Of a stretch of 64,000 nt of DNA, positions 1 to 64,000 are shown in pieces. Numbering within the stretch: position 1 is the first letter of the stretch; each line of letters starts with the position of its first letter. Below the pieces are notes generated by a model. The model saw only the letters and a program-made list of their open reading frames with translations. It was not told the origin of the DNA and made no database searches. The position numbers were made by a program, and so were the translations under genes. This DNA is from Gimesia maris (lineage in GTDB: Bacteria > Planctomycetota > Planctomycetia > Planctomycetales > Planctomycetaceae), in assembly GCF_008298035.1 (NCBI RefSeq), contig NZ_CP042910.1, forward strand, positions 6,696,001 to 6,760,000. Direction: 5' to 3'.

Positions 1-1
1 G

Positions 2-265
2 ATTCGACCGGATGAACTGGATATGGGCATCGATGTCGGAGCGGACTTTGCCACGATTGATGCAGAAGGCAATCCGTCCGAATTTCTGTTCGCCATCGGC
101 CCATTGATGAAAGGAACTCTCTGGGAAACAACGGCGGTCCCCGAATTGCGCGGGCAGGCAATGCGCGTTGCCCAACTGCTGCTGGATGATGCGGCTCTCG
201 TCTCACCCGGACACGATTACCGCATCTCGGTCGAAGAAGAACATGTGATTGAATACTATATTTAA
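2..265 (+). CDS. FAD/NAD(P)-binding protein, C-terminal fragment
   Basis: The reading frame is open from base 2, so this is the 3' end of a gene that begins outside the window. About 87 residues are visible. The stretch FAIGPLMKGTLWETTAVPE, then RGQAMRVAQLLL, is typical of the C-terminus of the uncharacterised FAD-NAD(P)-binding family (NAD_binding_9 type, YdhS-like), in which a final strand and helix close the nucleotide-binding fold. The GxG Rossmann motif would lie upstream, outside the window. Substrate and partner are unknown. Family assignment from this short tail is probable, not certain. Confidence 0.6.
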   Translation: MRPDELDMGIDVGADFATIDAEGNPSEFLFAIGPLMKGTLWETTAVPELRGQAMRVAQLLLDDAALVSPGHDYRISVEEEHVIEYYI

Positions 266-483
266 TCTGCGGATGGATCTTTCAGCGAAATTGACGGGAA
301 CGCCTTAACCCGTTTCAATACGCGAAGATACAATCCCAGTGAGAATTCCATCAACAGGTGGATTGGACATGTATCCGTAATATTGTCGCATTTTCGGTCC
401 GTTTAGCGAATCTCTGTCTGAACGCTGCGAACTTCTCCGAAGTTCCTTTGAGAAACCAGACTGATCGAAAAGGGGAAACGTGC

Positions 484-861
484 ATGCGAGGCATCATCCT
501 GGCTGCGATACTAGCGACAATGGGGGGACCTTTCCTGCAGGCGGGTGAAACCCGGACCTGGGAAGGAAAATGGAATAACCGCAAGTACAATACCACCGGT
601 CCATTGAAGTGTGTCGCGACATCAGATGACAGTGGAAAATGGAAAGCGACCTTCACCGGATTATTTAAAGGTGATCCATTTAAGTATGAAGCGACGTTTC
701 AATCAAAGCCCATGGGCAAACAGCTCAATCTGTCGGGAGACGCTCTCATTCGCGGTCATCAGTATCAGTGGATCGGTTCCATGAAAGGCAACATGCTCAA
801 TGGAAAATACAAATCGAACATCGGCTATTTTGGCGAGTTCGTCTTGAAAGAAAAAAAATAG
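484..861 (+). CDS. small exported protein, unknown function
   Basis: The product is 125 residues. The reading frame stays open back to 358, but ATG 484 is preferred because an AGGGGAAA ribosome site sits just before it and it gives a clean signal peptide (MRGIILAAILATMGGPFLQA, cut near residue 20). The mature part is rich in Trp, Lys and Gly with alternating strand-like segments, suggesting a small beta-sandwich or lipocalin-like fold in the periplasm. No motif names a function. Its neighbours, a reductase-like tail and an SRPBCC protein, do not help. Confidence 0.6.
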   Translation: MRGIILAAILATMGGPFLQAGETRTWEGKWNNRKYNTTGPLKCVATSDDSGKWKATFTGLFKGDPFKYEATFQSKPMGKQLNLSGDALIRGHQYQWIGSMKGNMLNGKYKSNIGYFGEFVLKEKK

Positions 862-893
862 CAGTTCGAATCTGACTGACCGGGCGATCAGCA

Positions 894-1343
894 TTACTCA
901 CTCTCTGCGGCGATGTGTTCTTTAATCCGCTGTAGATTGGTCAGTCCGGTCGGCTTGCCTACTTTCATGATGAACTTGACCAGTAACCAGCCCCAGAAAG
1001 GAATCTGTCGTTCGAACTTAATCCGTTCAATGACTCGCGTATATCTTCCCAAAGGTTCAATTTCATACACGACAGTCATATGCTCCGTGCGATTCTGTTC
1101 GGGATTGGTCTGCACCACGATGTTACAGGTGACTTTGAATGGGTCATCATCTTCGGGAACCATGCCGGCGAAATCGATTGTTTTCCCTTTGAAAACCAGC
1201 TCACCAATGCATTTATCACCTTCGACCGAAATCGATCGAATCTTATCATTAATTTTCGGCCAGTTTTCCAGATCGCTCAACCAGTTGTGAATCTGATCAG
1301 GAGGCGCTTCCAGTTTTGTTTTTTCGGTCAGTTCCAGTTGCAT
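894..1343 (-). CDS. SRPBCC family protein (polyketide cyclase/START-like)
   Basis: The product is 149 residues, the usual size of one SRPBCC domain. It opens with a first strand (LELTEKTKLEAPPDQIHNWL), then helix and Trp (DLENWPKIND) typical of START/polyketide-cyclase folds, followed by strands and a long C-terminal helix. These proteins bind hydrophobic ligands in a central cavity; the ligand cannot be told from sequence. There is no signal peptide, so it is probably cytoplasmic. It is convergent with the small exported protein to its left. ATG 1343 gives the full domain. Confidence 0.7.
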   Translation of the reverse strand: MQLELTEKTKLEAPPDQIHNWLSDLENWPKINDKIRSISVEGDKCIGELVFKGKTIDFAGMVPEDDDPFKVTCNIVVQTNPEQNRTEHMTVVYEIEPLGRYTRVIERIKFERQIPFWGWLLVKFIMKVGKPTGLTNLQRIKEHIAAESE

Positions 1344-1449
1344 CGCATCAACTTCTTAGAGATATGTCGGAAAACAGTCTCTGCAAAGTATGCAGGCTTT
1401 CGAATTCTGCTGCAAGAGCGATTTGACCGGACACAAAGCAACAGTCGCC

Positions 1450-1863
1450 TCAAGGCAGTACATTCAGGTTAAGCTGGTTCTCTCCCTCTGCTGTGATTTC
1501 GGCAGTCAATGTCGTCGTTCCTCGCTGAGTATATTTGACCGGAATCTGGGACGACTTCTGGGGGACTGCGGTGCCATCCGGACTTCCGTGTGAAACCTGG
1601 ATCACCACTTTATGCTTGCCCACAACGGCACCATCTCCCGATTCGTAAGTGGAAAGATGAAATGCCCCGTCAGCGCCAATCATACCGACAGCATGTTTGC
1701 CTCCCGAGTCAGGAAAAAACATAATGTTTCCGGCAGTTAGAGGCTGCCCGTCTAACGCAACGGTTCCCGAGACCCTGGCTGTGGGTAATCTGTCATCTGG
1801 TTGACCACAGCCTGAACAGAGAAAAGCGACCAGAGAAAGCAGCAGACCAGATCGAATATTCAT
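1450..1863 (-). CDS. small lipoprotein with transthyretin/carboxypeptidase-regulatory-like fold
   Basis: The product is 137 residues. ATG 1863 is chosen over the longer frame to 1899 because it starts the signal peptide directly. The lipobox is LCSGC, giving a lipidated Cys near residue 19. The mature part reads VSGTVALDGQPLTAGNIMFFP, then strands ending QLNLNVLP, a single beta-sandwich of the carboxypeptidase regulatory-like type common in planctomycetes. It lies 41 bases after a DUF1559 gene on the same strand and is homologous to the lipoprotein at 2920-3330. The role is unknown; it probably sits in the envelope beside the DUF1559 protein. Confidence 0.75.
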   Translation of the reverse strand: MNIRSGLLLSLVAFLCSGCGQPDDRLPTARVSGTVALDGQPLTAGNIMFFPDSGGKHAVGMIGADGAFHLSTYESGDGAVVGKHKVVIQVSHGSPDGTAVPQKSSQIPVKYTQRGTTTLTAEITAEGENQLNLNVLP

Positions 1864-1904
1864 GTTGTATTCTTTCTTAAAACAAAACGAAATACTCATT
1901 TCTG

Positions 1905-2843
1905 TTACTTGTTGAATCCGCCTGTTGGCAAGCCATCACTGGCATGTCCCAGTTGCTGGTACAGGGACAGGTCCATGTTCTCACTCAGAAAATGAACGCT
2001 GCCGTCTGCCAAAAGAAAATGAGCACCACCTGTGTGAAAACTTTGCGAAGCGGTCGTCTGTGGCCAGCCGATCGTCGGATATTGACAGGGACTCGGCCCA
2101 CATAGTAATGACGAACTGTTAATCGCTGCGGAAGTATGCACCGGGCTGTCACTGGGTACCCAGGCACTGAAGGGATTGTAGCTGGGAGACATTTCACCAA
2201 TCGCCAGCACATTCGATGCCCCATCAGTCAGATCACGAAACCGCATTACAAACGTCTGACGACGACGAAACATTCCCCCCGGACCACTATCCGGATGCAG
2301 TCCGCATACTTCTCCATAAGTTGCAACTGCAGCGGTAGTATCATAAGTACTGCCAGCAATATCGCAGACATTAGTAGAAGTCAGAGCGCCACTGGCACCG
2401 GTTGCGTTTCCAGGAAAACACCAGTTGACGTGCAAATCTCTTTTCACCGCAGGCGTCGGGTCACTGGGACAGAGATAAACGGGGATAATATTCTGACACA
2501 GCGCCAGATGAGCGGGATCAGTAATCCTTAAACTCGAATTGAACTGATTGAACAGGGGTCCCTGATCAATATAAGGCAGCACTTTCATCCGCCAGCTGAA
2601 CCCGTTGGGCAGATTGGGATCAGCGCCATTGGAATTCGGCGGGAAGACATTAAAAGCATCGTGGTAATTATGCAGCGCCAGCCCGATCTGCTTCAGATTG
2701 TTCTTACACGTGGAGCGGCGGGCCGCTTCTCGCGCCTGTTGGACCGCTGGTAAAAGCAACGCAATGAGAATCGCGATGATCGCGATCACTACCAGCAATT
2801 CGATTAACGTAAAAGCACGACGAGGTGTAGTAGCTGAATTCAT
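1905..2843 (-). CDS. DUF1559 prepilin-like protein (copy 1)
   Basis: The product is 312 residues. The N-terminus is a type IV prepilin leader: [19 protein letters not shown], with Ala before the cleavage site and Glu at position 5 of the mature protein, followed by the DUF1559 signature [20 protein letters not shown]. The C-terminus carries the H-x9-DG motif ([16 protein letters not shown]) that typifies the family. Such proteins are hugely expanded in planctomycetes and are thought to be exported by the pilin/T2SS machinery and displayed on the surface; their function is not established. AAGGGGAC precedes ATG 2843. It is paired with the lipoprotein gene downstream. Confidence 0.93.
2680..2823 (-). 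repeat. near-identical 144-bp segment, copy 1 of 2
   Basis: This 144-base stretch encodes the pilin-like N-terminus of the first DUF1559 protein. It differs from 4190-4333 at only about five positions, counted by eye. The rest of the two genes is far more diverged, so this block stands out as recently converted or strongly constrained. Confidence 0.85.
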
Positions 2844-2919
2844 AGCGTGTCCCCTTTTGTATTAATCCATTGAAATTAGAATAATAAATGGTCCCGCAGC
2901 AATCGCTTCTCAATAATTT

Positions 2920-3330
2920 TTATTGTGACTCAAGCTTGAAATCGAAGTGGTTCTTTCCTTCTTCATTCACATCTGCAGTGAGTGTTGTCTTTCGATTGAA
3001 TTGTTCCGGTACATATTGCGTGCGCGCAGGAATGGTTTTTCCTGGTTCGGCTGGATCGGGTTCCCGCTTCGACTCATCGAACCGATAAGCAGTGATTTCC
3101 ACATTCTTTTTGCCTGATGTACATTCACATGAATATTGTCCGTTCTCTATAGTTGCTGCGTGCCGCTGTGCATTACCAGTTGCAGGAATGAAGACAATCT
3201 GCCCTGTCTCGACTGGCGTTCCCGAGAAAGACACTACACCCGAAACCGTAAAAGTTTCAGGCCCTGCTTCACCACTATGGCAGCCCGTCAACGGCAGCAG
3301 GAGCAGAATAAACAGTTTCTCAACGCGCAT
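2920..3330 (-). CDS. small lipoprotein with transthyretin/carboxypeptidase-regulatory-like fold
   Basis: The product is 136 residues. The frame also has a TTG at 3339, but ATG 3330 is preceded by AGGAATTG and is preferred. A lipobox LTGC follows a short hydrophobic stretch. The mature domain (VSGVVSFSGTPVETGQIVFIP, ending NHFDFKLES) is a single beta-sandwich similar in layout to the product of 1450-1863, including the shared TTLTA-D/E-x(3-4)-EG-x-N block near the end. It lies between two DUF1559 genes and forms the second half of a duplicated module. The function is not known. Confidence 0.75.
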   Translation of the reverse strand: MRVEKLFILLLLPLTGCHSGEAGPETFTVSGVVSFSGTPVETGQIVFIPATGNAQRHAATIENGQYSCECTSGKKNVEITAYRFDESKREPDPAEPGKTIPARTQYVPEQFNRKTTLTADVNEEGKNHFDFKLESQ

Positions 3331-3429
3331 TGTTTTCAATTCCTGAACGAACCTGAAGATGTGATAATCGTATGCTGGTAGACAACAATTAGACGTGTTG
3401 CTGTGTGTTGTTTCTGTCTAGAGCAGCGT

Positions 3430-4353
3430 TTAGAACTCGCCTAAGACTTCACCGGAAGCACGGGTCCCCAGAGCATGAAATGTCCCTCGATCAACATTGG
3501 AAGAAATGAATCGAACAGCACCATCGGCCAGCAGACAATGTGCCCCTCCAATATGGTTACTGCGGGCATAATTCTGAATTTCTGTGGTAGAGCCAACGGC
3601 TGTACAAGGCGCTAAAGGCCAGGTAGTGCTTTTACAGGTATTATGCTCATCTGGAATGGATGTATTCGGTGGCTCCAGCGTAGTAAACAGACCACCTCCC
3701 CAGCGACCACCTCCCCAGTAATGACCGGCTGAACCCCAGTCTGCACCACTAGTCCCGCGAATGATTGATTCACTATGCATAATCGTATTGGAAGAACCGT
3801 CTACAATATCCCGGATCCGTGTTCGAGACTGCAGATACAGAATACCATCCATCTTTACATTGTTAGAATTGGTATCGTTCATCTTAATCGAAGTACTGCC
3901 CGCACAACCCGTGTAGTTGCCTTCAAATAAATCAGCGTAGTTAAATCCAGGTGAAGAAGGATCGGAGGGGCACATGTAAACGGGTATAACAACCGCACTG
4001 ATTGCCTTCGGAACATTCCAGATATTTTTGGTCGTATCAGCCGTATATTTGTTATATAGCGGCGCCTGATCAATAAAAGGCAACAGCTGTTGTGCCCAGC
4101 ATTCCCGTTCGTGCAATGCATTATTGTCGCCAGCATGTCTAACCCCATAAGGATAAGTACTGTGAGTTCCATGGTAATTGTGCATACCCAGCCCGATCTG
4201 CTTCAGATTGTTCTTACACGTGGAACGTCGGGCCGCTTCTCGCGCCTGTTGGACCGCTGGTAAAAGCAACGCAATGAGAATCGCAATGATGGCAATCACT
4301 ACCAGCAATTCGATTAACGTAAAAGCACGACGACATCTTTTCGAGTTCAGCAT
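3430..4353 (-). CDS. DUF1559 prepilin-like protein (copy 2)
   Basis: The product is 307 residues. The frame is open to 4491, but ATG 4353 has a GAGG ribosome site and places the prepilin leader correctly ([20 protein letters not shown]). It has the DUF1559 core and the H-x9-DG motif near the end ([16 protein letters not shown]). Like the copy at 1905-2843 it is presumably matured by a prepilin peptidase and exported to the cell surface. It is the first gene of a four-gene minus-strand run, DUF1559, lipoprotein, DUF1559, lipoprotein. The first 45 or so codons are nearly identical in DNA to those of the other copy. Confidence 0.93.
4190..4333 (-). repeat. near-identical 144-bp segment, copy 2 of 2
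   Basis: This is the partner of 2680-2823, in the same orientation and encoding the same pilin-like N-terminal segment. About five mismatches were counted by eye. Confidence 0.85.
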
Positions 4354-4440
4354 GATGGGCCTCAAATAAGAGCGGAATTGAAAAAAAGCAAAACCAAACC
4401 GAAGGATTTGGCTGGGATTATTGATTAGAAAACATGCGTC

Positions 4441-4505
4441 ATATTGACACCAAAATATATTATATTGCCGGCAATAGCAAATTAAATACACATTGGTGTC
4501 AATAT
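4441..4505. repeat. 13-bp perfect inverted repeat around a 14-bp palindrome
   Basis: ATATTGACACCAA at 4441-4453 is the exact reverse complement of TTGGTGTCAATAT at 4493-4505. Between them lies the perfect palindrome TATTGCCGGCAATA (4463-4476). The block is AT-rich and sits in the 369-base gap (4354-4722) between divergent genes, where operators are expected. The rest of that gap shows nothing else I can name. Confidence 0.6.
4474..4502 (-). promoter_or_regulatory. candidate promoter for the DUF1559/lipoprotein run
   Basis: Read on the minus strand there is a perfect TTGACA (4497-4502), a 17-base spacer, and a weak TGCTAT (4474-4479) at the -10 position, about 120 bases before ATG 4353. The -35 box lies inside one arm of the inverted repeat 4441-4505, so a protein bound there could control it. 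The -10 match is poor, so this is tentative. Confidence 0.35.
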
Positions 4506-4722
4506 ATTTTCACACATTTTTTACATGCCTGGTGAAAAACCAAACCTTCTTCATTCCGGTAATTCAACTCCGTTCCGCTCGTAATCACCTACATTTGAAT
4601 GAGTTATGGGAGTATCACAACCACTCACATCAACAGTCATTATTGTGTTTCAGATCCGGCAGCTTTATAATTACAGACCACAAGATCGACTTTCCAGATG
4701 AACCAGAGCAGGAGTAGCAACA

Positions 4723-6162
4723 ATGGCAGGGATACGAAATAGACGTCAATTTTTGGCTGGTATTGTAAGCGTCAGTTGGTCTCTGCTGTTGATCGGCAGT
4801 ATACAGGCAGCTGATTCTCCTCAGGGGAAAGTCCTCAAAGCGGGTGCCGCCACGAGTAATATCACCCCGCCGCTTGGCGAGGCGATTATAGGCGGGTTCG
4901 CCCCCTTCCCCTCAGAAAATGTGCACGACGAACTGCATGCCCGTTGCCTTGTTCTCGATAATGGTGAAACAAAAATCGCGTTTGTCATCTGCGATAACCT
5001 GGGCATCACCGACGATATCTACCAGGCAGCGCGTGACTTTATCAAAGCGGAAACAGACCTGCCTCCCGTAAATATTCTGATGGCGGCGACTCACACACAT
5101 TCGGCGACTCGGGCCAGCAGTCCGAAATACCGTGACTTCCTTTCCCGCCGGATTGCTGATTGTGTCCGACGTGCCCTGGAAAAAACAGAACCAGCCCGGA
5201 TCGGCTGGGGAGGCGTGGATGAACCCTCCGAAGTGTTTAACCGTCGCTGGTTCACCACCAACCCTGACTTCTGCAAGAACCCGTTTGGTGGCGTCGATCA
5301 GGTTCGCATGAATCCTCCCCGCGGAAACGCAGCTCTCATCAAACCGGCTGGCCCTATTGATCCCGAAATTTCCTTTATCAGCGTGCAATCGCTGGATGGT
5401 CGTCCGCTGGCGCTGTTGGCCAATTACTCACTGCATTATGTCGGCGGTGTGAAAAAGGGAGAAATCTCATCTGACTACTTCGGCATCTTTTCAGAAAAAA
5501 TTGGCTCCCTCATTGGTGCCAGCCCGGAAGAAGGTTCTTTCGTGGGCATGCTTTCGAACGGAACCAGCGGCGACATTAATAACATCAATTTCAGTCAGCC
5601 AGGCAAACGGATGCAGGCATACGAAAAAATGACTCAGGTTGCAGATCTCGTCGCAAAACGCGTCGCGGAAGCATATAAAAACGTGGATTACCAGACCTGG
5701 GTCCCCCTGGGATCCGCAAATGCAGAGCTGACGTTGAAAGTCCGTAAGCCGGATGACGCCATGCAGGCCTACTTCAAAAAAGTACTTGCACAACCGGAGG
5801 ATGCACCACAACACCATCGCTACGAACGGAATTACGCTGGACGCGTACAAAGGCTGCTCGAAGGCCCGGATGAAGTTACTGTGAAACTGCAGGCTCTCAG
5901 AATCGGTGATCTGACAGTCGCTGCGATTCCCTTTGAAACCTTCTGTGAAATTGGTCTGGAAATCAAGGACAAATCGCCTTTTAAAGATGCGTTCACAATT
6001 GAACTTGCTAACGGCTATTTCGGTTATCTACCCACACCAGCCCAGCATAAGCTGGGGGGATACGAAACCTGGATGGGAACCAATCGCGTTCAGTTGGATG
6101 CCTCTGACAAAATTCTGGCAGTTCTTTTTAATCTCATGGCAGATCTCAATTCAGGAAAATAG
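4723..6162 (+). CDS. neutral/alkaline ceramidase-like exported hydrolase
   Basis: The product is 479 residues. The N-terminus has a Tat-like signal (RNRRQFLAG, then a hydrophobic stretch ending IQAA). The mature start KAGAATSNITPPLG, then LHARCLVLDNG, and ATHTHSATRASS (about residues 123-134) match the N-terminal domain of neutral/alkaline non-lysosomal ceramidases, where the His pair helps bind zinc. The family hydrolyses the amide bond of ceramide, but bacterial members of this short type lack the C-terminal Ig-like domain and their substrates are mostly unproven. It probably acts in the periplasm. It is divergent from the DUF1559 run. Confidence 0.8.
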   Translation: MAGIRNRRQFLAGIVSVSWSLLLIGSIQAADSPQGKVLKAGAATSNITPPLGEAIIGGFAPFPSENVHDELHARCLVLDNGETKIAFVICDNLGITDDIYQAARDFIKAETDLPPVNILMAATHTHSATRASSPKYRDFLSRRIADCVRRALEKTEPARIGWGGVDEPSEVFNRRWFTTNPDFCKNPFGGVDQVRMNPPRGNAALIKPAGPIDPEISFISVQSLDGRPLALLANYSLHYVGGVKKGEISSDYFGIFSEKIGSLIGASPEEGSFVGMLSNGTSGDINNINFSQPGKRMQAYEKMTQVADLVAKRVAEAYKNVDYQTWVPLGSANAELTLKVRKPDDAMQAYFKKVLAQPEDAPQHHRYERNYAGRVQRLLEGPDEVTVKLQALRIGDLTVAAIPFETFCEIGLEIKDKSPFKDAFTIELANGYFGYLPTPAQHKLGGYETWMGTNRVQLDASDKILAVLFNLMADLNSGK

Positions 6163-6238
6163 ACACACCTGATTAATTTATGGTTTACCGAACAGGCCCT
6201 TACTCAAGACCCGTTGAAATGGTCTCCAAATTGACCTG

Positions 6239-6266
6239 TTACATTACAAAGCCGATTCGCTACAAT
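6239..6266 (+). promoter_or_regulatory. candidate sigma-70-type promoter
   Basis: TTACAT (6239-6244), a 16-base spacer and TACAAT (6261-6266; five of six consensus bases) lie 40 bases before ATG 6306. The position and fit suggest separate transcription of the small gene at 6306 from the ceramidase-like gene before it. Seen by eye only. Confidence 0.45.
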
Positions 6267-6305
6267 GCGGAAACAGTCAGGCACATTTTGTAACGGGAAT
6301 CAGTT

Positions 6306-6809
6306 ATGGGTAAACGCCCCAAAAAGATGATGTATGCGGGAGGAGGTATTTTAGCACTGGGTATTATCCTGGGGCAGTATTTCGGTCTGACTCCCGGCAT
6401 CAATTCCGGATCGGGAGAGGCTGAGAAGACGGCAGAGCCGGTAGAAGAAGAATCACGGCCGATTATGGCGTCCAGTGAATCTGAAATCATTCCGGTTCTG
6501 ATTCAGCCCGAACCGAAACAGGATAAGGCGCTCGCCGAACTACCACTGAAAGTTCTGGATATCCTGATTGATGATCGCAGTTACCTGGTAAAAGCCGCTT
6601 CCCAGCCCAAAGATAAATATCGACCTGCAGAAATAAGCGAGATTATCACTCTCGCGAAACAGGCATCAGGCGATGAAGATGGCATTCACGTGCGAGTATA
6701 TCGAACGGGCTCTGCACGTGTTGTCCCTGAGGACAAATTAAAAGAGGAACTCGGCAAATCCGGTCTGCAGACACAAATGATCGACTGGAAAATTCATCTT
6801 ATTGATTGA
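6306..6809 (+). CDS. membrane-anchored protein of unknown function
   Basis: The product is 167 residues. A basic start (MGKRPKKMMYAGG) leads into one membrane helix (about residues 9-28), then an acidic Glu/Pro linker to about residue 75, then a small alpha/beta domain (LKVLDILIDDRSYLV to QTMIDWKIHLID). The fold order of that domain is loosely like the periplasmic part of ExbD/TolR proteins, but no family residue proves it. The gene ends 16 bases inside the convergent peptidase gene. I do not recognise the family. Confidence 0.7.
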   Translation: MGKRPKKMMYAGGGILALGIILGQYFGLTPGINSGSGEAEKTAEPVEEESRPIMASSESEIIPVLIQPEPKQDKALAELPLKVLDILIDDRSYLVKAASQPKDKYRPAEISEIITLAKQASGDEDGIHVRVYRTGSARVVPEDKLKEELGKSGLQTQMIDWKIHLID

Positions 6810-8392
6810 ACTTCGATACTCTGCAGTCGGCCTTCCCGCTCTACCAGCAGGCTGAAGGGAAGTTTCTGTGTACTGGCCAGTTTGCGAAACTCATCACTGT
6901 TCCTGACTTGTTTGCCGGCAATCTCATAAATCCGGTCATTGATTTTAAGTTTCGCCAGAGCAGCGGGTGAAGACTCGATAATATCGGAAACCACGATAAC
7001 ACTTGGATCGGCTTCGTCTGTCTGCCACTGAATTCCCAGTTTGACCGGTTTTCCTGAAAGTGTGACCGATAGCTCCAACAGTTCATCCTGTTCTTTGCGA
7101 CGGACCTGTAAGACAATTTGGTTGTCTGAATTTTGGATCAAGGCACCAAAACCCTGCTCCGCGATGGGAGACTTGCCATCGATTTCGACAATCTCATCGC
7201 CCACTTTCAGACCTGCTTTTTTAGCTGGTGTATTGGCCATTACCTGAGTCAGAACCAGTTTTCCCTGTGAATAAATATCAGCATTCCAGGCTACTCCCAG
7301 CCGCGGAGGATCACTGGTATCAATGCGTGCCTGCTGATCAATACCAGACAGGATATCCTGATTGGCATTTCGAAATTGCGGTTTTTCCGACTGCAATGCG
7401 AAATCGAGTGTGAGCTGTGTCAGCAGTTGGGCACTTTTACGGGCTCCCCGATAATCAATTTTATGGGAATCGTCTTCCGGTCGATGATAGTCTTCATGCT
7501 TGCCGGTGTGAAACATCAGGAAGGGAATCCCTTTCTGATAAAAAGGCCAGTGGTCACTGTCCGGTCGGATGGCAGAATCAAAATCAATTTTGAGATCGGT
7601 CTCTCGCTCATTAGATCGCACGGTACTGGACCGCAGCCCATAAGCGGACCGGGAGCCAAACAAAGTGAGAGGCTTTTCCTTTAGCCGCCCCACCATATCG
7701 AGATTAAGATAAATGGCGACCTTATCCAGAGGGACGGTGGGATGGTTCATCCAGTGGCGTGAACCCAGGAGCCCCATTTCTTCTGCATCCCAGAACACAA
7801 ACAGAATCGATCGACGGGGAAGTTCTTTGTGTAACGAGATCGCTTCAATGACTTCCAGTAATGCCGCAGTTCCACTGGCATTATCATCAGCACCGTTATG
7901 AATCTGTCCGACGCCGCCTCGACTGTTGGATGGTTTCCCATACCCCACATGATCGTAATGGGCGCCGATGACAACATATTCTTTCTTTAACTCGGGATCA
8001 TTTCCGGGAATCAGACCGATGATATTACGGAAACCACCATCAAATTCCTGAAAGTAACCTTCTTCAGCCATGCCTGGTTGAATCCCATGCTTCTGAAGAA
8101 AGGTCCGGATATATGTTCCTGCAGCCTGACCTCCCTGTGAACCGGCCTCACGACCTTCCAGTGAATCACTGGCCAGAAATTCAATGTGTGATTTCAGCTC
8201 GTCGACCGTGATTGAATTCGCTGCTGCTTTATAAACAGCCGCCGAATTTGTCTCAGCGTGCAGCCGTTCATCTGTATTAACGATGCTGATTACGAAACAG
8301 ACCAGCATTATTCGGATCAAAGGAAACAGTCTTTGATTACGCTGGCAGGGAACTGGATTCGCAACTGGGGGAATACTCAATGGGGATTTCAC
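6794..8392 (-). CDS. M28 family zinc aminopeptidase with two C-terminal PDZ domains
   Basis: The product is 532 residues from GTG 8392; ATG 8308 is an alternative start, and neither has a strong ribosome site. A hydrophobic signal lies near residues 25-40. The M28 catalytic set is complete: AHYDHVG (about 144-150), NGADDNASG (166-174), WDAEE with the general-base Glu (201-205), LDMVG (231-235), and a His in TGKHEDYH. These bind two zinc ions. Two PDZ-like regions follow (about 370-450 and 450-532). It is an exported aminopeptidase or related amidohydrolase; the PDZ domains probably select or tether protein substrates. It overlaps the convergent gene by 16 bases. Confidence 0.88.
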   Translation of the reverse strand: MKSPLSIPPVANPVPCQRNQRLFPLIRIMLVCFVISIVNTDERLHAETNSAAVYKAAANSITVDELKSHIEFLASDSLEGREAGSQGGQAAGTYIRTFLQKHGIQPGMAEEGYFQEFDGGFRNIIGLIPGNDPELKKEYVVIGAHYDHVGYGKPSNSRGGVGQIHNGADDNASGTAALLEVIEAISLHKELPRRSILFVFWDAEEMGLLGSRHWMNHPTVPLDKVAIYLNLDMVGRLKEKPLTLFGSRSAYGLRSSTVRSNERETDLKIDFDSAIRPDSDHWPFYQKGIPFLMFHTGKHEDYHRPEDDSHKIDYRGARKSAQLLTQLTLDFALQSEKPQFRNANQDILSGIDQQARIDTSDPPRLGVAWNADIYSQGKLVLTQVMANTPAKKAGLKVGDEIVEIDGKSPIAEQGFGALIQNSDNQIVLQVRRKEQDELLELSVTLSGKPVKLGIQWQTDEADPSVIVVSDIIESSPAALAKLKINDRIYEIAGKQVRNSDEFRKLASTQKLPFSLLVEREGRLQSIEVQSIR

Positions 8393-8689
8393 TCGGAGTT
8401 ATTTCTATGACAAAGGGCTCAAACAGACCGGAGAACAACCTATTTTTACTCCACTACGTATTCTCTACAAGCGAAGTGTACATTAGTCCGCGGTCAAATG
8501 CCATTCCAGTAGCGATAGAACGACTGGTATTGCATATATTTACGTATTTTCGATAAAACACAGACTGAATGTCCCTCAGCGTTAACCGGCAATTTTTGCT
8601 GCTAAGGAATGTTGAAGAAATGACTTAGAGTAAGCTACTTTAAGTTGAGATGCAATTCTGATTTTTTAATAACGACAGGCAAGGAAGCC

Positions 8690-11600
8690 ATGATACGTTC
8701 GTTCGCTCAAAATCTACTCCACAATTCTCTTTCCTTTTTGCAGCAGAGAATGGGAATCGCGTTTCTGCTGGGATCGATTAGCGGGCTGTTCGTTCTTTCC
8801 TGTACTCAACGCTTTCAGAATCTGGTCAGCGACTGTCCTGAAGTTATGACAGGCATTGGCCTGTCCATGGTGATGGGCATCTGGCTTGGCTTACCACAGT
8901 TAGCCACATTTTCCCCCGAAGACTCACCTGCAAAAAAGGCATCTCATCAGAAGCGCATCCGCTTTACTTTATTGATCCTTTCATTCTGGTCACTCTGTTT
9001 TCCGGTGTTGCTCACTCAACTCAATCAGATCCTGCATTGGTTCACCCTCTCACAGATGACAAACGTGGTCTTTCTGACGGGGCTGATGACACTCTCTGCC
9101 ATGGCACTGATTCTGCCTGCTGTATTCTGGTCTACCCGTTTGTTCTGGTTGGCCACCTTGACTGCTGTCGATTACAAAAATCCCCGCACCAGTTTACATT
9201 TACAACTTGCCCGCTTTCTGACCGGATTCAGCGTTTCATTGATTCTATCAGTTTACTGGCTCGTTCCTGTATTCGGCTGGAGCGAGACTTTACTGATTCC
9301 CCTCATTGCAACTCTGATTTTCTGCTGTATTCCCTGGGTTAGATCACTCTGCGAAAGTTATCTCCCTGAATATTCACACTGGCTCAAACTGGATTTGTTC
9401 CAGGCTGATACACAATCCCTTTCGGGTTCCAATGCTAACAGGCAAACGGTCGCACCACCACGTATTCCAGTGGTGATACAAGTCGGCTCATATGTAATGA
9501 GCTTTTCAACCGGCATCCTGCTGGTTGGCGTCAGTCGTGTTCTGTTTCAGCTTTACCCGGATTCACTCTATCTGAAAGTCACGATCTGGGCTGGATTTCT
9601 ACTCGGAACTGCAGTTGCCTTTGCATTCATACAGGCGAGAAAACCAGGCAAAATCGTCCAGACGACTTCCAGCCTGTCTCTGGCAATGGCACTGACGGGT
9701 GTCGGCTGTCTGGCATTGTTCCCGTTACTGGTTTCCTGGATGCTGTATGCCAACGCCTATATTGAATATGCTTTGCTGCTGTCTGTCATCCGGGGTGGTT
9801 TAACAGCAACCATCTTCTGCCTGCTGGGATCCTGCTGGGGTGGCTGGCTCAAACTCTCCAGTTCCGTCCGTTTCTCCGCGTCAGAGAAACGAAGCTTAAC
9901 CACTCTGCCTGTCTGGCAGCCATCCTGTCTGCTGGCTGGTATACTTAGCTGTGTATGGCTCATCGGTTCGACAGGCATTGAGCTCAAAACCATTATCGTA
10001 CTTACCAGTCTGGCCCTGCTTTGTCTCGCGATTTTTGTTCGACTGACACACTTCCGGATCCCGCTGACACGCTGGCGGGCCGCTGGAATGGTCTGCAGCC
10101 TGGCCCTGCTCACTGCCGGTCTGTTTTTTCACAACAATTATGATGTTCGGCATTCAGCCAAACTGTTGTTCTCGACAAACACGTTTACGGGGTTACGTTA
10201 TGGCTTAAAACCAGAACTGCTGCCCCACCTGGATGAAGGCCGCTGCCTGTCAGAAGTCGAAGGTCAGTACGGTACGTTTACCATCTGGTCTTATCGGGAA
10301 AATCAGATTCAGATTCGCAGAAGCGGTCTGCCTTTTGGCGTCACCAGCATGGATGCCGGCTTATGCCCGCATACCACAGGCGAACTGATGCCGTTTGTGA
10401 TTCCAGTGATATTGCACGAACGTCCCGCAGATGTGCTGTTCCTCGGGCTTGGTGCCGGCGTGGGTGTGAACTCCAGCCTCGACTTCCCCGTACAACATGT
10501 GACCTGCCTGGAACCGGATCGCAGCCTCGTGAAATTATATCACGAAGAGATTGCTCCTCGGAATGCAATCTCTGCCTTCGATTCAGATCGCGTCGAGTTG
10601 ATTCAGACCCCGATCGCATTAGCCATGGCAGCTGATACAAATGCAGAAAAGATGTATGACCTGATCATCAGCAATCCGGTTCAATCGGTTGTCACACAAT
10701 CACAGGCAGAATTCACAACAGAATTTTATCGCAATGTTTCGCGACATCTGAATCAGGATGGCATTTTCTGTCAGCGATTTCAGCACATTGATTTTGGTGC
10801 GCAGCCACTGCGGGTAATGGCACAGACTTTTCGGTCCGCATTCCAGCAGGTGCTGGCGATTGAAATTGCTAACGGTGAAACTCTATTTATGGGTACAAAT
10901 TCCGAACAGGGGTTTGTCAGAAATAAACTGATAGATCGAATCCAGGCGCCGCAGGTCAGACGTACGCTGGCACAGGTCGGCTGGGACTGGTCGGTTTTAT
11001 TGAATCTGGCAGCATACTCAGATGAGGCGCTGGCAGATATGACCGCCGATGTCAAAACCAGCGTCAATAACTCAGCCAACGGGAACTTCGCTTTTACACT
11101 GCCTTACGAAATGATGCGCTGGGGGATGAAGCAGGAAGAAATCAGAAAAATGGTTTCTGCAGAAATCCATAACGACGATCCTGTCAAAGAATACCGCAGC
11201 AGCCGTCTGCTGAACTGGATGGATGGCGAGAAGAACGACCCCATCGTACTCAGACGACTTTCTGAAGTGACGGCGCAAAACAAACTGATGGCCCGCTATC
11301 CTGATCAATACTGGAAGTACCGCAAACCTGCTAAAGATCAGATTACCGAAAATCCGCGTTCCCTCATCAGGCAGGTTGCTGCCGAAAATCTGCATAAAGA
11401 AGATTACATCCACGATGAAGACAGACGCCGCATGTATTATTTCAAAGCGTTATCGGATGCAATGGAGAAAGCCAGCCCCACGGTCGACCAGATTGGTCGC
11501 GTGACGACTTTTACTCCCACTTACGATCCGATGATCAGCTACTTCATGCATGATGAAGTCGCGGAGCTCTACAAGAAATCTGATGATGCACCGGACATTC

Positions 11601-12061
11601 TCGAATTTTCACATCGCCTGCATGCCATCAATTATGGTGCCGCCAATGATCGGTCCATTGTATCTGTGGTACGGGCTCTGGAAATGGCCGCTTCCGATGC
11701 CAGTCTGTTTCAGGAACCGGGGCAGCAATGGGATCACCTGAATGGTTTACTGCAGGCTTTAAAATATCGCTGGGACAATCGTTCTCAGGCACGGCCTGTC
11801 ACCTCGAAGCAGGCCTTGCATGATATCGAACTCAGTATATCCGGAATCGAACGCGCATTTGAAACGATGAACGAGATTCAAGCACAGGCCAATGTCAGTG
11901 AGGAAGACTGGCAACTGCGTAAACGGGTTCTGGAACGCACCCTGGTAAGACCGCTGGAAACCTATCACGAACGGGTTCTGCCTCATCATTATAAGAAATC
12001 CCGTGAAGAGCGAAAAAAGCTGCTGGATGGGCTCAACCTGCCCAAAGTACCCTCACTGTAA
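8690..12061 (+). CDS. giant membrane protein with spermidine-synthase-like domain
   Basis: The product is 1123 residues. The frame opens at TTG 8645, but ATG 8690 follows AGGAAG and is preferred. Roughly the first 490 residues are a chain of about a dozen hydrophobic helices. A Rossmann methyltransferase-like domain follows (VLFLGLGAGVGVN near residue 582, then HVTCLEPDRSLV), matching polyamine aminopropyltransferase/spermidine-synthase-like proteins fused to a transporter-like part. About 350 further residues, helical and charged, have no family I know. Whether it makes polyamines is doubtful, since many such fusions lack a proven activity. It stands alone in its transcription unit. Confidence 0.75.
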   Translation: MIRSFAQNLLHNSLSFLQQRMGIAFLLGSISGLFVLSCTQRFQNLVSDCPEVMTGIGLSMVMGIWLGLPQLATFSPEDSPAKKASHQKRIRFTLLILSFWSLCFPVLLTQLNQILHWFTLSQMTNVVFLTGLMTLSAMALILPAVFWSTRLFWLATLTAVDYKNPRTSLHLQLARFLTGFSVSLILSVYWLVPVFGWSETLLIPLIATLIFCCIPWVRSLCESYLPEYSHWLKLDLFQADTQSLSGSNANRQTVAPPRIPVVIQVGSYVMSFSTGILLVGVSRVLFQLYPDSLYLKVTIWAGFLLGTAVAFAFIQARKPGKIVQTTSSLSLAMALTGVGCLALFPLLVSWMLYANAYIEYALLLSVIRGGLTATIFCLLGSCWGGWLKLSSSVRFSASEKRSLTTLPVWQPSCLLAGILSCVWLIGSTGIELKTIIVLTSLALLCLAIFVRLTHFRIPLTRWRAAGMVCSLALLTAGLFFHNNYDVRHSAKLLFSTNTFTGLRYGLKPELLPHLDEGRCLSEVEGQYGTFTIWSYRENQIQIRRSGLPFGVTSMDAGLCPHTTGELMPFVIPVILHERPADVLFLGLGAGVGVNSSLDFPVQHVTCLEPDRSLVKLYHEEIAPRNAISAFDSDRVELIQTPIALAMAADTNAEKMYDLIISNPVQSVVTQSQAEFTTEFYRNVSRHLNQDGIFCQRFQHIDFGAQPLRVMAQTFRSAFQQVLAIEIANGETLFMGTNSEQGFVRNKLIDRIQAPQVRRTLAQVGWDWSVLLNLAAYSDEALADMTADVKTSVNNSANGNFAFTLPYEMMRWGMKQEEIRKMVSAEIHNDDPVKEYRSSRLLNWMDGEKNDPIVLRRLSEVTAQNKLMARYPDQYWKYRKPAKDQITENPRSLIRQVAAENLHKEDYIHDEDRRRMYYFKALSDAMEKASPTVDQIGRVTTFTPTYDPMISYFMHDEVAELYKKSDDAPDILEFSHRLHAINYGAANDRSIVSVVRALEMAASDASLFQEPGQQWDHLNGLLQALKYRWDNRSQARPVTSKQALHDIELSISGIERAFETMNEIQAQANVSEEDWQLRKRVLERTLVRPLETYHERVLPHHYKKSREERKKLLDGLNLPKVPSL

Positions 12062-12337
12062 TTCGTTTATCCATTAGACTTTGCCGCTCAGGTCTACGCC
12101 CGGCAGGACTAAAATCGGAAACTCTGAATCTTTTTGTTTTCGTAGCGGGTATACTGGTTGGCTGGTATCGAGCCGCATTTCGTTTCAAAATGATTCGCTA
12201 CCAACTCTGATCGGGAAATAAGTACACAAAATCACACGCCGATTATGTCTTTACCCCGGTCGAATTCCGCGTTTTTAACAGTATGAGGACGCGCCACCGT
12301 TTCAATACGAATCTCAACTCTACGGAAAAGGCATCGT

Positions 12338-14236
12338 ATGAGAACTTCCTGCACTTTGGGGCCACAGGTTATGTTCACAAAAACGCTATTACGCATGGGA
12401 CGACAATTGGTTCTTCTCGTTCTGATCTGCTTCTGCAGCAGCACACTTTCTGCACAGGAACCAGAGTCTGCTAAGCCAGAGGCTGAAAAGAAAGACGAGC
12501 AACCGGAGAAGAAGGCTGCCGGGGTGGAATCGATCCTCCCCAAACCATTGATCGTAATCAATGTCGCCAGTGTGGAGCGGATCCTTTCTGATATCGATTT
12601 CATTTTCGAACTGGCAGAGCGTCCTGAAATCGCCGAGATCGCTTCAGCCTCGCTGGCGAATGTCAACGATCTGGAAGGCATCGATAAAAATAAGAACCTG
12701 GGTGTGGAACTCTATCTGAAAACGGGATTAATCCCCCAACCGGTCCCGACCATGTATCTGCCTGTGACGAAAGTTCGTACATTTCTTGATACTCTGGAGA
12801 AGCTGATTCCAGGTGACGAAGAAACCATCAAGAAAGATACGGACCGGGATGACCTGTATGTAATTAATGGGCGACGCGGCGAATCCATCATTCGGTTCCA
12901 GGATGATTATGCCCATATGCTGTTTCAGGGCGTTGAAAATGAAACCAGTCTGGACATGATCAGTTCCCGTGACTTTGGTGACCCATCCCAAAAACTGCAG
13001 AACCTGACCACGGCCTACGACCTCTCGATCAAATTCGATCTGAACGCCATTCCCGAGTTGATGCGTACGACATTTCTGGGTTTCTTCCGTACCGCCATCG
13101 AAACACAACTGCAGCAGCGGGATGGCGAATCTAAAGCCGCCTACGAACTCCGGCGCATGGCAGGAAAACAGAACCTGGAGAGTATCGAATATTTTCTGAG
13201 CGAAGGTCAGGAGTTGGTGTTCGGCGGTCGTATTGAAAAAGAAGAAAAACGGGGTGTTGTCGACATGCTGATTAAGGCCAGGCCCAACAGCGATTTAGCC
13301 CGCGCCGTCAAGAATATCCCCGGCAAAGCGAGTTACTTCAGTGTGATCACTTCACGTGAAAACCTGCCACTTGCTGTTTCCGCTTCCATGAATCTTGCCC
13401 CACGTGATCGAAAAATCTATCAGAAGTATCTAAACTACTTCGAAAAACAATTGAGTGAAAAACTATTGACCGAAGAAGAACGCCTGCAGAATACCAGCTC
13501 GATTCAACAGTTCTTCAGCCCGGTAAAAACCATGGTCGATAAAGGGCACATTGATGTGTTCACGCAGTTGGTCTCAACACCAACTAAAAAATTTGCTCTG
13601 ATTGGCGGTATCAAGGTCGCACCTTCCTCAAATCTGCCTGCTTCCTTACTGGATATCATTAATCGTATTGATCAACTGCCTGACAACAAAGCACACATCT
13701 ACACGAATGCTGAAACGGTTCAGGGGATCGCCTTGCATCAGATGCAACCCGAATCCAAAACCGCCGATGATAAACAGCAACGTTTTCTCGGCGGAGTTCC
13801 GTCGCTCTATATAGGAGCAGACAATGAAGTGATCTGGTTTGCCATGGGAACAGAAATTGCGGTCGCCGCCTTAAATGAAGCCATCGAGACAATCAACACA
13901 GCAACCCCTGAAGCCAGAAAAGAGCAACGCACCGCTCCGGTACAGATGGAATTTCATATCCGTCCCTGGCTGAACCTGTTTTCCGAAGCGGAAATTCAGG
14001 AAAGCGGCGTTATGAAAATTCTGGATGGTGCATTCCAGAAAGAAAATGATCTGGTTCTGGTAACCACACAACCTACCGAAACGGGCGTCCGAACTCGACT
14101 GCAGTTTGACGAGGGCTATCTGAAACTATTGGGAATTGCGATCTCAAAACAGTTTGACAGGAATCAGGAACGGCGTGCAAAACGCGAAATGGAACGTAAA
14201 CTTAAAATGCCCGAAGATGAAGAACAAATTAAATAA
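12338..14236 (+). CDS. large exported protein of unknown function
   Basis: The product is 632 residues. GGAAAAGG precedes ATG 12338; ATG 12371 and ATG 12395 are possible alternatives, the last giving the most compact signal peptide (LVLLVLICFCSSTLSAQ). After an acidic, Lys-rich stretch, the mature protein begins PKPLIVINVASVERIL and continues as a long mixed alpha/beta protein resembling DUF3352-type surface proteins found in planctomycetes. It ends in a charged tail (RRAKREMERKLKMPEDEE). No catalytic motif is visible. It is convergent with the EF-hand gene, with only 10 bases between the stop codons. Confidence 0.65.
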   Translation: MRTSCTLGPQVMFTKTLLRMGRQLVLLVLICFCSSTLSAQEPESAKPEAEKKDEQPEKKAAGVESILPKPLIVINVASVERILSDIDFIFELAERPEIAEIASASLANVNDLEGIDKNKNLGVELYLKTGLIPQPVPTMYLPVTKVRTFLDTLEKLIPGDEETIKKDTDRDDLYVINGRRGESIIRFQDDYAHMLFQGVENETSLDMISSRDFGDPSQKLQNLTTAYDLSIKFDLNAIPELMRTTFLGFFRTAIETQLQQRDGESKAAYELRRMAGKQNLESIEYFLSEGQELVFGGRIEKEEKRGVVDMLIKARPNSDLARAVKNIPGKASYFSVITSRENLPLAVSASMNLAPRDRKIYQKYLNYFEKQLSEKLLTEEERLQNTSSIQQFFSPVKTMVDKGHIDVFTQLVSTPTKKFALIGGIKVAPSSNLPASLLDIINRIDQLPDNKAHIYTNAETVQGIALHQMQPESKTADDKQQRFLGGVPSLYIGADNEVIWFAMGTEIAVAALNEAIETINTATPEARKEQRTAPVQMEFHIRPWLNLFSEAEIQESGVMKILDGAFQKENDLVLVTTQPTETGVRTRLQFDEGYLKLLGIAISKQFDRNQERRAKREMERKLKMPEDEEQIK

Positions 14237-14246
14237 CACTACTTGA

Positions 14247-15383
14247 TTACTTCTTCTTGATCTCCAGGTAATGTTTTACAAACTGTTCCTGAGGCATGGA
14301 AACTGTCAGATCAATATTTGCCTGTTCAAACAGCTTCCGCATGGAGCGGCTCTTTTTCCATTCTGCGGGGGAAACGGAACCGTCCTTATCCCGGTCGACC
14401 AGTTTAAAGAAATAACCTGCCTGTGCAACCAGTGGATCGGTACTGGGTGCCGAGACCTGGACCGACACTGGCTGGGATGTCTTCTCAGGTGCAGGTTGAT
14501 TCGAAGCATCTGCTGTTCCGGGAGTTGCAGAACTGCCGCTCGCAGCCAGGGGATTTGCAGAAGTCTGCCCGCTATTCAAAGCGAACATGAAAGAAGCTGC
14601 ACTCCGCTGTGTTTTTCCCTCTTTGGCAAGCTTGATTTCTTTCGGCGTGAGAAAACCATCTCCGTTCAGATCCATCGTGAAAAATTCGCCGAGTTTTGTC
14701 GGATTATTTTTGCGCCATTCGTAGAGACCAATCTGCCCATCCTGATCGATGTCGTGTGGCACAAACTCCTGGTTCAGATCGACTGTCGTGCGAACCGGCT
14801 TCGCTGGTTCATTTTTGGAGGAACTGCTCGAAGAACTGCTGCTGGAACGACCACCTGAAGCAGAGTCAGACGCCTCTCTCCGATCTGGCTCAAACGATCC
14901 GTAGCGGCCGCGCATGGCATCGCGGTCAAAACCACCTCTCCCAAAGCCACCGCTCCGATCTCTGTCATCGTCATCATCCCGATCACTGCCAGATCGCCCC
15001 CCCCCCGGAGGGCCACCAAAACCACGCGAAGAACCGAAACGACTACGGTCATCACGGCCACGACTGCCGCGGTCACTTCGATCACCACCACCAAATGAGC
15101 CGCGCTGGCTGCGCATTCGCTCCATCACCTGAGGCATGATTCGCTCAAATTCCTGCTGGCTCATGTCGCGCGAGGTATTTACGCCGGCTGCCTCCAGAGT
15201 TTCCTTGAAACGACCGGGCATCTGGTCAAATTCTGAGGCTTCAATCACCCCGTTTTTGTTACGATCCAGAAACGACATGAAACCGCGTGAGCGACTATCA
15301 CCACCTGGTTGCGCATACGCCAGATCAGTGCAAAACCCTACCAGCAGTACAGAAGGAATCAGGAGAGTGGTAAAACGGAACAT
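14247..15383 (-). CDS. exported EF-hand protein with Ser/Gly/Arg-rich centre
   Basis: The product is 378 residues. ATG 15383 has GGAGTAAG before it and begins a signal peptide ending AYAQ; longer frames to 15512 are less likely. Four calcium-binding loops are visible: DRNKNGVIEASEF (about 40), DIDQDGQIGLYEW (about 209), MDLNGDGFLTPKEI (about 236) and DRDKDGSVSPAEW (about 328). Between the first and second loops lies a low-complexity stretch rich in Gly, Arg, Ser and Asp. It resembles the exported EF-hand proteins abundant in planctomycetes and would bind calcium outside the cytoplasm. It is divergent from the T2SS locus, whose first protein has similar Arg/Gly-rich tracts. Confidence 0.82.
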   Translation of the reverse strand: MFRFTTLLIPSVLLVGFCTDLAYAQPGGDSRSRGFMSFLDRNKNGVIEASEFDQMPGRFKETLEAAGVNTSRDMSQQEFERIMPQVMERMRSQRGSFGGGDRSDRGSRGRDDRSRFGSSRGFGGPPGGGRSGSDRDDDDDRDRSGGFGRGGFDRDAMRGRYGSFEPDRREASDSASGGRSSSSSSSSSSKNEPAKPVRTTVDLNQEFVPHDIDQDGQIGLYEWRKNNPTKLGEFFTMDLNGDGFLTPKEIKLAKEGKTQRSAASFMFALNSGQTSANPLAASGSSATPGTADASNQPAPEKTSQPVSVQVSAPSTDPLVAQAGYFFKLVDRDKDGSVSPAEWKKSRSMRKLFEQANIDLTVSMPQEQFVKHYLEIKKK

Positions 15384-15726
15384 TTTCTTACTCCGCAACA
15401 TTTTAAGCGGTCTTTCACGGGTAATACCGTGTTTAATAAACAGATACTGTGATTTTGCGCATCTGGCTACCAGAGATGCAAGTAGAATTTCAGTATCTGA
15501 CATTAGAAACACCGGCCAGCAGGGAATAGATCGATGAATTCTGAAAGAATCCCTATGATCTTTGAAACGAGCTGTAAACTATTGAAGTATAACATGATAG
15601 AACACTAACAACCTAAATAATCTTGTATTTGCTTTTGAGGCAACTTAGTCTGTAGTCAGTAGATTCCGCAATATAAAGACCACATACGTAGCGACAGAAT
15701 GGCTGTGGGATTCCCTGAAACAAATT
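15384..15726. other. divergent intergenic region
   Basis: This 343-base gap lies between the EF-hand gene and the start of the T2SS locus. It should hold both promoters, but I see no convincing -35/-10 pair, hairpin or repeat in it. Confidence 0.4.
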
Positions 15727-18700
15727 ATGACAAGCCTCATAACAATGACCATAAGAACACCTGTCCTGGTTCTTTTTCCGCCTGATATCAGAATCGCCAT
15801 GCAAATGATGAAATATATCAAATTTCAATTCTTTTTTACCATCGCCCTGATGGGTCTGATTCCCTGCTCTGACATTCTCATAAGTTCAGTACAGGCGCAG
15901 GAAACTGAAAACCGAGGCGATCGAGGTGGCAGACGAGACCGCGGGGGCTTTGGCGGCGATCGCGGAGGTTTTGGAGGAGGTCGCGGTGGTGGAGGTGGTT
16001 TCGGCGGAGACAGGGGTGGATTCGGCAGCCGAGGTGGATTTGGTGGCCCCCGGGGTGGTCTCGGCTCCCTGGTCAATCGTGAAGAAGTTCAGAAGGAACT
16101 CCAGCTGACCCCAGACCAGATCAAGCAGCTTGAAGAAGCAGCGGCAAGTATACGGCCCACACGCGAATCCATGGAACCCTTCATGACACGCATGCGGGAT
16201 GCTCAAACAGATGAAGAACGAACTAAAGTTCGAGAAGAAATGAGCGCATCTTTCGAAAAACAGCGTTCCGAAGGCGAAGCCAAAGTGATGAGTCTGCTGA
16301 ACGAAAAGCAGGCTACCCGTCTGAAACAACTGCAGTTACAGGAAGCCGGCTATCGCCAGTTGACCAATGATGATACCGCCAAACAACTCAAGCTGACTGA
16401 AGACCAATTGAAGCAGATTACCGAACTGGAAGAACAGCGATCCAACGCCCGTCGTGAACTGGGGCGACGTGCGACTACAGAAGAGCGCGAGAAAGTTCAG
16501 CAGGAATTCGATCAGAAAATCGAAGCTGTATTGACCAAAGATCAGCAGACTCAATGGAGCCAGATGCTGGGCCCGGCATTGGTTTCAGACGCAAAACCGG
16601 CTGAGCCCGGTGTACCTGCCGTCAGCAGTAATGCCAGCCCGACTCCACGACCACGTCCGCAGATCCCCATGGAACCTGAAGGCTTGAAGCCGGAAGACCG
16701 AAGTATTTCATTCGGTGGCGGTAGTGCAATTGCCATGAATAATGCCCCCGATAAACCTGCCGCCCCCGATGATCCGCAGGCAGCGAAAAAACCCGGAGCT
16801 GTCAACAAAATGTCCTTTAACTTCCGGTTTGCCCCCTGGGGCGATGTTCTTAAGCTGTTTGCAGAATCAGCCGGTTACACTCTCGATCTGAATGATGTTC
16901 CACCAGGAACCTTTAATTACTTCGACCAGGGTAGCTACACCCCCACGGAAGCACTCGACATCATCAATGGCTACCTCCTGCAGAAAGGTTATATCATTGT
17001 TCGCCGCGATCAGTTTCTGGTCGTACTGAATATCGATAACGGTATTCCGCCCAACCTCGTTCCGATTGTCGATTCCGAAAAGATTACCGAACACGGAAAA
17101 AATGAACTGATGAGCGTAACCTTCCAGTTGGAAGGTGTTGATGTCAGCCAGGTCGCCAAGGAAGTCCAGGCGATTCTGGGGCCACAGGGCAAATCAGTGG
17201 CTCTGAACACAGCCAACTCCATCATTGTGACGGATATCGGTAGCAACCTGTCGCGAGTGAAAAAGCTGCTGGAAGGTGCCATGGCTAACGCTGGTCCTAC
17301 CGATCTGCTCTTTCGCTCCTTTGAACTGAAATACATTGATGCAACCGAAGCGGAAAAAATCGTCCGCAGCCAGTTTGGCCTGCCTGCTGCCACTCAAAAT
17401 GTGAGTGCCAGTGCCACCTCATCCCGTTACTTTGACTATCGCTCCAGAAGCAGCAGAGATCGTGGCGGAAGCCCTCCGCAGCCACAGCCCAGCAAAGAGT
17501 CCAATACCCAGGTAACCGCCGATCCTCGTACGAATCGCCTGCTGGTCACTGCCACACCCGACCAGATTAAGATCGCGGATGAAATCATCAAATCGATCGA
17601 CGTCGATGATGATAACCCACTGGGCCCCGGTGGCAACAAACCGTTTCTGCGCGTTTATACCGTCAGTTCTGCCGACTCACGCGAAGTGACCAAAACCCTG
17701 GATGCGATGATACCGGGTGTTGTCGTCAACGAAGATGCCCGCAATGATAAAATCCACATACTTGCCACTCATAGAGAGCACGAAAAAATCGAAGAGATGA
17801 TTCGACAACTGGATGGCGAAGGAGGCAGTCAGTCTGTTTCCGTGATTAACCTCAGCTCAATGGATCCCATTTCAGCAACAACGACGCTGCGGTCACTTTT
17901 CCTGCGCGATGGTGACGCTGCTCCAACCATCGAAGCCGATCTGCTGGGCCGTCGCCTTCTGATTCGTGGCACTCCCGGCCAGGTGATTCAGGTAAAAGCA
18001 CTTCTGGCACAACTGGGCGAAGATGGGTCGGGCCGCTCCAACGACATCCGCGATCGTGGTCCAGTCCGAACCATTCCGCTGGGCGGCCGTGATTCCCGTG
18101 AAATCATGGAACTGATTAATAAACTCTGGTCTGCTTCCTCAGGCGATGAGAATCCGATCCGCATTGTCGTACCTTCAGAAAACAATCTGATCCGCGAACG
18201 CATTATCGGAGGCGAAGAAGAAGCCCCGAATCATAACCGCGGATTTCGGAATCAACCACAAAATACCAGTGCTCCCTTGAATCGCCCTATTCGAAGGCAG
18301 CAACCTGTTCGTGAGACGGAACAGCAGCGATTATTCTTTACGGCCAGCGATGAGAAAACCGAAGCCACTGTAGAACAGAATGAGAATACGGATACCAGAA
18401 ACAGTTCAGAAAAACCAAAGCAACCAGAATCGGGCAATGAACCTGCTGACGTTCCCCAGGGTAAAAAAAAGAACCCGGTAGCGGTTTCCTCTAACGGAGA
18501 TAATCTGATTATTTCTTCAACAGATCTGGAAGCCCTCAATAGACTGGAAAAAATGATTGAAGCGCTGACGCAGGCCATTCCGCCCAAAAATCAGTGGACC
18601 GTTTTTTACCTGCGATCTGCAGATGCCACCGCGACAGCCAAAATGCTGGAAAGCCTGTTTCCCAGCAGTTCTGTCTCTGACATGGACTCGGGCTCCGGGA

Positions 18701-19590
18701 TGCTGAGTGGGATCACTAATATTGGTGGCAGCCTGATGGATGCCACCGGACTGTCCACTCTGGGCATGGGACCTCAGACACTGCGTATCATCCCTGAAGT
18801 CCGTTCCAATGCACTTTATGTGACGGGGCCTTCGGATAAAGTCCGCTCTGTGGAACAGATGCTGAAAGTACTGGATACTTCTGAATTACCGGCTTCTCTA
18901 CGAGATCGTTCACCGGGAATCATTCCTGTTGAGTTCGCCTCGGCAACAGAAGTGAGCAACATCGTCAAAGAACTTTACAAAGATTATCTGCAGCCACCAC
19001 AACAGCAGAACAACTCACGCAGAGGCGGCAATCCGTTTGCCGCCATGATGGGAGGAGGCTCCCAGGGTGGCTCAAATGCACAACCGGCAGAAGCTCGTCT
19101 TGCGGTCAGCGTAGATGAAAATGCAAATCAACTGCTCGTCTCCGCCAGCGATTCCCTGTTCCAGGAAATTGAATCACTGGTCCGTGAACTGGACTACTCA
19201 GCAAAGATGTCACGAAAATCGGTGCAGGTTGTCACTTTGAATAATGGAAACTCAGCTTTAATCCAGAATGCCCTGACTTCACTGCTGCCGAATGTCACCG
19301 TGAGCACAACTGGTGACACACGCAAAAAAACAACCAACCAGACACCTGATTCTCCCTCTCAGTCTACCTCCCCCTCAAGCTCTGGTGACCGTGGCGAAGA
19401 AATTCGAAACTTTTTCGAACAGCGCATGCGCGAACGCATGGGTGCCGGTGGTGCGCCGGGTGGCGATTCCAGTCGTGGCAGTTCTCCCTTCAGTGGTCGT
19501 GGTTCACGCGGTTTTCGTTTCCCGGGCAGCGATGGTGGCAGCTCACGTGGTGGAGGCAGCAGTCGATCCAGCCGTAGCCGTGGTCGCTGA
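15727..19590 (+). CDS. giant protein of secretin N-domain repeats without a secretin barrel
   Basis: The frame gives 1287 residues from ATG 15727; ATG 15799 or 15808 may be the true start, since the signal peptide (KFQFFFTIALMGLIP to VQAQ) begins there. In order: an Arg/Gly-rich tract (about 60-120), a Spy/LTxxQ-like helical region with LTPDQIKQLEE (120-290), an N0/STN-like domain (about 360-445), then at least seven NolW/N1-type repeats to about residue 1190, and a Ser/Gly/Arg-rich tail. The C-terminal secretin barrel signature is absent. It probably forms periplasmic rings or a scaffold for the T2SS encoded downstream, perhaps with the real secretin at 30778. The gspE gene begins 55 bases later. 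Confidence 0.8.
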   Translation: MTSLITMTIRTPVLVLFPPDIRIAMQMMKYIKFQFFFTIALMGLIPCSDILISSVQAQETENRGDRGGRRDRGGFGGDRGGFGGGRGGGGGFGGDRGGFGSRGGFGGPRGGLGSLVNREEVQKELQLTPDQIKQLEEAAASIRPTRESMEPFMTRMRDAQTDEERTKVREEMSASFEKQRSEGEAKVMSLLNEKQATRLKQLQLQEAGYRQLTNDDTAKQLKLTEDQLKQITELEEQRSNARRELGRRATTEEREKVQQEFDQKIEAVLTKDQQTQWSQMLGPALVSDAKPAEPGVPAVSSNASPTPRPRPQIPMEPEGLKPEDRSISFGGGSAIAMNNAPDKPAAPDDPQAAKKPGAVNKMSFNFRFAPWGDVLKLFAESAGYTLDLNDVPPGTFNYFDQGSYTPTEALDIINGYLLQKGYIIVRRDQFLVVLNIDNGIPPNLVPIVDSEKITEHGKNELMSVTFQLEGVDVSQVAKEVQAILGPQGKSVALNTANSIIVTDIGSNLSRVKKLLEGAMANAGPTDLLFRSFELKYIDATEAEKIVRSQFGLPAATQNVSASATSSRYFDYRSRSSRDRGGSPPQPQPSKESNTQVTADPRTNRLLVTATPDQIKIADEIIKSIDVDDDNPLGPGGNKPFLRVYTVSSADSREVTKTLDAMIPGVVVNEDARNDKIHILATHREHEKIEEMIRQLDGEGGSQSVSVINLSSMDPISATTTLRSLFLRDGDAAPTIEADLLGRRLLIRGTPGQVIQVKALLAQLGEDGSGRSNDIRDRGPVRTIPLGGRDSREIMELINKLWSASSGDENPIRIVVPSENNLIRERIIGGEEEAPNHNRGFRNQPQNTSAPLNRPIRRQQPVRETEQQRLFFTASDEKTEATVEQNENTDTRNSSEKPKQPESGNEPADVPQGKKKNPVAVSSNGDNLIISSTDLEALNRLEKMIEALTQAIPPKNQWTVFYLRSADATATAKMLESLFPSSSVSDMDSGSGMLSGITNIGGSLMDATGLSTLGMGPQTLRIIPEVRSNALYVTGPSDKVRSVEQMLKVLDTSELPASLRDRSPGIIPVEFASATEVSNIVKELYKDYLQPPQQQNNSRRGGNPFAAMMGGGSQGGSNAQPAEARLAVSVDENANQLLVSASDSLFQEIESLVRELDYSAKMSRKSVQVVTLNNGNSALIQNALTSLLPNVTVSTTGDTRKKTTNQTPDSPSQSTSPSSSGDRGEEIRNFFEQRMRERMGAGGAPGGDSSRGSSPFSGRGSRGFRFPGSDGGSSRGGGSSRSSRSRGR

Positions 19591-19645
19591 TATATAATTC
19601 AACTTCCAATCCAATCTTCTGATATCAAACCATTGAGTCAACTCC

Positions 19646-21328
19646 ATGGAAATCGGTGAAATTCTCCAAAGACGTGGCATCCTGGACGACCGCCAACTGC
19701 TCATGGCGCAGCAGTCGGCGAACGGAAATCGTCTGGACCGCGTTGTCATGGAAATGGGACTCGCTTCTGAAGAAGATCTGCTTAAAGCGTTTGCCGACGA
19801 ACTGGGCATGAAATACTTTGAGCTCAAAGATTATCAGGTCGACAAAGTGCTGCTGGCCCAGTTCCCCGCAACGCCGATTTTTCGCAATGCCCTGCTCCCT
19901 TTGCAGCGCAACAATGGTCGCGTTCTGGTTGCTTCGGCAGACCCCTTCGATTTTGAAGCCATTGACGAACTCAGTTCACTAAGCGGTTTGGATCTCGAAC
20001 CGGTCCTGGCATTACATGATGATGTGATGGAACTGATCAAGGAAAACCTGGGAGTCGGCGGCGATACGATTAACGAACTCGTCTCACAACGGGCAGCAGA
20101 AGATGGCGTCGAACTGCTGGAAGAAGTTTCTGAGGAACATGGCGAACTGGCCGACATGGCACAGACCGCTTCCGTGATTCGACTGGTCAATGAACTATTG
20201 ATCGAAGCGTTACAGCAACAGGCCAGTGACGTCCACATTGAACCGCATGAAACCGGACTCGTGATCCGTTACCGGGTTGACGGTCTGCTGCGGGTGCAGT
20301 CAGTCCCTCCGGAAATTAATCATTTTTATTCGGCAATTATTACGCGTCTCAAAATCATGTCGCACCTGAATATCGCGGAAAAGCGACTGCCTCAGGATGG
20401 ACGCATCAAGCTCCGCATCACCGGTCGGGAAATTGATGTTCGTGTTTCGATCATCCCCATGATCTACGGTGAAGGCATCGTCATGCGTCTGCTCGATAAA
20501 GAACGCATGGTATTTCGCCTGGACAATGTCGGACTGAATCCTGAAATGCTGAAAACATTTCGCGAGATGATCGAACTGCCTCATGGAATCATTCTGGTCA
20601 CAGGTCCCACGGGGAGTGGAAAAACTTCGACACTTTACAGTGCCTTGAATGAAATCAAAAACCCTGAAACAAAAATCATTACCGTGGAAGACCCGGTCGA
20701 ATATCACAGTGAAGGTATCAGCCAGATTCAGGTGAATTCCAAAATCGGACTGACCTTCGCCGCCGGGCTCCGCAGTATTTTACGTCATGACCCCGATATC
20801 GTCCTGATCGGGGAAATCCGAGACGGTGAAACTGCCAACAGTGCAATCCAGGCATCTTTAACCGGTCACCTGGTCTTCAGCACGCTGCACACCAACGATT
20901 CCCCCGGTGCCTTCACACGACTGATTGACATGGGTGTCGAATCCTATCTGGTCGCCAGTACGGTGGAAGCGGTATTGGCACAACGTCTGGTACGCGTGCT
21001 CTGCAAGCATTGTAAACGACCTTACGAACCGCATCCGGATAAGATACCACCCGACTTTCCTGTGCAGGATATCAAAGAACTCTGGGAACCGGTTGGCTGT
21101 CGCCACTGCCGTGAAATGGGTTACTCCGGACGAATCGGGATTCTCGAACTGCTGGTCAATGATGCCGTCATCCGAAGATTATGTACGGAACATGCCAGTT
21201 CCGGTCAGATCCGTGACTATGCCCGTAAAAATGGCTGGCAGACGCTGCGTGATGCCGGCTGGCTGAAAGTGCTGGAGGGGGTGACATCCATCGATGAAAT
21301 CCTCCGCGTGACCAAGGGTGATATTTAA
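19646..21328 (+). CDS. gspE: type II secretion ATPase GspE
   Basis: The product is 560 residues, slightly longer than typical GspE. The N-terminal part (1-150) is the GspE_N/MshEN-type domain. The ATPase core has Walker [13 protein letters not shown] (about 319-330), the Asp box [11 protein letters not shown], Walker [13 protein letters not shown], and the His box [12 protein letters not shown] zinc-binding pair, CKHC and CRHC (about 453 and 484), is intact. This cytoplasmic hexamer powers pseudopilus assembly. ATG 19646 starts right at [11 protein letters not shown], as in relatives. Confidence 0.95.
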
Positions 21329-21392
21329 TCGAATGCTAATTTAAACCAGAAATCATTTTTTAATTTAAGCACACGCTGTCAAAGTCAGAACC

Positions 21393-22601
21393 ATGCCGGA
21401 TTTTCAATACATCGCACGCGAAGCAACGGGCCGCCAGGTCACGGGGATTCTGTCGGCATCCAATCAGCAGGATGCCCTGAATTCACTGGCTGCGCGCAGC
21501 CTGTTTCCGGTGAAAGTAGACCTGGCAGATGAAGCAAAAGCCCAGTTGAAACACTCCGGACGTCGGGTACGGGCACGTTACCTGTCCATCTTTTATACCC
21601 AACTGGCAGACCTGCTCAAATCAGGTGTCCCCCTGTTGCGGTCTCTGGAACTCTTAAATAAACAGTCGACGAACCCTTCCCTCAAACAGGTGCTGGAAGA
21701 AGTCCGTGCCGAAGTCGCCGACGGTACCAGGCTCGCTGTTGCGATGGGGCAGCATCCGAAAGTCTTTTCTGAACTCGCAGTCAGTATGGTCCGCGCAGGA
21801 GAAGAAGGCGGCTTTCTGGAAGACGTTCTCAAACGCATCGCCAGTTTCACTGATCACCAGGAAGAATTGAAAAACCGCGTTGTGGGTGCCATGATTTACC
21901 CGGCTTTTCTCACGACTTTCGGCACTGTCATCGTCAGCTTTCTGCTGGTTTATTTCGTACCTAAATTTGAGCCGATTTTTGCGAGAATGTCAGAACGGGG
22001 GGAACTCCCCTGGGCCACGACGACCCTGCTGGGGTTCAGTGCATTTATGCAATCTTACTGGTTTATCATATTTTTCTCGATCGGAATGGCGGTTGTTGCG
22101 GTTTATAAATATATCGAAACGAAAGAAGGTCGATACAAATTCGATCAGTTCCGTCTGACTGCGTATGGGCTGGGTGACGTGGTCCGCAGTCTGGCGATCG
22201 CCCGCTTCTGCCGCATTCTGGGAACTCTGCTTGCCAACGGTGTCCCCATTCTGCAGTCACTCCGAATCGCCAAAGATGCCGCCGGTAACAAAGTCATCAG
22301 CAAATCAATAGGTGAAGCGGCTGAAAGTATTTCTGCGGGAAAATCTATCGCCCAGCCATTTGCTTCGAGCGGTCAGTTTCCTGAAGAAGTCGTCGAAATG
22401 ATTGCCGTCGGGGAAGAAGCCAATAACCTCGAACAGGTGTTAATTGATATTGCCGACAACATGGAACGGCAGACAAACCGGAAGCTTGATATGTTTGTCC
22501 GCATGCTGGAGCCTTTAATGCTCCTGTTGATGGCGGCAGTTGTGGTTTTTGTGATGTTAGCGTTGCTTTTACCGGTTTTTCAAAGCTCGGGTTTACTATA
22601 A
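21393..22601 (+). CDS. gspF: type II secretion inner-membrane protein GspF
   Basis: The product is 402 residues, the standard GspF/PilC length. Two T2SSF domains are seen: ARYLSIFYTQLADLLKSGVPLLRSL in the first half and ARFCRILGTLLANGVPILQSL in the second. Three membrane helices lie at about 170-195, 220-240 and 375-400. It is the polytopic platform protein that couples GspE to pseudopilin insertion. It lies 64 bases after gspE and before the pseudopilin genes, the usual order. Confidence 0.95.
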   Translation: MPDFQYIAREATGRQVTGILSASNQQDALNSLAARSLFPVKVDLADEAKAQLKHSGRRVRARYLSIFYTQLADLLKSGVPLLRSLELLNKQSTNPSLKQVLEEVRAEVADGTRLAVAMGQHPKVFSELAVSMVRAGEEGGFLEDVLKRIASFTDHQEELKNRVVGAMIYPAFLTTFGTVIVSFLLVYFVPKFEPIFARMSERGELPWATTTLLGFSAFMQSYWFIIFFSIGMAVVAVYKYIETKEGRYKFDQFRLTAYGLGDVVRSLAIARFCRILGTLLANGVPILQSLRIAKDAAGNKVISKSIGEAAESISAGKSIAQPFASSGQFPEEVVEMIAVGEEANNLEQVLIDIADNMERQTNRKLDMFVRMLEPLMLLLMAAVVVFVMLALLLPVFQSSGLL

Positions 22602-22694
22602 TAAAAGTAGAAATCATTGAGAGGTTTTATCTTCACACGGGTAGAACACAGAATCAATCAGGCTGGAATTGTATATAGAGAAAAGGATGGAGAC

Positions 22695-23147
22695 ATGTAT
22701 CGAAACAAATCACAAACCAAACAAAAACGTCGCGGCTTTACCCTGCTGGAAATGCTGATCGTACTGGGAATCATCCTGGTGATCGCAGCCATGGTCGTCC
22801 CCAACCTGCTCGGCAGCCAGAAAAAAGCCAATATTAAAGCCACCCGTGCCAGTATTCATAATCTGGAACAGGCTTTCAAACTGTATGCTGCTGAGAACAA
22901 TGGTGAGTACCCGCAGGGGGGCGCTGAACAGTTAGAACTGCTGATGGAACCCGTCAGCACTGATGGCCAGGCAGCCGAACCCTTTATCGAATCGATTCCC
23001 CTCGATGCCTGGGGACAGGTCTTTCACTATGAATATCCCAACAACAAAGCCAAATCGACCAAACCGGCGATCTGGTCTTCCGGACCAAATCAGCAGGATG
23101 AAAATGGCTCAGGCGATGATGTCAATAACTGGGATCTGAATGAATAA
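22695..23147 (+). CDS. gspG: major pseudopilin GspG
   Basis: The product is 150 residues. The frame runs back to a TTG at 22617, but ATG 22695 follows AAGGATGGAG and gives a normal short leader. The cleavage motif is RRGFTLLEMLIVLGIILVIA with Gly at -1 and Glu at +5. The C-terminal half (IPLDAWGQVFHYEYPN, then SSGPNQQDENGSGDDVNNW) is diagnostic of GspG, including the Asp-rich calcium-binding loop. It forms the pseudopilus shaft after processing by a prepilin peptidase, which is not in this window. Confidence 0.95.
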   Translation: MYRNKSQTKQKRRGFTLLEMLIVLGIILVIAAMVVPNLLGSQKKANIKATRASIHNLEQAFKLYAAENNGEYPQGGAEQLELLMEPVSTDGQAAEPFIESIPLDAWGQVFHYEYPNNKAKSTKPAIWSSGPNQQDENGSGDDVNNWDLNE

Positions 23148-23196
23148 TCTGTCTTAGCCAGAGGCCTGCAGCAGATGAATTCAGAGGATGTAGCAC

Positions 23197-23817
23197 GTGA
23201 CAAAACAGCCACACATATTCAGAAACGCGCATCAGCGTCGATCAGCCTTTACGCTGTTCGAAATGCTGCTGGTACTGGCATTACTGCTGGTGCTCGTTTC
23301 CGTGGTCTGGCCTGCTGTCATGCGCATCAGTTCCAGTAACCGCCTGCGCCAAAGTATGCAGGATGTGAATTCGGTCTTCGCTGCTGCCCGTATTCGTGCC
23401 ATTGAGCATGGCGTGAATTATCACGTGTATCTGGAACTGGGAGGAAATCAGTATCTGATAGTCCCAGTTGACCAGTCACTTCTGGGACTCAATACCGATG
23501 AGAGTGGATCAACCACGGCAGGTACCAGCGATGCTTTTATTGTCGGCGAGTTACCTGAAGAATTTCAGTTCAGCAAAACGGTATCGGCTACCGTCACCGA
23601 ATCGATGATTCCGTTTGAGTGGCTGTCCGGCCTTCCCAATGCAAAAGATTTACGCTGGGTTGAAAGCTCGTTCCCCATCACCTTCTATCCCGATGGAACC
23701 GCAGCCCTCGACCTGCAGCATGACATCCTGAAAAAAGAGCAAAAAGTAGCGCGTATCGAACTGCGCGGCCTGACCGGTAATACGACGATTTCTTACCAAC
23801 AGGAGAAATCGCCATGA
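23197..23817 (+). CDS. gspH: minor pseudopilin GspH-like
   Basis: The product is 206 residues from GTG 23197. The leader is QRRSAFTLFEMLLVLALLLV, with Ala rather than Gly at -1 and Glu at +5. The body, SRQ-type helix SMQDVNSVFAAARIRAIEHG followed by strands, fits GspH/FimT minor pseudopilins. It overlaps the next gene by four bases (ATGA), so they are translationally coupled. The GspH name rests on position and layout more than on high identity. Confidence 0.82.
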   Translation: MTKQPHIFRNAHQRRSAFTLFEMLLVLALLLVLVSVVWPAVMRISSSNRLRQSMQDVNSVFAAARIRAIEHGVNYHVYLELGGNQYLIVPVDQSLLGLNTDESGSTTAGTSDAFIVGELPEEFQFSKTVSATVTESMIPFEWLSGLPNAKDLRWVESSFPITFYPDGTAALDLQHDILKKEQKVARIELRGLTGNTTISYQQEKSP

Positions 23818-24281
23818 AGGTTCACCAGAGGATTTCAGCAAATCACGAATCACGCCGAGCGGGACTGACGCTGCTCGAAGTGTTGATCTCACTCTCAATC
23901 TTTCTGGCCGCGTTAACGGCGCTCAGTCAGCTCATTGGAATCGGCTCCCGGGCCGCAGTACAGACCCAGTTAAGAACCCAGGCAATTTTCCGATGCCAAT
24001 CAGTACTGGCAGAGGTACTGGCAGGCGCCCAGCCAATGGAATCAGTTGCGATGTCTGCATTTGACGATGAGGGTGAAAACTGGAAATGGAGCCTCAACGT
24101 CGAACCAGGTGACTATGAAAACATGCTGAAGCTGACAGTGCTCGTCCAATATATCGGAGACTCGGAAACTGTTTCCACCAGTTATCAGTTAATCCGACAG
24201 GTACGCGATCCCGCCATGCTCCTTGATGCCGCCAATACGGTCGAAACCACGACCGACACCACGCTGGAGGATCAGCTATGA
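23814..24281 (+). CDS. gspI: minor pseudopilin GspI-like
   Basis: The product is 155 residues. The cleavage motif is SRRAGLTLLEVLISLSIFLAA, with Gly at -1 and Glu at +5. The region QAIFRCQSVLAEVLAG, then a small strand-rich domain, matches the GspI layout. It is coupled by ATGA overlaps to the genes on both sides. GspI nucleates the pseudopilus tip with GspJ and GspK. Confidence 0.85.
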   Translation: MKVHQRISANHESRRAGLTLLEVLISLSIFLAALTALSQLIGIGSRAAVQTQLRTQAIFRCQSVLAEVLAGAQPMESVAMSAFDDEGENWKWSLNVEPGDYENMLKLTVLVQYIGDSETVSTSYQLIRQVRDPAMLLDAANTVETTTDTTLEDQL

Positions 24282-25189
24282 AAATTCAGACTGCCCTTCA
24301 CAAAAGAAACTCTGCTCGTACTTCTGGTTTTACAATGCTGGAAGTCATTCTGGCGATTGGACTGACAGGACTGCTGCTGGCTGCGATCTATTCCGCTCTT
24401 GATCTGTATTGGAAATATACCACACTTGGACAGCAACAGGTGGAACGGGCACAGATCGCGCGGGCCGTCTTCCAGAAGATCTCACAGGATTTACATTCTG
24501 TTACCTACATGCAGGAAACAGCGGTAGAAGAAGAGGAGTCCACCACCGGCTCTTCCGAAACGGAAACCGAAGAAACGGTCATCGAAGTCACGAATCCGGA
24601 TGATGCCTATACTTCAGGAAATATCGGTGTGTTTGGTGATGCACAATCACTGGTTCTGCACACCAGCCGTCCCGGCAGACAGCCACTGCTCATCTCGAAT
24701 ACTGGCAGTTCATCAGCGATGCAGAGCGATCTGCTCTCGGTCTCTTACTTTCTGGCGGTCGCTGGTGCAGAAGGCTTGCAGGGGGCCGTCGGAGATCAAT
24801 ATCGCAATACCACAACCACCGGCCAGAGCACACAGGGGCTTGCCCGGCTCGAAGGAGATCGACTCGCGATGAGCATGGCGGACGGATCAGCTGATGTTCA
24901 GGTTCTGGCACAACAGTCACAACTGCTGGCAGCGGAAATCAGCAGTCTGCAGTTTCAGTATTTTGATGGTACAGACTGGCTGGAAGTCTGGGACAGCATC
25001 GAATACGGAACGGTCCCGCAGGCAATCAAAGTGACAATCGGCTTTCAAAATGAAAATATTGAAGGTCTCGAAAAAATCGCCAATAATAAAATCAATGGGA
25101 ATGAAAACAGCTTCAGCATGGTAATTGCGCTCCCGCTGGCTTTGCCGTCAACGTTGCAAACCACCACTCAGGACACCACCACGTTTTAA
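24278..25189 (+). CDS. gspJ: minor pseudopilin GspJ-like
   Basis: The product is 303 residues, longer than the usual 200 or so. The leader motif SGFTMLEVILAIGLTGLLLA has Gly at -1 and Glu at +5. The following helix QQQVERAQIARAVFQKISQDL is typical of GspJ. An acidic Glu/Thr-rich insertion (about residues 85-108) and a Gly/Thr/Gln-rich stretch explain the extra length. It starts inside the gspI stop and ends 21 bases before gspK. Confidence 0.85.
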   Translation: MKIQTALHKRNSARTSGFTMLEVILAIGLTGLLLAAIYSALDLYWKYTTLGQQQVERAQIARAVFQKISQDLHSVTYMQETAVEEEESTTGSSETETEETVIEVTNPDDAYTSGNIGVFGDAQSLVLHTSRPGRQPLLISNTGSSSAMQSDLLSVSYFLAVAGAEGLQGAVGDQYRNTTTTGQSTQGLARLEGDRLAMSMADGSADVQVLAQQSQLLAAEISSLQFQYFDGTDWLEVWDSIEYGTVPQAIKVTIGFQNENIEGLEKIANNKINGNENSFSMVIALPLALPSTLQTTTQDTTTF

Positions 25190-25210
25190 TTAACGACTGC
25201 AGAATAACGT

Positions 25211-26902
25211 ATGAAAACACACACATCACAACTCGTACAATCCGCTGGTTTTTCCAATCAGAAAAACCGGCTGAAGTTACGGGCCGGCAGTACATTGCTC
25301 GTGGTACTTGTGGTAGTCGTCATGCTCACCCTGGGCGCTTACACATTCTCGGAATTAATGATCGTCGAGGTGGAAGCAACAAACATTTATGGCCGTTCAA
25401 TCCAGTCACGCGAGCTGGCTCTGTCCGGAATTGAACTCGCCGCCGCCTATGTAGGCGACCGTTCGGACATTGATGGCTGGAACTCATATCATAATCCAGA
25501 TCAGTTTCAGAATATCAATTTACTCCCCTCGGATGTACCGCGTGCCAGCGGTTATTTCAGCATCGTTGCACCGGTCACTAAAGATGCCGCTTCGAAAACA
25601 ATTCGCTTTGGCCTGATCAATGAATCAGGTAAGTTGAATTTGAATATTCTGGCCAGTGAAGAAGAGGAGGAAGAGGGGGCTGCCGTCGAACGCCTGATGA
25701 ATATCCCCAACATGACCGAAGACATCGCCGCTGCAATTCTGGATTGGATCGACGATGATGACGAAACGCGGACCTATGGAGCGGAGAGCGATTTCTACGA
25801 GACATTGGAGACGCCTTATTTCCCTAAAAATGGTCCACTGGAATCACTGGATGAACTGTTACTGGTGCGCGACATTACCCCGGAACTGCTCTACGGCGAA
25901 GACACCAACCGCAACGGGATCCTGGATTTCAATGAAAATGACGGCGATGCCACTCTGCCCAATGACAATGCCGATGGCGTTCTCAATGCAGGCTGGTGCG
26001 AGTACTTTACCGTTCACAGTCGTGAAATTAATATCCGCCCCGATGGTTCCCAAAAAATCAACGTCAATCAGACCATGCTGACGGAACTTTACGATGCACT
26101 CGAAACCGAACTCGGACCCGATGAGGCCCGGTTCATTGTTGCCTATCGTTTAAGTGGTCCGGTTGTCACGGAAAGCGATCTGTCATCTGGTTTGCAGACG
26201 ACTACCGTAGGAGGCAGCATGAGTGAAAAACAGGCTCTGAATGAGCTCGCTAATGGTATTGCCAAAGCGATGTTTTCAGAAGAAGGAGTCACCGTGACAC
26301 GAGGTGGCATGGACCTCTCGCCCGGTGGCGCGTTTACCATTAATTCACTCTTTGACCTGATTGGGTCTGAAGTCGAAACAGAAATTGATGGAAAAAAAAC
26401 AACACTCTCCAGTCCCTGGCTGGCCGACCCGGGAGCAATGACCGCGGAATTACCGGTGCTGCATGACCTGCTGACCACGTCCAAAAATCAATATATCGAA
26501 GGCCGAATCCAGATTGATGAAGCACGTCTGGAAACCTTGCTGGGCATCCCCGGGATGGAAACTGACCTGGCGAATGCGATCGTTAATTCCCAGATGACTG
26601 CTACAAACGGAGCCCCTCCTACGGAAATCAGTCAGGCGCGCCAGACAACAGGATGGCTTGTGATTGAAGGGCTTACCACAATTGAACAAATGCGATTACT
26701 GGCCCCTTACATCTGTAGCGGCGGAGATGTCTTTCGTGTGCAGTCTCTGGGATATTACGGACAGGGAGGTCCACTGACACGCATGGAAGCTGTGATTGAT
26801 GGCACCTTTATTCCGCCACGCATCATAGCGATTCGTGACATCAGTAACCTGGGTAGCGGTTATCCCGTTTCTACCCTGCAGGGAATGTCGCAGGAAGAAT
26901 AA
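25211..26902 (+). CDS. gspK: minor pseudopilin GspK-like
   Basis: The product is 563 residues, larger than the usual 300-350. The N-terminus has a prepilin-like hydrophobic helix (AGSTLLVVLVVVVMLTLGAY) but lacks Glu at +5, as is normal for GspK. The body holds RELALSGIELAAAYVGDRSD, then ILDWIDDDDETRTYGAE, the known GspK core with an acidic calcium-binding loop. A second acidic loop, DTNRNGILDFNEND (about 235-250), looks EF-hand-like. It caps the pseudopilus tip with I and J. Confidence 0.88.
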   Translation: MKTHTSQLVQSAGFSNQKNRLKLRAGSTLLVVLVVVVMLTLGAYTFSELMIVEVEATNIYGRSIQSRELALSGIELAAAYVGDRSDIDGWNSYHNPDQFQNINLLPSDVPRASGYFSIVAPVTKDAASKTIRFGLINESGKLNLNILASEEEEEEGAAVERLMNIPNMTEDIAAAILDWIDDDDETRTYGAESDFYETLETPYFPKNGPLESLDELLLVRDITPELLYGEDTNRNGILDFNENDGDATLPNDNADGVLNAGWCEYFTVHSREINIRPDGSQKINVNQTMLTELYDALETELGPDEARFIVAYRLSGPVVTESDLSSGLQTTTVGGSMSEKQALNELANGIAKAMFSEEGVTVTRGGMDLSPGGAFTINSLFDLIGSEVETEIDGKKTTLSSPWLADPGAMTAELPVLHDLLTTSKNQYIEGRIQIDEARLETLLGIPGMETDLANAIVNSQMTATNGAPPTEISQARQTTGWLVIEGLTTIEQMRLLAPYICSGGDVFRVQSLGYYGQGGPLTRMEAVIDGTFIPPRIIAIRDISNLGSGYPVSTLQGMSQEE

Positions 26903-26971
26903 CCTCTGCAGCAACCCGAATCAGAACCTATAATTGTTATATCCTTCACTGACGTTTTTTGAGAACAGATT

Positions 26972-28459
26972 ATGGCAGACTACCTGGCAATCAACTGGGA
27001 AAAAACAGGACTCACCGGCGTGGAAGGACACATTGGTGTATCCGGTGTCTCCGTGAAACGTGCGTTTCAGATCACCTGGCCTGAACAGTTACATCCGGAA
27101 ACAGATCCTGTCTCTGCCGGCAGCTGGTTAAAAAATGAATTCAGACGGCTGAAACTGTCCGCGAAACAGATTCTGATTTCGTTTCCCCGGCACGACACAA
27201 CAATCCGCCTGCTGGAAATCCCCGAAGTTCCACTTGAAGAAGTTCCGGAAATCGTCCACCTGCAGACAGCCACCCGATCTTCGGTTCCCCTGAATCAGCT
27301 ATTGCTGGATTATCTGCTACTGCCCCCCCGCGAAGGAAAAAAAACGCGCGAAGTACTGGTGGCCAGTATCGCTAAACAGTCGCATGATCAGGCTATTAAA
27401 ACGTTTCAATCGATGGGTCTGGAAATTGCAGCCACGGGAATCAGCTCCATCAACGCAGCCGTCTGGATCAGCCACATCAAACCTGCTGTGATGGAAGCAC
27501 CCGCACTGATCGTGAATCTGGTTGAGACAAACCTCGAGATAACACTGGTCCACCAGCGACAAATATTATTTACCAGTTCCTCAGCAATGGGTTCTTCAGA
27601 CCCCTCAGTTGTAGATCAGACCATCAAGTCAGAAATCAACCGATTTCTCCTCTCGCGCAGTTCACAGCTGAGTGGTGAAAAAATAAGTCAGATTTTACTG
27701 GTTGGTGGTCGACCGGAATGCGCTGCACTGTTACAGGAACGGCAGTTGTGTGACGTCGAAATCATCAATCCCTTGCAGATGGAAACGTTTTCACAAGAGC
27801 CCCCTGAAGATCTGACTTCCCCCGGCGTTCTGGCCGGCCCATTGGGTATCCTGTATTCTCTACAGCAGAAGCATCTGGAAGTCGTAGATTTTCTGCATCC
27901 CCACAAAGCGGATCAAAAGCCGGATCGTCGCAAACTCCAGATTGGACTGGGTCTGGCCGGAACAGTGCTGATTCTGCTGACGGCTCTCTATATGACCCAC
28001 CAGAGTGTTTCGAGTCTTGATGAGCAAATTGCCGATCGACAAAAAATCCAGCGCGATCTCGATGAGCTGCTCAAACGGGGGCAGCCGACATTAGAATCTG
28101 TGGCCCTCATTCAAAAATGGGATAACTCCAATTCTAAAACGCTGAAAGTACTACAGGAACTGGATACCATTCTGCCGGGTACAGATCGCATTTACCTCAG
28201 CGAACTCGATGTCAACCGTTCAACAAGTCAGACCTCACTCAGTCGCCTGCGGGCGATTGGTAATGCAAAAGACGACCTGGATTCCCGGGACCTCAATCAG
28301 CAGTTATCCAAAAGCAACTTTCGAGTCCATCCCAAACGCAGTACAAACAAAACTTTTGATTCTGAATATCCGGTTCCCTTTGAAATCGATGCAGAAAAAC
28401 TTCCCCCCCGCGCTGCAGTCCAACAGCCCGCTGAACCAGTAAAGCAAAATGGGAATTGA
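26972..28459 (+). CDS. GspL/PilM-like actin-fold assembly protein
   Basis: The product is 495 residues. The N-terminal 300 residues form an actin-like ASKHA fold of the PilM/GspL type (MADYLAINWEKTGL, then EEVPEIVHLQTATRSSVPL). A single membrane helix lies near 325-345 (LGLAGTVLILLTALYM), followed by a PilN/GspL-like periplasmic coil and small domain with a Pro-rich end. It links the cytoplasmic GspE to the inner-membrane platform. It sits 69 bases after gspK. It is unclear whether PilM or GspL is the closer relative, so no symbol is given. Confidence 0.82.
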   Translation: MADYLAINWEKTGLTGVEGHIGVSGVSVKRAFQITWPEQLHPETDPVSAGSWLKNEFRRLKLSAKQILISFPRHDTTIRLLEIPEVPLEEVPEIVHLQTATRSSVPLNQLLLDYLLLPPREGKKTREVLVASIAKQSHDQAIKTFQSMGLEIAATGISSINAAVWISHIKPAVMEAPALIVNLVETNLEITLVHQRQILFTSSSAMGSSDPSVVDQTIKSEINRFLLSRSSQLSGEKISQILLVGGRPECAALLQERQLCDVEIINPLQMETFSQEPPEDLTSPGVLAGPLGILYSLQQKHLEVVDFLHPHKADQKPDRRKLQIGLGLAGTVLILLTALYMTHQSVSSLDEQIADRQKIQRDLDELLKRGQPTLESVALIQKWDNSNSKTLKVLQELDTILPGTDRIYLSELDVNRSTSQTSLSRLRAIGNAKDDLDSRDLNQQLSKSNFRVHPKRSTNKTFDSEYPVPFEIDAEKLPPRAAVQQPAEPVKQNGN

Positions 28460-28513
28460 TCAGGTCGGGAATCAACCTGTTTCATCCACTTTTTTGAGTT
28501 GAATGTCGAGACA

Positions 28514-30412
28514 ATGAAAAAACGTGAAAAAATATTAGCCGCAGCTTTTGGTGCCGTCATTTTGATCTGGCTGGGAATGCCTCTGATCAACAGTACGTTC
28601 ATTGAACCTGTGGAAACACGCCGGAATCAGTTAAAAGCTTTGAATCAGCAGATTGATCAACGGGAACAAAAAGAACTGGAACTGTTACGCTCTGCCAAAC
28701 AACTGGGTGCCTGGGTGGATAACAGCTTGCCCCCTGACGAACACGATGCGCAACGACTCTATCTGGAATGGTTGAATGATCTGGCAGAACTCTCCGGTTT
28801 TTCCAACCTCAAACTCTCTCCCGGTCGACGTATGCGGGAAGGAAAAACCTATATCGCGATTCAGGCTTCATTGGAAGGATCTGCTACTTATGCTCAGTTA
28901 TGTCAGTTTCTGTTACACTTCTACCAGACCGATCTGCAACAGAATATAATCAGCCTGGAACTGGACAGTACCGGCACCCGCCTGTCTGACCGACTCGAAA
29001 TCAAACTGACTGCGGAGGGACTCGCTTTAGCCAAAGCCCGGCCGCGAGAACTGCTGTTCCCCCGCGGAAAACTGGCCTCAACATTGAAGTTTGACGCGAC
29101 AAAAATGAAAGTTCACGACGTACTCGACTTTCCCAGTCAGACCCCATTTCGAATCCGCCTGGATCAGGAATTCCTGACCGTTGAAAAAGTTGAAGGTGAT
29201 ACCTGGACCGTCGTGCGCGGGGCAAACCTGACAGTTCCCGCACGCTATGAACCGGGCATACCGGTGGAGCTGGCGCCGTTAAATCAATTCACTGAAGGCA
29301 GCACACGCCTGCAGCAGCCTTTGACTCAGGATGCCGAACTGCTCAAAGTACTCAGCACAGCGCATTTTCCCATCGACCAGACATTTCTGATTCAAATTGA
29401 TAACGAACTTCTGAATGTCATTCAGAGTGGTCCGACGGAATGGAGAGTCCAGCGGGGCATGCTGAACACGAAACCGGTAGCACACGCGAAAGGCGCTATT
29501 GTTACTCAGGCCCCCCAGTATCTGCAGGCATTATACGATTACCGCTTGATCGCTCAGTCCAGTCCGTTTGCCAAACCTGTTCCCGACAAAGTCTATAAAC
29601 TGGATTTAAAAGAAATCGGAAAACAGACCGTCGTTCGGGGTAATTCGCTGAACCTTACGATTCCGCTGGAAGGTGTCAATCCGGCCCTGGCGAATCCTCA
29701 GATCACCGTCAAATCAGCTCTTCCCGGCCTGACCGCAGAGACTGACAAATTAAAATGGTCACCTGATAAAGAGCAAAAGCCAGGAAATTACCCGGTCACT
29801 ATCACTGTTATTCAGGAAGGGCAGAAAGTCGAACGCACATTCCAGCTCGACTTTCTGGAACAGAATACACCTCCGAAGATTGAAACGGTAACTTCCGCCG
29901 TCGCATACCAGACACAACCACTCTCGCTGTTTATCAAAGCAACCGACGCCGATCTTCCGACACAGAAACTTCGTTTTGGTTTAGCTGCAGGTACTCCTGA
30001 GGGAGCACAGATTAATCCTGATACGGGAGAATTAACCTGGACCCCCTCTGCATCAACAGAATTAAAAGAGTATCCGATTACAGTAACCGTGTCCGACTCA
30101 GGAACACCCCCCGTCACTTCGTCTCAGCAGATTAATGTGAAAGTCTCACTGGATGATGCATTTTTTACATTTTTAACAGGCAGCATCGAAATCGATGGTA
30201 AAAAAATCGCCTGGATCCGAAACCGGGCAACCAACCAGAAACGGGAAATTCAAGAAGGAGACACAATCGATGTCGCAGACATTCATGGCGTGGTGAAATC
30301 AATTACAGACCAGCACCTGATCCTGGAGGTCGATGGAAAACCCTGGATGCTCTCATTGGGAGAAAATTTCAGATCTCTGCGAAACCTGACCTCGCTTCCT
30401 GTGTTAAATTAG
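28514..30412 (+). CDS. GspM-like protein with Ig-like domains and a GspC-like C-terminus
   Basis: The product is 632 residues, about four times a usual GspM. ATG 28514 is preferred over TTG 28499. In order: a membrane helix (about 7-27), a coiled coil, a GspM/PilO-like ferredoxin fold (60-180), two short repeats with the pattern E-x-L-x-V-x5-W-x-V-x-RG (about 195-345), two cadherin/Ig-like domains (about 370-545), and a last segment (about 548-625) reading GSIEIDGKKIAWI, then EGDTIDVADIHGVVKSI and LEVDGKPWMLSL. That segment follows the GspC homology-region pattern. No separate gspC is present, so this protein may do both jobs. The Ig-like part would span the periplasm. Confidence 0.75.
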   Translation: MKKREKILAAAFGAVILIWLGMPLINSTFIEPVETRRNQLKALNQQIDQREQKELELLRSAKQLGAWVDNSLPPDEHDAQRLYLEWLNDLAELSGFSNLKLSPGRRMREGKTYIAIQASLEGSATYAQLCQFLLHFYQTDLQQNIISLELDSTGTRLSDRLEIKLTAEGLALAKARPRELLFPRGKLASTLKFDATKMKVHDVLDFPSQTPFRIRLDQEFLTVEKVEGDTWTVVRGANLTVPARYEPGIPVELAPLNQFTEGSTRLQQPLTQDAELLKVLSTAHFPIDQTFLIQIDNELLNVIQSGPTEWRVQRGMLNTKPVAHAKGAIVTQAPQYLQALYDYRLIAQSSPFAKPVPDKVYKLDLKEIGKQTVVRGNSLNLTIPLEGVNPALANPQITVKSALPGLTAETDKLKWSPDKEQKPGNYPVTITVIQEGQKVERTFQLDFLEQNTPPKIETVTSAVAYQTQPLSLFIKATDADLPTQKLRFGLAAGTPEGAQINPDTGELTWTPSASTELKEYPITVTVSDSGTPPVTSSQQINVKVSLDDAFFTFLTGSIEIDGKKIAWIRNRATNQKREIQEGDTIDVADIHGVVKSITDQHLILEVDGKPWMLSLGENFRSLRNLTSLPVLN

Positions 30413-30777
30413 CGTCTCTCGTTCTCTGTTCGAACAGGTGAATAGTCAATACTCCTCAAACGCCTGTTTCCCAAACCTTTCTCTCAACCAATCCCCCTAA
30501 AACATCCTATTCCCACTTTCCAGTCGACTCGTTTCTTGATGCGAGCGGATGCCACTACGCGCATCCCATTTAATAACTAACACTTACAACCACACCACTT
30601 TCTTAGAAAACCATTGATTTCTTTGGTTTTCCACCAACCTTTACTCAACCGCAATGTCAAACTTTACCGATAATAACGATTGTAGGGATTCTATCGGAGT
30701 CGATCTCATTTGAGATGCGTCCACACTTCCTGACTCTAATTCCTGAAATCAAATCCTGATAAGCACGGGGTGAAACG
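30413..30777. other. intergenic region before the secretin gene
   Basis: This 365-base gap interrupts the T2SS run. It begins with a 12-base palindrome CTGTTCGAACAG (30426-30437) and a weak dyad AACAGGTG/CGCCTGTT (30433-30440 and 30471-30478) followed by TTCCC, which could be a leaky terminator after the GspM-like gene. It is pyrimidine-rich and has no open frame of note. A promoter for the secretin gene is expected here, but none is clear. Confidence 0.35.
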
Positions 30778-33700
30778 GTGTTGTCTTACAAACTCAAAGC
30801 CAGAAAATATTCCAGACATCTCCGGTGTCTGCTGGCGGTACTCGTCCTGAGTAGTCCGTCACTTTCTGCACACGCCGAAGGCAAATTTGGTTTCTGGAAC
30901 CGTCTGCGTAAACCGGCCGAAACGCAAACCAGCGAAGCCGGCGCAGCAGTCGTTGGTTCAAAGCAGCAGGTCGAAGCTGTTCAAAAACAGGTTCGCAAAG
31001 CCAGCGATGTCGCTGAGATTTCTCTGAACCACGTTCAGGCTACCTGGGCGAAGGTATTAAAACAGGTGGCAGAACAGAGTGAGTTAACCCTGGTCATGGA
31101 CGTCGTTCCCAAAGGATTCTTTTCAAGAATCGATAAGCGGCCTCATACCCTGAGTGAAACGTTTCAGATTTTAAACCGGGAGCTTGAACCCAAGGGTTTT
31201 CGACTGCTGCAAAAAGACAGTTTCCTGATTGTGCTTGATCTTCGGGAAGCGAAAGCGAAATATATTCGACCAACCGTGCAGTCCGCTGATCGGACACCGG
31301 AAGGGACTCGACCTGGTAAGAATGACATTCGCCAGATTGAACATCTGGAGCAGACAGAAAATCCACAGAACCCAGTCACTCAGGCAGATGTGCCAGCTCG
31401 CTTTGAAAAAAGTGCGCGCAAAATACAGCAGAAGGAAGCGACTCCTCAGGTTGCAACTTTTACAGTTCAACCGCGCACTCTAAACAGTACGGAAATCCTC
31501 CGACAGTTCTACCATGCTTTCGAAACTCGTGCTGAATTACAGGGTGAAGGTCCCAATGGATTACCCGGACTGGTCGTCTTCAACAGCCAGGAAGAGAGCC
31601 TGGTCGACGAACAGACACAGGAACCACTGAAAATCATCAATACACAAATCGATTTTCGCATCGGTATTGATAAACAGAATAATGAGCTGGTTTTTGAAGC
31701 TTCTCCTTCCAAAGCGCAGGCGTTGAAAGCCACTGCATTAAAACTGGATCAGGCTGCAAAAGGATTTTCACAGTCCATTCAGCTGGTAATCGGATCACCA
31801 CAAATTGGTCAGGTAGCGCAGAAATTACATCAGCAGACCAATACCTCAACAGCTCCGCAACGATTGCCTGTTAAAACTTATTCAGACAATTTTGTCTCTC
31901 CCCGCGATCAGCAGATCAACCAGCTCAGACAGCGCGTGGATCAGATCGCATATCAGGAACAGCAACCGGGGGCAGCACAGAATCCACAACAACCCCAACC
32001 GGCTGACAAACCTGCCGAAGTCGAAAAACAGCGTTCTCTGCCTGAATTACTGCAGGATCTGAGTGGCAACGTCAATATCGAATCGGTCCCGGATCTGGGT
32101 GTCCTGATCCTGCGAGGTAAAGATGAAGATGTCAATGCGTTGATGAAAATCATCAAAGAGCTGGAAAAACTCAGCGAAGGCACTCGTCCCGATATTCATT
32201 TATTGAATTTACGACATGTGAATTCGACCGCACTTGCCGAACTGTTGAATGGAGTTTACGAAGATCTCGTTACACTGCGGGCCATTCAGGGACAGATCCA
32301 GAAAATCAAAATCATTCCTCTGGTCAAACCGAATGCATTACTGATTCTGGCACCGGATACAGATATGCCATCGATCCTCAAACTGGCAGAGGAACTGGAT
32401 CAACCTGTTAATCCATTGACCGAGTTTGGTGTCTTCCAGCTTAAGAGTGCCAGCGCCAGTCAGGTGGCTACGACGATTCGGGAATTCTATAATGAGCGTG
32501 GCGGACTGGGAACACGTATTCTCGTTTCTCCCAACATTCGCACCAACTCAATTATCGTGCAGGCACAACCCCGTGATATGCAGGAAGTCGCTGCCCTGAT
32601 TCAGAAAATCGATCTGGATCAGTCACAGGCAATCAGTCGCGTGAAAATATTCCCGTTAAAAAATGCCATCGCAGCCGACCTGGCGGAAACCCTGAATTCT
32701 ACATTGCAAAGTGTTCTGAACCCTGCTGCCGCTCAGACAGCCGGCCTGGGAACCAACATCGGCGGTGCCGGGGGCGAAGCCGCACAGCAGTTACAGGAAG
32801 CCCGTTCTGTCGTACTCGAGTTTCTCTCGCAAGAGGGAACCCAAAGCCGGGTTCTACGATCTGGTTTACTCGCGGACATACGTGTGATCGCAGATCCTCG
32901 TGCGAATACACTGGTTGTCACTGCTCCCAAAGACAGTCTGGAACTGATTGGTGCATTGATCAATCAGTTTGATGCACGCGTATCATCCGTCGCAGAACTG
33001 AAAGTTTTCACTCTCAAGAATGCGGACGCCGAATCAATGGTCACTTTACTACAGTCGACTTTTTCAGCAGACAATCAGCAGACCGATCTCGGGATTCAGA
33101 TTGCCGGCGTGAACGACGCTAACAGTAACCTGATCCCACTGAAATTTTCTGTCGATCGCCGCACAAATTCAGTGGTCGCACAGGGTGGTGCCGATGCTCT
33201 GCAGATCGTGGAAGCGATTCTACTGAAACTGGATGGTGCCGATAGCCGCAAACGCGAAACGACCGTAATTCAACTGAAAAACACACCGGTCGCTGATGTA
33301 TCCGTTGCGATCAATGAATTTCTGGATACGCAGCGTGCACTCATCGCCCAGGACCCTGACCTGATCAGCAGCTTTGAACTCCTCGAACGAGAAGTCATCG
33401 TGGTTCCCGAAGCGATCAACAATAATCTGATCATCAGCGCCACTCCCCGGTATTTTGAACAGATTTCCAATCTTGTAAAACAGCTGGATAAGGAAGCACC
33501 TCAGGTGATTATCCAGGCATTGATTGTCGAAGTCGAACTGGATAACGATGATGAGTTTGGGGTCGAGCTCGGCCTTCAGGATTCATTGCTCTTTAATCGT
33601 AGTATTATTGATAACGTGCTGACAGTGCAGCAAACCATCACCGGTCAAAACAATGTCACGCAAACCAATCAGACGATTGTATCTCAAGAAGCGACACCGG

Positions 33701-34704
33701 GATTCCTGTTTAACAGTATTAATCCGCTGGGAACTAACAACACTAATAATGTCAGTAATACGGCAGGCCAGGCGCTAAGTAATTTTTCATTACAACGCGG
33801 AAATAGTGATCTGGGGTTTGGCGGTCTGGTTTTATCCGCCAGTTCGGAATCAGTCAGCATTCTGATCCGGGCCCTGGCCGCCAAGCGAAATGTGCACGTA
33901 TTAAGTCGACCGCAGATTCGTACTGTGGATAATGTGACTGCCCAGATACAGGTCGGCCAGATTGTTCCCGTGGTGAATGGTGTTTCGGTGACCGCCGTCG
34001 GTTCTGCCAACCCGGTGATTCAACAGTCGGAAGCCGGGATTATCCTGACCGTAACTCCCCGCATCAGCCCGGATGGAAATATTGTGATGGAAACCCAGGC
34101 TGAGAAAAGTGACTTTAATGGTTCAAGCGTTCCTATCTTCACCGATGCCACAACGGGAAATGTCGTGGAATCTCCAATCAAAAATATTACCCAGGTGCAA
34201 ACAACAGTCAGTGTTCCCAACGGACAGACAGTCGTACTGGGTGGGATGATTACCGAATCGGATACGACCATCGAACGCAAGGTCCCCTGGCTGGGGGATA
34301 TACCGCTGATAGGAATCCCCTTCCGCTATGACTACAGTTCGACACGTCGCAAGGAACTACTCGTATTCCTGACGCCACGCATCATTCGTAACGATGCTGA
34401 CTCGGAGTTTATCAAACAGGTGGAATCAGAACGCATTCATCTGCAGGTCGAAAAAGCAGAACAGATGCATGGCCCGATCTTCGCAGTACCACCAGGAGAA
34501 CCGGAATTCATTCCTGAAGGAGAAGGCCTGCTGGAACCAATCCCCACCACAGTCATGCCTCAGGATAATTTGAATCCGGATGTCATCAACAATCAGCAGC
34601 CGGGTGGCGTGATTCAACAGATGAGCCATCAGGCAGAGCAACCGAAAAAACCAAAGAAGAAACCATTGATACAAAAGAAATTTCCCTATTGGGGGCGAGA
34701 TTAA
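30778..34704 (+). CDS. gspD: type II secretion secretin GspD (giant)
   Basis: The product is 1308 residues, about twice a normal GspD. GTG 30778 follows ACGGGGTGA. A signal peptide ends near SAHAEG. An N0/STN-like domain lies near 80-155, followed by a Gln-rich stretch and at least six NolW/N1-type repeats. The secretin barrel domain is complete (about 905-1205): VIIQALIVEVEL, then VLSRPQIRTVDN and the hallmark VPWLGDIPLIGIPF. It forms the outer-membrane exit pore. The extra N-repeats imply a longer periplasmic channel, as expected for the wide planctomycete periplasm. Confidence 0.93.
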   Translation: MLSYKLKARKYSRHLRCLLAVLVLSSPSLSAHAEGKFGFWNRLRKPAETQTSEAGAAVVGSKQQVEAVQKQVRKASDVAEISLNHVQATWAKVLKQVAEQSELTLVMDVVPKGFFSRIDKRPHTLSETFQILNRELEPKGFRLLQKDSFLIVLDLREAKAKYIRPTVQSADRTPEGTRPGKNDIRQIEHLEQTENPQNPVTQADVPARFEKSARKIQQKEATPQVATFTVQPRTLNSTEILRQFYHAFETRAELQGEGPNGLPGLVVFNSQEESLVDEQTQEPLKIINTQIDFRIGIDKQNNELVFEASPSKAQALKATALKLDQAAKGFSQSIQLVIGSPQIGQVAQKLHQQTNTSTAPQRLPVKTYSDNFVSPRDQQINQLRQRVDQIAYQEQQPGAAQNPQQPQPADKPAEVEKQRSLPELLQDLSGNVNIESVPDLGVLILRGKDEDVNALMKIIKELEKLSEGTRPDIHLLNLRHVNSTALAELLNGVYEDLVTLRAIQGQIQKIKIIPLVKPNALLILAPDTDMPSILKLAEELDQPVNPLTEFGVFQLKSASASQVATTIREFYNERGGLGTRILVSPNIRTNSIIVQAQPRDMQEVAALIQKIDLDQSQAISRVKIFPLKNAIAADLAETLNSTLQSVLNPAAAQTAGLGTNIGGAGGEAAQQLQEARSVVLEFLSQEGTQSRVLRSGLLADIRVIADPRANTLVVTAPKDSLELIGALINQFDARVSSVAELKVFTLKNADAESMVTLLQSTFSADNQQTDLGIQIAGVNDANSNLIPLKFSVDRRTNSVVAQGGADALQIVEAILLKLDGADSRKRETTVIQLKNTPVADVSVAINEFLDTQRALIAQDPDLISSFELLEREVIVVPEAINNNLIISATPRYFEQISNLVKQLDKEAPQVIIQALIVEVELDNDDEFGVELGLQDSLLFNRSIIDNVLTVQQTITGQNNVTQTNQTIVSQEATPGFLFNSINPLGTNNTNNVSNTAGQALSNFSLQRGNSDLGFGGLVLSASSESVSILIRALAAKRNVHVLSRPQIRTVDNVTAQIQVGQIVPVVNGVSVTAVGSANPVIQQSEAGIILTVTPRISPDGNIVMETQAEKSDFNGSSVPIFTDATTGNVVESPIKNITQVQTTVSVPNGQTVVLGGMITESDTTIERKVPWLGDIPLIGIPFRYDYSSTRRKELLVFLTPRIIRNDADSEFIKQVESERIHLQVEKAEQMHGPIFAVPPGEPEFIPEGEGLLEPIPTTVMPQDNLNPDVINNQQPGGVIQQMSHQAEQPKKPKKKPLIQKKFPYWGRD

Positions 34705-34707
34705 GTG

Positions 34708-35604
34708 ATGAAACACCTGATTATGCCTGTTCAACCTTTCCTGTTTTTGATGCTATGTGCTGCGACCTCATTCACCGGGTGTACCAGTCTGGCACTCTCA
34801 CACTGGGGTTTGAAAAAAGATCATCAATATGCGACGGCGAAAAAACCTGCGATTGAAATCGTGGCCCTCTGGGAGCCTGCGGAAGGTAAAGGCGTAGATG
34901 GTATGCCGACGCGTGGCTTTGCCGGCCAGTTGCTGTTCTTCCAGCATAACAACACCTCCCCCGTCTATGTGAAGGGAGAGGTGTATGTAAATCTATATGA
35001 TGATCAGGGAAACGCGACCGAACAGAAAAATCCAATTCATCAGTACAAATTCGATTCGGGAGCCTGGCAGGTCCACGCAGTCGAATCCACCCTCGGTCCT
35101 GCGTATCAGGTCTTTATCCCCTATGTGCGCAAAGGCAGAGATCAGGCGGAATGTGCACTCCGTGTTCAACTGACCCAAAAGGATGCACCAGAAATTTTCT
35201 CGCGGATGATTTCTGTTAAGCTGGATGGAAAAACGCCTCAGGCTACTCAAGAGTCGGTTGCACAAACACCCACAAAACAACCAGAGAAAATCAAAGTGGA
35301 AGTTGACACACTCGCCCGTCGAGAGAGTGGCAAATCACTGGAACTTTCACCAGAGCATAAACTCAGAAAGCTGAAACGCGACCTGGAAGATAGCAGTCAG
35401 ATTCAACAGGTCGGTGCCCAGACTGCTACACCGGTTGTAGACGAACGAGATGAGCGTATCCATCGCCTGGAACAACAGTTGGGTGAACTGCTCAACCAGC
35501 AGAATCGGTCCACACAGGCAAGTTACCAGACAATCAGCCCGCAGCCTTCCTCTGAGCAACCGATCCGCTACCAGCAATTCCGATTGAACAGCACAGAACA
35601 ATAA
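34708..35604 (+). CDS. lipoprotein associated with the T2SS locus
   Basis: The product is 298 residues. ATG 34708 (GTG 34705 also possible) lies just past the gspD stop and after GGGGGCGAG. A lipobox FTGC gives a lipidated Cys near residue 24. The mature part (IEIVALWEPAEGKGVDG, then FAGQLLFFQ) is a beta-rich domain, followed by a Lys/Glu linker and a C-terminal coiled coil (DERIHRLEQQLGELLNQQ). Its tight coupling to gspD suggests a pilotin-like or accessory role, but there is no similarity to known pilotins. Confidence 0.7.
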   Translation: MKHLIMPVQPFLFLMLCAATSFTGCTSLALSHWGLKKDHQYATAKKPAIEIVALWEPAEGKGVDGMPTRGFAGQLLFFQHNNTSPVYVKGEVYVNLYDDQGNATEQKNPIHQYKFDSGAWQVHAVESTLGPAYQVFIPYVRKGRDQAECALRVQLTQKDAPEIFSRMISVKLDGKTPQATQESVAQTPTKQPEKIKVEVDTLARRESGKSLELSPEHKLRKLKRDLEDSSQIQQVGAQTATPVVDERDERIHRLEQQLGELLNQQNRSTQASYQTISPQPSSEQPIRYQQFRLNSTEQ

Positions 35605-35623
35605 CTGGAAAACAAATTATTTT

Positions 35624-35652
35624 CTTTGCGGGCAGGTAGACGATGTTATAAT
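35624..35652 (+). promoter_or_regulatory. candidate promoter with perfect -10
   Basis: TATAAT at 35647-35652 matches the -10 consensus exactly and lies 50 bases before ATG 35703. The -35 region (35624-35629) is weak. It suggests the BON-like gene can be transcribed apart from gspD. Confidence 0.4.
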
Positions 35653-35702
35653 AGAGGGAGATCGAGTTTCTCCTGTTTTTCGCCCTGATATCGGAAAAAC
35701 CA

Positions 35703-36428
35703 ATGAGACATTTCACCTTCCAATGTGCTTTATATACCGTGCTTTATGCATGCCTGCCATTTGTTCTGAATACGACTGGCGAAGCACAGGTTCAGACTCT
35801 GTCCTCCAGCAATTCCTCCCAGAATGGCGGCAGCACAGGAACAACAATCGGAAATCTGAATTCCGGGAATCAGGCTGGCGGTAGTGGCAATGCTCAGTCA
35901 GGCCTTTCAACGATGGGGAATTTTCAGAATCTTAATCCCCAAAGTGGATTTATAGGGCGATCTGATGATACACAGAATAATTTTATCGGCCGTACAAACC
36001 CCCAGGGAACAACGGGTGCAAATACCGGACAGAACCGTAATTTCAACAGAGCCACAACTGGTGGATTGGGAAACAGGCAGAATCTGAATAACACAGGACA
36101 GACTGGTCCCAGGGTTCCCGAATTCCGACCTCAGTTACGCGTCGCGTTCTCCGCAGCACCCCTTCCCCTGAATAACGTCCAGACATCGATGGGAGAATCC
36201 TTCACACGCATTAAGGAACGCCACGAACGCTTACGAAATGTTGAGTTCCATTTGAATCCCGATCACAGTGTTACGCTGCGAGGCGAAGTCGAATCAGCGG
36301 GAGCCAGGAAGCTGGTTGAGTTTATGGCCATGCTGGAACCGGGAGTCAGAACGGTCAAGAATGAACTGACTGTCGCTGCTCAACCGGAAATCCCGTCACC
36401 TGCAACTCAGATTAACCAGCCCAAATAG
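35703..36428 (+). CDS. exported Asn/Gly-rich protein with BON-like domain
   Basis: The product is 241 residues. A signal peptide ends near NTTGEAQ. Residues about 30-145 are low complexity, rich in Asn, Gly, Gln, Ser and Thr. The C-terminal part (NVEFHLNPDHSVTLRGEVES, then ARKLVEFMAMLEPGVRTVKN) has the BON-domain layout, a helix then strand with the central Gly, used to contact membranes or other envelope parts. It is the last gene of the T2SS run and ends five bases from the convergent U32 gene. A surface or periplasmic structural role is likely but unproven. Confidence 0.7.
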   Translation: MRHFTFQCALYTVLYACLPFVLNTTGEAQVQTLSSSNSSQNGGSTGTTIGNLNSGNQAGGSGNAQSGLSTMGNFQNLNPQSGFIGRSDDTQNNFIGRTNPQGTTGANTGQNRNFNRATTGGLGNRQNLNNTGQTGPRVPEFRPQLRVAFSAAPLPLNNVQTSMGESFTRIKERHERLRNVEFHLNPDHSVTLRGEVESAGARKLVEFMAMLEPGVRTVKNELTVAAQPEIPSPATQINQPK

Positions 36429-36433
36429 TCGCT

Positions 36434-37801
36434 TCAACCCAGTGAAGGTTCCGCCGGTGTTTTGACGGACTTCATCAGCAGTGCAAACTGGTGATCATGG
36501 TCTGTCAGTTGCCCCGCACGGTCACCCAGATGATTTTCGGCATAGGGAATTTTCACAACATGCCCGCTGCCGGGAGCGACTTCAATGGAATCTGATTTCT
36601 GATTCAGCAACGCATTGAGATTGAAGACGGTATTGCCCGTCGGTGTCATCAGTTCCAGTTCATCATTCAGACCAAACTTGTTTTTGACATCCACGATGAT
36701 GCCATCTTCATCGCGGTCAATAATATCTCCGACAAACTGCTGTTTATTCGCCATAGAACGACCATGCTCGTAATTCTGCATGCTTTCTGAAGCATGTCGC
36801 TGGAAGAAGCCTTCGGTGTAACCACGATTGGAAAGGCTGTCGAGCATTTCCAGCAGATTTTCATTAAACTCCACACCCGCAGCGGCATCATCAATGGATT
36901 TACGATAAACCTGCGCCGTCCGGGCTGCATAAAAGAAGGACTTGGTCCGCCCTTCAATCTTCAGCGAACTGATTCCCATGTCAGTGAATGTTTTCACATG
37001 CTGGACGGCACGGAGGTCTTTGGAATTCATAATGTAAGTGCCATGCTCATCTTCGTAAGCAGGCATGTATTCGCCCGGACGCTGCGGTTCTTCCAGCAGG
37101 AATACCTGGTCAATTATCGGCAGCTGCGGCTTTTGTGGCGGAGGAGGATTTTTCAACACGATATCCCCTTCCAGTGTCTGCACTGCATCACTGACTTTAT
37201 AATCCCAGCGGCAGGCGTTGGTACAGTTCCCCTGATTCGAATCGCGATGATTCATGTATCCCGAAAGCAGACATCGCCCGGAATACGCAATACAGAGTGC
37301 ACCATGCACGAAGACTTCCAGTTCCATATCTGGACACTCTTCCTGGATCTCTGCGACTTCTTTAATCGACAGTTCGCGCGAAAGAATAATGCGGGACAGA
37401 CCAAACTTCTGCCAGAATTTGACGGTTGCATAATTGACGGCATTCGCCTGGACCGAAAGATGAATCGGAACTTCCGGCCAGCGTTCCCGCACCATCATTA
37501 TCAGACCTGGATCTGACATGATCAGTGCATCTGGTTTCATATCAATTACCGGCTCCATGTTCTTCAGGTAACTTCGTACCTTCAGATTATGAGGGGCAAT
37601 ATTGCTGGCGATATAGAATTTCTTGCCGAGCCGATGTGCTTCTTCGACCGCTTCGGCCATCACTTCGAGTTTGTTGAATTCGTTTTCCCGGACACGCAGA
37701 CTGTAGCGGGGCTGACCTGCATAAACAGCGTCTGCTCCAAAAGCATACGCGTACTGCATAGATTTTCGGGTACCCGCGGGTGAAAGAAGTTCCGGTTTCA
37801 T
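36434..37801 (-). CDS. U32 family peptidase / rRNA-tRNA hydroxylation type protein
   Basis: The product is 455 residues. The frame is open to 37894, but ATG 37801 begins MKPELLSPAGTRKSM as in relatives; ATG 37825 is an alternative. The U32 signature is exact: EVFVHGALCIAYSGRCLLS, followed by CTNACRWDY, the Cys set proposed to hold an Fe-S cluster. Family members include YegQ/TrhP (tRNA hydroxylation) and RlhA (23S rRNA hydroxylation). Length and layout fit the TrhP/YegQ-like branch, but the substrate cannot be fixed. It is the last gene of the minus-strand run from 43656. Confidence 0.9.
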   Translation of the reverse strand: MKPELLSPAGTRKSMQYAYAFGADAVYAGQPRYSLRVRENEFNKLEVMAEAVEEAHRLGKKFYIASNIAPHNLKVRSYLKNMEPVIDMKPDALIMSDPGLIMMVRERWPEVPIHLSVQANAVNYATVKFWQKFGLSRIILSRELSIKEVAEIQEECPDMELEVFVHGALCIAYSGRCLLSGYMNHRDSNQGNCTNACRWDYKVSDAVQTLEGDIVLKNPPPPQKPQLPIIDQVFLLEEPQRPGEYMPAYEDEHGTYIMNSKDLRAVQHVKTFTDMGISSLKIEGRTKSFFYAARTAQVYRKSIDDAAAGVEFNENLLEMLDSLSNRGYTEGFFQRHASESMQNYEHGRSMANKQQFVGDIIDRDEDGIIVDVKNKFGLNDELELMTPTGNTVFNLNALLNQKSDSIEVAPGSGHVVKIPYAENHLGDRAGQLTDHDHQFALLMKSVKTPAEPSLG

Positions 37802-37872
37802 TCTGATACCTGTATTACTTTTCATATTCAAAAACGTAGAGTTTAAAGCACATCGCTCAAGGCAGGATAGTA

Positions 37873-38802
37873 TTAGTTCCGGGGAACTTTCCATAGGGCC
37901 TGGGCAAAATTCCTGCCTAAATCCAGATAACCTTCTGAATTATAGTGCCAACGATCAGAATAACCATACTCATCCGTACTGGTCACCAGCGCTGCACGCT
38001 TGTCTTTCTCCACAAATGCCGCCTGGGCAGCTCGTACAATCTCACCATGTTTCCAGACCTTTCCCTCCGGATTATCGCCCGAATCTGAGATCCGGCCAAT
38101 TACCACAGGCAGGTCATCGGCGTAGAGCGTCGCGCGAATTAAGTCCATAAGACGCTTGAGGTTGGCTTCATAATCCTTTGCGATTTCCTCTGTATAAGCA
38201 GCGTCACTTTCCCCCTGCATCCAGACAATTCCTGCAGGGATCAGAGTATCTGCTTCGCCATCCTGATCGATATCGGTCGTCTGTAATGCCCGTTTCATGC
38301 CTGCCAGAAAATGATCGTATTGGTTGATCCCCTGCCCTTTTCCGGTCCCTTTTTCAAAATCAGGGTCCCAGCACCCGAAATTGCCAGCAGCTTCGACGGC
38401 GATGGATGTCCCTCCTCTTGAGATTTTAATCAACGCAATGTTCGCTTCCGGAGCCAGTTGCTGCAATGTTTTCGCAAACGAAAGCTCCACGCCAAAACGG
38501 TTTGAATACGTGTTCTCTTTGCCATCCGATTTGAAACCGACACCGTGCCCGGGCTTCAATTCGGACCAGAGCCCTCGCCCGTCAACGGGAACCGCATCCG
38601 GCGCTGAATTCGCATGAAAGATCATTACGCCGGGAACTGACTGCTTGAGATCATCGGGCAAGTCCTTGGCATAGCCGTACCCATCCATATTGGACTGGCC
38701 CCCCAGGAAGTAAACCTGATAGGTTTTGGCAAATGCAGAATCGGATCCTGCAAGCAGAGAAAATAAAGCCAGCAGTAAAACCTGACACAGAGAACGAATC
38801 AT
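37873..38802 (-). CDS. sialate O-acetylesterase-like (SASA) carbohydrate esterase
   Basis: The product is 309 residues. ATG 38802 has AAGGG before it and starts the signal peptide (MIRSLCQVLLLALFSLLAG). The SGNH-type catalytic set is visible: GGQSNMDG with the nucleophile Ser (about 34-41 of this start), WMQGESDA in the middle, and DRWHYN with Asp and His near the end. These enzymes remove acetyl groups from carbohydrates, in planctomycetes probably from algal or sulfated polysaccharides. It is exported and follows the DUF1501 gene on the same strand. Confidence 0.88.
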   Translation of the reverse strand: MIRSLCQVLLLALFSLLAGSDSAFAKTYQVYFLGGQSNMDGYGYAKDLPDDLKQSVPGVMIFHANSAPDAVPVDGRGLWSELKPGHGVGFKSDGKENTYSNRFGVELSFAKTLQQLAPEANIALIKISRGGTSIAVEAAGNFGCWDPDFEKGTGKGQGINQYDHFLAGMKRALQTTDIDQDGEADTLIPAGIVWMQGESDAAYTEEIAKDYEANLKRLMDLIRATLYADDLPVVIGRISDSGDNPEGKVWKHGEIVRAAQAAFVEKDKRAALVTSTDEYGYSDRWHYNSEGYLDLGRNFAQALWKVPRN

Positions 38803-38910
38803 CGGTAACCCTTTCACTATAGCCATCAGAGAAGACATCAGCGGCGATGTAATATCGCAGGTCTGCATTATACCGACGCAGCGGGTTCCAGAAAATCGTA
38901 GCGGGGCGGA

Positions 38911-40359
38911 TCAGGCAATGATCTCGTCAATCGGATGGCCAAAATCCATTTCAAGACGTTTATGGCCAGGTACTTCCAGACGCTGTGCTTTTAATCCCAG
39001 CTGCTTCAACAGCGTGGCGTGCACATCGGTGACATAATGTGGATTCTCTTCCGCATGGAAACCGAGTTCATCAGTGGTACCATGAGCGATGCCCCCCTTG
39101 ATACCACCACCGGCCATCCAGATGGAAAATCCGTACGGGTGATGATCGCGGCCATTACTCCCCTGCGAACCGGGTGTCCGCCCGAACTCCGTTGCGAACA
39201 CAACGATCGTATCTTTCAGCAACCCGCGACGTTTCAAATCTTTCAGCAGTCCTGCGGCTGGCTGGTCGACCTGTTTGGCCAGTTTGGAGTGACCTGACTT
39301 CAGATTCGAATGGGAATCCCAGGCACCCGCGGCACCATCGCCGTGCATGATCTGGATGAAGCGTACGCCCTTCTCCACAAAACGTCGAGCCGCCAGCAAC
39401 TGCATGCCAAACGCCTTGGTTTCCGGCTGGTTCAGCCCATACAGTTCCTGAGTCTCTTTGGTTTCCTGATCGAAGCGAATCACTTCCGGCACCGCCGTCT
39501 GCATGCGGAACGCCAGCTCGTAAGATTTGATCCGGGCCTGCAGTGTACTGTCATTGGGAAACTTTTCAGCACTCTGCTGATTGAGTTGATTGATTAAAGA
39601 AAATTCAATTTTCTGCTCGGCACTTGAGAGATCCAGTTCTGGTTTGGCATAAGGCAGCGGATTTTTGGGATCGACTTTGAGGGGGACAGAATCATAAGCG
39701 GGGCCCAGATAATGACCGTCTCGTACATCAAAAAAGCGAGGCCCCATATTAATGAACTGAGGCAGATTCTGATTGAGTGAACCAAGTCCATAGTTCACCC
39801 AGGCACCGATTGTCGGCACACGACCATCCAGCATATGCCGGCCGGAGTGAAATTGGACCTGTGCGCCGTGATTGTCATCGGTCGTCCACATGGAACGCAC
39901 GATTGAAAGATCATCCACGCATCCCCCCAGGTGGGGGAACCAGTCACTCACTTCAATTCCGCTCTCACCGTATTTTTTGTAACCGACCTGTAGCGGATAA
40001 ACTTTATTCCGTTGTTGTCCGTTGGCATCATTGACCACAACCACGCGTACACGCTTCAGTTTTTCTGATTGCTGGACCGATTTCCAGGGCGTTTCGCTGA
40101 TCGACTTCCCCGCGTACTTGTTAAGCATGGGCTTGGGGTCGAAGCTCTCCATGTGGCTCACCCCACCCCGCATAAACAACCAGATCACACTTTTGGCTTT
40201 AGGTGTGAAATGGGGTTGCCCGTTTGGAGTCTGATGCACACCGGCAGCGCGGGCATCATCCTGCAACAGAGAAGCCAGTGAAATCCCTGCCAGTCCGGAA
40301 CTGAGGTTCGTGAGAAAATTGCGACGGGGTAATGAAGTCTGTTGATTATGATTCGTCAT
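38911..40359 (-). CDS. DUF1501 domain protein
   Basis: The product is 482 residues. A Tat-like signal ([16 protein letters not shown]) precedes the DUF1501 domain, which covers the rest. Typical blocks are [19 protein letters not shown], then [13 protein letters not shown], and [24 protein letters not shown]1501 is distantly related to sulfatase/alkaline-phosphatase folds, but its activity is unproven. It begins nine bases after the DUF1553 gene; this pairing is a planctomycete hallmark. It probably acts in the periplasm. Confidence 0.93.
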
Positions 40360-40368
40360 GACTCACCT

Positions 40369-43300
40369 TCAGCGGATCGTAATGAAATCGTTATGGTTGA
40401 GTAAGGCGTGTACCAGATTTTCGCGTGATCGCCAGATCGGATTCTGATGCTTTGCTGCTGTTAAAGTGGTTTGCATTTCAGATAAAGCCTGAGAACAGAT
40501 CTCAAATTCACGAGGCGTTGGTTCCGCACATAGAATCCGTTCATAAGCCAGTCTGATAAATTCCTGATCACTCAGTGCAGACTGCTGCACACGTATTTTT
40601 TCTACTATTTTTCGTGCCATCTGCAACGAAACTTTGCTGTTCGCGAGTGTGAGGGCCTGCTGGGGAACGACACTTTCGTTGCGACGATAACAGGCAAAGA
40701 TATCAGCAGCATCAAACATGCCGATGAACTTGTCCTGCGAATCACGGGAGTAGGTGAAATACAGGCTGCGACGTCTACTGTCCTTATTTTTGTCAGGATC
40801 AATCGTCGGGCCACCCATCTTCAGATCCAGTTCTCCCGCCAGATGCAGCAGACTGTCACGAATGACTTCTGATTCCATCCGTACGGTATTGCGTTTCCAG
40901 TAGTAGCGGTTTGTTTCATCTTTTGCCAGATTCTGAGGCTCTGCAGACCGGGTTGAACTACTGAGCTGGTAAGCCTGTGAATTCACCATCAGCGAATGAA
41001 GATGCTTCATACTCCAGTTGTGTTCCATAAAATCGACCGCCAACCAGTCAAGCAGGTCCTGATGTACGGGCCGTTTCGCTCGTAATCCGAAATCCGTCAC
41101 ATCTTCTACAAGAGGTTCACCAAAATGGCGCAACCAGATATGGTTCACGGCGACACGCGCCGTCAGTGGATTTTTTCGATGTGTGACCCAGTGGGCCAGC
41201 GCCGAGCGACGACCAGTACTGGTTTTGGGATAGGGTTGCAGACGAGTGTCATCTTTTTCAGCAGGACCTTCCAGTGCCTTGAGTGAAGCGCGAATCCGCG
41301 TGTATTTTTCACCGGGTTTACTGACAGACTCTTTTGCTGTCTCAACTGCTTTTTCAGCGACTGCGATTTCTTTTGCGAGTTTCTGTTTCGCCTCTCCGCT
41401 GGCTAATTCTGACTTTTCTCTGATTTTGGCCAGCTTTTCCTCTGCCAGGGCGAGTTCATATTTTCGAGCTGCCAGTGCAGCGGCCTGTGTTAAGGCAGTC
41501 AGCTCATTTTTGGAAACTTCATCCAAGCGGGCTTTTTCTGCAGCGTAAGCTGTGCGTATTGTTTCCGGATACAAAGTCGCTGCATTTAAACTTGCCTGGG
41601 CTCTTGTTGTTCTTGCCTGCGCCAGTTCCAGTGACAACTTCACAGGTTGCTTCCCTTCAATCAACGTCTCATCGGAAGCCAGGGTCTGAACACTGATCTG
41701 TTCGAATTCCGCTGATGCGTCAAATGCCAGCAGTTCCAGTTTACCATTTTCACGTGGGAGAGGAAGACGATAAGAAAGGGTATGCGTGCCATTGATGGCG
41801 ATATTCACCAGTTGGTCGCGCACTTTCAACTCCAGTTCGTATGGTTGATTCAGTTTGACTTCGCAGGCATGCTGTGCTCCTGCGGGATAGACTGATTTGC
41901 CATTCTCTTTGTAAGAGATCTGCAACTTTGAGCCCGGCTGAACCGCACTCAGATAGATCATCTTTTCCCGGTCTGCTGTAACATCAAATGCCAGACCGAC
42001 AGAACGCCATTTGTCACCACCCGTCGTTTTGAATTTGAAACGGGCTTTGAAATCATGCGGATGCTTATGTTTCGATCTCAGATAAGCACGACCATAGCCT
42101 GTTTTTGTCTGGATCAGCTTACCATCCAGATACGACCATTCACCTGGTCCCAGTGTCCAGATCTCAGGCTTCTCGTTCTGAAAATCATCTTCCAGAAATG
42201 TCACTGCCTGGTCGGAACCATTTGCGGCAACTTTGTTCTGTGCAGCCTGCTCCAACTGAGCCAGTAGCGTTTTTGCCTGTTTAGCGTTTTTCCTGGCTGC
42301 CGCTATTTTTTCGTTCGCTGCCTTCAGCTGATCCTGCAGGACAAACTCCTGCAAGGCTGGATAATGTGCTTTTGCAGGGAGAGTGACCGGTGTGACCTTA
42401 AATTCATCAAATGTAAAGATTTCCGGAGGCGCTGGCTGCATCTCCTGGCTCTTATCCGGATTTTTCTCATCGCCACGGATGTGCAAATAAGTTTTGGTAT
42501 CTGCGTGGGCATCAAAAATCCGCGGTAACCCATCCTGTTCCAGATCAGTTTCTCCCGGCAGCGGGTCCAGCCGCACCTGATACGGCTCGAAAATGGCCCT
42601 CATCGAATAATAGTCGACATGGCTCAGTGGATCGTATTTGTGATCGTGGCACTTTGCACAATTCATCGTCAGTCCGAGAAACGCTTTGGATGTATGTTCC
42701 AGAGTGCTGTCCAGCCAGGTTGTGCGGTTAAACAAATAATAATGACGCGCCAGAAAACCGGTCGCACGCAGTGCATCGTGGTCAGTGGGTTTCAGCTCAT
42801 CTGCGGCGAGCATATCCTGAACCATTTCCGCATAACTGCTGTCACGATTCAATGAATCAATAATCCAGTCGCGCCAGTGCCAGATATGTTTCTGACTGTA
42901 ACGCAGTTGCTTACCCAGTCCGTACCAGTCGGTGTATCGCCAGATATCCATCCAGTGGCGTCCCCAGCGTTCTCCGTATTGCGGGCTCGCCAGTAATTTC
43001 TGTACAACCTTCCCGTAAGCATCCTCAGAGGAGTCGTTCACAAACTGTTCGATCTCCTCCTGAGTCGGGGGCAGTCCGATCAGATCCAGGTAAAGCCGGC
43101 GGATCAAAACACGCCGCGATGCCGGTGGAACCGTCACCAGTCCCTGCTGTTTACGTTTGAGTTCCAGAAAGGCATCGATCGGATTATTTAAGCCGACATC
43201 GGGAACTTTCGCTTTCACGGGTGCCTGAAAGGCCCAGTGATCTTTCGGGCTGCCTGGAATTTCCTCTTTGGGAGTGACGGCACCCTGTTCGATCCAGGTT

Positions 43301-43656
43301 CTGATGAGAGCAATATCGTGCTCAGACAACCGCGATCCATCCTCAGGAGGTGGCATCTGCTCATCTCCTTTTGCCAGAATCCGCTCGAGCAGTATGCTCT
43401 CGTCCGGCTTACCTGGATGAATGACGGCACCCGAGTAACTCCCCTTCAGCATCAGATCCCGGGTCTCAAGACGTAACTCAGCTTCCTCTTTCAGAGCGCT
43501 GTGACAGGCAAAGCACTTCTCTGCAAAGATCGGCTTGATCTCTTTCAGATAATCTACTTTTTCAGCAGACAGAACTGTTCTGGCAGATCCTGTCAGCAGG
43601 AACAGCAGTATAATAAAAGAAACAGAATGAATTCGTTGATGATCTCGTATGCTCAT
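40369..43656 (-). CDS. planctomycete cytochrome c-like PSCyt1/DUF1549/DUF1553 protein
   Basis: The product is 1095 residues. A signal peptide is followed by a PSCyt1 domain with the haem motif CFACH (residues 48-52), then PSCyt2/DUF1549 (LIGLPPTQEEIEQFV, then YGERWGRHWMD), an inserted concanavalin/LamG-like beta domain (about 480-670, GKLIQTKTGYGRAYLRSK), an Ala/Glu/Lys coiled stretch (about 680-800), and PSD1/DUF1553 at the end (RVAVNHIWLRHFGEPLVEDV). A second CAKCH motif lies in the DUF1549 part. The family is thought to be a periplasmic redox or glycan-related protein; function is unproven. It leads the operon with DUF1501. Confidence 0.92.
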   Translation of the reverse strand: MSIRDHQRIHSVSFIILLFLLTGSARTVLSAEKVDYLKEIKPIFAEKCFACHSALKEEAELRLETRDLMLKGSYSGAVIHPGKPDESILLERILAKGDEQMPPPEDGSRLSEHDIALIRTWIEQGAVTPKEEIPGSPKDHWAFQAPVKAKVPDVGLNNPIDAFLELKRKQQGLVTVPPASRRVLIRRLYLDLIGLPPTQEEIEQFVNDSSEDAYGKVVQKLLASPQYGERWGRHWMDIWRYTDWYGLGKQLRYSQKHIWHWRDWIIDSLNRDSSYAEMVQDMLAADELKPTDHDALRATGFLARHYYLFNRTTWLDSTLEHTSKAFLGLTMNCAKCHDHKYDPLSHVDYYSMRAIFEPYQVRLDPLPGETDLEQDGLPRIFDAHADTKTYLHIRGDEKNPDKSQEMQPAPPEIFTFDEFKVTPVTLPAKAHYPALQEFVLQDQLKAANEKIAAARKNAKQAKTLLAQLEQAAQNKVAANGSDQAVTFLEDDFQNEKPEIWTLGPGEWSYLDGKLIQTKTGYGRAYLRSKHKHPHDFKARFKFKTTGGDKWRSVGLAFDVTADREKMIYLSAVQPGSKLQISYKENGKSVYPAGAQHACEVKLNQPYELELKVRDQLVNIAINGTHTLSYRLPLPRENGKLELLAFDASAEFEQISVQTLASDETLIEGKQPVKLSLELAQARTTRAQASLNAATLYPETIRTAYAAEKARLDEVSKNELTALTQAAALAARKYELALAEEKLAKIREKSELASGEAKQKLAKEIAVAEKAVETAKESVSKPGEKYTRIRASLKALEGPAEKDDTRLQPYPKTSTGRRSALAHWVTHRKNPLTARVAVNHIWLRHFGEPLVEDVTDFGLRAKRPVHQDLLDWLAVDFMEHNWSMKHLHSLMVNSQAYQLSSSTRSAEPQNLAKDETNRYYWKRNTVRMESEVIRDSLLHLAGELDLKMGGPTIDPDKNKDSRRRSLYFTYSRDSQDKFIGMFDAADIFACYRRNESVVPQQALTLANSKVSLQMARKIVEKIRVQQSALSDQEFIRLAYERILCAEPTPREFEICSQALSEMQTTLTAAKHQNPIWRSRENLVHALLNHNDFITIR

Positions 43657-44117
43657 ACATTAATATGTACCAAGGAACCCAAACCGTGATAAGAGCTTAC
43701 TTTTGATTTTTATATATTATATATATTTTTCTTTGTATATTTTATACAAAGTAGAGCTGGCTTCACGCATAATCGGGATAAAGCGAATATCAGAACGAGT
43801 CTGGCTGAAGCAATGTGTGTCCCCTCTGACCAGCGGATCAGGTAGTGACACTTATTGCTTCTGATTTGACCAGCCTTGAAGTCCGAACATTTCGCGTCTA
43901 CTATTGCTCCACGGAATACAGGAAGTACAAATGCGGTAAACTGAATTCAGATCGGTATTTCTGCCGCTGGAAGTAGCTCCCTCAATTCCAGGTAAACCAG
44001 AATTTGAGCGATAGTTTCCTGATCCGATCCGGGAATCGAAACGTTTACTGCTACAAGACATAATATCCGTTCACATCCGCGTCATTCAACCAGCGAGTAC
44101 AGATAAGGGATTTGAAA
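43657..44117. other. AT-rich divergent intergenic region
   Basis: This 461-base gap separates the DUF1553 gene from the membrane protein at 44118. Its left part is very AT-rich with TA tracts (about 43710-43745) and holds the dyad 43731-43751. A weak 69-codon frame on the minus strand (43852-44061) is Ser/Asn/Gly-rich with a Cys pair; I do not call it a gene. Confidence 0.4.
43731..43751. repeat. 9-bp perfect inverted repeat
   Basis: CTTTGTATA (43731-43739) and TATACAAAG (43743-43751) are exact reverse complements separated by three bases. It lies 75 bases upstream of the DUF1553 start. It could be an operator; as a hairpin it would be weak. Confidence 0.5.
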
Positions 44118-44855
44118 ATGACTGATGATGCTAATTTGAGTAAAGAATCAGGGACACACAACGAGTTTTCTCAGGATAGTATCTACTTGATTTCGTATCC
44201 CAAAATCGTGTTTCTGTATCCGACACTGCTGGTTTCAATTGCTGCCGCGATTTATATGACTTTCGCAGGAGAGTCCGCCCATATTGGTGGCCCCAGTGAG
44301 CATATGGCGGAAGTGATGGCGTTGATCTTTCTCGGGGTCTTCGGTTTGAACCTGACTGTTCTGGCCTTTGATTTTCCGCGTACAACATCACTGACGCTGT
44401 TCTTTCTGGGTGCAGCTTTATTTATGGGGGTCTGGATGATCCTGCGATTTAATCCGGATATCATCCCTCCCCTGACCAACATGTTGAAAGGTTTGCGCCC
44501 CTGGGCGAATTCCCAAATGTACTGGCTGTTTTCCAGCATTCTGGGACTGATTTTTGTCTGTGTCGGCATTTATGTTCGCTTTGATTACTGGGAGGTTAAA
44601 GGTAACGAACTCCTGCACCACCACGGATTCTTGAGCGATCTGGAACGATTTTCCGCACCAAACCTGAAGATCGATAAGGAAATCAGCGATATCTTTGAGT
44701 ATATCCTGCTGCGTTCCGGACGACTGGTACTGCATCCACGCAACGAGCCCCGGGCCATCGTACTGGATAATGTGCCTTTCATTTCCAAGAAAGAAAAACA
44801 GATCACCCGCATGCTGGGTGCCCTGCAGGTTCAGGTGCGGACGGACAATAATTGA
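44118..44855 (+). CDS. membrane protein of unknown function
   Basis: The product is 245 residues from ATG 44118, with AAGGGA upstream. Four hydrophobic helices lie at about 27-48, 65-85, 90-112 and 135-158. The soluble C-terminal part (YWEVKGNELLHHHGFLSD, then RLVLHPRNEPRAIVLDNVPF) looks like a PH-like bacterial membrane-associated domain on the cytoplasmic side. I do not recognise a named family. It is upstream of smpB but 137 bases away. Confidence 0.65.
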   Translation: MTDDANLSKESGTHNEFSQDSIYLISYPKIVFLYPTLLVSIAAAIYMTFAGESAHIGGPSEHMAEVMALIFLGVFGLNLTVLAFDFPRTTSLTLFFLGAALFMGVWMILRFNPDIIPPLTNMLKGLRPWANSQMYWLFSSILGLIFVCVGIYVRFDYWEVKGNELLHHHGFLSDLERFSAPNLKIDKEISDIFEYILLRSGRLVLHPRNEPRAIVLDNVPFISKKEKQITRMLGALQVQVRTDNN

Positions 44856-44992
44856 TCCTCATCACGCTGAACCTCTTTTGAGGAACGCGTGTCGATCAGG
44901 AATGGGTTCACCCCGATTCAAATTAAAAATTAACATCAAGTAGTATTCTGCCGCTTAACAAGGCTGGTCTGCGGCAGTCGGAGATTCTGGCA

Positions 44993-45487
44993 ATGGGTAA
45001 AAAAGGGAAAAAGAAAGCTTCGAAAGAAGACCCGAATTCACGTACCATCTGCCAGAACCGCAAAGCCCGGCACAACTATGAAATTCTGGATACGCTGGAT
45101 TGCGGGATCGTGCTGGCAGGAAGTGAAGTCAAAAGCATTCGTGCGAACAAGGTTTCGATCGAAGAAGGCTTCGCGCGGATGCAGAATGATGAAGTCTGGC
45201 TGTTCAATGTAGATATCGCCCTGTACCCACAGGCCAACACCATGAACCACCAGACCCGCAGGCCACGGAAACTGCTGATGAAGAAAGCAGAGATTCGCAA
45301 ATTTGCGGAGCGGTCTGAAAACTCCAGCCTGACACTGATCCCACTCAGCATGTACTTCACTCGTGGACTGGTGAAGGTCAAACTGGGTATCGCCAAAGGC
45401 CGCAAGCTGCACGACAAACGCGAAAAGCTCAAGAAAGACTCCGCCCGCATGGATATCCAGCGGGCAATGCGGGCCCGAAATAATTAA
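44993..45487 (+). CDS. smpB: SsrA-binding protein SmpB
   Basis: The product is 164 residues, standard for SmpB. The core is clear: QNRKARHNYEILDTLDCGI, then LAGSEVKSIRANKVSIEEGF, and a basic tail ending KKDSARMDIQRAMRARN. It binds tmRNA and brings it to stalled ribosomes for trans-translation. A Lys-rich start (MGKKGKKKASKEDPN) is present. The ssrA gene for tmRNA was not found nearby. Confidence 0.97.
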   Translation: MGKKGKKKASKEDPNSRTICQNRKARHNYEILDTLDCGIVLAGSEVKSIRANKVSIEEGFARMQNDEVWLFNVDIALYPQANTMNHQTRRPRKLLMKKAEIRKFAERSENSSLTLIPLSMYFTRGLVKVKLGIAKGRKLHDKREKLKKDSARMDIQRAMRARNN

Positions 45488-45488
45488 A

Positions 45489-45513
45489 GCCCTCTGAAAT
45501 TTTCAAAGGGCCT
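45489..45513 (+). terminator. probable terminator after smpB
   Basis: An imperfect stem pairs 45489-45499 (GCCCTCTGAAA) with 45501-45511 (TTTCAAAGGGC), with one mismatch. It begins right after the smpB stop and lies between convergent genes. It lacks a clear T run, so efficiency is uncertain. Confidence 0.4.
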
Positions 45514-45541
45514 TAACGATTGCGCTTCAAATGTCTTACGC

Positions 45542-46672
45542 TTAATTCTGTTGTTTACTGGGATCTGTATAAAGTTGTAAATGGATTACAGCTCCCGGCT
45601 TTACTGCTTCTCCTGGAACAGGTCTTTGATCATACACGTGATAGATACGTTGATCCGGCTTCTGAGCAGGCTTTCCAGGATATACTTTTGACTCAAACCC
45701 CATATCTTTAATTAGTTTCTGTGCTGTTTTGTAGTCTCTCCCCAGCATATTGGGAACTTTAAAGGTCGCTTGCTGGACAGGTGCGGCCTGTTGAACTGGT
45801 CGCTGTACGTTTTCTTCTCCTGCAACTGCAACCACTTTTCCTTCCAGCCGATAATCAGCCAGATCAGGAACGAAAGGATCATCAGTAAAAAGCTTTCTAA
45901 TGATTCCCCGGCTCTTATTGGCAACCACATCTTTAAATGTGTAGACGGTTGACTGTTTTCCGCCAGGGTGAATCAGTAAGACAGCTGAGGGCAGATATGT
46001 TTTTGGATTCAGTATGATCTTTGCTTCACTGTAGTTTGCTGCATCGGCTCGGCGTTTTGGTTTTGCAGCAATGAGAATCTGCTGTGGGTTATTGATTTCT
46101 AATTTTAAAAAGTAGCGTTCTTTTGCCGTTTTTGCAGGCATCCCAAACAGGAACGGCAGAGGGCCTTCCATGATATTCACGCCGCGTCGCTCAAGGGGAA
46201 TGGGAAATACTTCGTAGGACTTTTCATCTTCGTTGATGGAAAAGATTCGTTTCCCGTCACAGATCCAGCATTCATTCGCGCCTGGTCTCAGCTGATAAGG
46301 CTGGCCTGTTTTAGGATCAATTTTTTTACCCTTGGCCCCCTTCTTTATATCCATCCCAGTAATATCGATACGACCTTTATCAGGTTTTTCGTAATAAAAG
46401 ATCCCCTCGGACTGCTTCTCCACCTTGAACACATCTTCGTACTCAATGCGGATATGCTTACCTTCCAGCTTTTCGATTTTGGATGACTCTAACTCCCATT
46501 TTTTCAGAATCTCTTCCAGGGCGGCTGGTAATTGCTGCTCTACCTGGGGTGCTTGATTGGCAGCGGGTTGTTGTCCCTGTGCTTGAGAAAGCTGATTGCA
46601 CAACAGCAGACCCGCAGCCGTACAACTGGTGAAAACGAGTGCGCTTTGAAGTAAGACAAGTTTCAGTTTCAT
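45542..46672 (-). CDS. TIGR03009-type exported protein with a C-terminal PASTA domain
   Basis: The product is 376 residues. A signal peptide ends near LSQAQG. The main domain (LEEILKKWELESSKIEKLEG, then GIFYYEKPDKGRIDI) resembles the TIGR03009 planctomycete family and, by fold, LolA-like outer-membrane lipoprotein carriers. After a Gln/Val linker a PASTA domain follows (about 305-372; VPNMLGRDYKTAQKLIKDMG). PASTA domains bind peptidoglycan or muropeptides in other bacteria, so it may work near the wall. It is convergent with smpB. Confidence 0.75.
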   Translation of the reverse strand: MKLKLVLLQSALVFTSCTAAGLLLCNQLSQAQGQQPAANQAPQVEQQLPAALEEILKKWELESSKIEKLEGKHIRIEYEDVFKVEKQSEGIFYYEKPDKGRIDITGMDIKKGAKGKKIDPKTGQPYQLRPGANECWICDGKRIFSINEDEKSYEVFPIPLERRGVNIMEGPLPFLFGMPAKTAKERYFLKLEINNPQQILIAAKPKRRADAANYSEAKIILNPKTYLPSAVLLIHPGGKQSTVYTFKDVVANKSRGIIRKLFTDDPFVPDLADYRLEGKVVAVAGEENVQRPVQQAAPVQQATFKVPNMLGRDYKTAQKLIKDMGFESKVYPGKPAQKPDQRIYHVYDQRPVPGEAVKPGAVIHLQLYTDPSKQQN

Positions 46673-46902
46673 TGTTTATCCAAATCCTTCCCTGAATTGC
46701 AGGTCTGGCAGTTCTCTGTGCCAGTGAGACTGGCGGTGGCCCGATATGATAATGCAATCCGTGCTATTGAAGAAGACAGGTTCATCGAGTGAGGTGGGGA
46801 GTGAATTTCAGCTATTTTGACAGGAGACAGGGGTTTCGGTCACAAGTGGCCCGATTTTATCAGGTTTTGAAAATCCTGACTATCCAAATTTTGTAATCGT
46901 GT

Positions 46903-47424
46903 TTACCAGGGTGATTCCATTAATTGCACAATCTGATTCGCCAGACTGTCGGTTGCGGTTTGGGTAGCTGTCGCCAGAGACTGCCCGACTTCGGGTGCAA
47001 ATGAAGCCTGTGAAACAAGCTGCACTACATCCGCAGAGATGGGCACTTCCTGCTGAGAGAGAATCCTCCCCGTCCGCATATCTTCCCAGGTCACCTCAAC
47101 CACAAACTTCAGGTCCAGGTTTCGCGGGTCGTTATTTTGAGTCGTTCCTAAAACGCTTTTATCGATTTGTTTTATCGTTCCAGTTAAACGTGTATCTGCT
47201 GCATCCCCTTTTGCGAGGCGAAAGGGAGTACGAGACTGAATTTTTCGCTGGACCGCTTCGGTCAGCTGATATTCATAACCACGTCGAAACGTATTGTTTT
47301 CAAAGATGGGTACATAAACGGTCTGCACGTCTGTCTGATAGGAATTGCCTACGGTGTACCCGCAGCCTGTCATATCAAAAGACAGTAGAACCAGTAACAA
47401 CATTTTAACCACAAAACGTTCCAT
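46903..47424 (-). CDS. lptE: LptE-like LPS-assembly lipoprotein
   Basis: The product is 173 residues from ATG 47424; a TTG at 47436 would add four residues. The lipobox is MTGC, then GYTVGNSYQTDVQTVYVPIF, matching the LptE family, with the helix YEYQLTEAVQRKIQSRTPFR and the C-terminal helix ATATQTATDSLANQIVQLME. LptE plugs the LptD pore that inserts lipopolysaccharide in the outer membrane. It lies 47 bases after the BamD-like gene, which supports a Gram-negative-type outer membrane in this organism. Confidence 0.85.
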   Translation of the reverse strand: MERFVVKMLLLVLLSFDMTGCGYTVGNSYQTDVQTVYVPIFENNTFRRGYEYQLTEAVQRKIQSRTPFRLAKGDAADTRLTGTIKQIDKSVLGTTQNNDPRNLDLKFVVEVTWEDMRTGRILSQQEVPISADVVQLVSQASFAPEVGQSLATATQTATDSLANQIVQLMESPW

Positions 47425-47471
47425 AAATTTATTCAACAGATCACGGAGAATCTGAACTGCAGAGACCGCTG

Positions 47472-48926
47472 TTATAGTTTGATTCGAGCTGGCTCTGCCT
47501 CTTCCTCCAGAGGAATCTTTCTGATCGGCTCACCTAAACCTTCCAGTTGCAGGCGCGCCGGTGGTTCCAGTTCGCGAGGTGCCGGGGCAGCATTGGCAGG
47601 TGCTTTCACAGGAGCAGGTTCGGTTTTACCAAATCCAGGCAGACCAGGTAGAATTGACCTCGATGGTTCAGGCTGTTCGGCAACCTGTTTTTTGGGAGTC
47701 GCATAATTCGCCCAGAGGTGGCTGGTATTCTCTCTCCCCAGTTCTGCCAGCAGTTCTCGAGCCTGATTGGCAAACGGTGATGTGGGATAATGTTCGATCA
47801 GCAAGTTACAGTAAATCGCTGCCGATTTGGGTTTACCGCGACGCATCCAGTATTGGACCGTTTCCCATTCACGCTTTGCTTTGGCCTGTTCGATTTTTTT
47901 CAGTTCTTCCTTTAGCCGTGCCTGCTGGGCTTCGGGGAACAGTCTGAGTGTCGTCTCTTTCAATTCTCCCGCGTCCTTCAGCACGGTGGCGTCATAGGCG
48001 GGGCCCTGATAGGACATCAGTTTCACATGTGTTCCCAGCATGAAAGCATCTTTCAGATGCGGGCTTTTGGGGTATTCTTCCCGCAACAGACTGAATGTCC
48101 GGTCGGCATCCATATAACGACCTTTTTTCAGATAGTGACTGGCGGTCAGCATCAGAGCATCATCCGCCAGCGGGCCGGTCGGATCGTGCAGCCAGATCGA
48201 TTTGAGTGCTTCCAGTGCTCTGTTTTCGGTGTCAAACACGGGGCGGCTGCGGTCAAACAGATTCGGTACCAGAGCCCAGCGTGATTTTCGATCTTTGCCG
48301 TCAGTGGGAATCTCAGGAGTCTCAGAGCCAGGATCTTCCAGATTAACCTGCTGAATATCACCGCCTTTGACGATGGACGGTTCCTGCAGCCAGTAGCGGG
48401 CTATCATAAACAGTCTTTTGGTTGTCTGATCCAGATGCCGCGACGAAGGGAAATCGACCAGCAGCTGGTCATAGCTGTCTTGTGCCCAGGAATATTTCTT
48501 TTGTGCAAATTGAGACTCTGCCACCATGAACTGGGCATCTTCTTTGATGGGATCGTTTTTAAATTTCTTGACGATCGCCTTGAATTCCTTCTCAGCCTTT
48601 TTGTAATCCTGCGCTTTGAATGTTGCATTGGCCTTCTGATATTCGGCGGCACCGATAGAGGGTTCTATGAAGTTGGCGTCTTTCTTTTTTTCCCACATCG
48701 CGGTCTGCATGATCCGCTGCATAGGCCCCCGCACTCCTTCGATCGACGGATCATCGGTTTCGCTCTTTTTGGACCAGGGCGGTTTCATTGCGGAGAAGTC
48801 AGAAGCACGATCACCAAACATGGCGCAACCCGAAACCAGACCACAGATCATCAGTGCTGAGCTGAGCTGAATGAATCGAGGCCGTTTGGATTTTTGATAT
48901 TGTAAGTCTGAAGTGGACATGGTCAT
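47472..48926 (-). CDS. bamD: BamD-like TPR outer-membrane assembly lipoprotein
   Basis: The product is 484 residues, nearly double E. coli BamD. A short N-terminal stretch precedes a lipobox (LVSGC, Cys near residue 34). TPR/YfiO-type helical repeats follow (KANATFKAQDYKKAEKEFKA, then FMVAESQFAQKKYSWAQDSY), continuing after an insertion with further TPRs (SHYLKKGRYMDADRTFSLL). A Pro/Ala/Glu-rich tail ends it. BamD helps insert beta-barrel proteins. It sits between lptE and recO on the same strand. The length and tail are unlike proteobacterial BamD. Confidence 0.8.
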   Translation of the reverse strand: MTMSTSDLQYQKSKRPRFIQLSSALMICGLVSGCAMFGDRASDFSAMKPPWSKKSETDDPSIEGVRGPMQRIMQTAMWEKKKDANFIEPSIGAAEYQKANATFKAQDYKKAEKEFKAIVKKFKNDPIKEDAQFMVAESQFAQKKYSWAQDSYDQLLVDFPSSRHLDQTTKRLFMIARYWLQEPSIVKGGDIQQVNLEDPGSETPEIPTDGKDRKSRWALVPNLFDRSRPVFDTENRALEALKSIWLHDPTGPLADDALMLTASHYLKKGRYMDADRTFSLLREEYPKSPHLKDAFMLGTHVKLMSYQGPAYDATVLKDAGELKETTLRLFPEAQQARLKEELKKIEQAKAKREWETVQYWMRRGKPKSAAIYCNLLIEHYPTSPFANQARELLAELGRENTSHLWANYATPKKQVAEQPEPSRSILPGLPGFGKTEPAPVKAPANAAPAPRELEPPARLQLEGLGEPIRKIPLEEEAEPARIKL

Positions 48927-48957
48927 CCCTGACTTCCACCTGGCGGAAATGATGTGA

Positions 48958-49704
48958 TTATAGTTGAAGGTAGGGCGCCATTTTAGGGCGGCGGCCCAGG
49001 ATATGAGACATGGTAGTTGACAGTAGTTGTCGAATTTCTCGTTGCTGCTGAAGGGACAGGTTTAATCGCTGGGAAAGTAATGTATTCTCGTCAGACAGCT
49101 TCTGCAAGATCGTTATCGTGCCACGGGAAACGCGTACGTTGCCGTGACGTTGCTGTTCACAATCCTGACAGTACAGCCCACCATTACCAGCATCATACAG
49201 ATACGATTCTGATGGCCCCAGTTCTCGACTGCATCCTGCACAGTATTCGAACTGAGGTAACTGACCGATTTCTTCTAATATGGTTAACTCAAATTTTATC
49301 AACGATTTCTGAAAATCATCATGTTCCTGCAGGTGCCGTAAAACTTCACAAGCCGCATCATAGAGCTCTGGATGAGGATCATATTCCTCAGTCAAAGCAT
49401 CCAGTAATTCAGCAATGTAATACCCCACATACAGGTTGGATAGACTTCCAGGGTAAGGTCGAAAACGATTTACCAGCTGTGCTTCGGTCAAAATATCGAG
49501 CCCGCCGGAAGATTTTCGGATGAAGACTATCCGACATGTGGCTAACAAGTCAATAGCAGCCTCGAATGAGCTTTTCAGCCTTTTCGCACCTTTTGCCAAC
49601 GCTGCAGTCTTCCCAAAATCCCGGGTAAACCAGGTGATCACTTTACTGGATTCGCTGAAATCAGCCAGTCGGATCACAACACCTTCGGTTTTTTCATTGG
49701 ACAT
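48958..49704 (-). CDS. recO: DNA repair protein RecO
   Basis: The product is 248 residues. The frame is open to 49944, but ATG 49704 begins EKTEGVVIRLADFSESSKVI as in RecO. The OB-fold N-terminus (ITWFTRDFGKTAALAKGAK) is followed by the helical domain and a zinc finger CAGC/CQDC (about residues 157-190). RecO loads RecA on SSB-coated gaps with RecR. It lies 31 bases before the BamD-like gene and may share its transcript. Confidence 0.95.
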   Translation of the reverse strand: MSNEKTEGVVIRLADFSESSKVITWFTRDFGKTAALAKGAKRLKSSFEAAIDLLATCRIVFIRKSSGGLDILTEAQLVNRFRPYPGSLSNLYVGYYIAELLDALTEEYDPHPELYDAACEVLRHLQEHDDFQKSLIKFELTILEEIGQLPQFEYCAGCSRELGPSESYLYDAGNGGLYCQDCEQQRHGNVRVSRGTITILQKLSDENTLLSQRLNLSLQQQREIRQLLSTTMSHILGRRPKMAPYLQL

Positions 49705-50043
49705 GGATGGGACCAGATTACACGATGTGAGTCCAACTCGTGGCTTGTTCTGTCCCGGTAATGGAATCAGAAACCTGCCTGGAGTTGAATTCAGGGAAAG
49801 AATGAATTTTAGGAAGTAACCCGGCGTTCTGAAAAGGAGAATCGGGAGTATTTCAGGCAGGCAAAGGGGAAATAAAAATAGCCTGCGAAAGAATTCGCAG
49901 GCTGAATTGTTGCACGAAGGCAACCAGCGCTCAATTGGAGACACACGTTTCGATTAAAAGCGTGTATACATTCAGGAGGCCCGAAAGGATCCTATGCGAG
50001 ATCCTTTATCTCAGGCAGGCCAGGATAAGCCTGCTGGTATTTC
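49705..50043. other. intergenic region with a terminator
   Basis: This 339-base gap lies between recO and a small secreted protein gene, both on the minus strand. It holds the hairpin 49880-49903 and a second small dyad (AAAGGATC 49984-49991 with GATCCTTT 50000-50007) of unclear role. The open frame upstream of recO here has no gene-like start. Confidence 0.45.
49870..49903 (-). terminator. intrinsic terminator of the small secreted protein gene
   Basis: A perfect 10-base stem (49880-49889 with 49894-49903) closes a four-base loop, and on the minus strand it is followed by TATTTTTATTT. It lies about 140 bases after the stop of the gene at 50044 and separates it from recO. Confidence 0.75.
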
Positions 50044-50352
50044 TTAAAAGACATCCAGATAAAAGTGATTGCCTTTATGATAAGGACGATCACTGGGATA
50101 GAAATTATGCCAGTCTTTGTTGTAGACAGGAATTCTCCTGTTTTCCGGATAGCGGTAGTAGAGGTTATCGTAGCTACCCTGTGGTCTCTGGAAGTTCTGG
50201 GGATAATACACGTAAGGGTAGTGGTAAAAACGATTCCAGTCAGTTGGTTGTCCACGACCAGCCGCCAAAGCGTCGGAAGGCGAAAAAGTAGACGTGGCCA
50301 ACCCAACCACAAACAGGAACAACCCTGCGAGCATGAGACGCCGCACCATCAT
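50044..50352 (-). CDS. small secreted aromatic-rich protein
   Basis: The product is 102 residues. GGAGAG precedes tandem ATGs at 50352 and 50349. A signal peptide ends near ALAAG. The mature 70 residues are very rich in Tyr, Pro, His, Arg and Asn (DWNRFYHYPYVYYPQNFQRP, then IPVYNKDWHNFYPSDRPYH). Relatives in planctomycetes have, from memory, been labelled calmodulin-binding protein, a label I would not trust for function. It has its own terminator and looks like a separate, well expressed unit. Confidence 0.75.
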   Translation of the reverse strand: MMVRRLMLAGLFLFVVGLATSTFSPSDALAAGRGQPTDWNRFYHYPYVYYPQNFQRPQGSYDNLYYRYPENRRIPVYNKDWHNFYPSDRPYHKGNHFYLDVF

Positions 50353-50568
50353 AGTTCTCTCCTTGCCAGTCAGTAGAATAAAGCGATCAGTCCAGACTGG
50401 ACTGTCCTTAGAAAATCAACAGAGGGAATTCCTGAAGTAACAGGACTCCACTGTATTCATCGGCCTGGAGAGCGGCGTCACAACAGGAAACTTCTGCATA
50501 AACGGATTAATCGTCGTAATTCAACCTGATCACGCGTATCAGGATTACGATTTATCGTTCATTCGGTC

Positions 50569-51345
50569 CTAAACGAGCCAGGCCGTTGAGATACCTTCCA
50601 TGATCCAGCGGTCCAGAATATTGAACAGTGCTGAATCCTGTGTCGCTTCTGATTTCAGAGAATTGACCGTTTGAATGCCTGCCCCCGTGGTTTCCCACAT
50701 GCGGCTCAACCATTGTGCAGAATGCTTGCTGTCTGAATGACTGGAAGAGCGACGGTCAAGTAATACCCGATTTCCCTTCAGACTGGCGCCGGATGCTTTC
50801 TGGAAATCTTTATCACTGAAACTACCGTTCAACAGTGCGGCGCCGGCGAAAAAATGAGGTGCTTTCAATAACAGTTTCGTGGCGATGGAACAGCCATTTC
50901 CCGTCCCCGCCAGATAGATTCGATCTTCATGAATATTCAGTACCTTACTCAGTTCCAGGACTGTTTTCTGAATACTTTCCATGAACCGGGCGGCAAACAG
51001 ATGACTGTCGGGCCAGTGATATCCGTTTTCCGGTGCTGCAGGATCGATCGCAGGAGCACGAAAGGAGAGCCCCAGGTAATTCCGCATGCTGATTTGAGGC
51101 ATGATTTGATGCAGATCATGCTCGGAACCCCCTTCAGTATGCAGCCAGATCACCAGGGGATAGGCATAACCCGGCTCATAATGCTCGGGGCGAAACAGTG
51201 AAATATGTTTGAGAGGCAGTTGTACCTGTGATTCGGTACTGTCCTGCATACCCAGGATCCGATTTTCAGACGGTGACTGCAGATAATCGGTTTTCTCTGC
51301 ATTCATTACCTGTTCAATCCATTTAAGACGCTGCGTAAAATCCAT
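50569..51345 (-). CDS. alpha/beta-hydrolase-fold protein lacking the nucleophile Ser
   Basis: The product is 258 residues. The fold matches phospholipase/carboxylesterases: YPLVIWLHTEGGSEHDL (about 62-78), RAPAIDP, and the nucleophile-elbow region YLAGTGNGCSIATKLL (about 144-159). In active enzymes the elbow is G-x-S-x-G; here it is G147-T-G149-N-G151, with GGA at 50899-50901, so the catalytic Ser is replaced by Gly. The usual C-terminal His motif is also not visible. It may be a binding or regulatory pseudo-enzyme. It is not obviously exported. Confidence 0.78.
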   Translation of the reverse strand: MDFTQRLKWIEQVMNAEKTDYLQSPSENRILGMQDSTESQVQLPLKHISLFRPEHYEPGYAYPLVIWLHTEGGSEHDLHQIMPQISMRNYLGLSFRAPAIDPAAPENGYHWPDSHLFAARFMESIQKTVLELSKVLNIHEDRIYLAGTGNGCSIATKLLLKAPHFFAGAALLNGSFSDKDFQKASGASLKGNRVLLDRRSSSHSDSKHSAQWLSRMWETTGAGIQTVNSLKSEATQDSALFNILDRWIMEGISTAWLV

Positions 51346-51407
51346 TGTCAGTCTGCTTTCGAAGAGTCAATCAGGGGGTAGTCTTAAATGTGGGGGACGT
51401 TACGGTT

Positions 51408-52157
51408 TTATTTCTGGGCGGCCAGTTCCATTTTTGAGGCAGGACTTTTACCGTTCGGGCTGGTTGCACCATAAACGGGAAGGTCAATGGCTGAAGCCAC
51501 TTCGCTCATCGGGAAGTATTTACCCGGGCAGGCAGTCGCTTTGACATCGCGGTGCCCCTGTACGTGATCACTGTTAATGTTGTATTCCGCTTTGAGAACA
51601 CCCACCAGTTTTTTTACAGCAGCCAGCTGCGCCTCGGAAGGGGGTTCATTTTCGAAGTTACCAACCAGGCAGATACCAATACCGTGCTGGTTATATTTGT
51701 TATTTCCAGCATGGGCACCATGCATTTGCTCGCGCCAACGGAACGTGGATTCGATCGCACCGTCAGGCATGCCGTTCCCGTTCCCGATCACAAAGTGATA
51801 ACCAATGCCCAGCCAGGAGTTACCCGATTTGTCTTTTTTCTTACTGTGCAACTCATGGATACTTTCCACACTTCCCGTCGAGGAGGCGGTATGATGAATC
51901 ACAATGTATTCCCAGTCGCGAACTTCCGCTTCTGGCTTCCAGGGGTTTGGTGGATCAATCGCCAATGGCTCAACAGCAATAGTAGGAGGTGTGGTAAATA
52001 ATGGTGCACCGGGCACAGGTTTCGCAACCTGGGGCGAGTACTGGGGGGCCGGCGTAGGAGAATTAATCGCCACGGGAGGTAAGGAGTTCCGCTGAGTGCA
52101 TCCTGAGATTTCAATGGCCGGCAACAACGCGACGCAACACATTATGATGCCCTTCAT
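51408..52157 (-). CDS. N-acetylmuramoyl-L-alanine amidase, lipoprotein
   Basis: The product is 249 residues. ATG 52157 follows GGGAGGGC and starts a lipoprotein signal with lipobox ISGC (Cys near 20). After a Pro-rich linker comes an Amidase_2/PGRP domain: [12 protein letters not shown] (zinc His), [22 protein letters not shown]-like IGICLVGNF, and [15 protein letters not shown] with the other zinc ligands His and Cys. It cuts the amide between MurNAc and L-Ala in peptidoglycan. As a lipoprotein it would act in the periplasm. Its presence supports peptidoglycan in this planctomycete. Confidence 0.92.
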
Positions 52158-52556
52158 ATTGCTGCCCTCCCTGACAGCGAACCTGCAGATCAACTCATTT
52201 GAAAAAATGGAAACGTAATAATTTAAATCTGGATGATAGCGACTTTAAGTCGGGACTGTAATTCCGAGCCCATTTTCTGTCAATGCGGGGAGTACTGGTG
52301 CTTTGAGCGGTAAGCAAACAGAATGTCAAAAACTTGAATCCGATCACTCAGAAATTAGAAAATACTCCTTATTTCCCCTAAACACGGGACGCAACCTCAA
52401 CCCGTTTAAACCATCTTATCTATTTTGCGCAACAGACACGATTTTGAGCAAAAAATCAAGTTCAGGAGCTTATCACTTAATCGGGCCTCTCATGCAGCCG
52501 AGAGGCCATGCAAAGGATCGCGACATTGCCACTGTAACTATCAGGGATGACAGGCC
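52158..52556. other. intergenic region between bufC and the amidase gene
   Basis: This 399-base gap holds the dyad 52484-52507 close to the end of bufC. The remainder is AT-rich and without a gene; the promoter of the amidase gene is expected near 52160-52260, but no clear boxes were found. Confidence 0.4.
52484..52507 (-). terminator. possible end-of-operon hairpin after bufC
   Basis: GGCCTCTC (52484-52491) and GAGAGGCC (52500-52507) form a perfect 8-base stem with an eight-base loop, about 50 bases after the bufC stop. On the minus strand the tail has no T run, so it may be a Rho-dependent or processing site instead. Confidence 0.4.
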
Positions 52557-53459
52557 TTACCGTGTCATTCCATGGCTGCCGGGATTGACGTCAATGAAAT
52601 AGGCTGACTCGGTCCAGTGCTTAAACCAGACATGCAGCTGCCCAGCCAGTTTCTCTGAATCCATGAGCCCTGCGTCTGCGAATTCGTAGATCGCCTCACC
52701 GATTTTCAGTCCCTGCTGCAGACGGGAAAGCAGGAAAAACTCTGCCTCTGAAATCGCAGCACGACGCACAATATAATTCCGGCGTGTGATCGCCAGGTAT
52801 GTGTTAGTGGGATCCGGAATAGCAGGACTTTCTCCACGTTTTGTACTGGAAATATATTCCTGCACAGGGAACTGAAACTTCATCAGCCGAAAACAGGGGG
52901 CCATCTGCAAGGACAGCTCGGGCCACAATTCTGGAGGGATCGTATTCAGAGTCTCCGCTGTCAGCAGTTCCTGCTTTTCGATTCCGGGCCCATCAAATAC
53001 TTCACTATAAACGCGTTCCAGTGTCGCCAGTTCGATCAGAAAATCAGTCCACTCGGGTGTGCCTGCATTCGATTCCGGTTCTGGTCGACTCTCCTGTAAA
53101 AACTGAGGAAACCGGGCCCCCAGTTCTCCGAGTGTATAACTGGCAGGATGATATTTTTGCAGATATTCCATACTGAACGCACCAAAGGCTGCTGTTCCCA
53201 TCGCTGTCACCAGAGCTGCATATTCTTCACTGAGACACTCCAGCAGCCGTGCATAATAAGCATTGGCATAAATGCCGATGCGTTCATAACTCGTCTGCTG
53301 ACTGGATCGGGTAATCACCGATTCCAGTTGATCGTCTGTCAGCGGGATCTCACGTTGTGCAGCTTCCGAGGCAATCCCTGATTCGACTCCACCAGGCGCG
53401 CTGATTACAGTCTGCATCCAGCGTTGTATCTGATCCAGTTGACGTTCCTGCCGGTTCAT
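52557..53459 (-). CDS. bufC: DUF2063 partner protein of the MNIO system (BufC/HvfC-like)
   Basis: The product is 300 residues. The N-terminal region ([16 protein letters not shown], then [22 protein letters not shown] and [23 protein letters not shown]) is the DUF2063 putative DNA-binding domain. The C-terminal half is a helical/strand domain typical of BufC/HvfC. In characterised bufferin systems this partner binds the precursor and delivers it to the DUF692 oxidase; DNA binding is not thought to be its role. Its ATG overlaps the bufB stop by four bases, so the pair is translationally coupled. Confidence 0.9.
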
Positions 53460-54385
53460 TCGACTTCTGCCACAATAAACGATGCTGGATGAGGAATGGC
53501 CCGAGAATCAACGTGGACAGACTCTATCTCCGTTTTCACTTCTTTCTGCATTGGGAGATTTTCATCCATGTACTGCCTGGCTTTTAATACCTCCTGATGT
53601 ACGACTGGGAACGGGGGGATCTCTGCGTCCCATTCCAGCAGCGTCGCCACTCCCCCGGTACGCTGATGCAGTAATCGAAACAGATTCCAGACCGGATCAA
53701 TCACATGCCCGTCGTGGGTATCAATCAGATGTGTTCCACAATTGGTGTGTCCGGCAAGATGACACTGCACAACCCGCTCAGCAGGTATTGCTTCCACATA
53801 GGCGACCGGATCAAAATCATGGTTCACACTGGAAACATAGACGTTATTGACATCCAGCAGTAAGCCACAGTCTGCTTCTTCCGCCATGCGACAGACGAAC
53901 TCAGATTCACTCATTGTGGAATCCTGAAATTCGAGATAGCTGCTGGGGTTCTCCAGAACCAGCGGTCTTTCGAGGATGTCCTGTACAATACCAATCCGTT
54001 CGACCAGGTGCGAAAGTGTCGCTTCATTATAAGGGATCGGAAGCAGATCATGTGAATTGCGTCCGGCAACACCAGTCCAGCAGACATGGTCGGAAATCCA
54101 GCGTGCGTTCATCCCTTCTGCCAGCCGTTTCAGTTTTTCCAGGTACTCGCGGTTCAGCGGATCCGTACTGCCTATCGACAGTGACACGCCATGCATGACG
54201 ATCGGATAGTGTTCTGCAATCTGTTCCAGCACGGCTCGAGGACGGCCGTTTGAATCCATAAAGTTTTCGGAAATGATTTCGAACCAGTCTACTTCCGGCT
54301 GATGTTCCAGAATATGAGAGAAGTGAACCGTCCGCAGACCAACCCCCAGCCCCAGATTCTCATGTCCCAGTCGTGGTGCCCGCAT
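53456..54385 (-). CDS. bufB: DUF692 multinuclear non-heme iron oxidase (BufB/MbnB-like)
   Basis: The product is 309 residues, a full DUF692 TIM barrel. Expected iron ligands are all present: H65 in [11 protein letters not shown]99-H100 in ISDHVCW, E145 in LENPSSYL, D178 and N180 in [11 protein letters not shown]209 in CHLAGH, D222 and H224 in IDTHDGH, and E251 in LLEWD. MNIO enzymes use two or three iron ions and oxygen to modify Cys in peptides, forming oxazolone/thioamide (MbnB) or thiooxazole (bufferin) groups. It is paired with bufC and follows a Cys-rich precursor, so the bufferin type fits best. Confidence 0.93.
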
Positions 54386-54439
54386 ACTTCTCTACTTTCG
54401 TGCCTTGAGATGAATTAGAACCTGAATGAAGGACATCAC

Positions 54440-54480
54440 AAAAAGCGGGCTCCTGATCAATCATTTTGAAAAGGAGCCCG
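54440..54480 (-). terminator. intrinsic terminator between precursor and enzyme genes
   Basis: A perfect nine-base GC-rich stem (54446-54454 with 54472-54480) is followed on the minus strand by CTTTTTG. It lies in the 120-base gap between the precursor stop (54506) and the bufB start (54385). It should end most transcripts after the precursor and let some read through to bufB and bufC, a common way to make much more precursor than enzyme. Confidence 0.8.
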
Positions 54481-54505
54481 ACTTCCCTGTCACAAACATG
54501 ACTCA

Positions 54506-55036
54506 TTATTTTTTCTTGGGTTCTGGTGCAGGACCGACTTTCTTACCGGCTTTTTCCATGGCTTTTTCGAATTCAGCACGTGCCAGCTTCCAGGCATCCG
54601 GCATCAGAGGTATGTGGCAGCCTCCTTTACCTTTACACGAATTCATACCAGGATTGCTGCCACAGCCGCCTTGCCCTTTACATTCGTTTTCCCCCGAGCA
54701 ACTGTGTTCTGCAACGGAAGCACAAGCCCCCAGACCGGCACACTCATTTTCTACCCCGGCATGTTTGCCTTTGCAGGTGTTCAAACCTCGGCAGACATGC
54801 GGTTCTTTCATCAGCAGGCTGACATCTTTGTCACTCGTTCCGGCTTCCCCTTCAGCAGCATGATCATGATCATCGTGTCCCTGGGTAGTACTACCGGCTT
54901 CTGTATCCGCAGGCGGCGTTGCAGGTGCAGGTGGGGTAGCAGGCTGACAGCCCGTCATGGAACCTGCCACCACTCCTCCAAAAGCGGCAAAAGTCAGTCG
55001 ATTAAAATCGCGTCGATTCATTTCTGGACGTTTCAT
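54506..55036 (-). CDS. bufferin-type Cys-rich RiPP precursor (BufA2-like) with Tat/lipoprotein signal
   Basis: The product is 176 residues. GAGGAAATCC precedes ATG 55036. The leader has a Tat-like motif (NRRDFNRLTF) and a lipobox MTGC (C30). A Pro/Thr linker and a His/Asp patch (GHDDHDHA, 53-60) follow. The core has nine Cys, all in C-x5-C spacing: C82/C88, C99/C105, C113/C119/C125 and C134/C140, with repeats such as CKGKGGC. This resembles BufA2-type precursors, whose Cys are turned by an MNIO into metal-binding groups. The last 35 residues are Lys/Glu/Pro-rich. The adjacent bufB and bufC genes support the call. It would be a periplasmic, perhaps membrane-anchored, metallophore. Confidence 0.88.
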   Translation of the reverse strand: MKRPEMNRRDFNRLTFAAFGGVVAGSMTGCQPATPPAPATPPADTEAGSTTQGHDDHDHAAEGEAGTSDKDVSLLMKEPHVCRGLNTCKGKHAGVENECAGLGACASVAEHSCSGENECKGQGGCGSNPGMNSCKGKGGCHIPLMPDAWKLARAEFEKAMEKAGKKVGPAPEPKKK

Positions 55037-55118
55037 GGATTTCCTCGAAGTTTCTATACGGCGAAAAGATGTGATATCAGACAGAGATTACAGACTAAAC
55101 AGCGTTCGACGTCCGTTC

Positions 55119-55134
55119 TGTGAGTTATCTCACA
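55119..55134. promoter_or_regulatory. CRP/FNR-type operator upstream of the bufferin precursor gene
   Basis: TGTGAGTTATCTCACA is a perfect 6-4-6 dyad and fits the CRP-family pattern TGTGA-N6-TCACA at every defined base. It lies 83 bases upstream of the precursor ATG (55036). A near copy lies at 58060-58075 (13 of 16 bases identical). Confidence 0.6.
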
Positions 55135-55816
55135 TTTCAACTCAGAATTAAACTGAGGGAGTTGGATTTCAATCATTTTTTGAACTTCTTTTACACCTCG
55201 GAATGATAAATTTTCGACTTCCTTTCCGCTGCATTTCCACAATGATGAGTCTCAAATACCAGTCTGATTCATTCTCATGTAATCCAACTCACAAATTGAA
55301 TTCCTGAAACGTTCGATCTTCTTTACAGATACCTGGAGCCTCTCATTCTCATCGAGAAATATGGAGAGCTGAAGTTAAAGCTTCTGATGAAACAGTTACG
55401 TTGACTGAAACACTCATTTCAAAATGAATAGTACGATCTCCCTGAGAAAAGCAGCCAGGTATGCGAAGCAATAACAGTCATTTCGTGGGGTCCCATCCAG
55501 GATGAGGAAAAGAAAAATCGATGATAAAATCCAATCAAACTAAAATAATTGACGTATAAAGTATGAGCTTTTAGAAAACTCGACCACCGGACATTCCAAC
55601 TTCTGCATAATCCCTTTCATAAACGCCACTTACCTTAAATACATTTCGGATTAGCCTGATTTATTGCCATGAAATCCAGGATCCTTAGCTGAGGGTCATT
55701 TAGACCGGGGATAGTAGATTGAGAGACGCTACGGTTCAATGTGATCCGCTCTTGTTCCAGAGAAGGCTTCTTTTCACGATCAATTTTAGGTGTATCTGAA
55801 GAACTTCTATTAACAA

Positions 55817-55838
55817 TCTGGCAGTAGTTACTGCCAGA
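55817..55838. repeat. 10-bp perfect inverted repeat, two-base loop
   Basis: TCTGGCAGTA (55817-55826) is followed after GT by its exact reverse complement (55829-55838). It is too tight for a normal RNA hairpin loop without opening two pairs, but as DNA it is a fine dimer-binding site. It lies about 215 bases upstream of the thioredoxin/YHS gene. Confidence 0.55.
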
Positions 55839-55859
55839 GAAATGCAGCATTTGCCTCCC

Positions 55860-55881
55860 CTTCTCTGTCAACGCAGAGAAG
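55860..55881. repeat. 8-bp perfect inverted repeat, six-base loop
   Basis: CTTCTCTG (55860-55867) pairs with CAGAGAAG (55874-55881). No T run follows on either strand, so it is probably not a terminator. It sits 21 bases after the dyad at 55817-55838. Confidence 0.5.
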
Positions 55882-56052
55882 TTAGACAGGCTGCAATGTA
55901 TCCGCACCGGGATGGCGGTCTGAAATCGTCATAAACCTCAAATCAATTACAAAAATCTGAACCAGAATAATCCTGCAAACTGAACAGACAATCAAATATT
56001 ACCGATATGTAATGCGTGTAGGACCTCTGTTTTTTTATCATAAGGAAGCATT

Positions 56053-56865
56053 ATGCGTGCCGGGCACTTTATTATATTTTCACTGAGTTTAATTACCCTT
56101 CCCTTATTCTCTGATTCCGTATCTGCAGAAGAGATCAAGTGGCAAACCAATCTGAAACAGGCCGCACAACAGGCCCGTGCGGATGACAAGGCCATGTTGA
56201 TTCAGATCGGAGCTTCATGGTGTGGCTTCTGCCACAAAATGGACAGGGAAACTTATAAAGACCCCAAAGTCATCAAACACGTTAACTCCTGTTTTGTCCC
56301 CATTCGTGTGGATGCGGATGAAAACTCAGAGTTGGTCGAAGCGATTGGCGTTGCCGGATTGCCGACCACAGTTATCATCACTCCAGAACTGAAAATTGTA
56401 AAAAAGATTTCCGGCTATGTGGCAGCACCCGAAATGCAGGGGCATCTCAGCAAAATCTGTCTGGTGAATCACGAACAGGCAGCGCCTGCCCGTAAACAGC
56501 AACCCATCCAGAAAATGAGCCAGAAACAGGTCGCACCTGAATTCGCCTTTAAGAGCATCTGCCTGGTAAGTATGCTGGACGATCAGGAACTGACTGAAGG
56601 AAAACCAGAATTTACATCGAATTATCGAGGCCAGACGGTCTGCTTCTCATCAAAAGAGCACAAGCAGAAATTTGATGCAGAACCAGAAAGCTACTGGCCC
56701 GCCTTCGAAGGCAAGTGTCGCGTCTCTCAACTGGAACGCAACCAGTCTGTAGAAGGAGATCCTTACGCAGGGGGCGTGTATCGCGAGCGACTGGTATTCT
56801 TCACGTCAGCATCTGAACGTGACAAGTTTACTGCGAACCCGGGTTACTACCTGATCAGGAAGTAA
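56053..56865 (+). CDS. periplasmic thioredoxin-fold protein with two YHS-like domains
   Basis: The product is 270 residues. AAGGAAG precedes ATG 56053. A signal peptide ends near SVSAEE. The thioredoxin domain (about 25-135) has the active site ASWCGFCHKMD and a cis-Pro GLPTTVII. A linker leads to two YHS-like repeats (about 160-215 and 216-270): SICLVS, then GKPEFTSNYRGQTVCF, and KCRVSQ, then GGVYRERLVFFTS. In both, the second Cys of the usual C-x2-C is Ser. It may reduce or carry disulfides on metal-handling proteins; the neighbouring bufferin operon and YHS gene suggest metal stress. Confidence 0.82.
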   Translation: MRAGHFIIFSLSLITLPLFSDSVSAEEIKWQTNLKQAAQQARADDKAMLIQIGASWCGFCHKMDRETYKDPKVIKHVNSCFVPIRVDADENSELVEAIGVAGLPTTVIITPELKIVKKISGYVAAPEMQGHLSKICLVNHEQAAPARKQQPIQKMSQKQVAPEFAFKSICLVSMLDDQELTEGKPEFTSNYRGQTVCFSSKEHKQKFDAEPESYWPAFEGKCRVSQLERNQSVEGDPYAGGVYRERLVFFTSASERDKFTANPGYYLIRK

Positions 56866-56951
56866 TGCCAAAACACCTGACAGCCATCCTCAACTCTGGT
56901 TGGAAGGGAGAGGAACAGAATTGCTGCCAGGTGTCGTTTCAAATTCAATCA

Positions 56952-56988
56952 ACAGCCTGTTACCGACTGCGGTGACAGGCTGTTTTTC
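56952..56988 (+). terminator. intrinsic terminator after the thioredoxin/YHS gene
   Basis: A 13-base stem with one G-T pair (56952-56964 with 56971-56983) is followed by TTTTTCC. It lies about 90 bases after the stop codon and between convergent genes. Confidence 0.8.
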
Positions 56989-57008
56989 CTTTTAATACAC
57001 CTGATAGT

Positions 57009-57905
57009 TTACTGTGCAGTGTCAATGGACTGGGGTTTCAGCCAGACAAATTTTCCTTTGTTAGCGATCTGCTTTCCTTTTACACTGACTTTCAAACTCT
57101 GAAATCGTGATTTATATAGATCCGGGTGTGAGGCATGCGCGCCTTCAATCACATAAATTTTGCCGTCGTTGCTTTTAACAGCCAAACCTAATTCATCTGG
57201 ATCCTGCTTGGGATGTACTCCATACTCACAGGCAGCACAGCCAGTGGTGCCGCTGATAGAAACCAGTTCAGATGCAGCTGGCGCTTCAGTGGTAGATACC
57301 TTTTTTGCAGTTAAGCTGGCGACATACTTCGCTGAGTCTTTCTGGAATTTCTGCATCACGGCCTGACTGGGGAACTGATATCGGAGTCCCTGGTAGATCG
57401 CTGTAAATTCCGGTTTTCCAGGCACGTCTTTACCACCATCTACTTTACAGACGATGCATTTCCCATCGCAGGCCAGATCTACGTCTGCGTATTCTGCAGG
57501 TGATTTATCAAAGACCGCTTTGATACTTTCATTCGGAAACAGAAAGACACGTCCCTCATAAAAACTGATATGATCAATCTTGCCCGGGTTCCGCAAACCG
57601 TCATGATGAGCATAACAGACAGTGCAGTCTCCCTTTAATGCGGGAACATATTTTTCAGGTGCCGTTTGAAATTTCTGTTTGACTTCCTCTGAAGGGAACA
57701 GATAGGTCTGGCCATCATAGACAACAGAAAACTCCGGCTTCCCGGAAACTACTTTTTTGCCGCTTAACAGGCAGACCGCACAGTTTCCATCAAGGGCTAC
57801 GGGAGCCTCCTTTTTCTGACTGCTTTCTGCAGCATTCACAGCACCACTGACATAGACCATGGATAACAGTACCGCGGCTGTCATTACGTTTCGAAACAAA
57901 TTCAT
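57009..57905 (-). CDS. exported protein with three YHS-like repeats
   Basis: The product is 298 residues. AGGAG precedes ATG 57905. A signal peptide ends near AVNAAES. Three repeats follow, each beginning C-x2-C (CAVC, CTVC, CIVC) and carrying a GKPEF-x(3)-YDGQTYLFPS-like strand pair and a KFQ-x-AP-x-KY helix end, at about 28-80, 82-140 and 143-200. This is the YHS-domain pattern, linked to metal (often copper) binding. The last part has another Cys pair (GCAACEYG) and a small strand-rich domain (KIYVIEGAHASHPDLYKSRF). It is convergent with the thioredoxin gene that shares the same repeats. Confidence 0.82.
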   Translation of the reverse strand: MNLFRNVMTAAVLLSMVYVSGAVNAAESSQKKEAPVALDGNCAVCLLSGKKVVSGKPEFSVVYDGQTYLFPSEEVKQKFQTAPEKYVPALKGDCTVCYAHHDGLRNPGKIDHISFYEGRVFLFPNESIKAVFDKSPAEYADVDLACDGKCIVCKVDGGKDVPGKPEFTAIYQGLRYQFPSQAVMQKFQKDSAKYVASLTAKKVSTTEAPAASELVSISGTTGCAACEYGVHPKQDPDELGLAVKSNDGKIYVIEGAHASHPDLYKSRFQSLKVSVKGKQIANKGKFVWLKPQSIDTAQ

Positions 57906-58252
57906 CTGCATCTCCTGAAACATTCACTCTGTTTTCTACAATGGGAATCTGCGTTATGAACAACCAGTTTGACAACATCGAACAGATTCCCTGACACACA
58001 CTGATTCTTGACTCATGAATCAGAACAGCAACAGTATTGCTGCTGACATTGGTGTTATCTGTGGTGTATCTCACAGTCTCAAATTTTTTTTGAATTGATG
58101 TCAGCGGGCTGATCGCAAAAAGACATCAGAGAAAGCGGTATTGCATCAAATGGCCAAGTATTGATAATCAGGATCTCTCTCCCATTCATAGATACTCACA
58201 GACATTTCTCAAGTCCTCTCCAATTCTTTAGTTACAACAAACCAGGTGCCTT
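57906..58252. other. divergent intergenic region with a CRP/FNR-like site
   Basis: This 347-base gap separates the YHS gene from the zinc-ribbon protein gene. Apart from the dyad 58060-58075 I see no clear promoter, hairpin or frame in it. Confidence 0.45.
58060..58075. promoter_or_regulatory. CRP/FNR-type operator upstream of the YHS-repeat gene
   Basis: TGTGGTGTATCTCACA fits TGTGA-N6-TCACA in nine of ten defined bases and matches 55119-55134 in 13 of 16. It lies 155 bases before ATG 57905 and 178 bases before ATG 58253, so it could act on either gene. Confidence 0.5.
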
Positions 58253-59089
58253 ATGTGGTGCACAAGTTGCCAGTCCGATGTGGCTGCAGAAGTTTCGTCA
58301 GATTCTAAACGCGTGCAATGTGCAACGTGTGGAAGTGATCTGGGAACAACGGCTGCTGCGCGCATCAGTGACAAAACAAAAGAAGCCCGCGAACTTCTGG
58401 CTCGATGGTCGAATCGTGAAATCATGGACCCTTATGGTCCTTTGACCCGATCCGAATCTCGCGCGCAAAGTTCCGCTTCACTGTTTGAACAACCCGAACC
58501 GCCGCGCGCGGAACCCATTTCACAACCGGCAAGAAAATCAGAGCCAGAACCTGTACCTTCCCATCAGCCTACCGATTTGAATCAGGAAGCCAATGCTACT
58601 GTTGAACGGTCTTACGCATTCGAAACTCACGAACTCGAGCATGAGGATGATTTTGAAGAAACGACTGTCCCTCGATTGCATTCTGAATATCGCGACATTC
58701 AGGATCTGATCGAAGAAGACGATCAGAAACCCAACTGGCTGGGTCTGGTGGGACAGTTGATGGCTTATGGCGGCGTTGCTGTTTTGACAATTGGCACGAC
58801 GCTTGTCTTGTGGGGCTATTATGGCGGCCCCGCAAACTATGCATCAACAGGCTGGCTTATCAGTACGGCGGGGCAGATGCTGCTGTTCCTGGGAGTCATC
58901 ACTCTCGTTTCTGCAGGCATGGAACAGACAACCAGTTCCGTCAGTCGCCGGATTGATCGTCTGGGGAAACGAATTTTTCTGTTTGAACAGGCGATGCTGG
59001 AACAACAACAGTCGCAACAGCGCAGACGACGAACGACATCAACTGGTACCCCTGCGACAGCAGAACCGACGTCACGTAAATCGGCTTAA
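58253..59089 (+). CDS. membrane protein with N-terminal zinc ribbon
   Basis: The product is 278 residues. The start MWCTSCQSDVAAE, then VQCATCGSDLG (about residues 22-32), gives two C-x2-C pairs, a zinc ribbon. A long acidic, Pro/Glu-rich linker follows, then two membrane helices (about 165-185 and 200-220) and a C-terminal helix rich in Gln and Arg (EQAMLEQQQSQQRRRR). The topology suggests a cytoplasmic ribbon and linker anchored in the membrane. I know no function; similar proteins occur in planctomycetes, from memory. Confidence 0.7.
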   Translation: MWCTSCQSDVAAEVSSDSKRVQCATCGSDLGTTAAARISDKTKEARELLARWSNREIMDPYGPLTRSESRAQSSASLFEQPEPPRAEPISQPARKSEPEPVPSHQPTDLNQEANATVERSYAFETHELEHEDDFEETTVPRLHSEYRDIQDLIEEDDQKPNWLGLVGQLMAYGGVAVLTIGTTLVLWGYYGGPANYASTGWLISTAGQMLLFLGVITLVSAGMEQTTSSVSRRIDRLGKRIFLFEQAMLEQQQSQQRRRRTTSTGTPATAEPTSRKSA

Positions 59090-59115
59090 ACCGCCTGTCG
59101 CCAGGCAGACTGCCA

Positions 59116-59721
59116 TCAGAGCAGTGCCCGGGATTCCAGCATCAACAGATGCTCTTTAAGTGAAGTACCCTGTGGTGCTGAAAAGCCGCCCAGTTTCCCC
59201 CCCGATGCAATCACGCGATGACAGGGAATCAGAATTGGAATTTGATTCGAAGCCATCACGGTACCCACCGCACGCGCCGCCCGCGGCGAACCTGCCTTCT
59301 CCGCGAGCTTGCCGTAAGAAATCTGCTCACCATACCGAATCTGCTGCAAGGCGTGAATCACACGAGATTGAAATGGAGTCATCTGGGTTAATTTCAGTTT
59401 TACATCCCGAAATTCCACTTGAGCACCCTGAAAATAATCCTGCAGCCGTTCCTGCAGTTCCGGATACCAGTTCGATTCAATGGCTTTCTTCGCAGAAGAC
59501 GGGCCTTTCACAGCAGACTCTGACTCGATCATCTGCAGCAGATCATTGCGGTGAGGCACTCCCATCAGGAATCGTTCTACAGTGTCACCCCTCCCCTGCA
59601 GACCACACCAGCCGATTTCCGTCTGAAACAGAGACCAGCATGAGACTTTTTCGGAACAAGAAGTGGTTAAATGTTCTATTTCAGGAACGACTCTCTTTCG
59701 CGAAACAGTTCTTTGACCCAT
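59116..59721 (-). CDS. ogt: methylated-DNA--protein-cysteine methyltransferase
   Basis: The product is 201 residues. The frame is open to 59796, but ATG 59721 follows GGAGA. The active site is intact: IPCHRVIASGGKLGGFSAP, with the acceptor Cys in PCHRV. The helix-turn-helix DNA-binding block (TPFQSRVIHALQQIRYGEQISYG) precedes it. It transfers alkyl groups from O6-alkylguanine to itself, a suicide repair reaction. The N-terminal part is Ogt/Ada-C-like. It overlaps no neighbour; the gene at 59818 is divergent. Confidence 0.93.
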   Translation of the reverse strand: MGQRTVSRKRVVPEIEHLTTSCSEKVSCWSLFQTEIGWCGLQGRGDTVERFLMGVPHRNDLLQMIESESAVKGPSSAKKAIESNWYPELQERLQDYFQGAQVEFRDVKLKLTQMTPFQSRVIHALQQIRYGEQISYGKLAEKAGSPRAARAVGTVMASNQIPILIPCHRVIASGGKLGGFSAPQGTSLKEHLLMLESRALL

Positions 59722-59817
59722 CTTAATTTCTCCGATAGAATAAGTTTCACTAACGAACCTCGACTGACATCTTCTGGCCAGAGTCGTCAGTCTCAATTAT
59801 ATGATGATCGAGAGAAT

Positions 59818-60564
59818 ATGCACCCATACAGCATGCTGTCTGATGATTATTTCATCAACTTAAACCTGTGCACAGAAATGACACTGCCTTCCTCCCGGGA
59901 TACAGTTTTAAATTTTTTTGAACGGGTCCAGAAATCCTTTCCCAGCATGCGAAATTTCTATAATCGCGGCGAAAGCGGATTCATTCTGGAGGAAGACAAG
60001 GAAGAAGTCGGTCAACAACGCTGGATGTCACTTGAGACGCAGCGCATCTGCAGTGGCTATTTAAATCCAAAAGATCCGGAAGACTGTCTGGAACAGAACC
60101 GGTTGATGCTGGAACTGGTTCCCTACATGCTGTCAGTCAGCCCGCTGGATTGTGAAGCCCTGGATTATATTGTCGGTTTCGATTTTTCTTATCGAGGCAA
60201 TCATGATGCACTCGTAGCTGAAGTGCTTGGTGCGAATCATGCGGTTGACAGCCTGCTGCAGATTCCCGGTTCTCAGGCATTGAACTACGAACCTTCCATC
60301 ACTTTGAGTCTGGATGATTCCTGTCGCTGTCAGGCACGACTGCTGATCGAAACTCGTACAAACGCATACCAGGTCAAACGCGAGGAATACCCTGACGAAC
60401 AGATTTCGGTTTTCTTTACTCTCCGGCAGTACGGGAGCCAGACTGCGGACACCAGGCTCGAAGACACGATGCTGGATCTGAAAGCCAGGTCGGACCGCCT
60501 GCTGAACGAGTATGTGATTGATCAGGTGCTGCGTCCTCTGGCCCAGGCCATATCAACGAAATAA
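59818..60564 (+). CDS. conserved protein of unknown function
   Basis: The product is 248 residues. The frame is open to 59671, but ATG 59818 follows GAGAG and avoids running into the divergent methyltransferase gene. There is no signal peptide or membrane helix. It begins MHPYSMLSDDYFINLNLCTE, then PSSRDTVLNFFERVQKSFPSM, and has an alpha/beta layout with a late strand set (DEQISVFFTLRQYGS). I do not recognise the family. It precedes the aminotransferase gene by 150 bases. Confidence 0.65.
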   Translation: MHPYSMLSDDYFINLNLCTEMTLPSSRDTVLNFFERVQKSFPSMRNFYNRGESGFILEEDKEEVGQQRWMSLETQRICSGYLNPKDPEDCLEQNRLMLELVPYMLSVSPLDCEALDYIVGFDFSYRGNHDALVAEVLGANHAVDSLLQIPGSQALNYEPSITLSLDDSCRCQARLLIETRTNAYQVKREEYPDEQISVFFTLRQYGSQTADTRLEDTMLDLKARSDRLLNEYVIDQVLRPLAQAISTK

Positions 60565-60714
60565 ACTGAGTTTTGCAGAATCGGGGCTGGTCCAGTTTCA
60601 AAAACGGCTTTCCCGCTATAGAGTAATAGTCGTCTATCTATCCAGGTCTGAAGAGACAATAGTTCAGATTGAGAATGCTTCTGGAATAATATCAAACTTA
60701 AAGGGGATACCTTC

Positions 60715-61983
60715 GTGGCGCTAACATTAAGTGATTTCGCTCAGTCTCTTACCGTGGAAACCGCATTCAGCGTACTGGCCGTCGCCAAACAGCTTAAAGC
60801 AGAGGGTAAAGATGTCGTCGAACTCGAAGTAGGCGACAGTCCGTTTGACAGTACCGCTTCTGCCAAATCCACTGGTATTGAAGCGATCCAGAACAATCAG
60901 TCCCACTATTGTGCTTCACCTGGTATTCCCGAGTTTCGCAAGGCGGCTGCGGAATTTGTTTCGCGGGAATTCAATGTCTCTGCAAAACCGGAAAACATCG
61001 TGGTTGGTCCTGGTGCCAAAGTATTTGAGCAGTTCTTCTGCGAAGCATTTTTAAACCCCGGTGATGGAGTGCTGGTTTTCAGCCCGTATTTCCCTACATA
61101 TCTGCCAAATATTGAACGTCGCGGTGCCCGCATGGTGTTGTCTGACCTCAAACAGTCAAACGAATTCCGACCTGATATCGCCGACATTAAAAAGTTTCTG
61201 GAAGAAGATCCTTCCCCCAAAGCCATCTTCCTGAACTCTCCCCACAATCCCACTGGTGGCGTCATTCAGGAAGAGGATCTGAAAGCGATCGCCGATTTGA
61301 TTCGTGGCAAAAACATTGCTGTCTTCAGCGACGAGCCTTACTGCCACATGGTCTGGCAGGGCAAACATCACTCGATCCTCGCACAACCGGGCATGATGGA
61401 TCAATGCGTCTCTGCATATACCTTCAGTAAATCCTACAGCATGAGTGGCTGGCGGCTGGGTTTCTGTGTGGCATCAGAAGCGGTCGCTACATCGATCGGA
61501 AAAATGGTCAACACCACACTTTCCTGCACACCACCGATTGTTCAGCTGGCTGGTGCCGCTGCGCTTAACTGCGATTCCGTCGAGCGTGACGAAGTCATGC
61601 TGAAATTCCGCGAGAAAGTGGTATTACTGACGAACAAGCTCAACGCAATCGAACACTTCCATGCGCTCGATCCACATGCCACGTTTTATGTTTTCGTTAA
61701 TGTTGCTCCGGTCTGCAATCAACTCGGGATTACCAGCCACGGCCTGGCGTTGTACCTGCTGGAAGGTGCTGACGATGACTTTGGCATTGCCTGCCTGGGT
61801 GGGGAATGTTTCGGTGAAGCGGGACATGGATTTTTACGGTTCAGCTGTGCCGAGCCGAATGATCGTCTGGAACAGGCGATTGATTTCATTCCCGAAGCGA
61901 TCTCGCGAACAGACCGCATTGCCAGTTATCTGGAATCGCATCCGGCTGCCCGGCTGAAAGCACCCTACCCCGCACCGGAATAA
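60715..61983 (+). CDS. PLP-dependent aminotransferase (class I/II)
   Basis: The product is 422 residues from GTG 60715, with AAAGGGG upstream. Fold-type I features: the glycine-loop region VVGPGAKVFEQFF, NSPHNPTGGV (about 180-189), SDEPYCHMVW, and the PLP lysine in TFSKSYSMSGWRLGF (about 238-252). The layout fits aspartate/aromatic-type aminotransferases that move an amino group to 2-oxoglutarate. The amino acid cannot be fixed. It is cytoplasmic and stands 54 bases before the VanZ gene. Confidence 0.92.
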   Translation: MALTLSDFAQSLTVETAFSVLAVAKQLKAEGKDVVELEVGDSPFDSTASAKSTGIEAIQNNQSHYCASPGIPEFRKAAAEFVSREFNVSAKPENIVVGPGAKVFEQFFCEAFLNPGDGVLVFSPYFPTYLPNIERRGARMVLSDLKQSNEFRPDIADIKKFLEEDPSPKAIFLNSPHNPTGGVIQEEDLKAIADLIRGKNIAVFSDEPYCHMVWQGKHHSILAQPGMMDQCVSAYTFSKSYSMSGWRLGFCVASEAVATSIGKMVNTTLSCTPPIVQLAGAAALNCDSVERDEVMLKFREKVVLLTNKLNAIEHFHALDPHATFYVFVNVAPVCNQLGITSHGLALYLLEGADDDFGIACLGGECFGEAGHGFLRFSCAEPNDRLEQAIDFIPEAISRTDRIASYLESHPAARLKAPYPAPE

Positions 61984-62036
61984 ATCGAGAGCATATTGCC
62001 CGGCTACCGAAGGTCAGACCAGTTTACAGGGACGTT

Positions 62037-62447
62037 ATGAACCGTTATCAACTACTGATACGCAGCGGATTGATTCTTTACTGGATTCTCCTGTTCACGG
62101 CGACTCATGTTCCACTCAAGAAGGGAACTATCCCGCAGGGGACCGATGTGCCCCTGCACTTTATCGCTTATGCAGGGTTGGCGTTTCTACTGACATGGTG
62201 GCTGTCACTGAAATGGGACAGGCTGACGATAAAACGACTGTTACTGATTTTTGCTGGAGTCAGCCTGTTTGGTGTGATTGACGAACTGCTGCAAGGCATT
62301 CCCGTCTTACAACGCGAACCGAGCATCAAAGACTGGATTGCCGATACAACCGGCGCGCTTCTGGGAATTGTGCTATTTCTGCTAGTAAGCAAACCGCTGC
62401 TGTTAATCAGAAACCGTCTCCAGCAGGAATCCGATCAACCGAATTGA
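62037..62447 (+). CDS. VanZ family membrane protein
   Basis: The product is 136 residues with four membrane helices. The VanZ-like pattern is seen: THVPLKKGTIPQGTDVPLHFIAYAGLAFLL, split as THVPLKKG and DVPLHFIAYAGLA, then GVIDELLQGIPVLQREPSIKDWIADTTGALLG, with the conserved DELLQ and D-x2-AD-x-TG. VanZ proteins are named for teicoplanin resistance but most members have no proven role. It may share a transcript with the aminotransferase gene. Confidence 0.88.
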   Translation: MNRYQLLIRSGLILYWILLFTATHVPLKKGTIPQGTDVPLHFIAYAGLAFLLTWWLSLKWDRLTIKRLLLIFAGVSLFGVIDELLQGIPVLQREPSIKDWIADTTGALLGIVLFLLVSKPLLLIRNRLQQESDQPN

Positions 62448-62476
62448 ATCGTGCAGTTACTGGCCAGCATCTCCAA

Positions 62477-64000
62477 TTACAACTTCTTACTCGTGGAAGG
62501 AGTGCGCCAGCGCCGCTTCGATTTCTCCAGCAGATTAATTGCACCTGCGGGCCCCCAGGTTCCGGCGTAATATGGTTCTGGTGTATGCTCGGGCTTCTCC
62601 CATTGCTCCAGTACGGGAGTCACAAACTTCCAGGCGGCTTCTAACTCATCGCTACGGGTAAACAAGGTTGAATCGCCACGTAGAACATCCATCAGCAATC
62701 GCTCATAGGCTTCAGGCAGACTTGTGTGGTACGCATCTTCAAACGCGAAGTCCATCGTGACCGGTTGAATCTGATACTGCATTCCAGGTCGCTTCGTCGA
62801 AAATTTCATTGAAATCGACTCTTTAGGCTGGATGCGGAAGATCAACTCATTCGGCTTGCGCTCTACCATCGAACAGATATCGCCATCACATTCCACGGTT
62901 GTAAACAGATTCATAGGAGGATGTTTGAACTGAATCGCTATCTCACTCACACGTTCGGGCAGGCGTTTCCCCGTACGCAGATAAAATGGGACCCCTTCCC
63001 AGCGCCAGTTTTCCACCAGAACTTCCATCGCAACAAACGTTTCTCGTTGTGAGTCGGCGGGCACGCGTTCTTCTTCCCGATAACCGGGAACCGCCTGATT
63101 CTGCGATTGCCCCGCGGTATACTGACCGGCAACAGCCCATTCCGAAATGGGACCTTTTGTCCCCGGCGTCAGGGTTTTGAGTACTTTAAGTTTTTCATCA
63201 CGGATTTCTTCACCGCTGAAGAGTGCCGGTGGTTCCATGGCAATCAGACACAGCAACTGCAGCACGTGATTCTGCAGCACATCCCGCAAGGCGCCAGATC
63301 GGTCATAATAACCGCCACGACCATGCTCAATTCCCTGTGATTCCGCCACGGTGATCTGTACATGATCAACATGATTACGATTCAGCAGAGGCTCAAAGAT
63401 GGAGTTACTCAAACGGAATAACAGAATATTCTGGACAGTCTCTTTACCAAGATAATGATCGATGCGGTAGATCTGGTCCTCGGATAAAAGTTCGCTCAAC
63501 TCCTGGCTCAGTTTCTGTGCCGAAGTAAGGTCGTGGCCAAACGGCTTTTCAATAACGACCCTTAACCATTGATCGTCTGTGTTGCGGGGGATCATCTCTG
63601 CTCGCGAGAGTGCCTGTACTGCGGGATAAAACAACGAAGGGGCCGTCGCCAGGTAGGCGACGCGTTTGGAAATTACATCTCCCACCGTCTCACGTTCCAC
63701 AGTTTCAATCGTGGATTTCAGTGAAACATGGTCGCTCTTGTCCGTAATATCAACTTCACGGTAGTAGAGCCGTTTGGAAAACGTAGCCCACTTCTCATCA
63801 GATACCGTTCCAGTACGGGTAAACTGCGCCACCGATTCACGCTGTTCATTGCGAAACTGTTCGTCCGTTTTGGAACGACGAGCCAGACCGATAATCGGCA
63901 GTTCCTCTGAGAGAAAGCCTTCGCTCCACAGGTCATATAACGCGGGAATCAGCTTACGCGCAGTCAAATCGCCGGAAGCACCAAAAATCAGGATGGTTGC
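62477..64000 (-). CDS. zwf: glucose-6-phosphate 1-dehydrogenase, 5' end outside the window
   Basis: The frame is open to the right edge, with 507 codons visible. Reading inward from 64000 gives ILIFGASGDLTARKLIPALY, the NADP-binding loop, so only a few start codons are missing. The active-site motif YRIDHYLGKETVQN (about 180 residues in) holds the Lys and His that bind the sugar phosphate and act as base. The C-terminal domain with RTGKRLPERVSEI and PDGAIN-like end is complete. It makes 6-phosphogluconolactone and NADPH, first step of the oxidative pentose phosphate path. It is convergent with VanZ. Confidence 0.96.
   Translation of the reverse strand, partial: ATILIFGASGDLTARKLIPALYDLWSEGFLSEELPIIGLARRSKTDEQFRNEQRESVAQFTRTGTVSDEKWATFSKRLYYREVDITDKSDHVSLKSTIETVERETVGDVISKRVAYLATAPSLFYPAVQALSRAEMIPRNTDDQWLRVVIEKPFGHDLTSAQKLSQELSELLSEDQIYRIDHYLGKETVQNILLFRLSNSIFEPLLNRNHVDHVQITVAESQGIEHGRGGYYDRSGALRDVLQNHVLQLLCLIAMEPPALFSGEEIRDEKLKVLKTLTPGTKGPISEWAVAGQYTAGQSQNQAVPGYREEERVPADSQRETFVAMEVLVENWRWEGVPFYLRTGKRLPERVSEIAIQFKHPPMNLFTTVECDGDICSMVERKPNELIFRIQPKESISMKFSTKRPGMQYQIQPVTMDFAFEDAYHTSLPEAYERLLMDVLRGDSTLFTRSDELEAAWKFVTPVLEQWEKPEHTPEPYYAGTWGPAGAINLLEKSKRRWRTPSTSKKL

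Follow-up and report, generated by a model that had tools for sequence, protein, structure and literature searches.

An operon of the bufferin type, an assignment well supported by sequence, was found on the minus strand of the 64,000-nucleotide stretch of Gimesia maris DNA analysed here (the window), and its precursor carries a conserved twin-arginine motif in the export signal. In our preferred reading, to which we give a probability of roughly 0.68, the product would be a bufferin-like (captophorin-type) peptide that has its Cys residues modified in the cytoplasm, is exported via Tat, is lipid-anchored in Gimesia and binds a soft metal. The operon consists of a bufA-like precursor of 176 aa (bases 54506..55036), made up of a signal with twin-arginine motif and lipobox, a variable linker, a nine-Cys core and a C-terminal helix tail, an MNIO (DUF692) enzyme of the BufB type (309 aa, 53456..54385) and a DUF2063 partner of PME-type 1 (300 aa, 52557..53459). 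All three reading frames named in an earlier note on this DNA were located. The order is A-B-C, with the partner directly after the MNIO, as shown by the coordinates and by PF09836, and the MNIO stop codon and the partner start codon overlap as ATGA (53456–53459).

The MNIO matched PF05114 with 365.7 bits (E 1.5e-109), as expected from the earlier note for a DUF692 enzyme, and its 359.8 bits against NF050167, the curated equivalog model of the bufferin maturase BufB, passed the cut-off of 310. The closest solved chain is 3BWW. The set of His, Asp, Glu and Asn residues to which the earlier note drew attention is near-invariant among 98 MNIOs, and on this conservation these residues are putative metal ligands. 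The partner matched PF09836 above the cut-off of 27.2 (54.3 bits, E 1.6e-14), in line with its earlier reading as a DUF2063 protein. Its C-terminus is NGO1945_C-like, with 23.5 bits against PF22106 (below the cut-off of 27), and its score against the HvfC model NF050145 was 48.9 bits, under the cut-off of 142. A methanobactin system was rejected, as the MNIO reached 50.4 bits against the MbnB model TIGR04159, far under the cut-off of 325. The whole genome contained one PF05114 match and one TatC match. The bufferin-type reading thus stands as regards the BufB model, the PME-type 1 partner, the gene order and the Cys-rich, exported-type precursor, but not fully as regards the precursor itself, which lies under the BufA2 cut-off and has nine Cys.

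The nine core Cys residues (C82, C88, C99, C105, C113, C119, C125, C134 and C140; 54617..54793, minus strand), which lie among CKG/CAG motifs, were confirmed to be all in C-x5-C spacing, the pairs being 82–88, 99–105, 113–119, 119–125 and 134–140. Of 79 related precursors that are intact, 78 or all 79 retain each of these Cys. Against the BufA2 model NF050166, the check proposed in the earlier note, the precursor scored 23.7 bits (E 4.2e-5, residues 97–123), under the cut-off of 60, and because this match is only weak it was not filed as BufA2. Among 57 aligned precursors (including that in the window), 53 matched NF050166 at E 0.01 or better, the best at 1.1e-16, and of five more distant planctomycete precursors three passed (L020, L058 and L082) and two failed (L063 and L067). 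The window precursor looks like a diverged BufA2 relative and not a separate invention. Oxazolin (Buf_EGKCG) was rejected as an identity, the 176-aa precursor containing zero EGKCG repeats. In an AlphaFold2 model of the unmodified precursor, which is too poor a basis for a fold search, the core was disordered (mean pLDDT 55.7) and a helix in the conserved C-terminal tail (residues 146–162, 54551..54601, minus strand) was predicted with moderate confidence (block pLDDT 68–85); W149 in this tail is invariant in 57/57 aligned precursors. The linker includes a His/Asp patch (HDDHDH, residues 54–59, 54860..54877, minus strand), considered unusual in the earlier note. Between 64 and 72 of the 79 relatives have gaps in its columns, and since the patch is not conserved it was rejected as a requirement and is unlikely to be essential for metal binding.

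The leader of the precursor is MKRPEMNRRDFNRLTFAAFGGVVAGSMTGC, which is followed by the HDDHDH linker, the nine-Cys core and the tail. It contains the twin-arginine motif NRRDFNRL (residues 7–14, 54995..55018, minus strand), with RR-x-F standing before a weakly hydrophobic segment, in a form that we take to fit the Tat consensus. R8 and R9 are kept in 79/79 and F11 in 78/79 of the distinct intact precursors related to that of the window at E below 1e-24 (the interrupted L045, with an internal stop, was left out), a count that may be biased toward RR conservation as the query included the signal. RR-x-F was also present in 12/12 places in which the main match starts at residue 59 or later, three of which (G399:C768, G408:C107 and G414:C6) gave a second, separate signal match. 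In the alignment of 57 precursors R8, R9 and F11 are invariant. The mean hydrophobicity of the h-region was 1.64 for precursors labelled Tat (n=85) and 2.02 for those labelled Sec (n=18), excluding L017, L067 and L062, for which an incorrect segment had been picked automatically, and Tat signals have been described as having less hydrophobic h-regions (PMC5539426). The generic Tat model TIGR01409 matched six of the 57 aligned precursors at E 0.01 or better, that of the window not among them. As a crude background, RR was found in two of 21 pattern-made lipoproteins (332 ORFs, 464 kb, Gimesia), one of the two not Tat-like, in a count for which the gene picker skipped the window's own precursor, probably displaced by a longer antisense frame. 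By motif and conservation, the signal looks like the Tat type and not Sec.

The lipobox (MTGC, residues 27–30, 54947..54958, minus strand) lies after the h-region, and its Cys, C30, is separate from the nine core Cys. It is retained in 64 of the 79 intact relatives and is not invariant, or nearly so, in the 57-precursor alignment. Judged from these sequences, the twin-arginine signal is kept in the nearer planctomycete relatives and is more conserved than the lipobox. The Gimesia precursor would be lipid-anchored at C30, while the product of relatives with RR and without a lipobox would be soluble. The earlier note considered the combination of the two motifs unusual, and this is correct for the twin-arginine motif, but a lipobox on an MNIO precursor was already known: predicted lipoproteins make up about 16 % of Buf2 (PMC12452194), and MNIO RiPPs carrying a lipid have already been produced (PMC12636315).

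Of the known systems, bufferin 2 (BufA2, Buf_6/12Cys; NF050166) is similar in gene order, BufB-type MNIO, PME-type 1 partner and a Cys/CKG-rich precursor with an export signal. However, bufferin 2 has 6 or 12 Cys (PMC12452194) whereas the window precursor has nine core Cys and adds the long variable linker, the C-terminal helix tail and the twin-arginine signal. Bufferin 2 has a Sec or Sec-lipoprotein signal and bufferins are described as Sec-exported (PMC12452194), while the RR motif found here, by pattern and conservation, speaks for Tat. The combination of MNIO, PME1 and Cys-rich precursor is shared with the captophorins (fontiphorin, oxazolin, gonophorin and bufferins), a name given to the 5-thiooxazole Cu peptide class (PMC13097082), and in the characterised MNIO-PME1 products 5-thiooxazole is present and Cu binding is the general rule (PMC13097082). 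In contrast to these, the window precursor is without EGKCG repeats and has another signal type, and its chemistry would follow from its class. The DAG-RiPPs (PMC12636315) likewise have a lipobox on an MNIO precursor, lipidation in the present case being predicted, but the window precursor differs in its twin-arginine signal. As the DAG-RiPP study kept ORFs of 50–160 aa (PMC12636315), the 176-aa precursor is outside its range. Adjamnio-I, with 8–21 Cys and without a Sec signal as described in the main text of PMC12452194, on which this comparison rests, was provisionally set aside as the same family, since its partner is PME-type 2 while PF09836 was found above the cut-off in 10/10 partners sampled from relatives here (drawn from loci already known to hold a relative of the window's partner). 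No publication joining MNIO or bufferin with Tat was found among the matches listed in a search of mostly open-access literature. The terms 'Tat' and 'Planctomyc' are absent from the main text of PMC12452194, and the available text of PMC12636315 gave no hits for 'Tat' or 'twin' and one mention of Planctomycetota, concerning ChrH homologues. Within the literature searched, the twin-arginine signal is a new element relative to the known bufferins.

The precursor and MNIO genes are adjacent in 9/9 Gimesia, and the nearest named relatives in a single-sequence search of genome contigs (six near relatives) were Gimesia and Planctomycetaceae MAGs. In a sample across the phylum, PF05114 was found in 110 of 392 genomes. 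Among 101 genomes of the same family, 54 had a homologous precursor, which argues against a chance operon, and 63 had PF05114. The MNIO was present in all 54 precursor genomes and in 9 of the 47 others (Fisher 1.5e-19, uncorrected for genome relatedness). By a position rule, 63 of 90 MNIO loci examined from the phylum-wide sample have a C-x5-C-rich ORF just upstream, a few of these being plainly chance frames. Among the 27 that failed the rule, a precursor match is nonetheless present in L070, L072 and L082, and several loci are truncated at a contig end or encode MNIOs of low similarity. Conversely, 19 precursor loci lacked an MNIO in the stretch examined, several of these stretches being short, and the MNIO was found elsewhere in their genomes. 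Of 66 loci that hold both a close precursor and an MNIO, seven gave no DUF2063 match, although in six of these the sequence continues for 1.4 to 2.9 kb past the MNIO.

A tree of 98 MNIOs (86 planctomycete and 12 from Pseudomonadota), built by a quick search and with 29 open forks and long outgroup branches, requires three changes between Tat and Sec, and ten for the lipobox or seven within the Tat rows. The labels were 66 Tat and 17 Sec, with 15 rows uncounted (L072 and L023 as ambiguous, L083 as a fusion, and the 12 outgroup rows). Automatic Tat or lipobox labels were manually revised for L017, L067, L069, L145, L022, L083, L072, L023, L062 and L065, and L045 and L086 are unlabelled. Where a locus had two precursors the last one gave the label, four ORFs without the core pattern were dropped before counting and L060, without a start Met, was dropped from the reference list. 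Sec therefore accounts for 17 of the 83 labelled planctomycete rows, so the Tat type does not extend to the whole phylum. The 12 Pseudomonadota plasmid loci were compared for upstream Cys-rich ORFs. Four had BufA2-type precursors (L185–L188, above the NF050166 cut-off) and six had DUF2282-type precursors recognised by eye (L190–L195), all ten with ordinary Sec-looking signals without an RR motif. No Cys-rich precursor was recognised upstream in L189. L184 encodes a fusion protein with its start outside the stretch.

An operator-like palindrome, TGTGAGATAACTCACA (55119..55134, minus strand), is located 82 nt upstream of the start codon of the precursor gene and is identical in 9/9 Gimesia, while the rest of the upstream sequence is much diverged. 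We take it to fit the CRP/FNR-type pattern TGTGA-N6-TCACA. Of the precursors from other genera, 68 had 150 bp or more of upstream sequence. Within 350 bp, four of these showed all ten motif bases, ten showed nine and 54 showed fewer; single-base shuffles reach nine or more in 0.6 %. The 14 motif-bearing precursors span 11 genera, and TGTGA ranks first of 1024 half-sites, with 14 sequences compared with nine for the next and a mean of 0.85. A search of 11 genomes gave 11 places with the strict form, TGTGAG-N4-CTCACA (two for the reversed control), with at least one in eight of the genomes, two of which (G307 and G459) had been chosen because the site was present. Seven of the 11 sites are upstream of a bufA-like precursor. 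The strict site was absent from G373, G439 and G409, which have the precursor, and G266 has two, neither of them upstream of the precursor. The palindrome occurs at two places in the whole Gimesia genome. The second (L197) was rejected as a clue to a regulon, with one ORF of at least 90 aa wholly inside the 3-kb stretch. The palindrome is probably an operator for a regulator of the bufferin-like operon.

A hairpin with a T-tract, resembling a terminator or attenuator, is found between the precursor and MNIO genes (54440..54480, minus strand). It is present in 9/9 Gimesia, the sequence of the window itself showing a compensatory change in one base pair, and probably keeps expression of the enzyme below that of the precursor. 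A standard scan did not list it, probably due to its long loop.

A divergent gene encoding a thioredoxin (DsbH-like)-YHS protein (56053..56865, plus strand) adjoins the operon in 9/9 Gimesia and was found beside the precursor in four more genera (L043, L139, L140 and L144), where the other Gimesia neighbours tested were not seen in the stretch examined. Outside Gimesia, it was present at 3 of the 36 loci that extend 2.5 kb or more upstream. In a whole-genome search of ten chosen genomes, the best match was adjacent to the precursor in five, and in G467 and G216 a full-length relative lies at another genomic site. DsbH-type proteins flank L063, L067, L068 and L070. From this recurrence, it is possible that the gene is an accessory to the operon. 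Neither a copper gene nor DoxX was seen among the five neighbouring proteins scanned, and ten large or neighbouring genes beside MNIO-unlinked precursors revealed no common metal theme. Amidase, alpha/beta-hydrolase and RecO-like genes (named by eye), syntenic in 9/9 Gimesia, were rejected as partners, as they were not found in the vicinity of the G373 and G266 precursors.

On the preferred reading, the precursor would be synthesised in the cytoplasm, where the MNIO and its DUF2063/RRE-like partner would oxidise the core Cys residues, by analogy with characterised members most likely to 5-thiooxazoles. A 5-thiooxazole on Cys is marked by -4 Da each and a signal at about 305 nm. From the conserved signal, the modified peptide would leave through the Tat translocase and not Sec, and in Gimesia C30 would be lipidated so that the peptide stays membrane-anchored in the periplasm. 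There the modified Cys may, again by analogy, serve as ligands for copper or a comparable soft metal. Hydrophilic stretches of 100–120 residues that lack structure are tolerated by Tat (PMC6708511), so a disordered core does not rule out this route, and Tat need not be a folding checkpoint. On the structural model, export in a folded state is unproven. We consider it quite improbable that Tat is a checkpoint through which only a modified, metal-loaded and folded peptide passes, making the peptide a lipid-anchored, disposable copper-export shuttle and not a periplasmic catcher.

RRDF could instead be kept as a part of the leader that is read by the MNIO and DUF2063 proteins, with export via Sec or the Sec lipoprotein route. 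Preliminary results on Buf1 that place the signal peptide within the recognition sequence (PMC12452194) and an A..G..AG-like h-region common to RR and non-RR precursors in the set are consistent with this, but related MNIOs on the same tree stand beside precursors without RR (the 17 Sec-labelled rows), RR is accompanied by the weaker hydrophobicity of the h-region that characterises Tat signals, and the motif presumably matches the Tat consensus. We regard this as unlikely. Somewhat less unlikely is that the operon and its chemistry are as proposed and the main task is in thiol or oxidative stress or concerns another metal (gold, mercury or zinc). The recurring thioredoxin/DsbH-type neighbours and the five scanned neighbours without a copper gene point in this direction, as do the gold-induced operons and MerC fusions discussed in PMC12452194, but the characterised MNIO-PME1 members generally bind copper (PMC13097082). 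The least probable by far is that the precursor is an unmodified, metallothionein-like Cys-rich lipoprotein and the MNIO acts on another substrate. Though the 19 loci without a nearby MNIO indicate that the precursor can live apart, the enzyme is encoded in every one of the 54 precursor genomes and the two genes are side by side in all nine Gimesia.

The survey in PMC12452194 first gathered precursors that are <200 residues long and have a predicted Sec signal, together with a set without one, and given this Sec-based collection and the 160-aa limit of PMC12636315, the planctomycete branch could be overlooked or wrongly assigned. The question of how MNIO precursors bearing Sec signals escape export ahead of their modification has been raised in the field (PMC12452194). 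The twin-arginine signal conserved across the whole branch suggests one natural answer, a post-translational export route, and the choice between a Tat and a Sec signal on one precursor makes the question of premature export testable. The conserved palindrome offers a handle on the presumed regulator.

Four spaced repeats, each around a C-x-G-x-N-x-CKGLGGCKV-like motif, make up the precursors at three of the relatives' loci (L078, L087 and L092), and in the MNIO tree the genes downstream of these four-repeat precursors all group together in a single, supported branch. At a planctomycete locus (L083) and in the Pseudoalteromonas plasmid pNC201 (locus L184, 3–1427), a larger protein carries a bufferin-like Cys core as a fusion at its C-terminal part, and an MNIO gene lies directly downstream. 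The L083 fusion protein is presumably ferritin-like, judging from a motif.

Three genomes of one genus (g287; loci L112, L115 and L119) carry a precursor gene that adjoins a large DUF4175-like gene, and no MNIO gene was found within the stretch around the precursor gene. In a draft genome (G413, locus L045), a TAA breaks the precursor gene between linker and core. Within the window, the thioredoxin-YHS gene beside the operon is adjoined by a gene for a YHS-domain-repeat protein (57009–57923, minus strand), which is present in 9/9 Gimesia.

At three other loci (L054, L089 and L098), the MNIO genes are immediately preceded by short, exported-looking ORFs made of simple Cys repeats, with the units CPGKDG, CGGDKS and CGGxKG. 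These short ORFs possibly represent additional precursor types.
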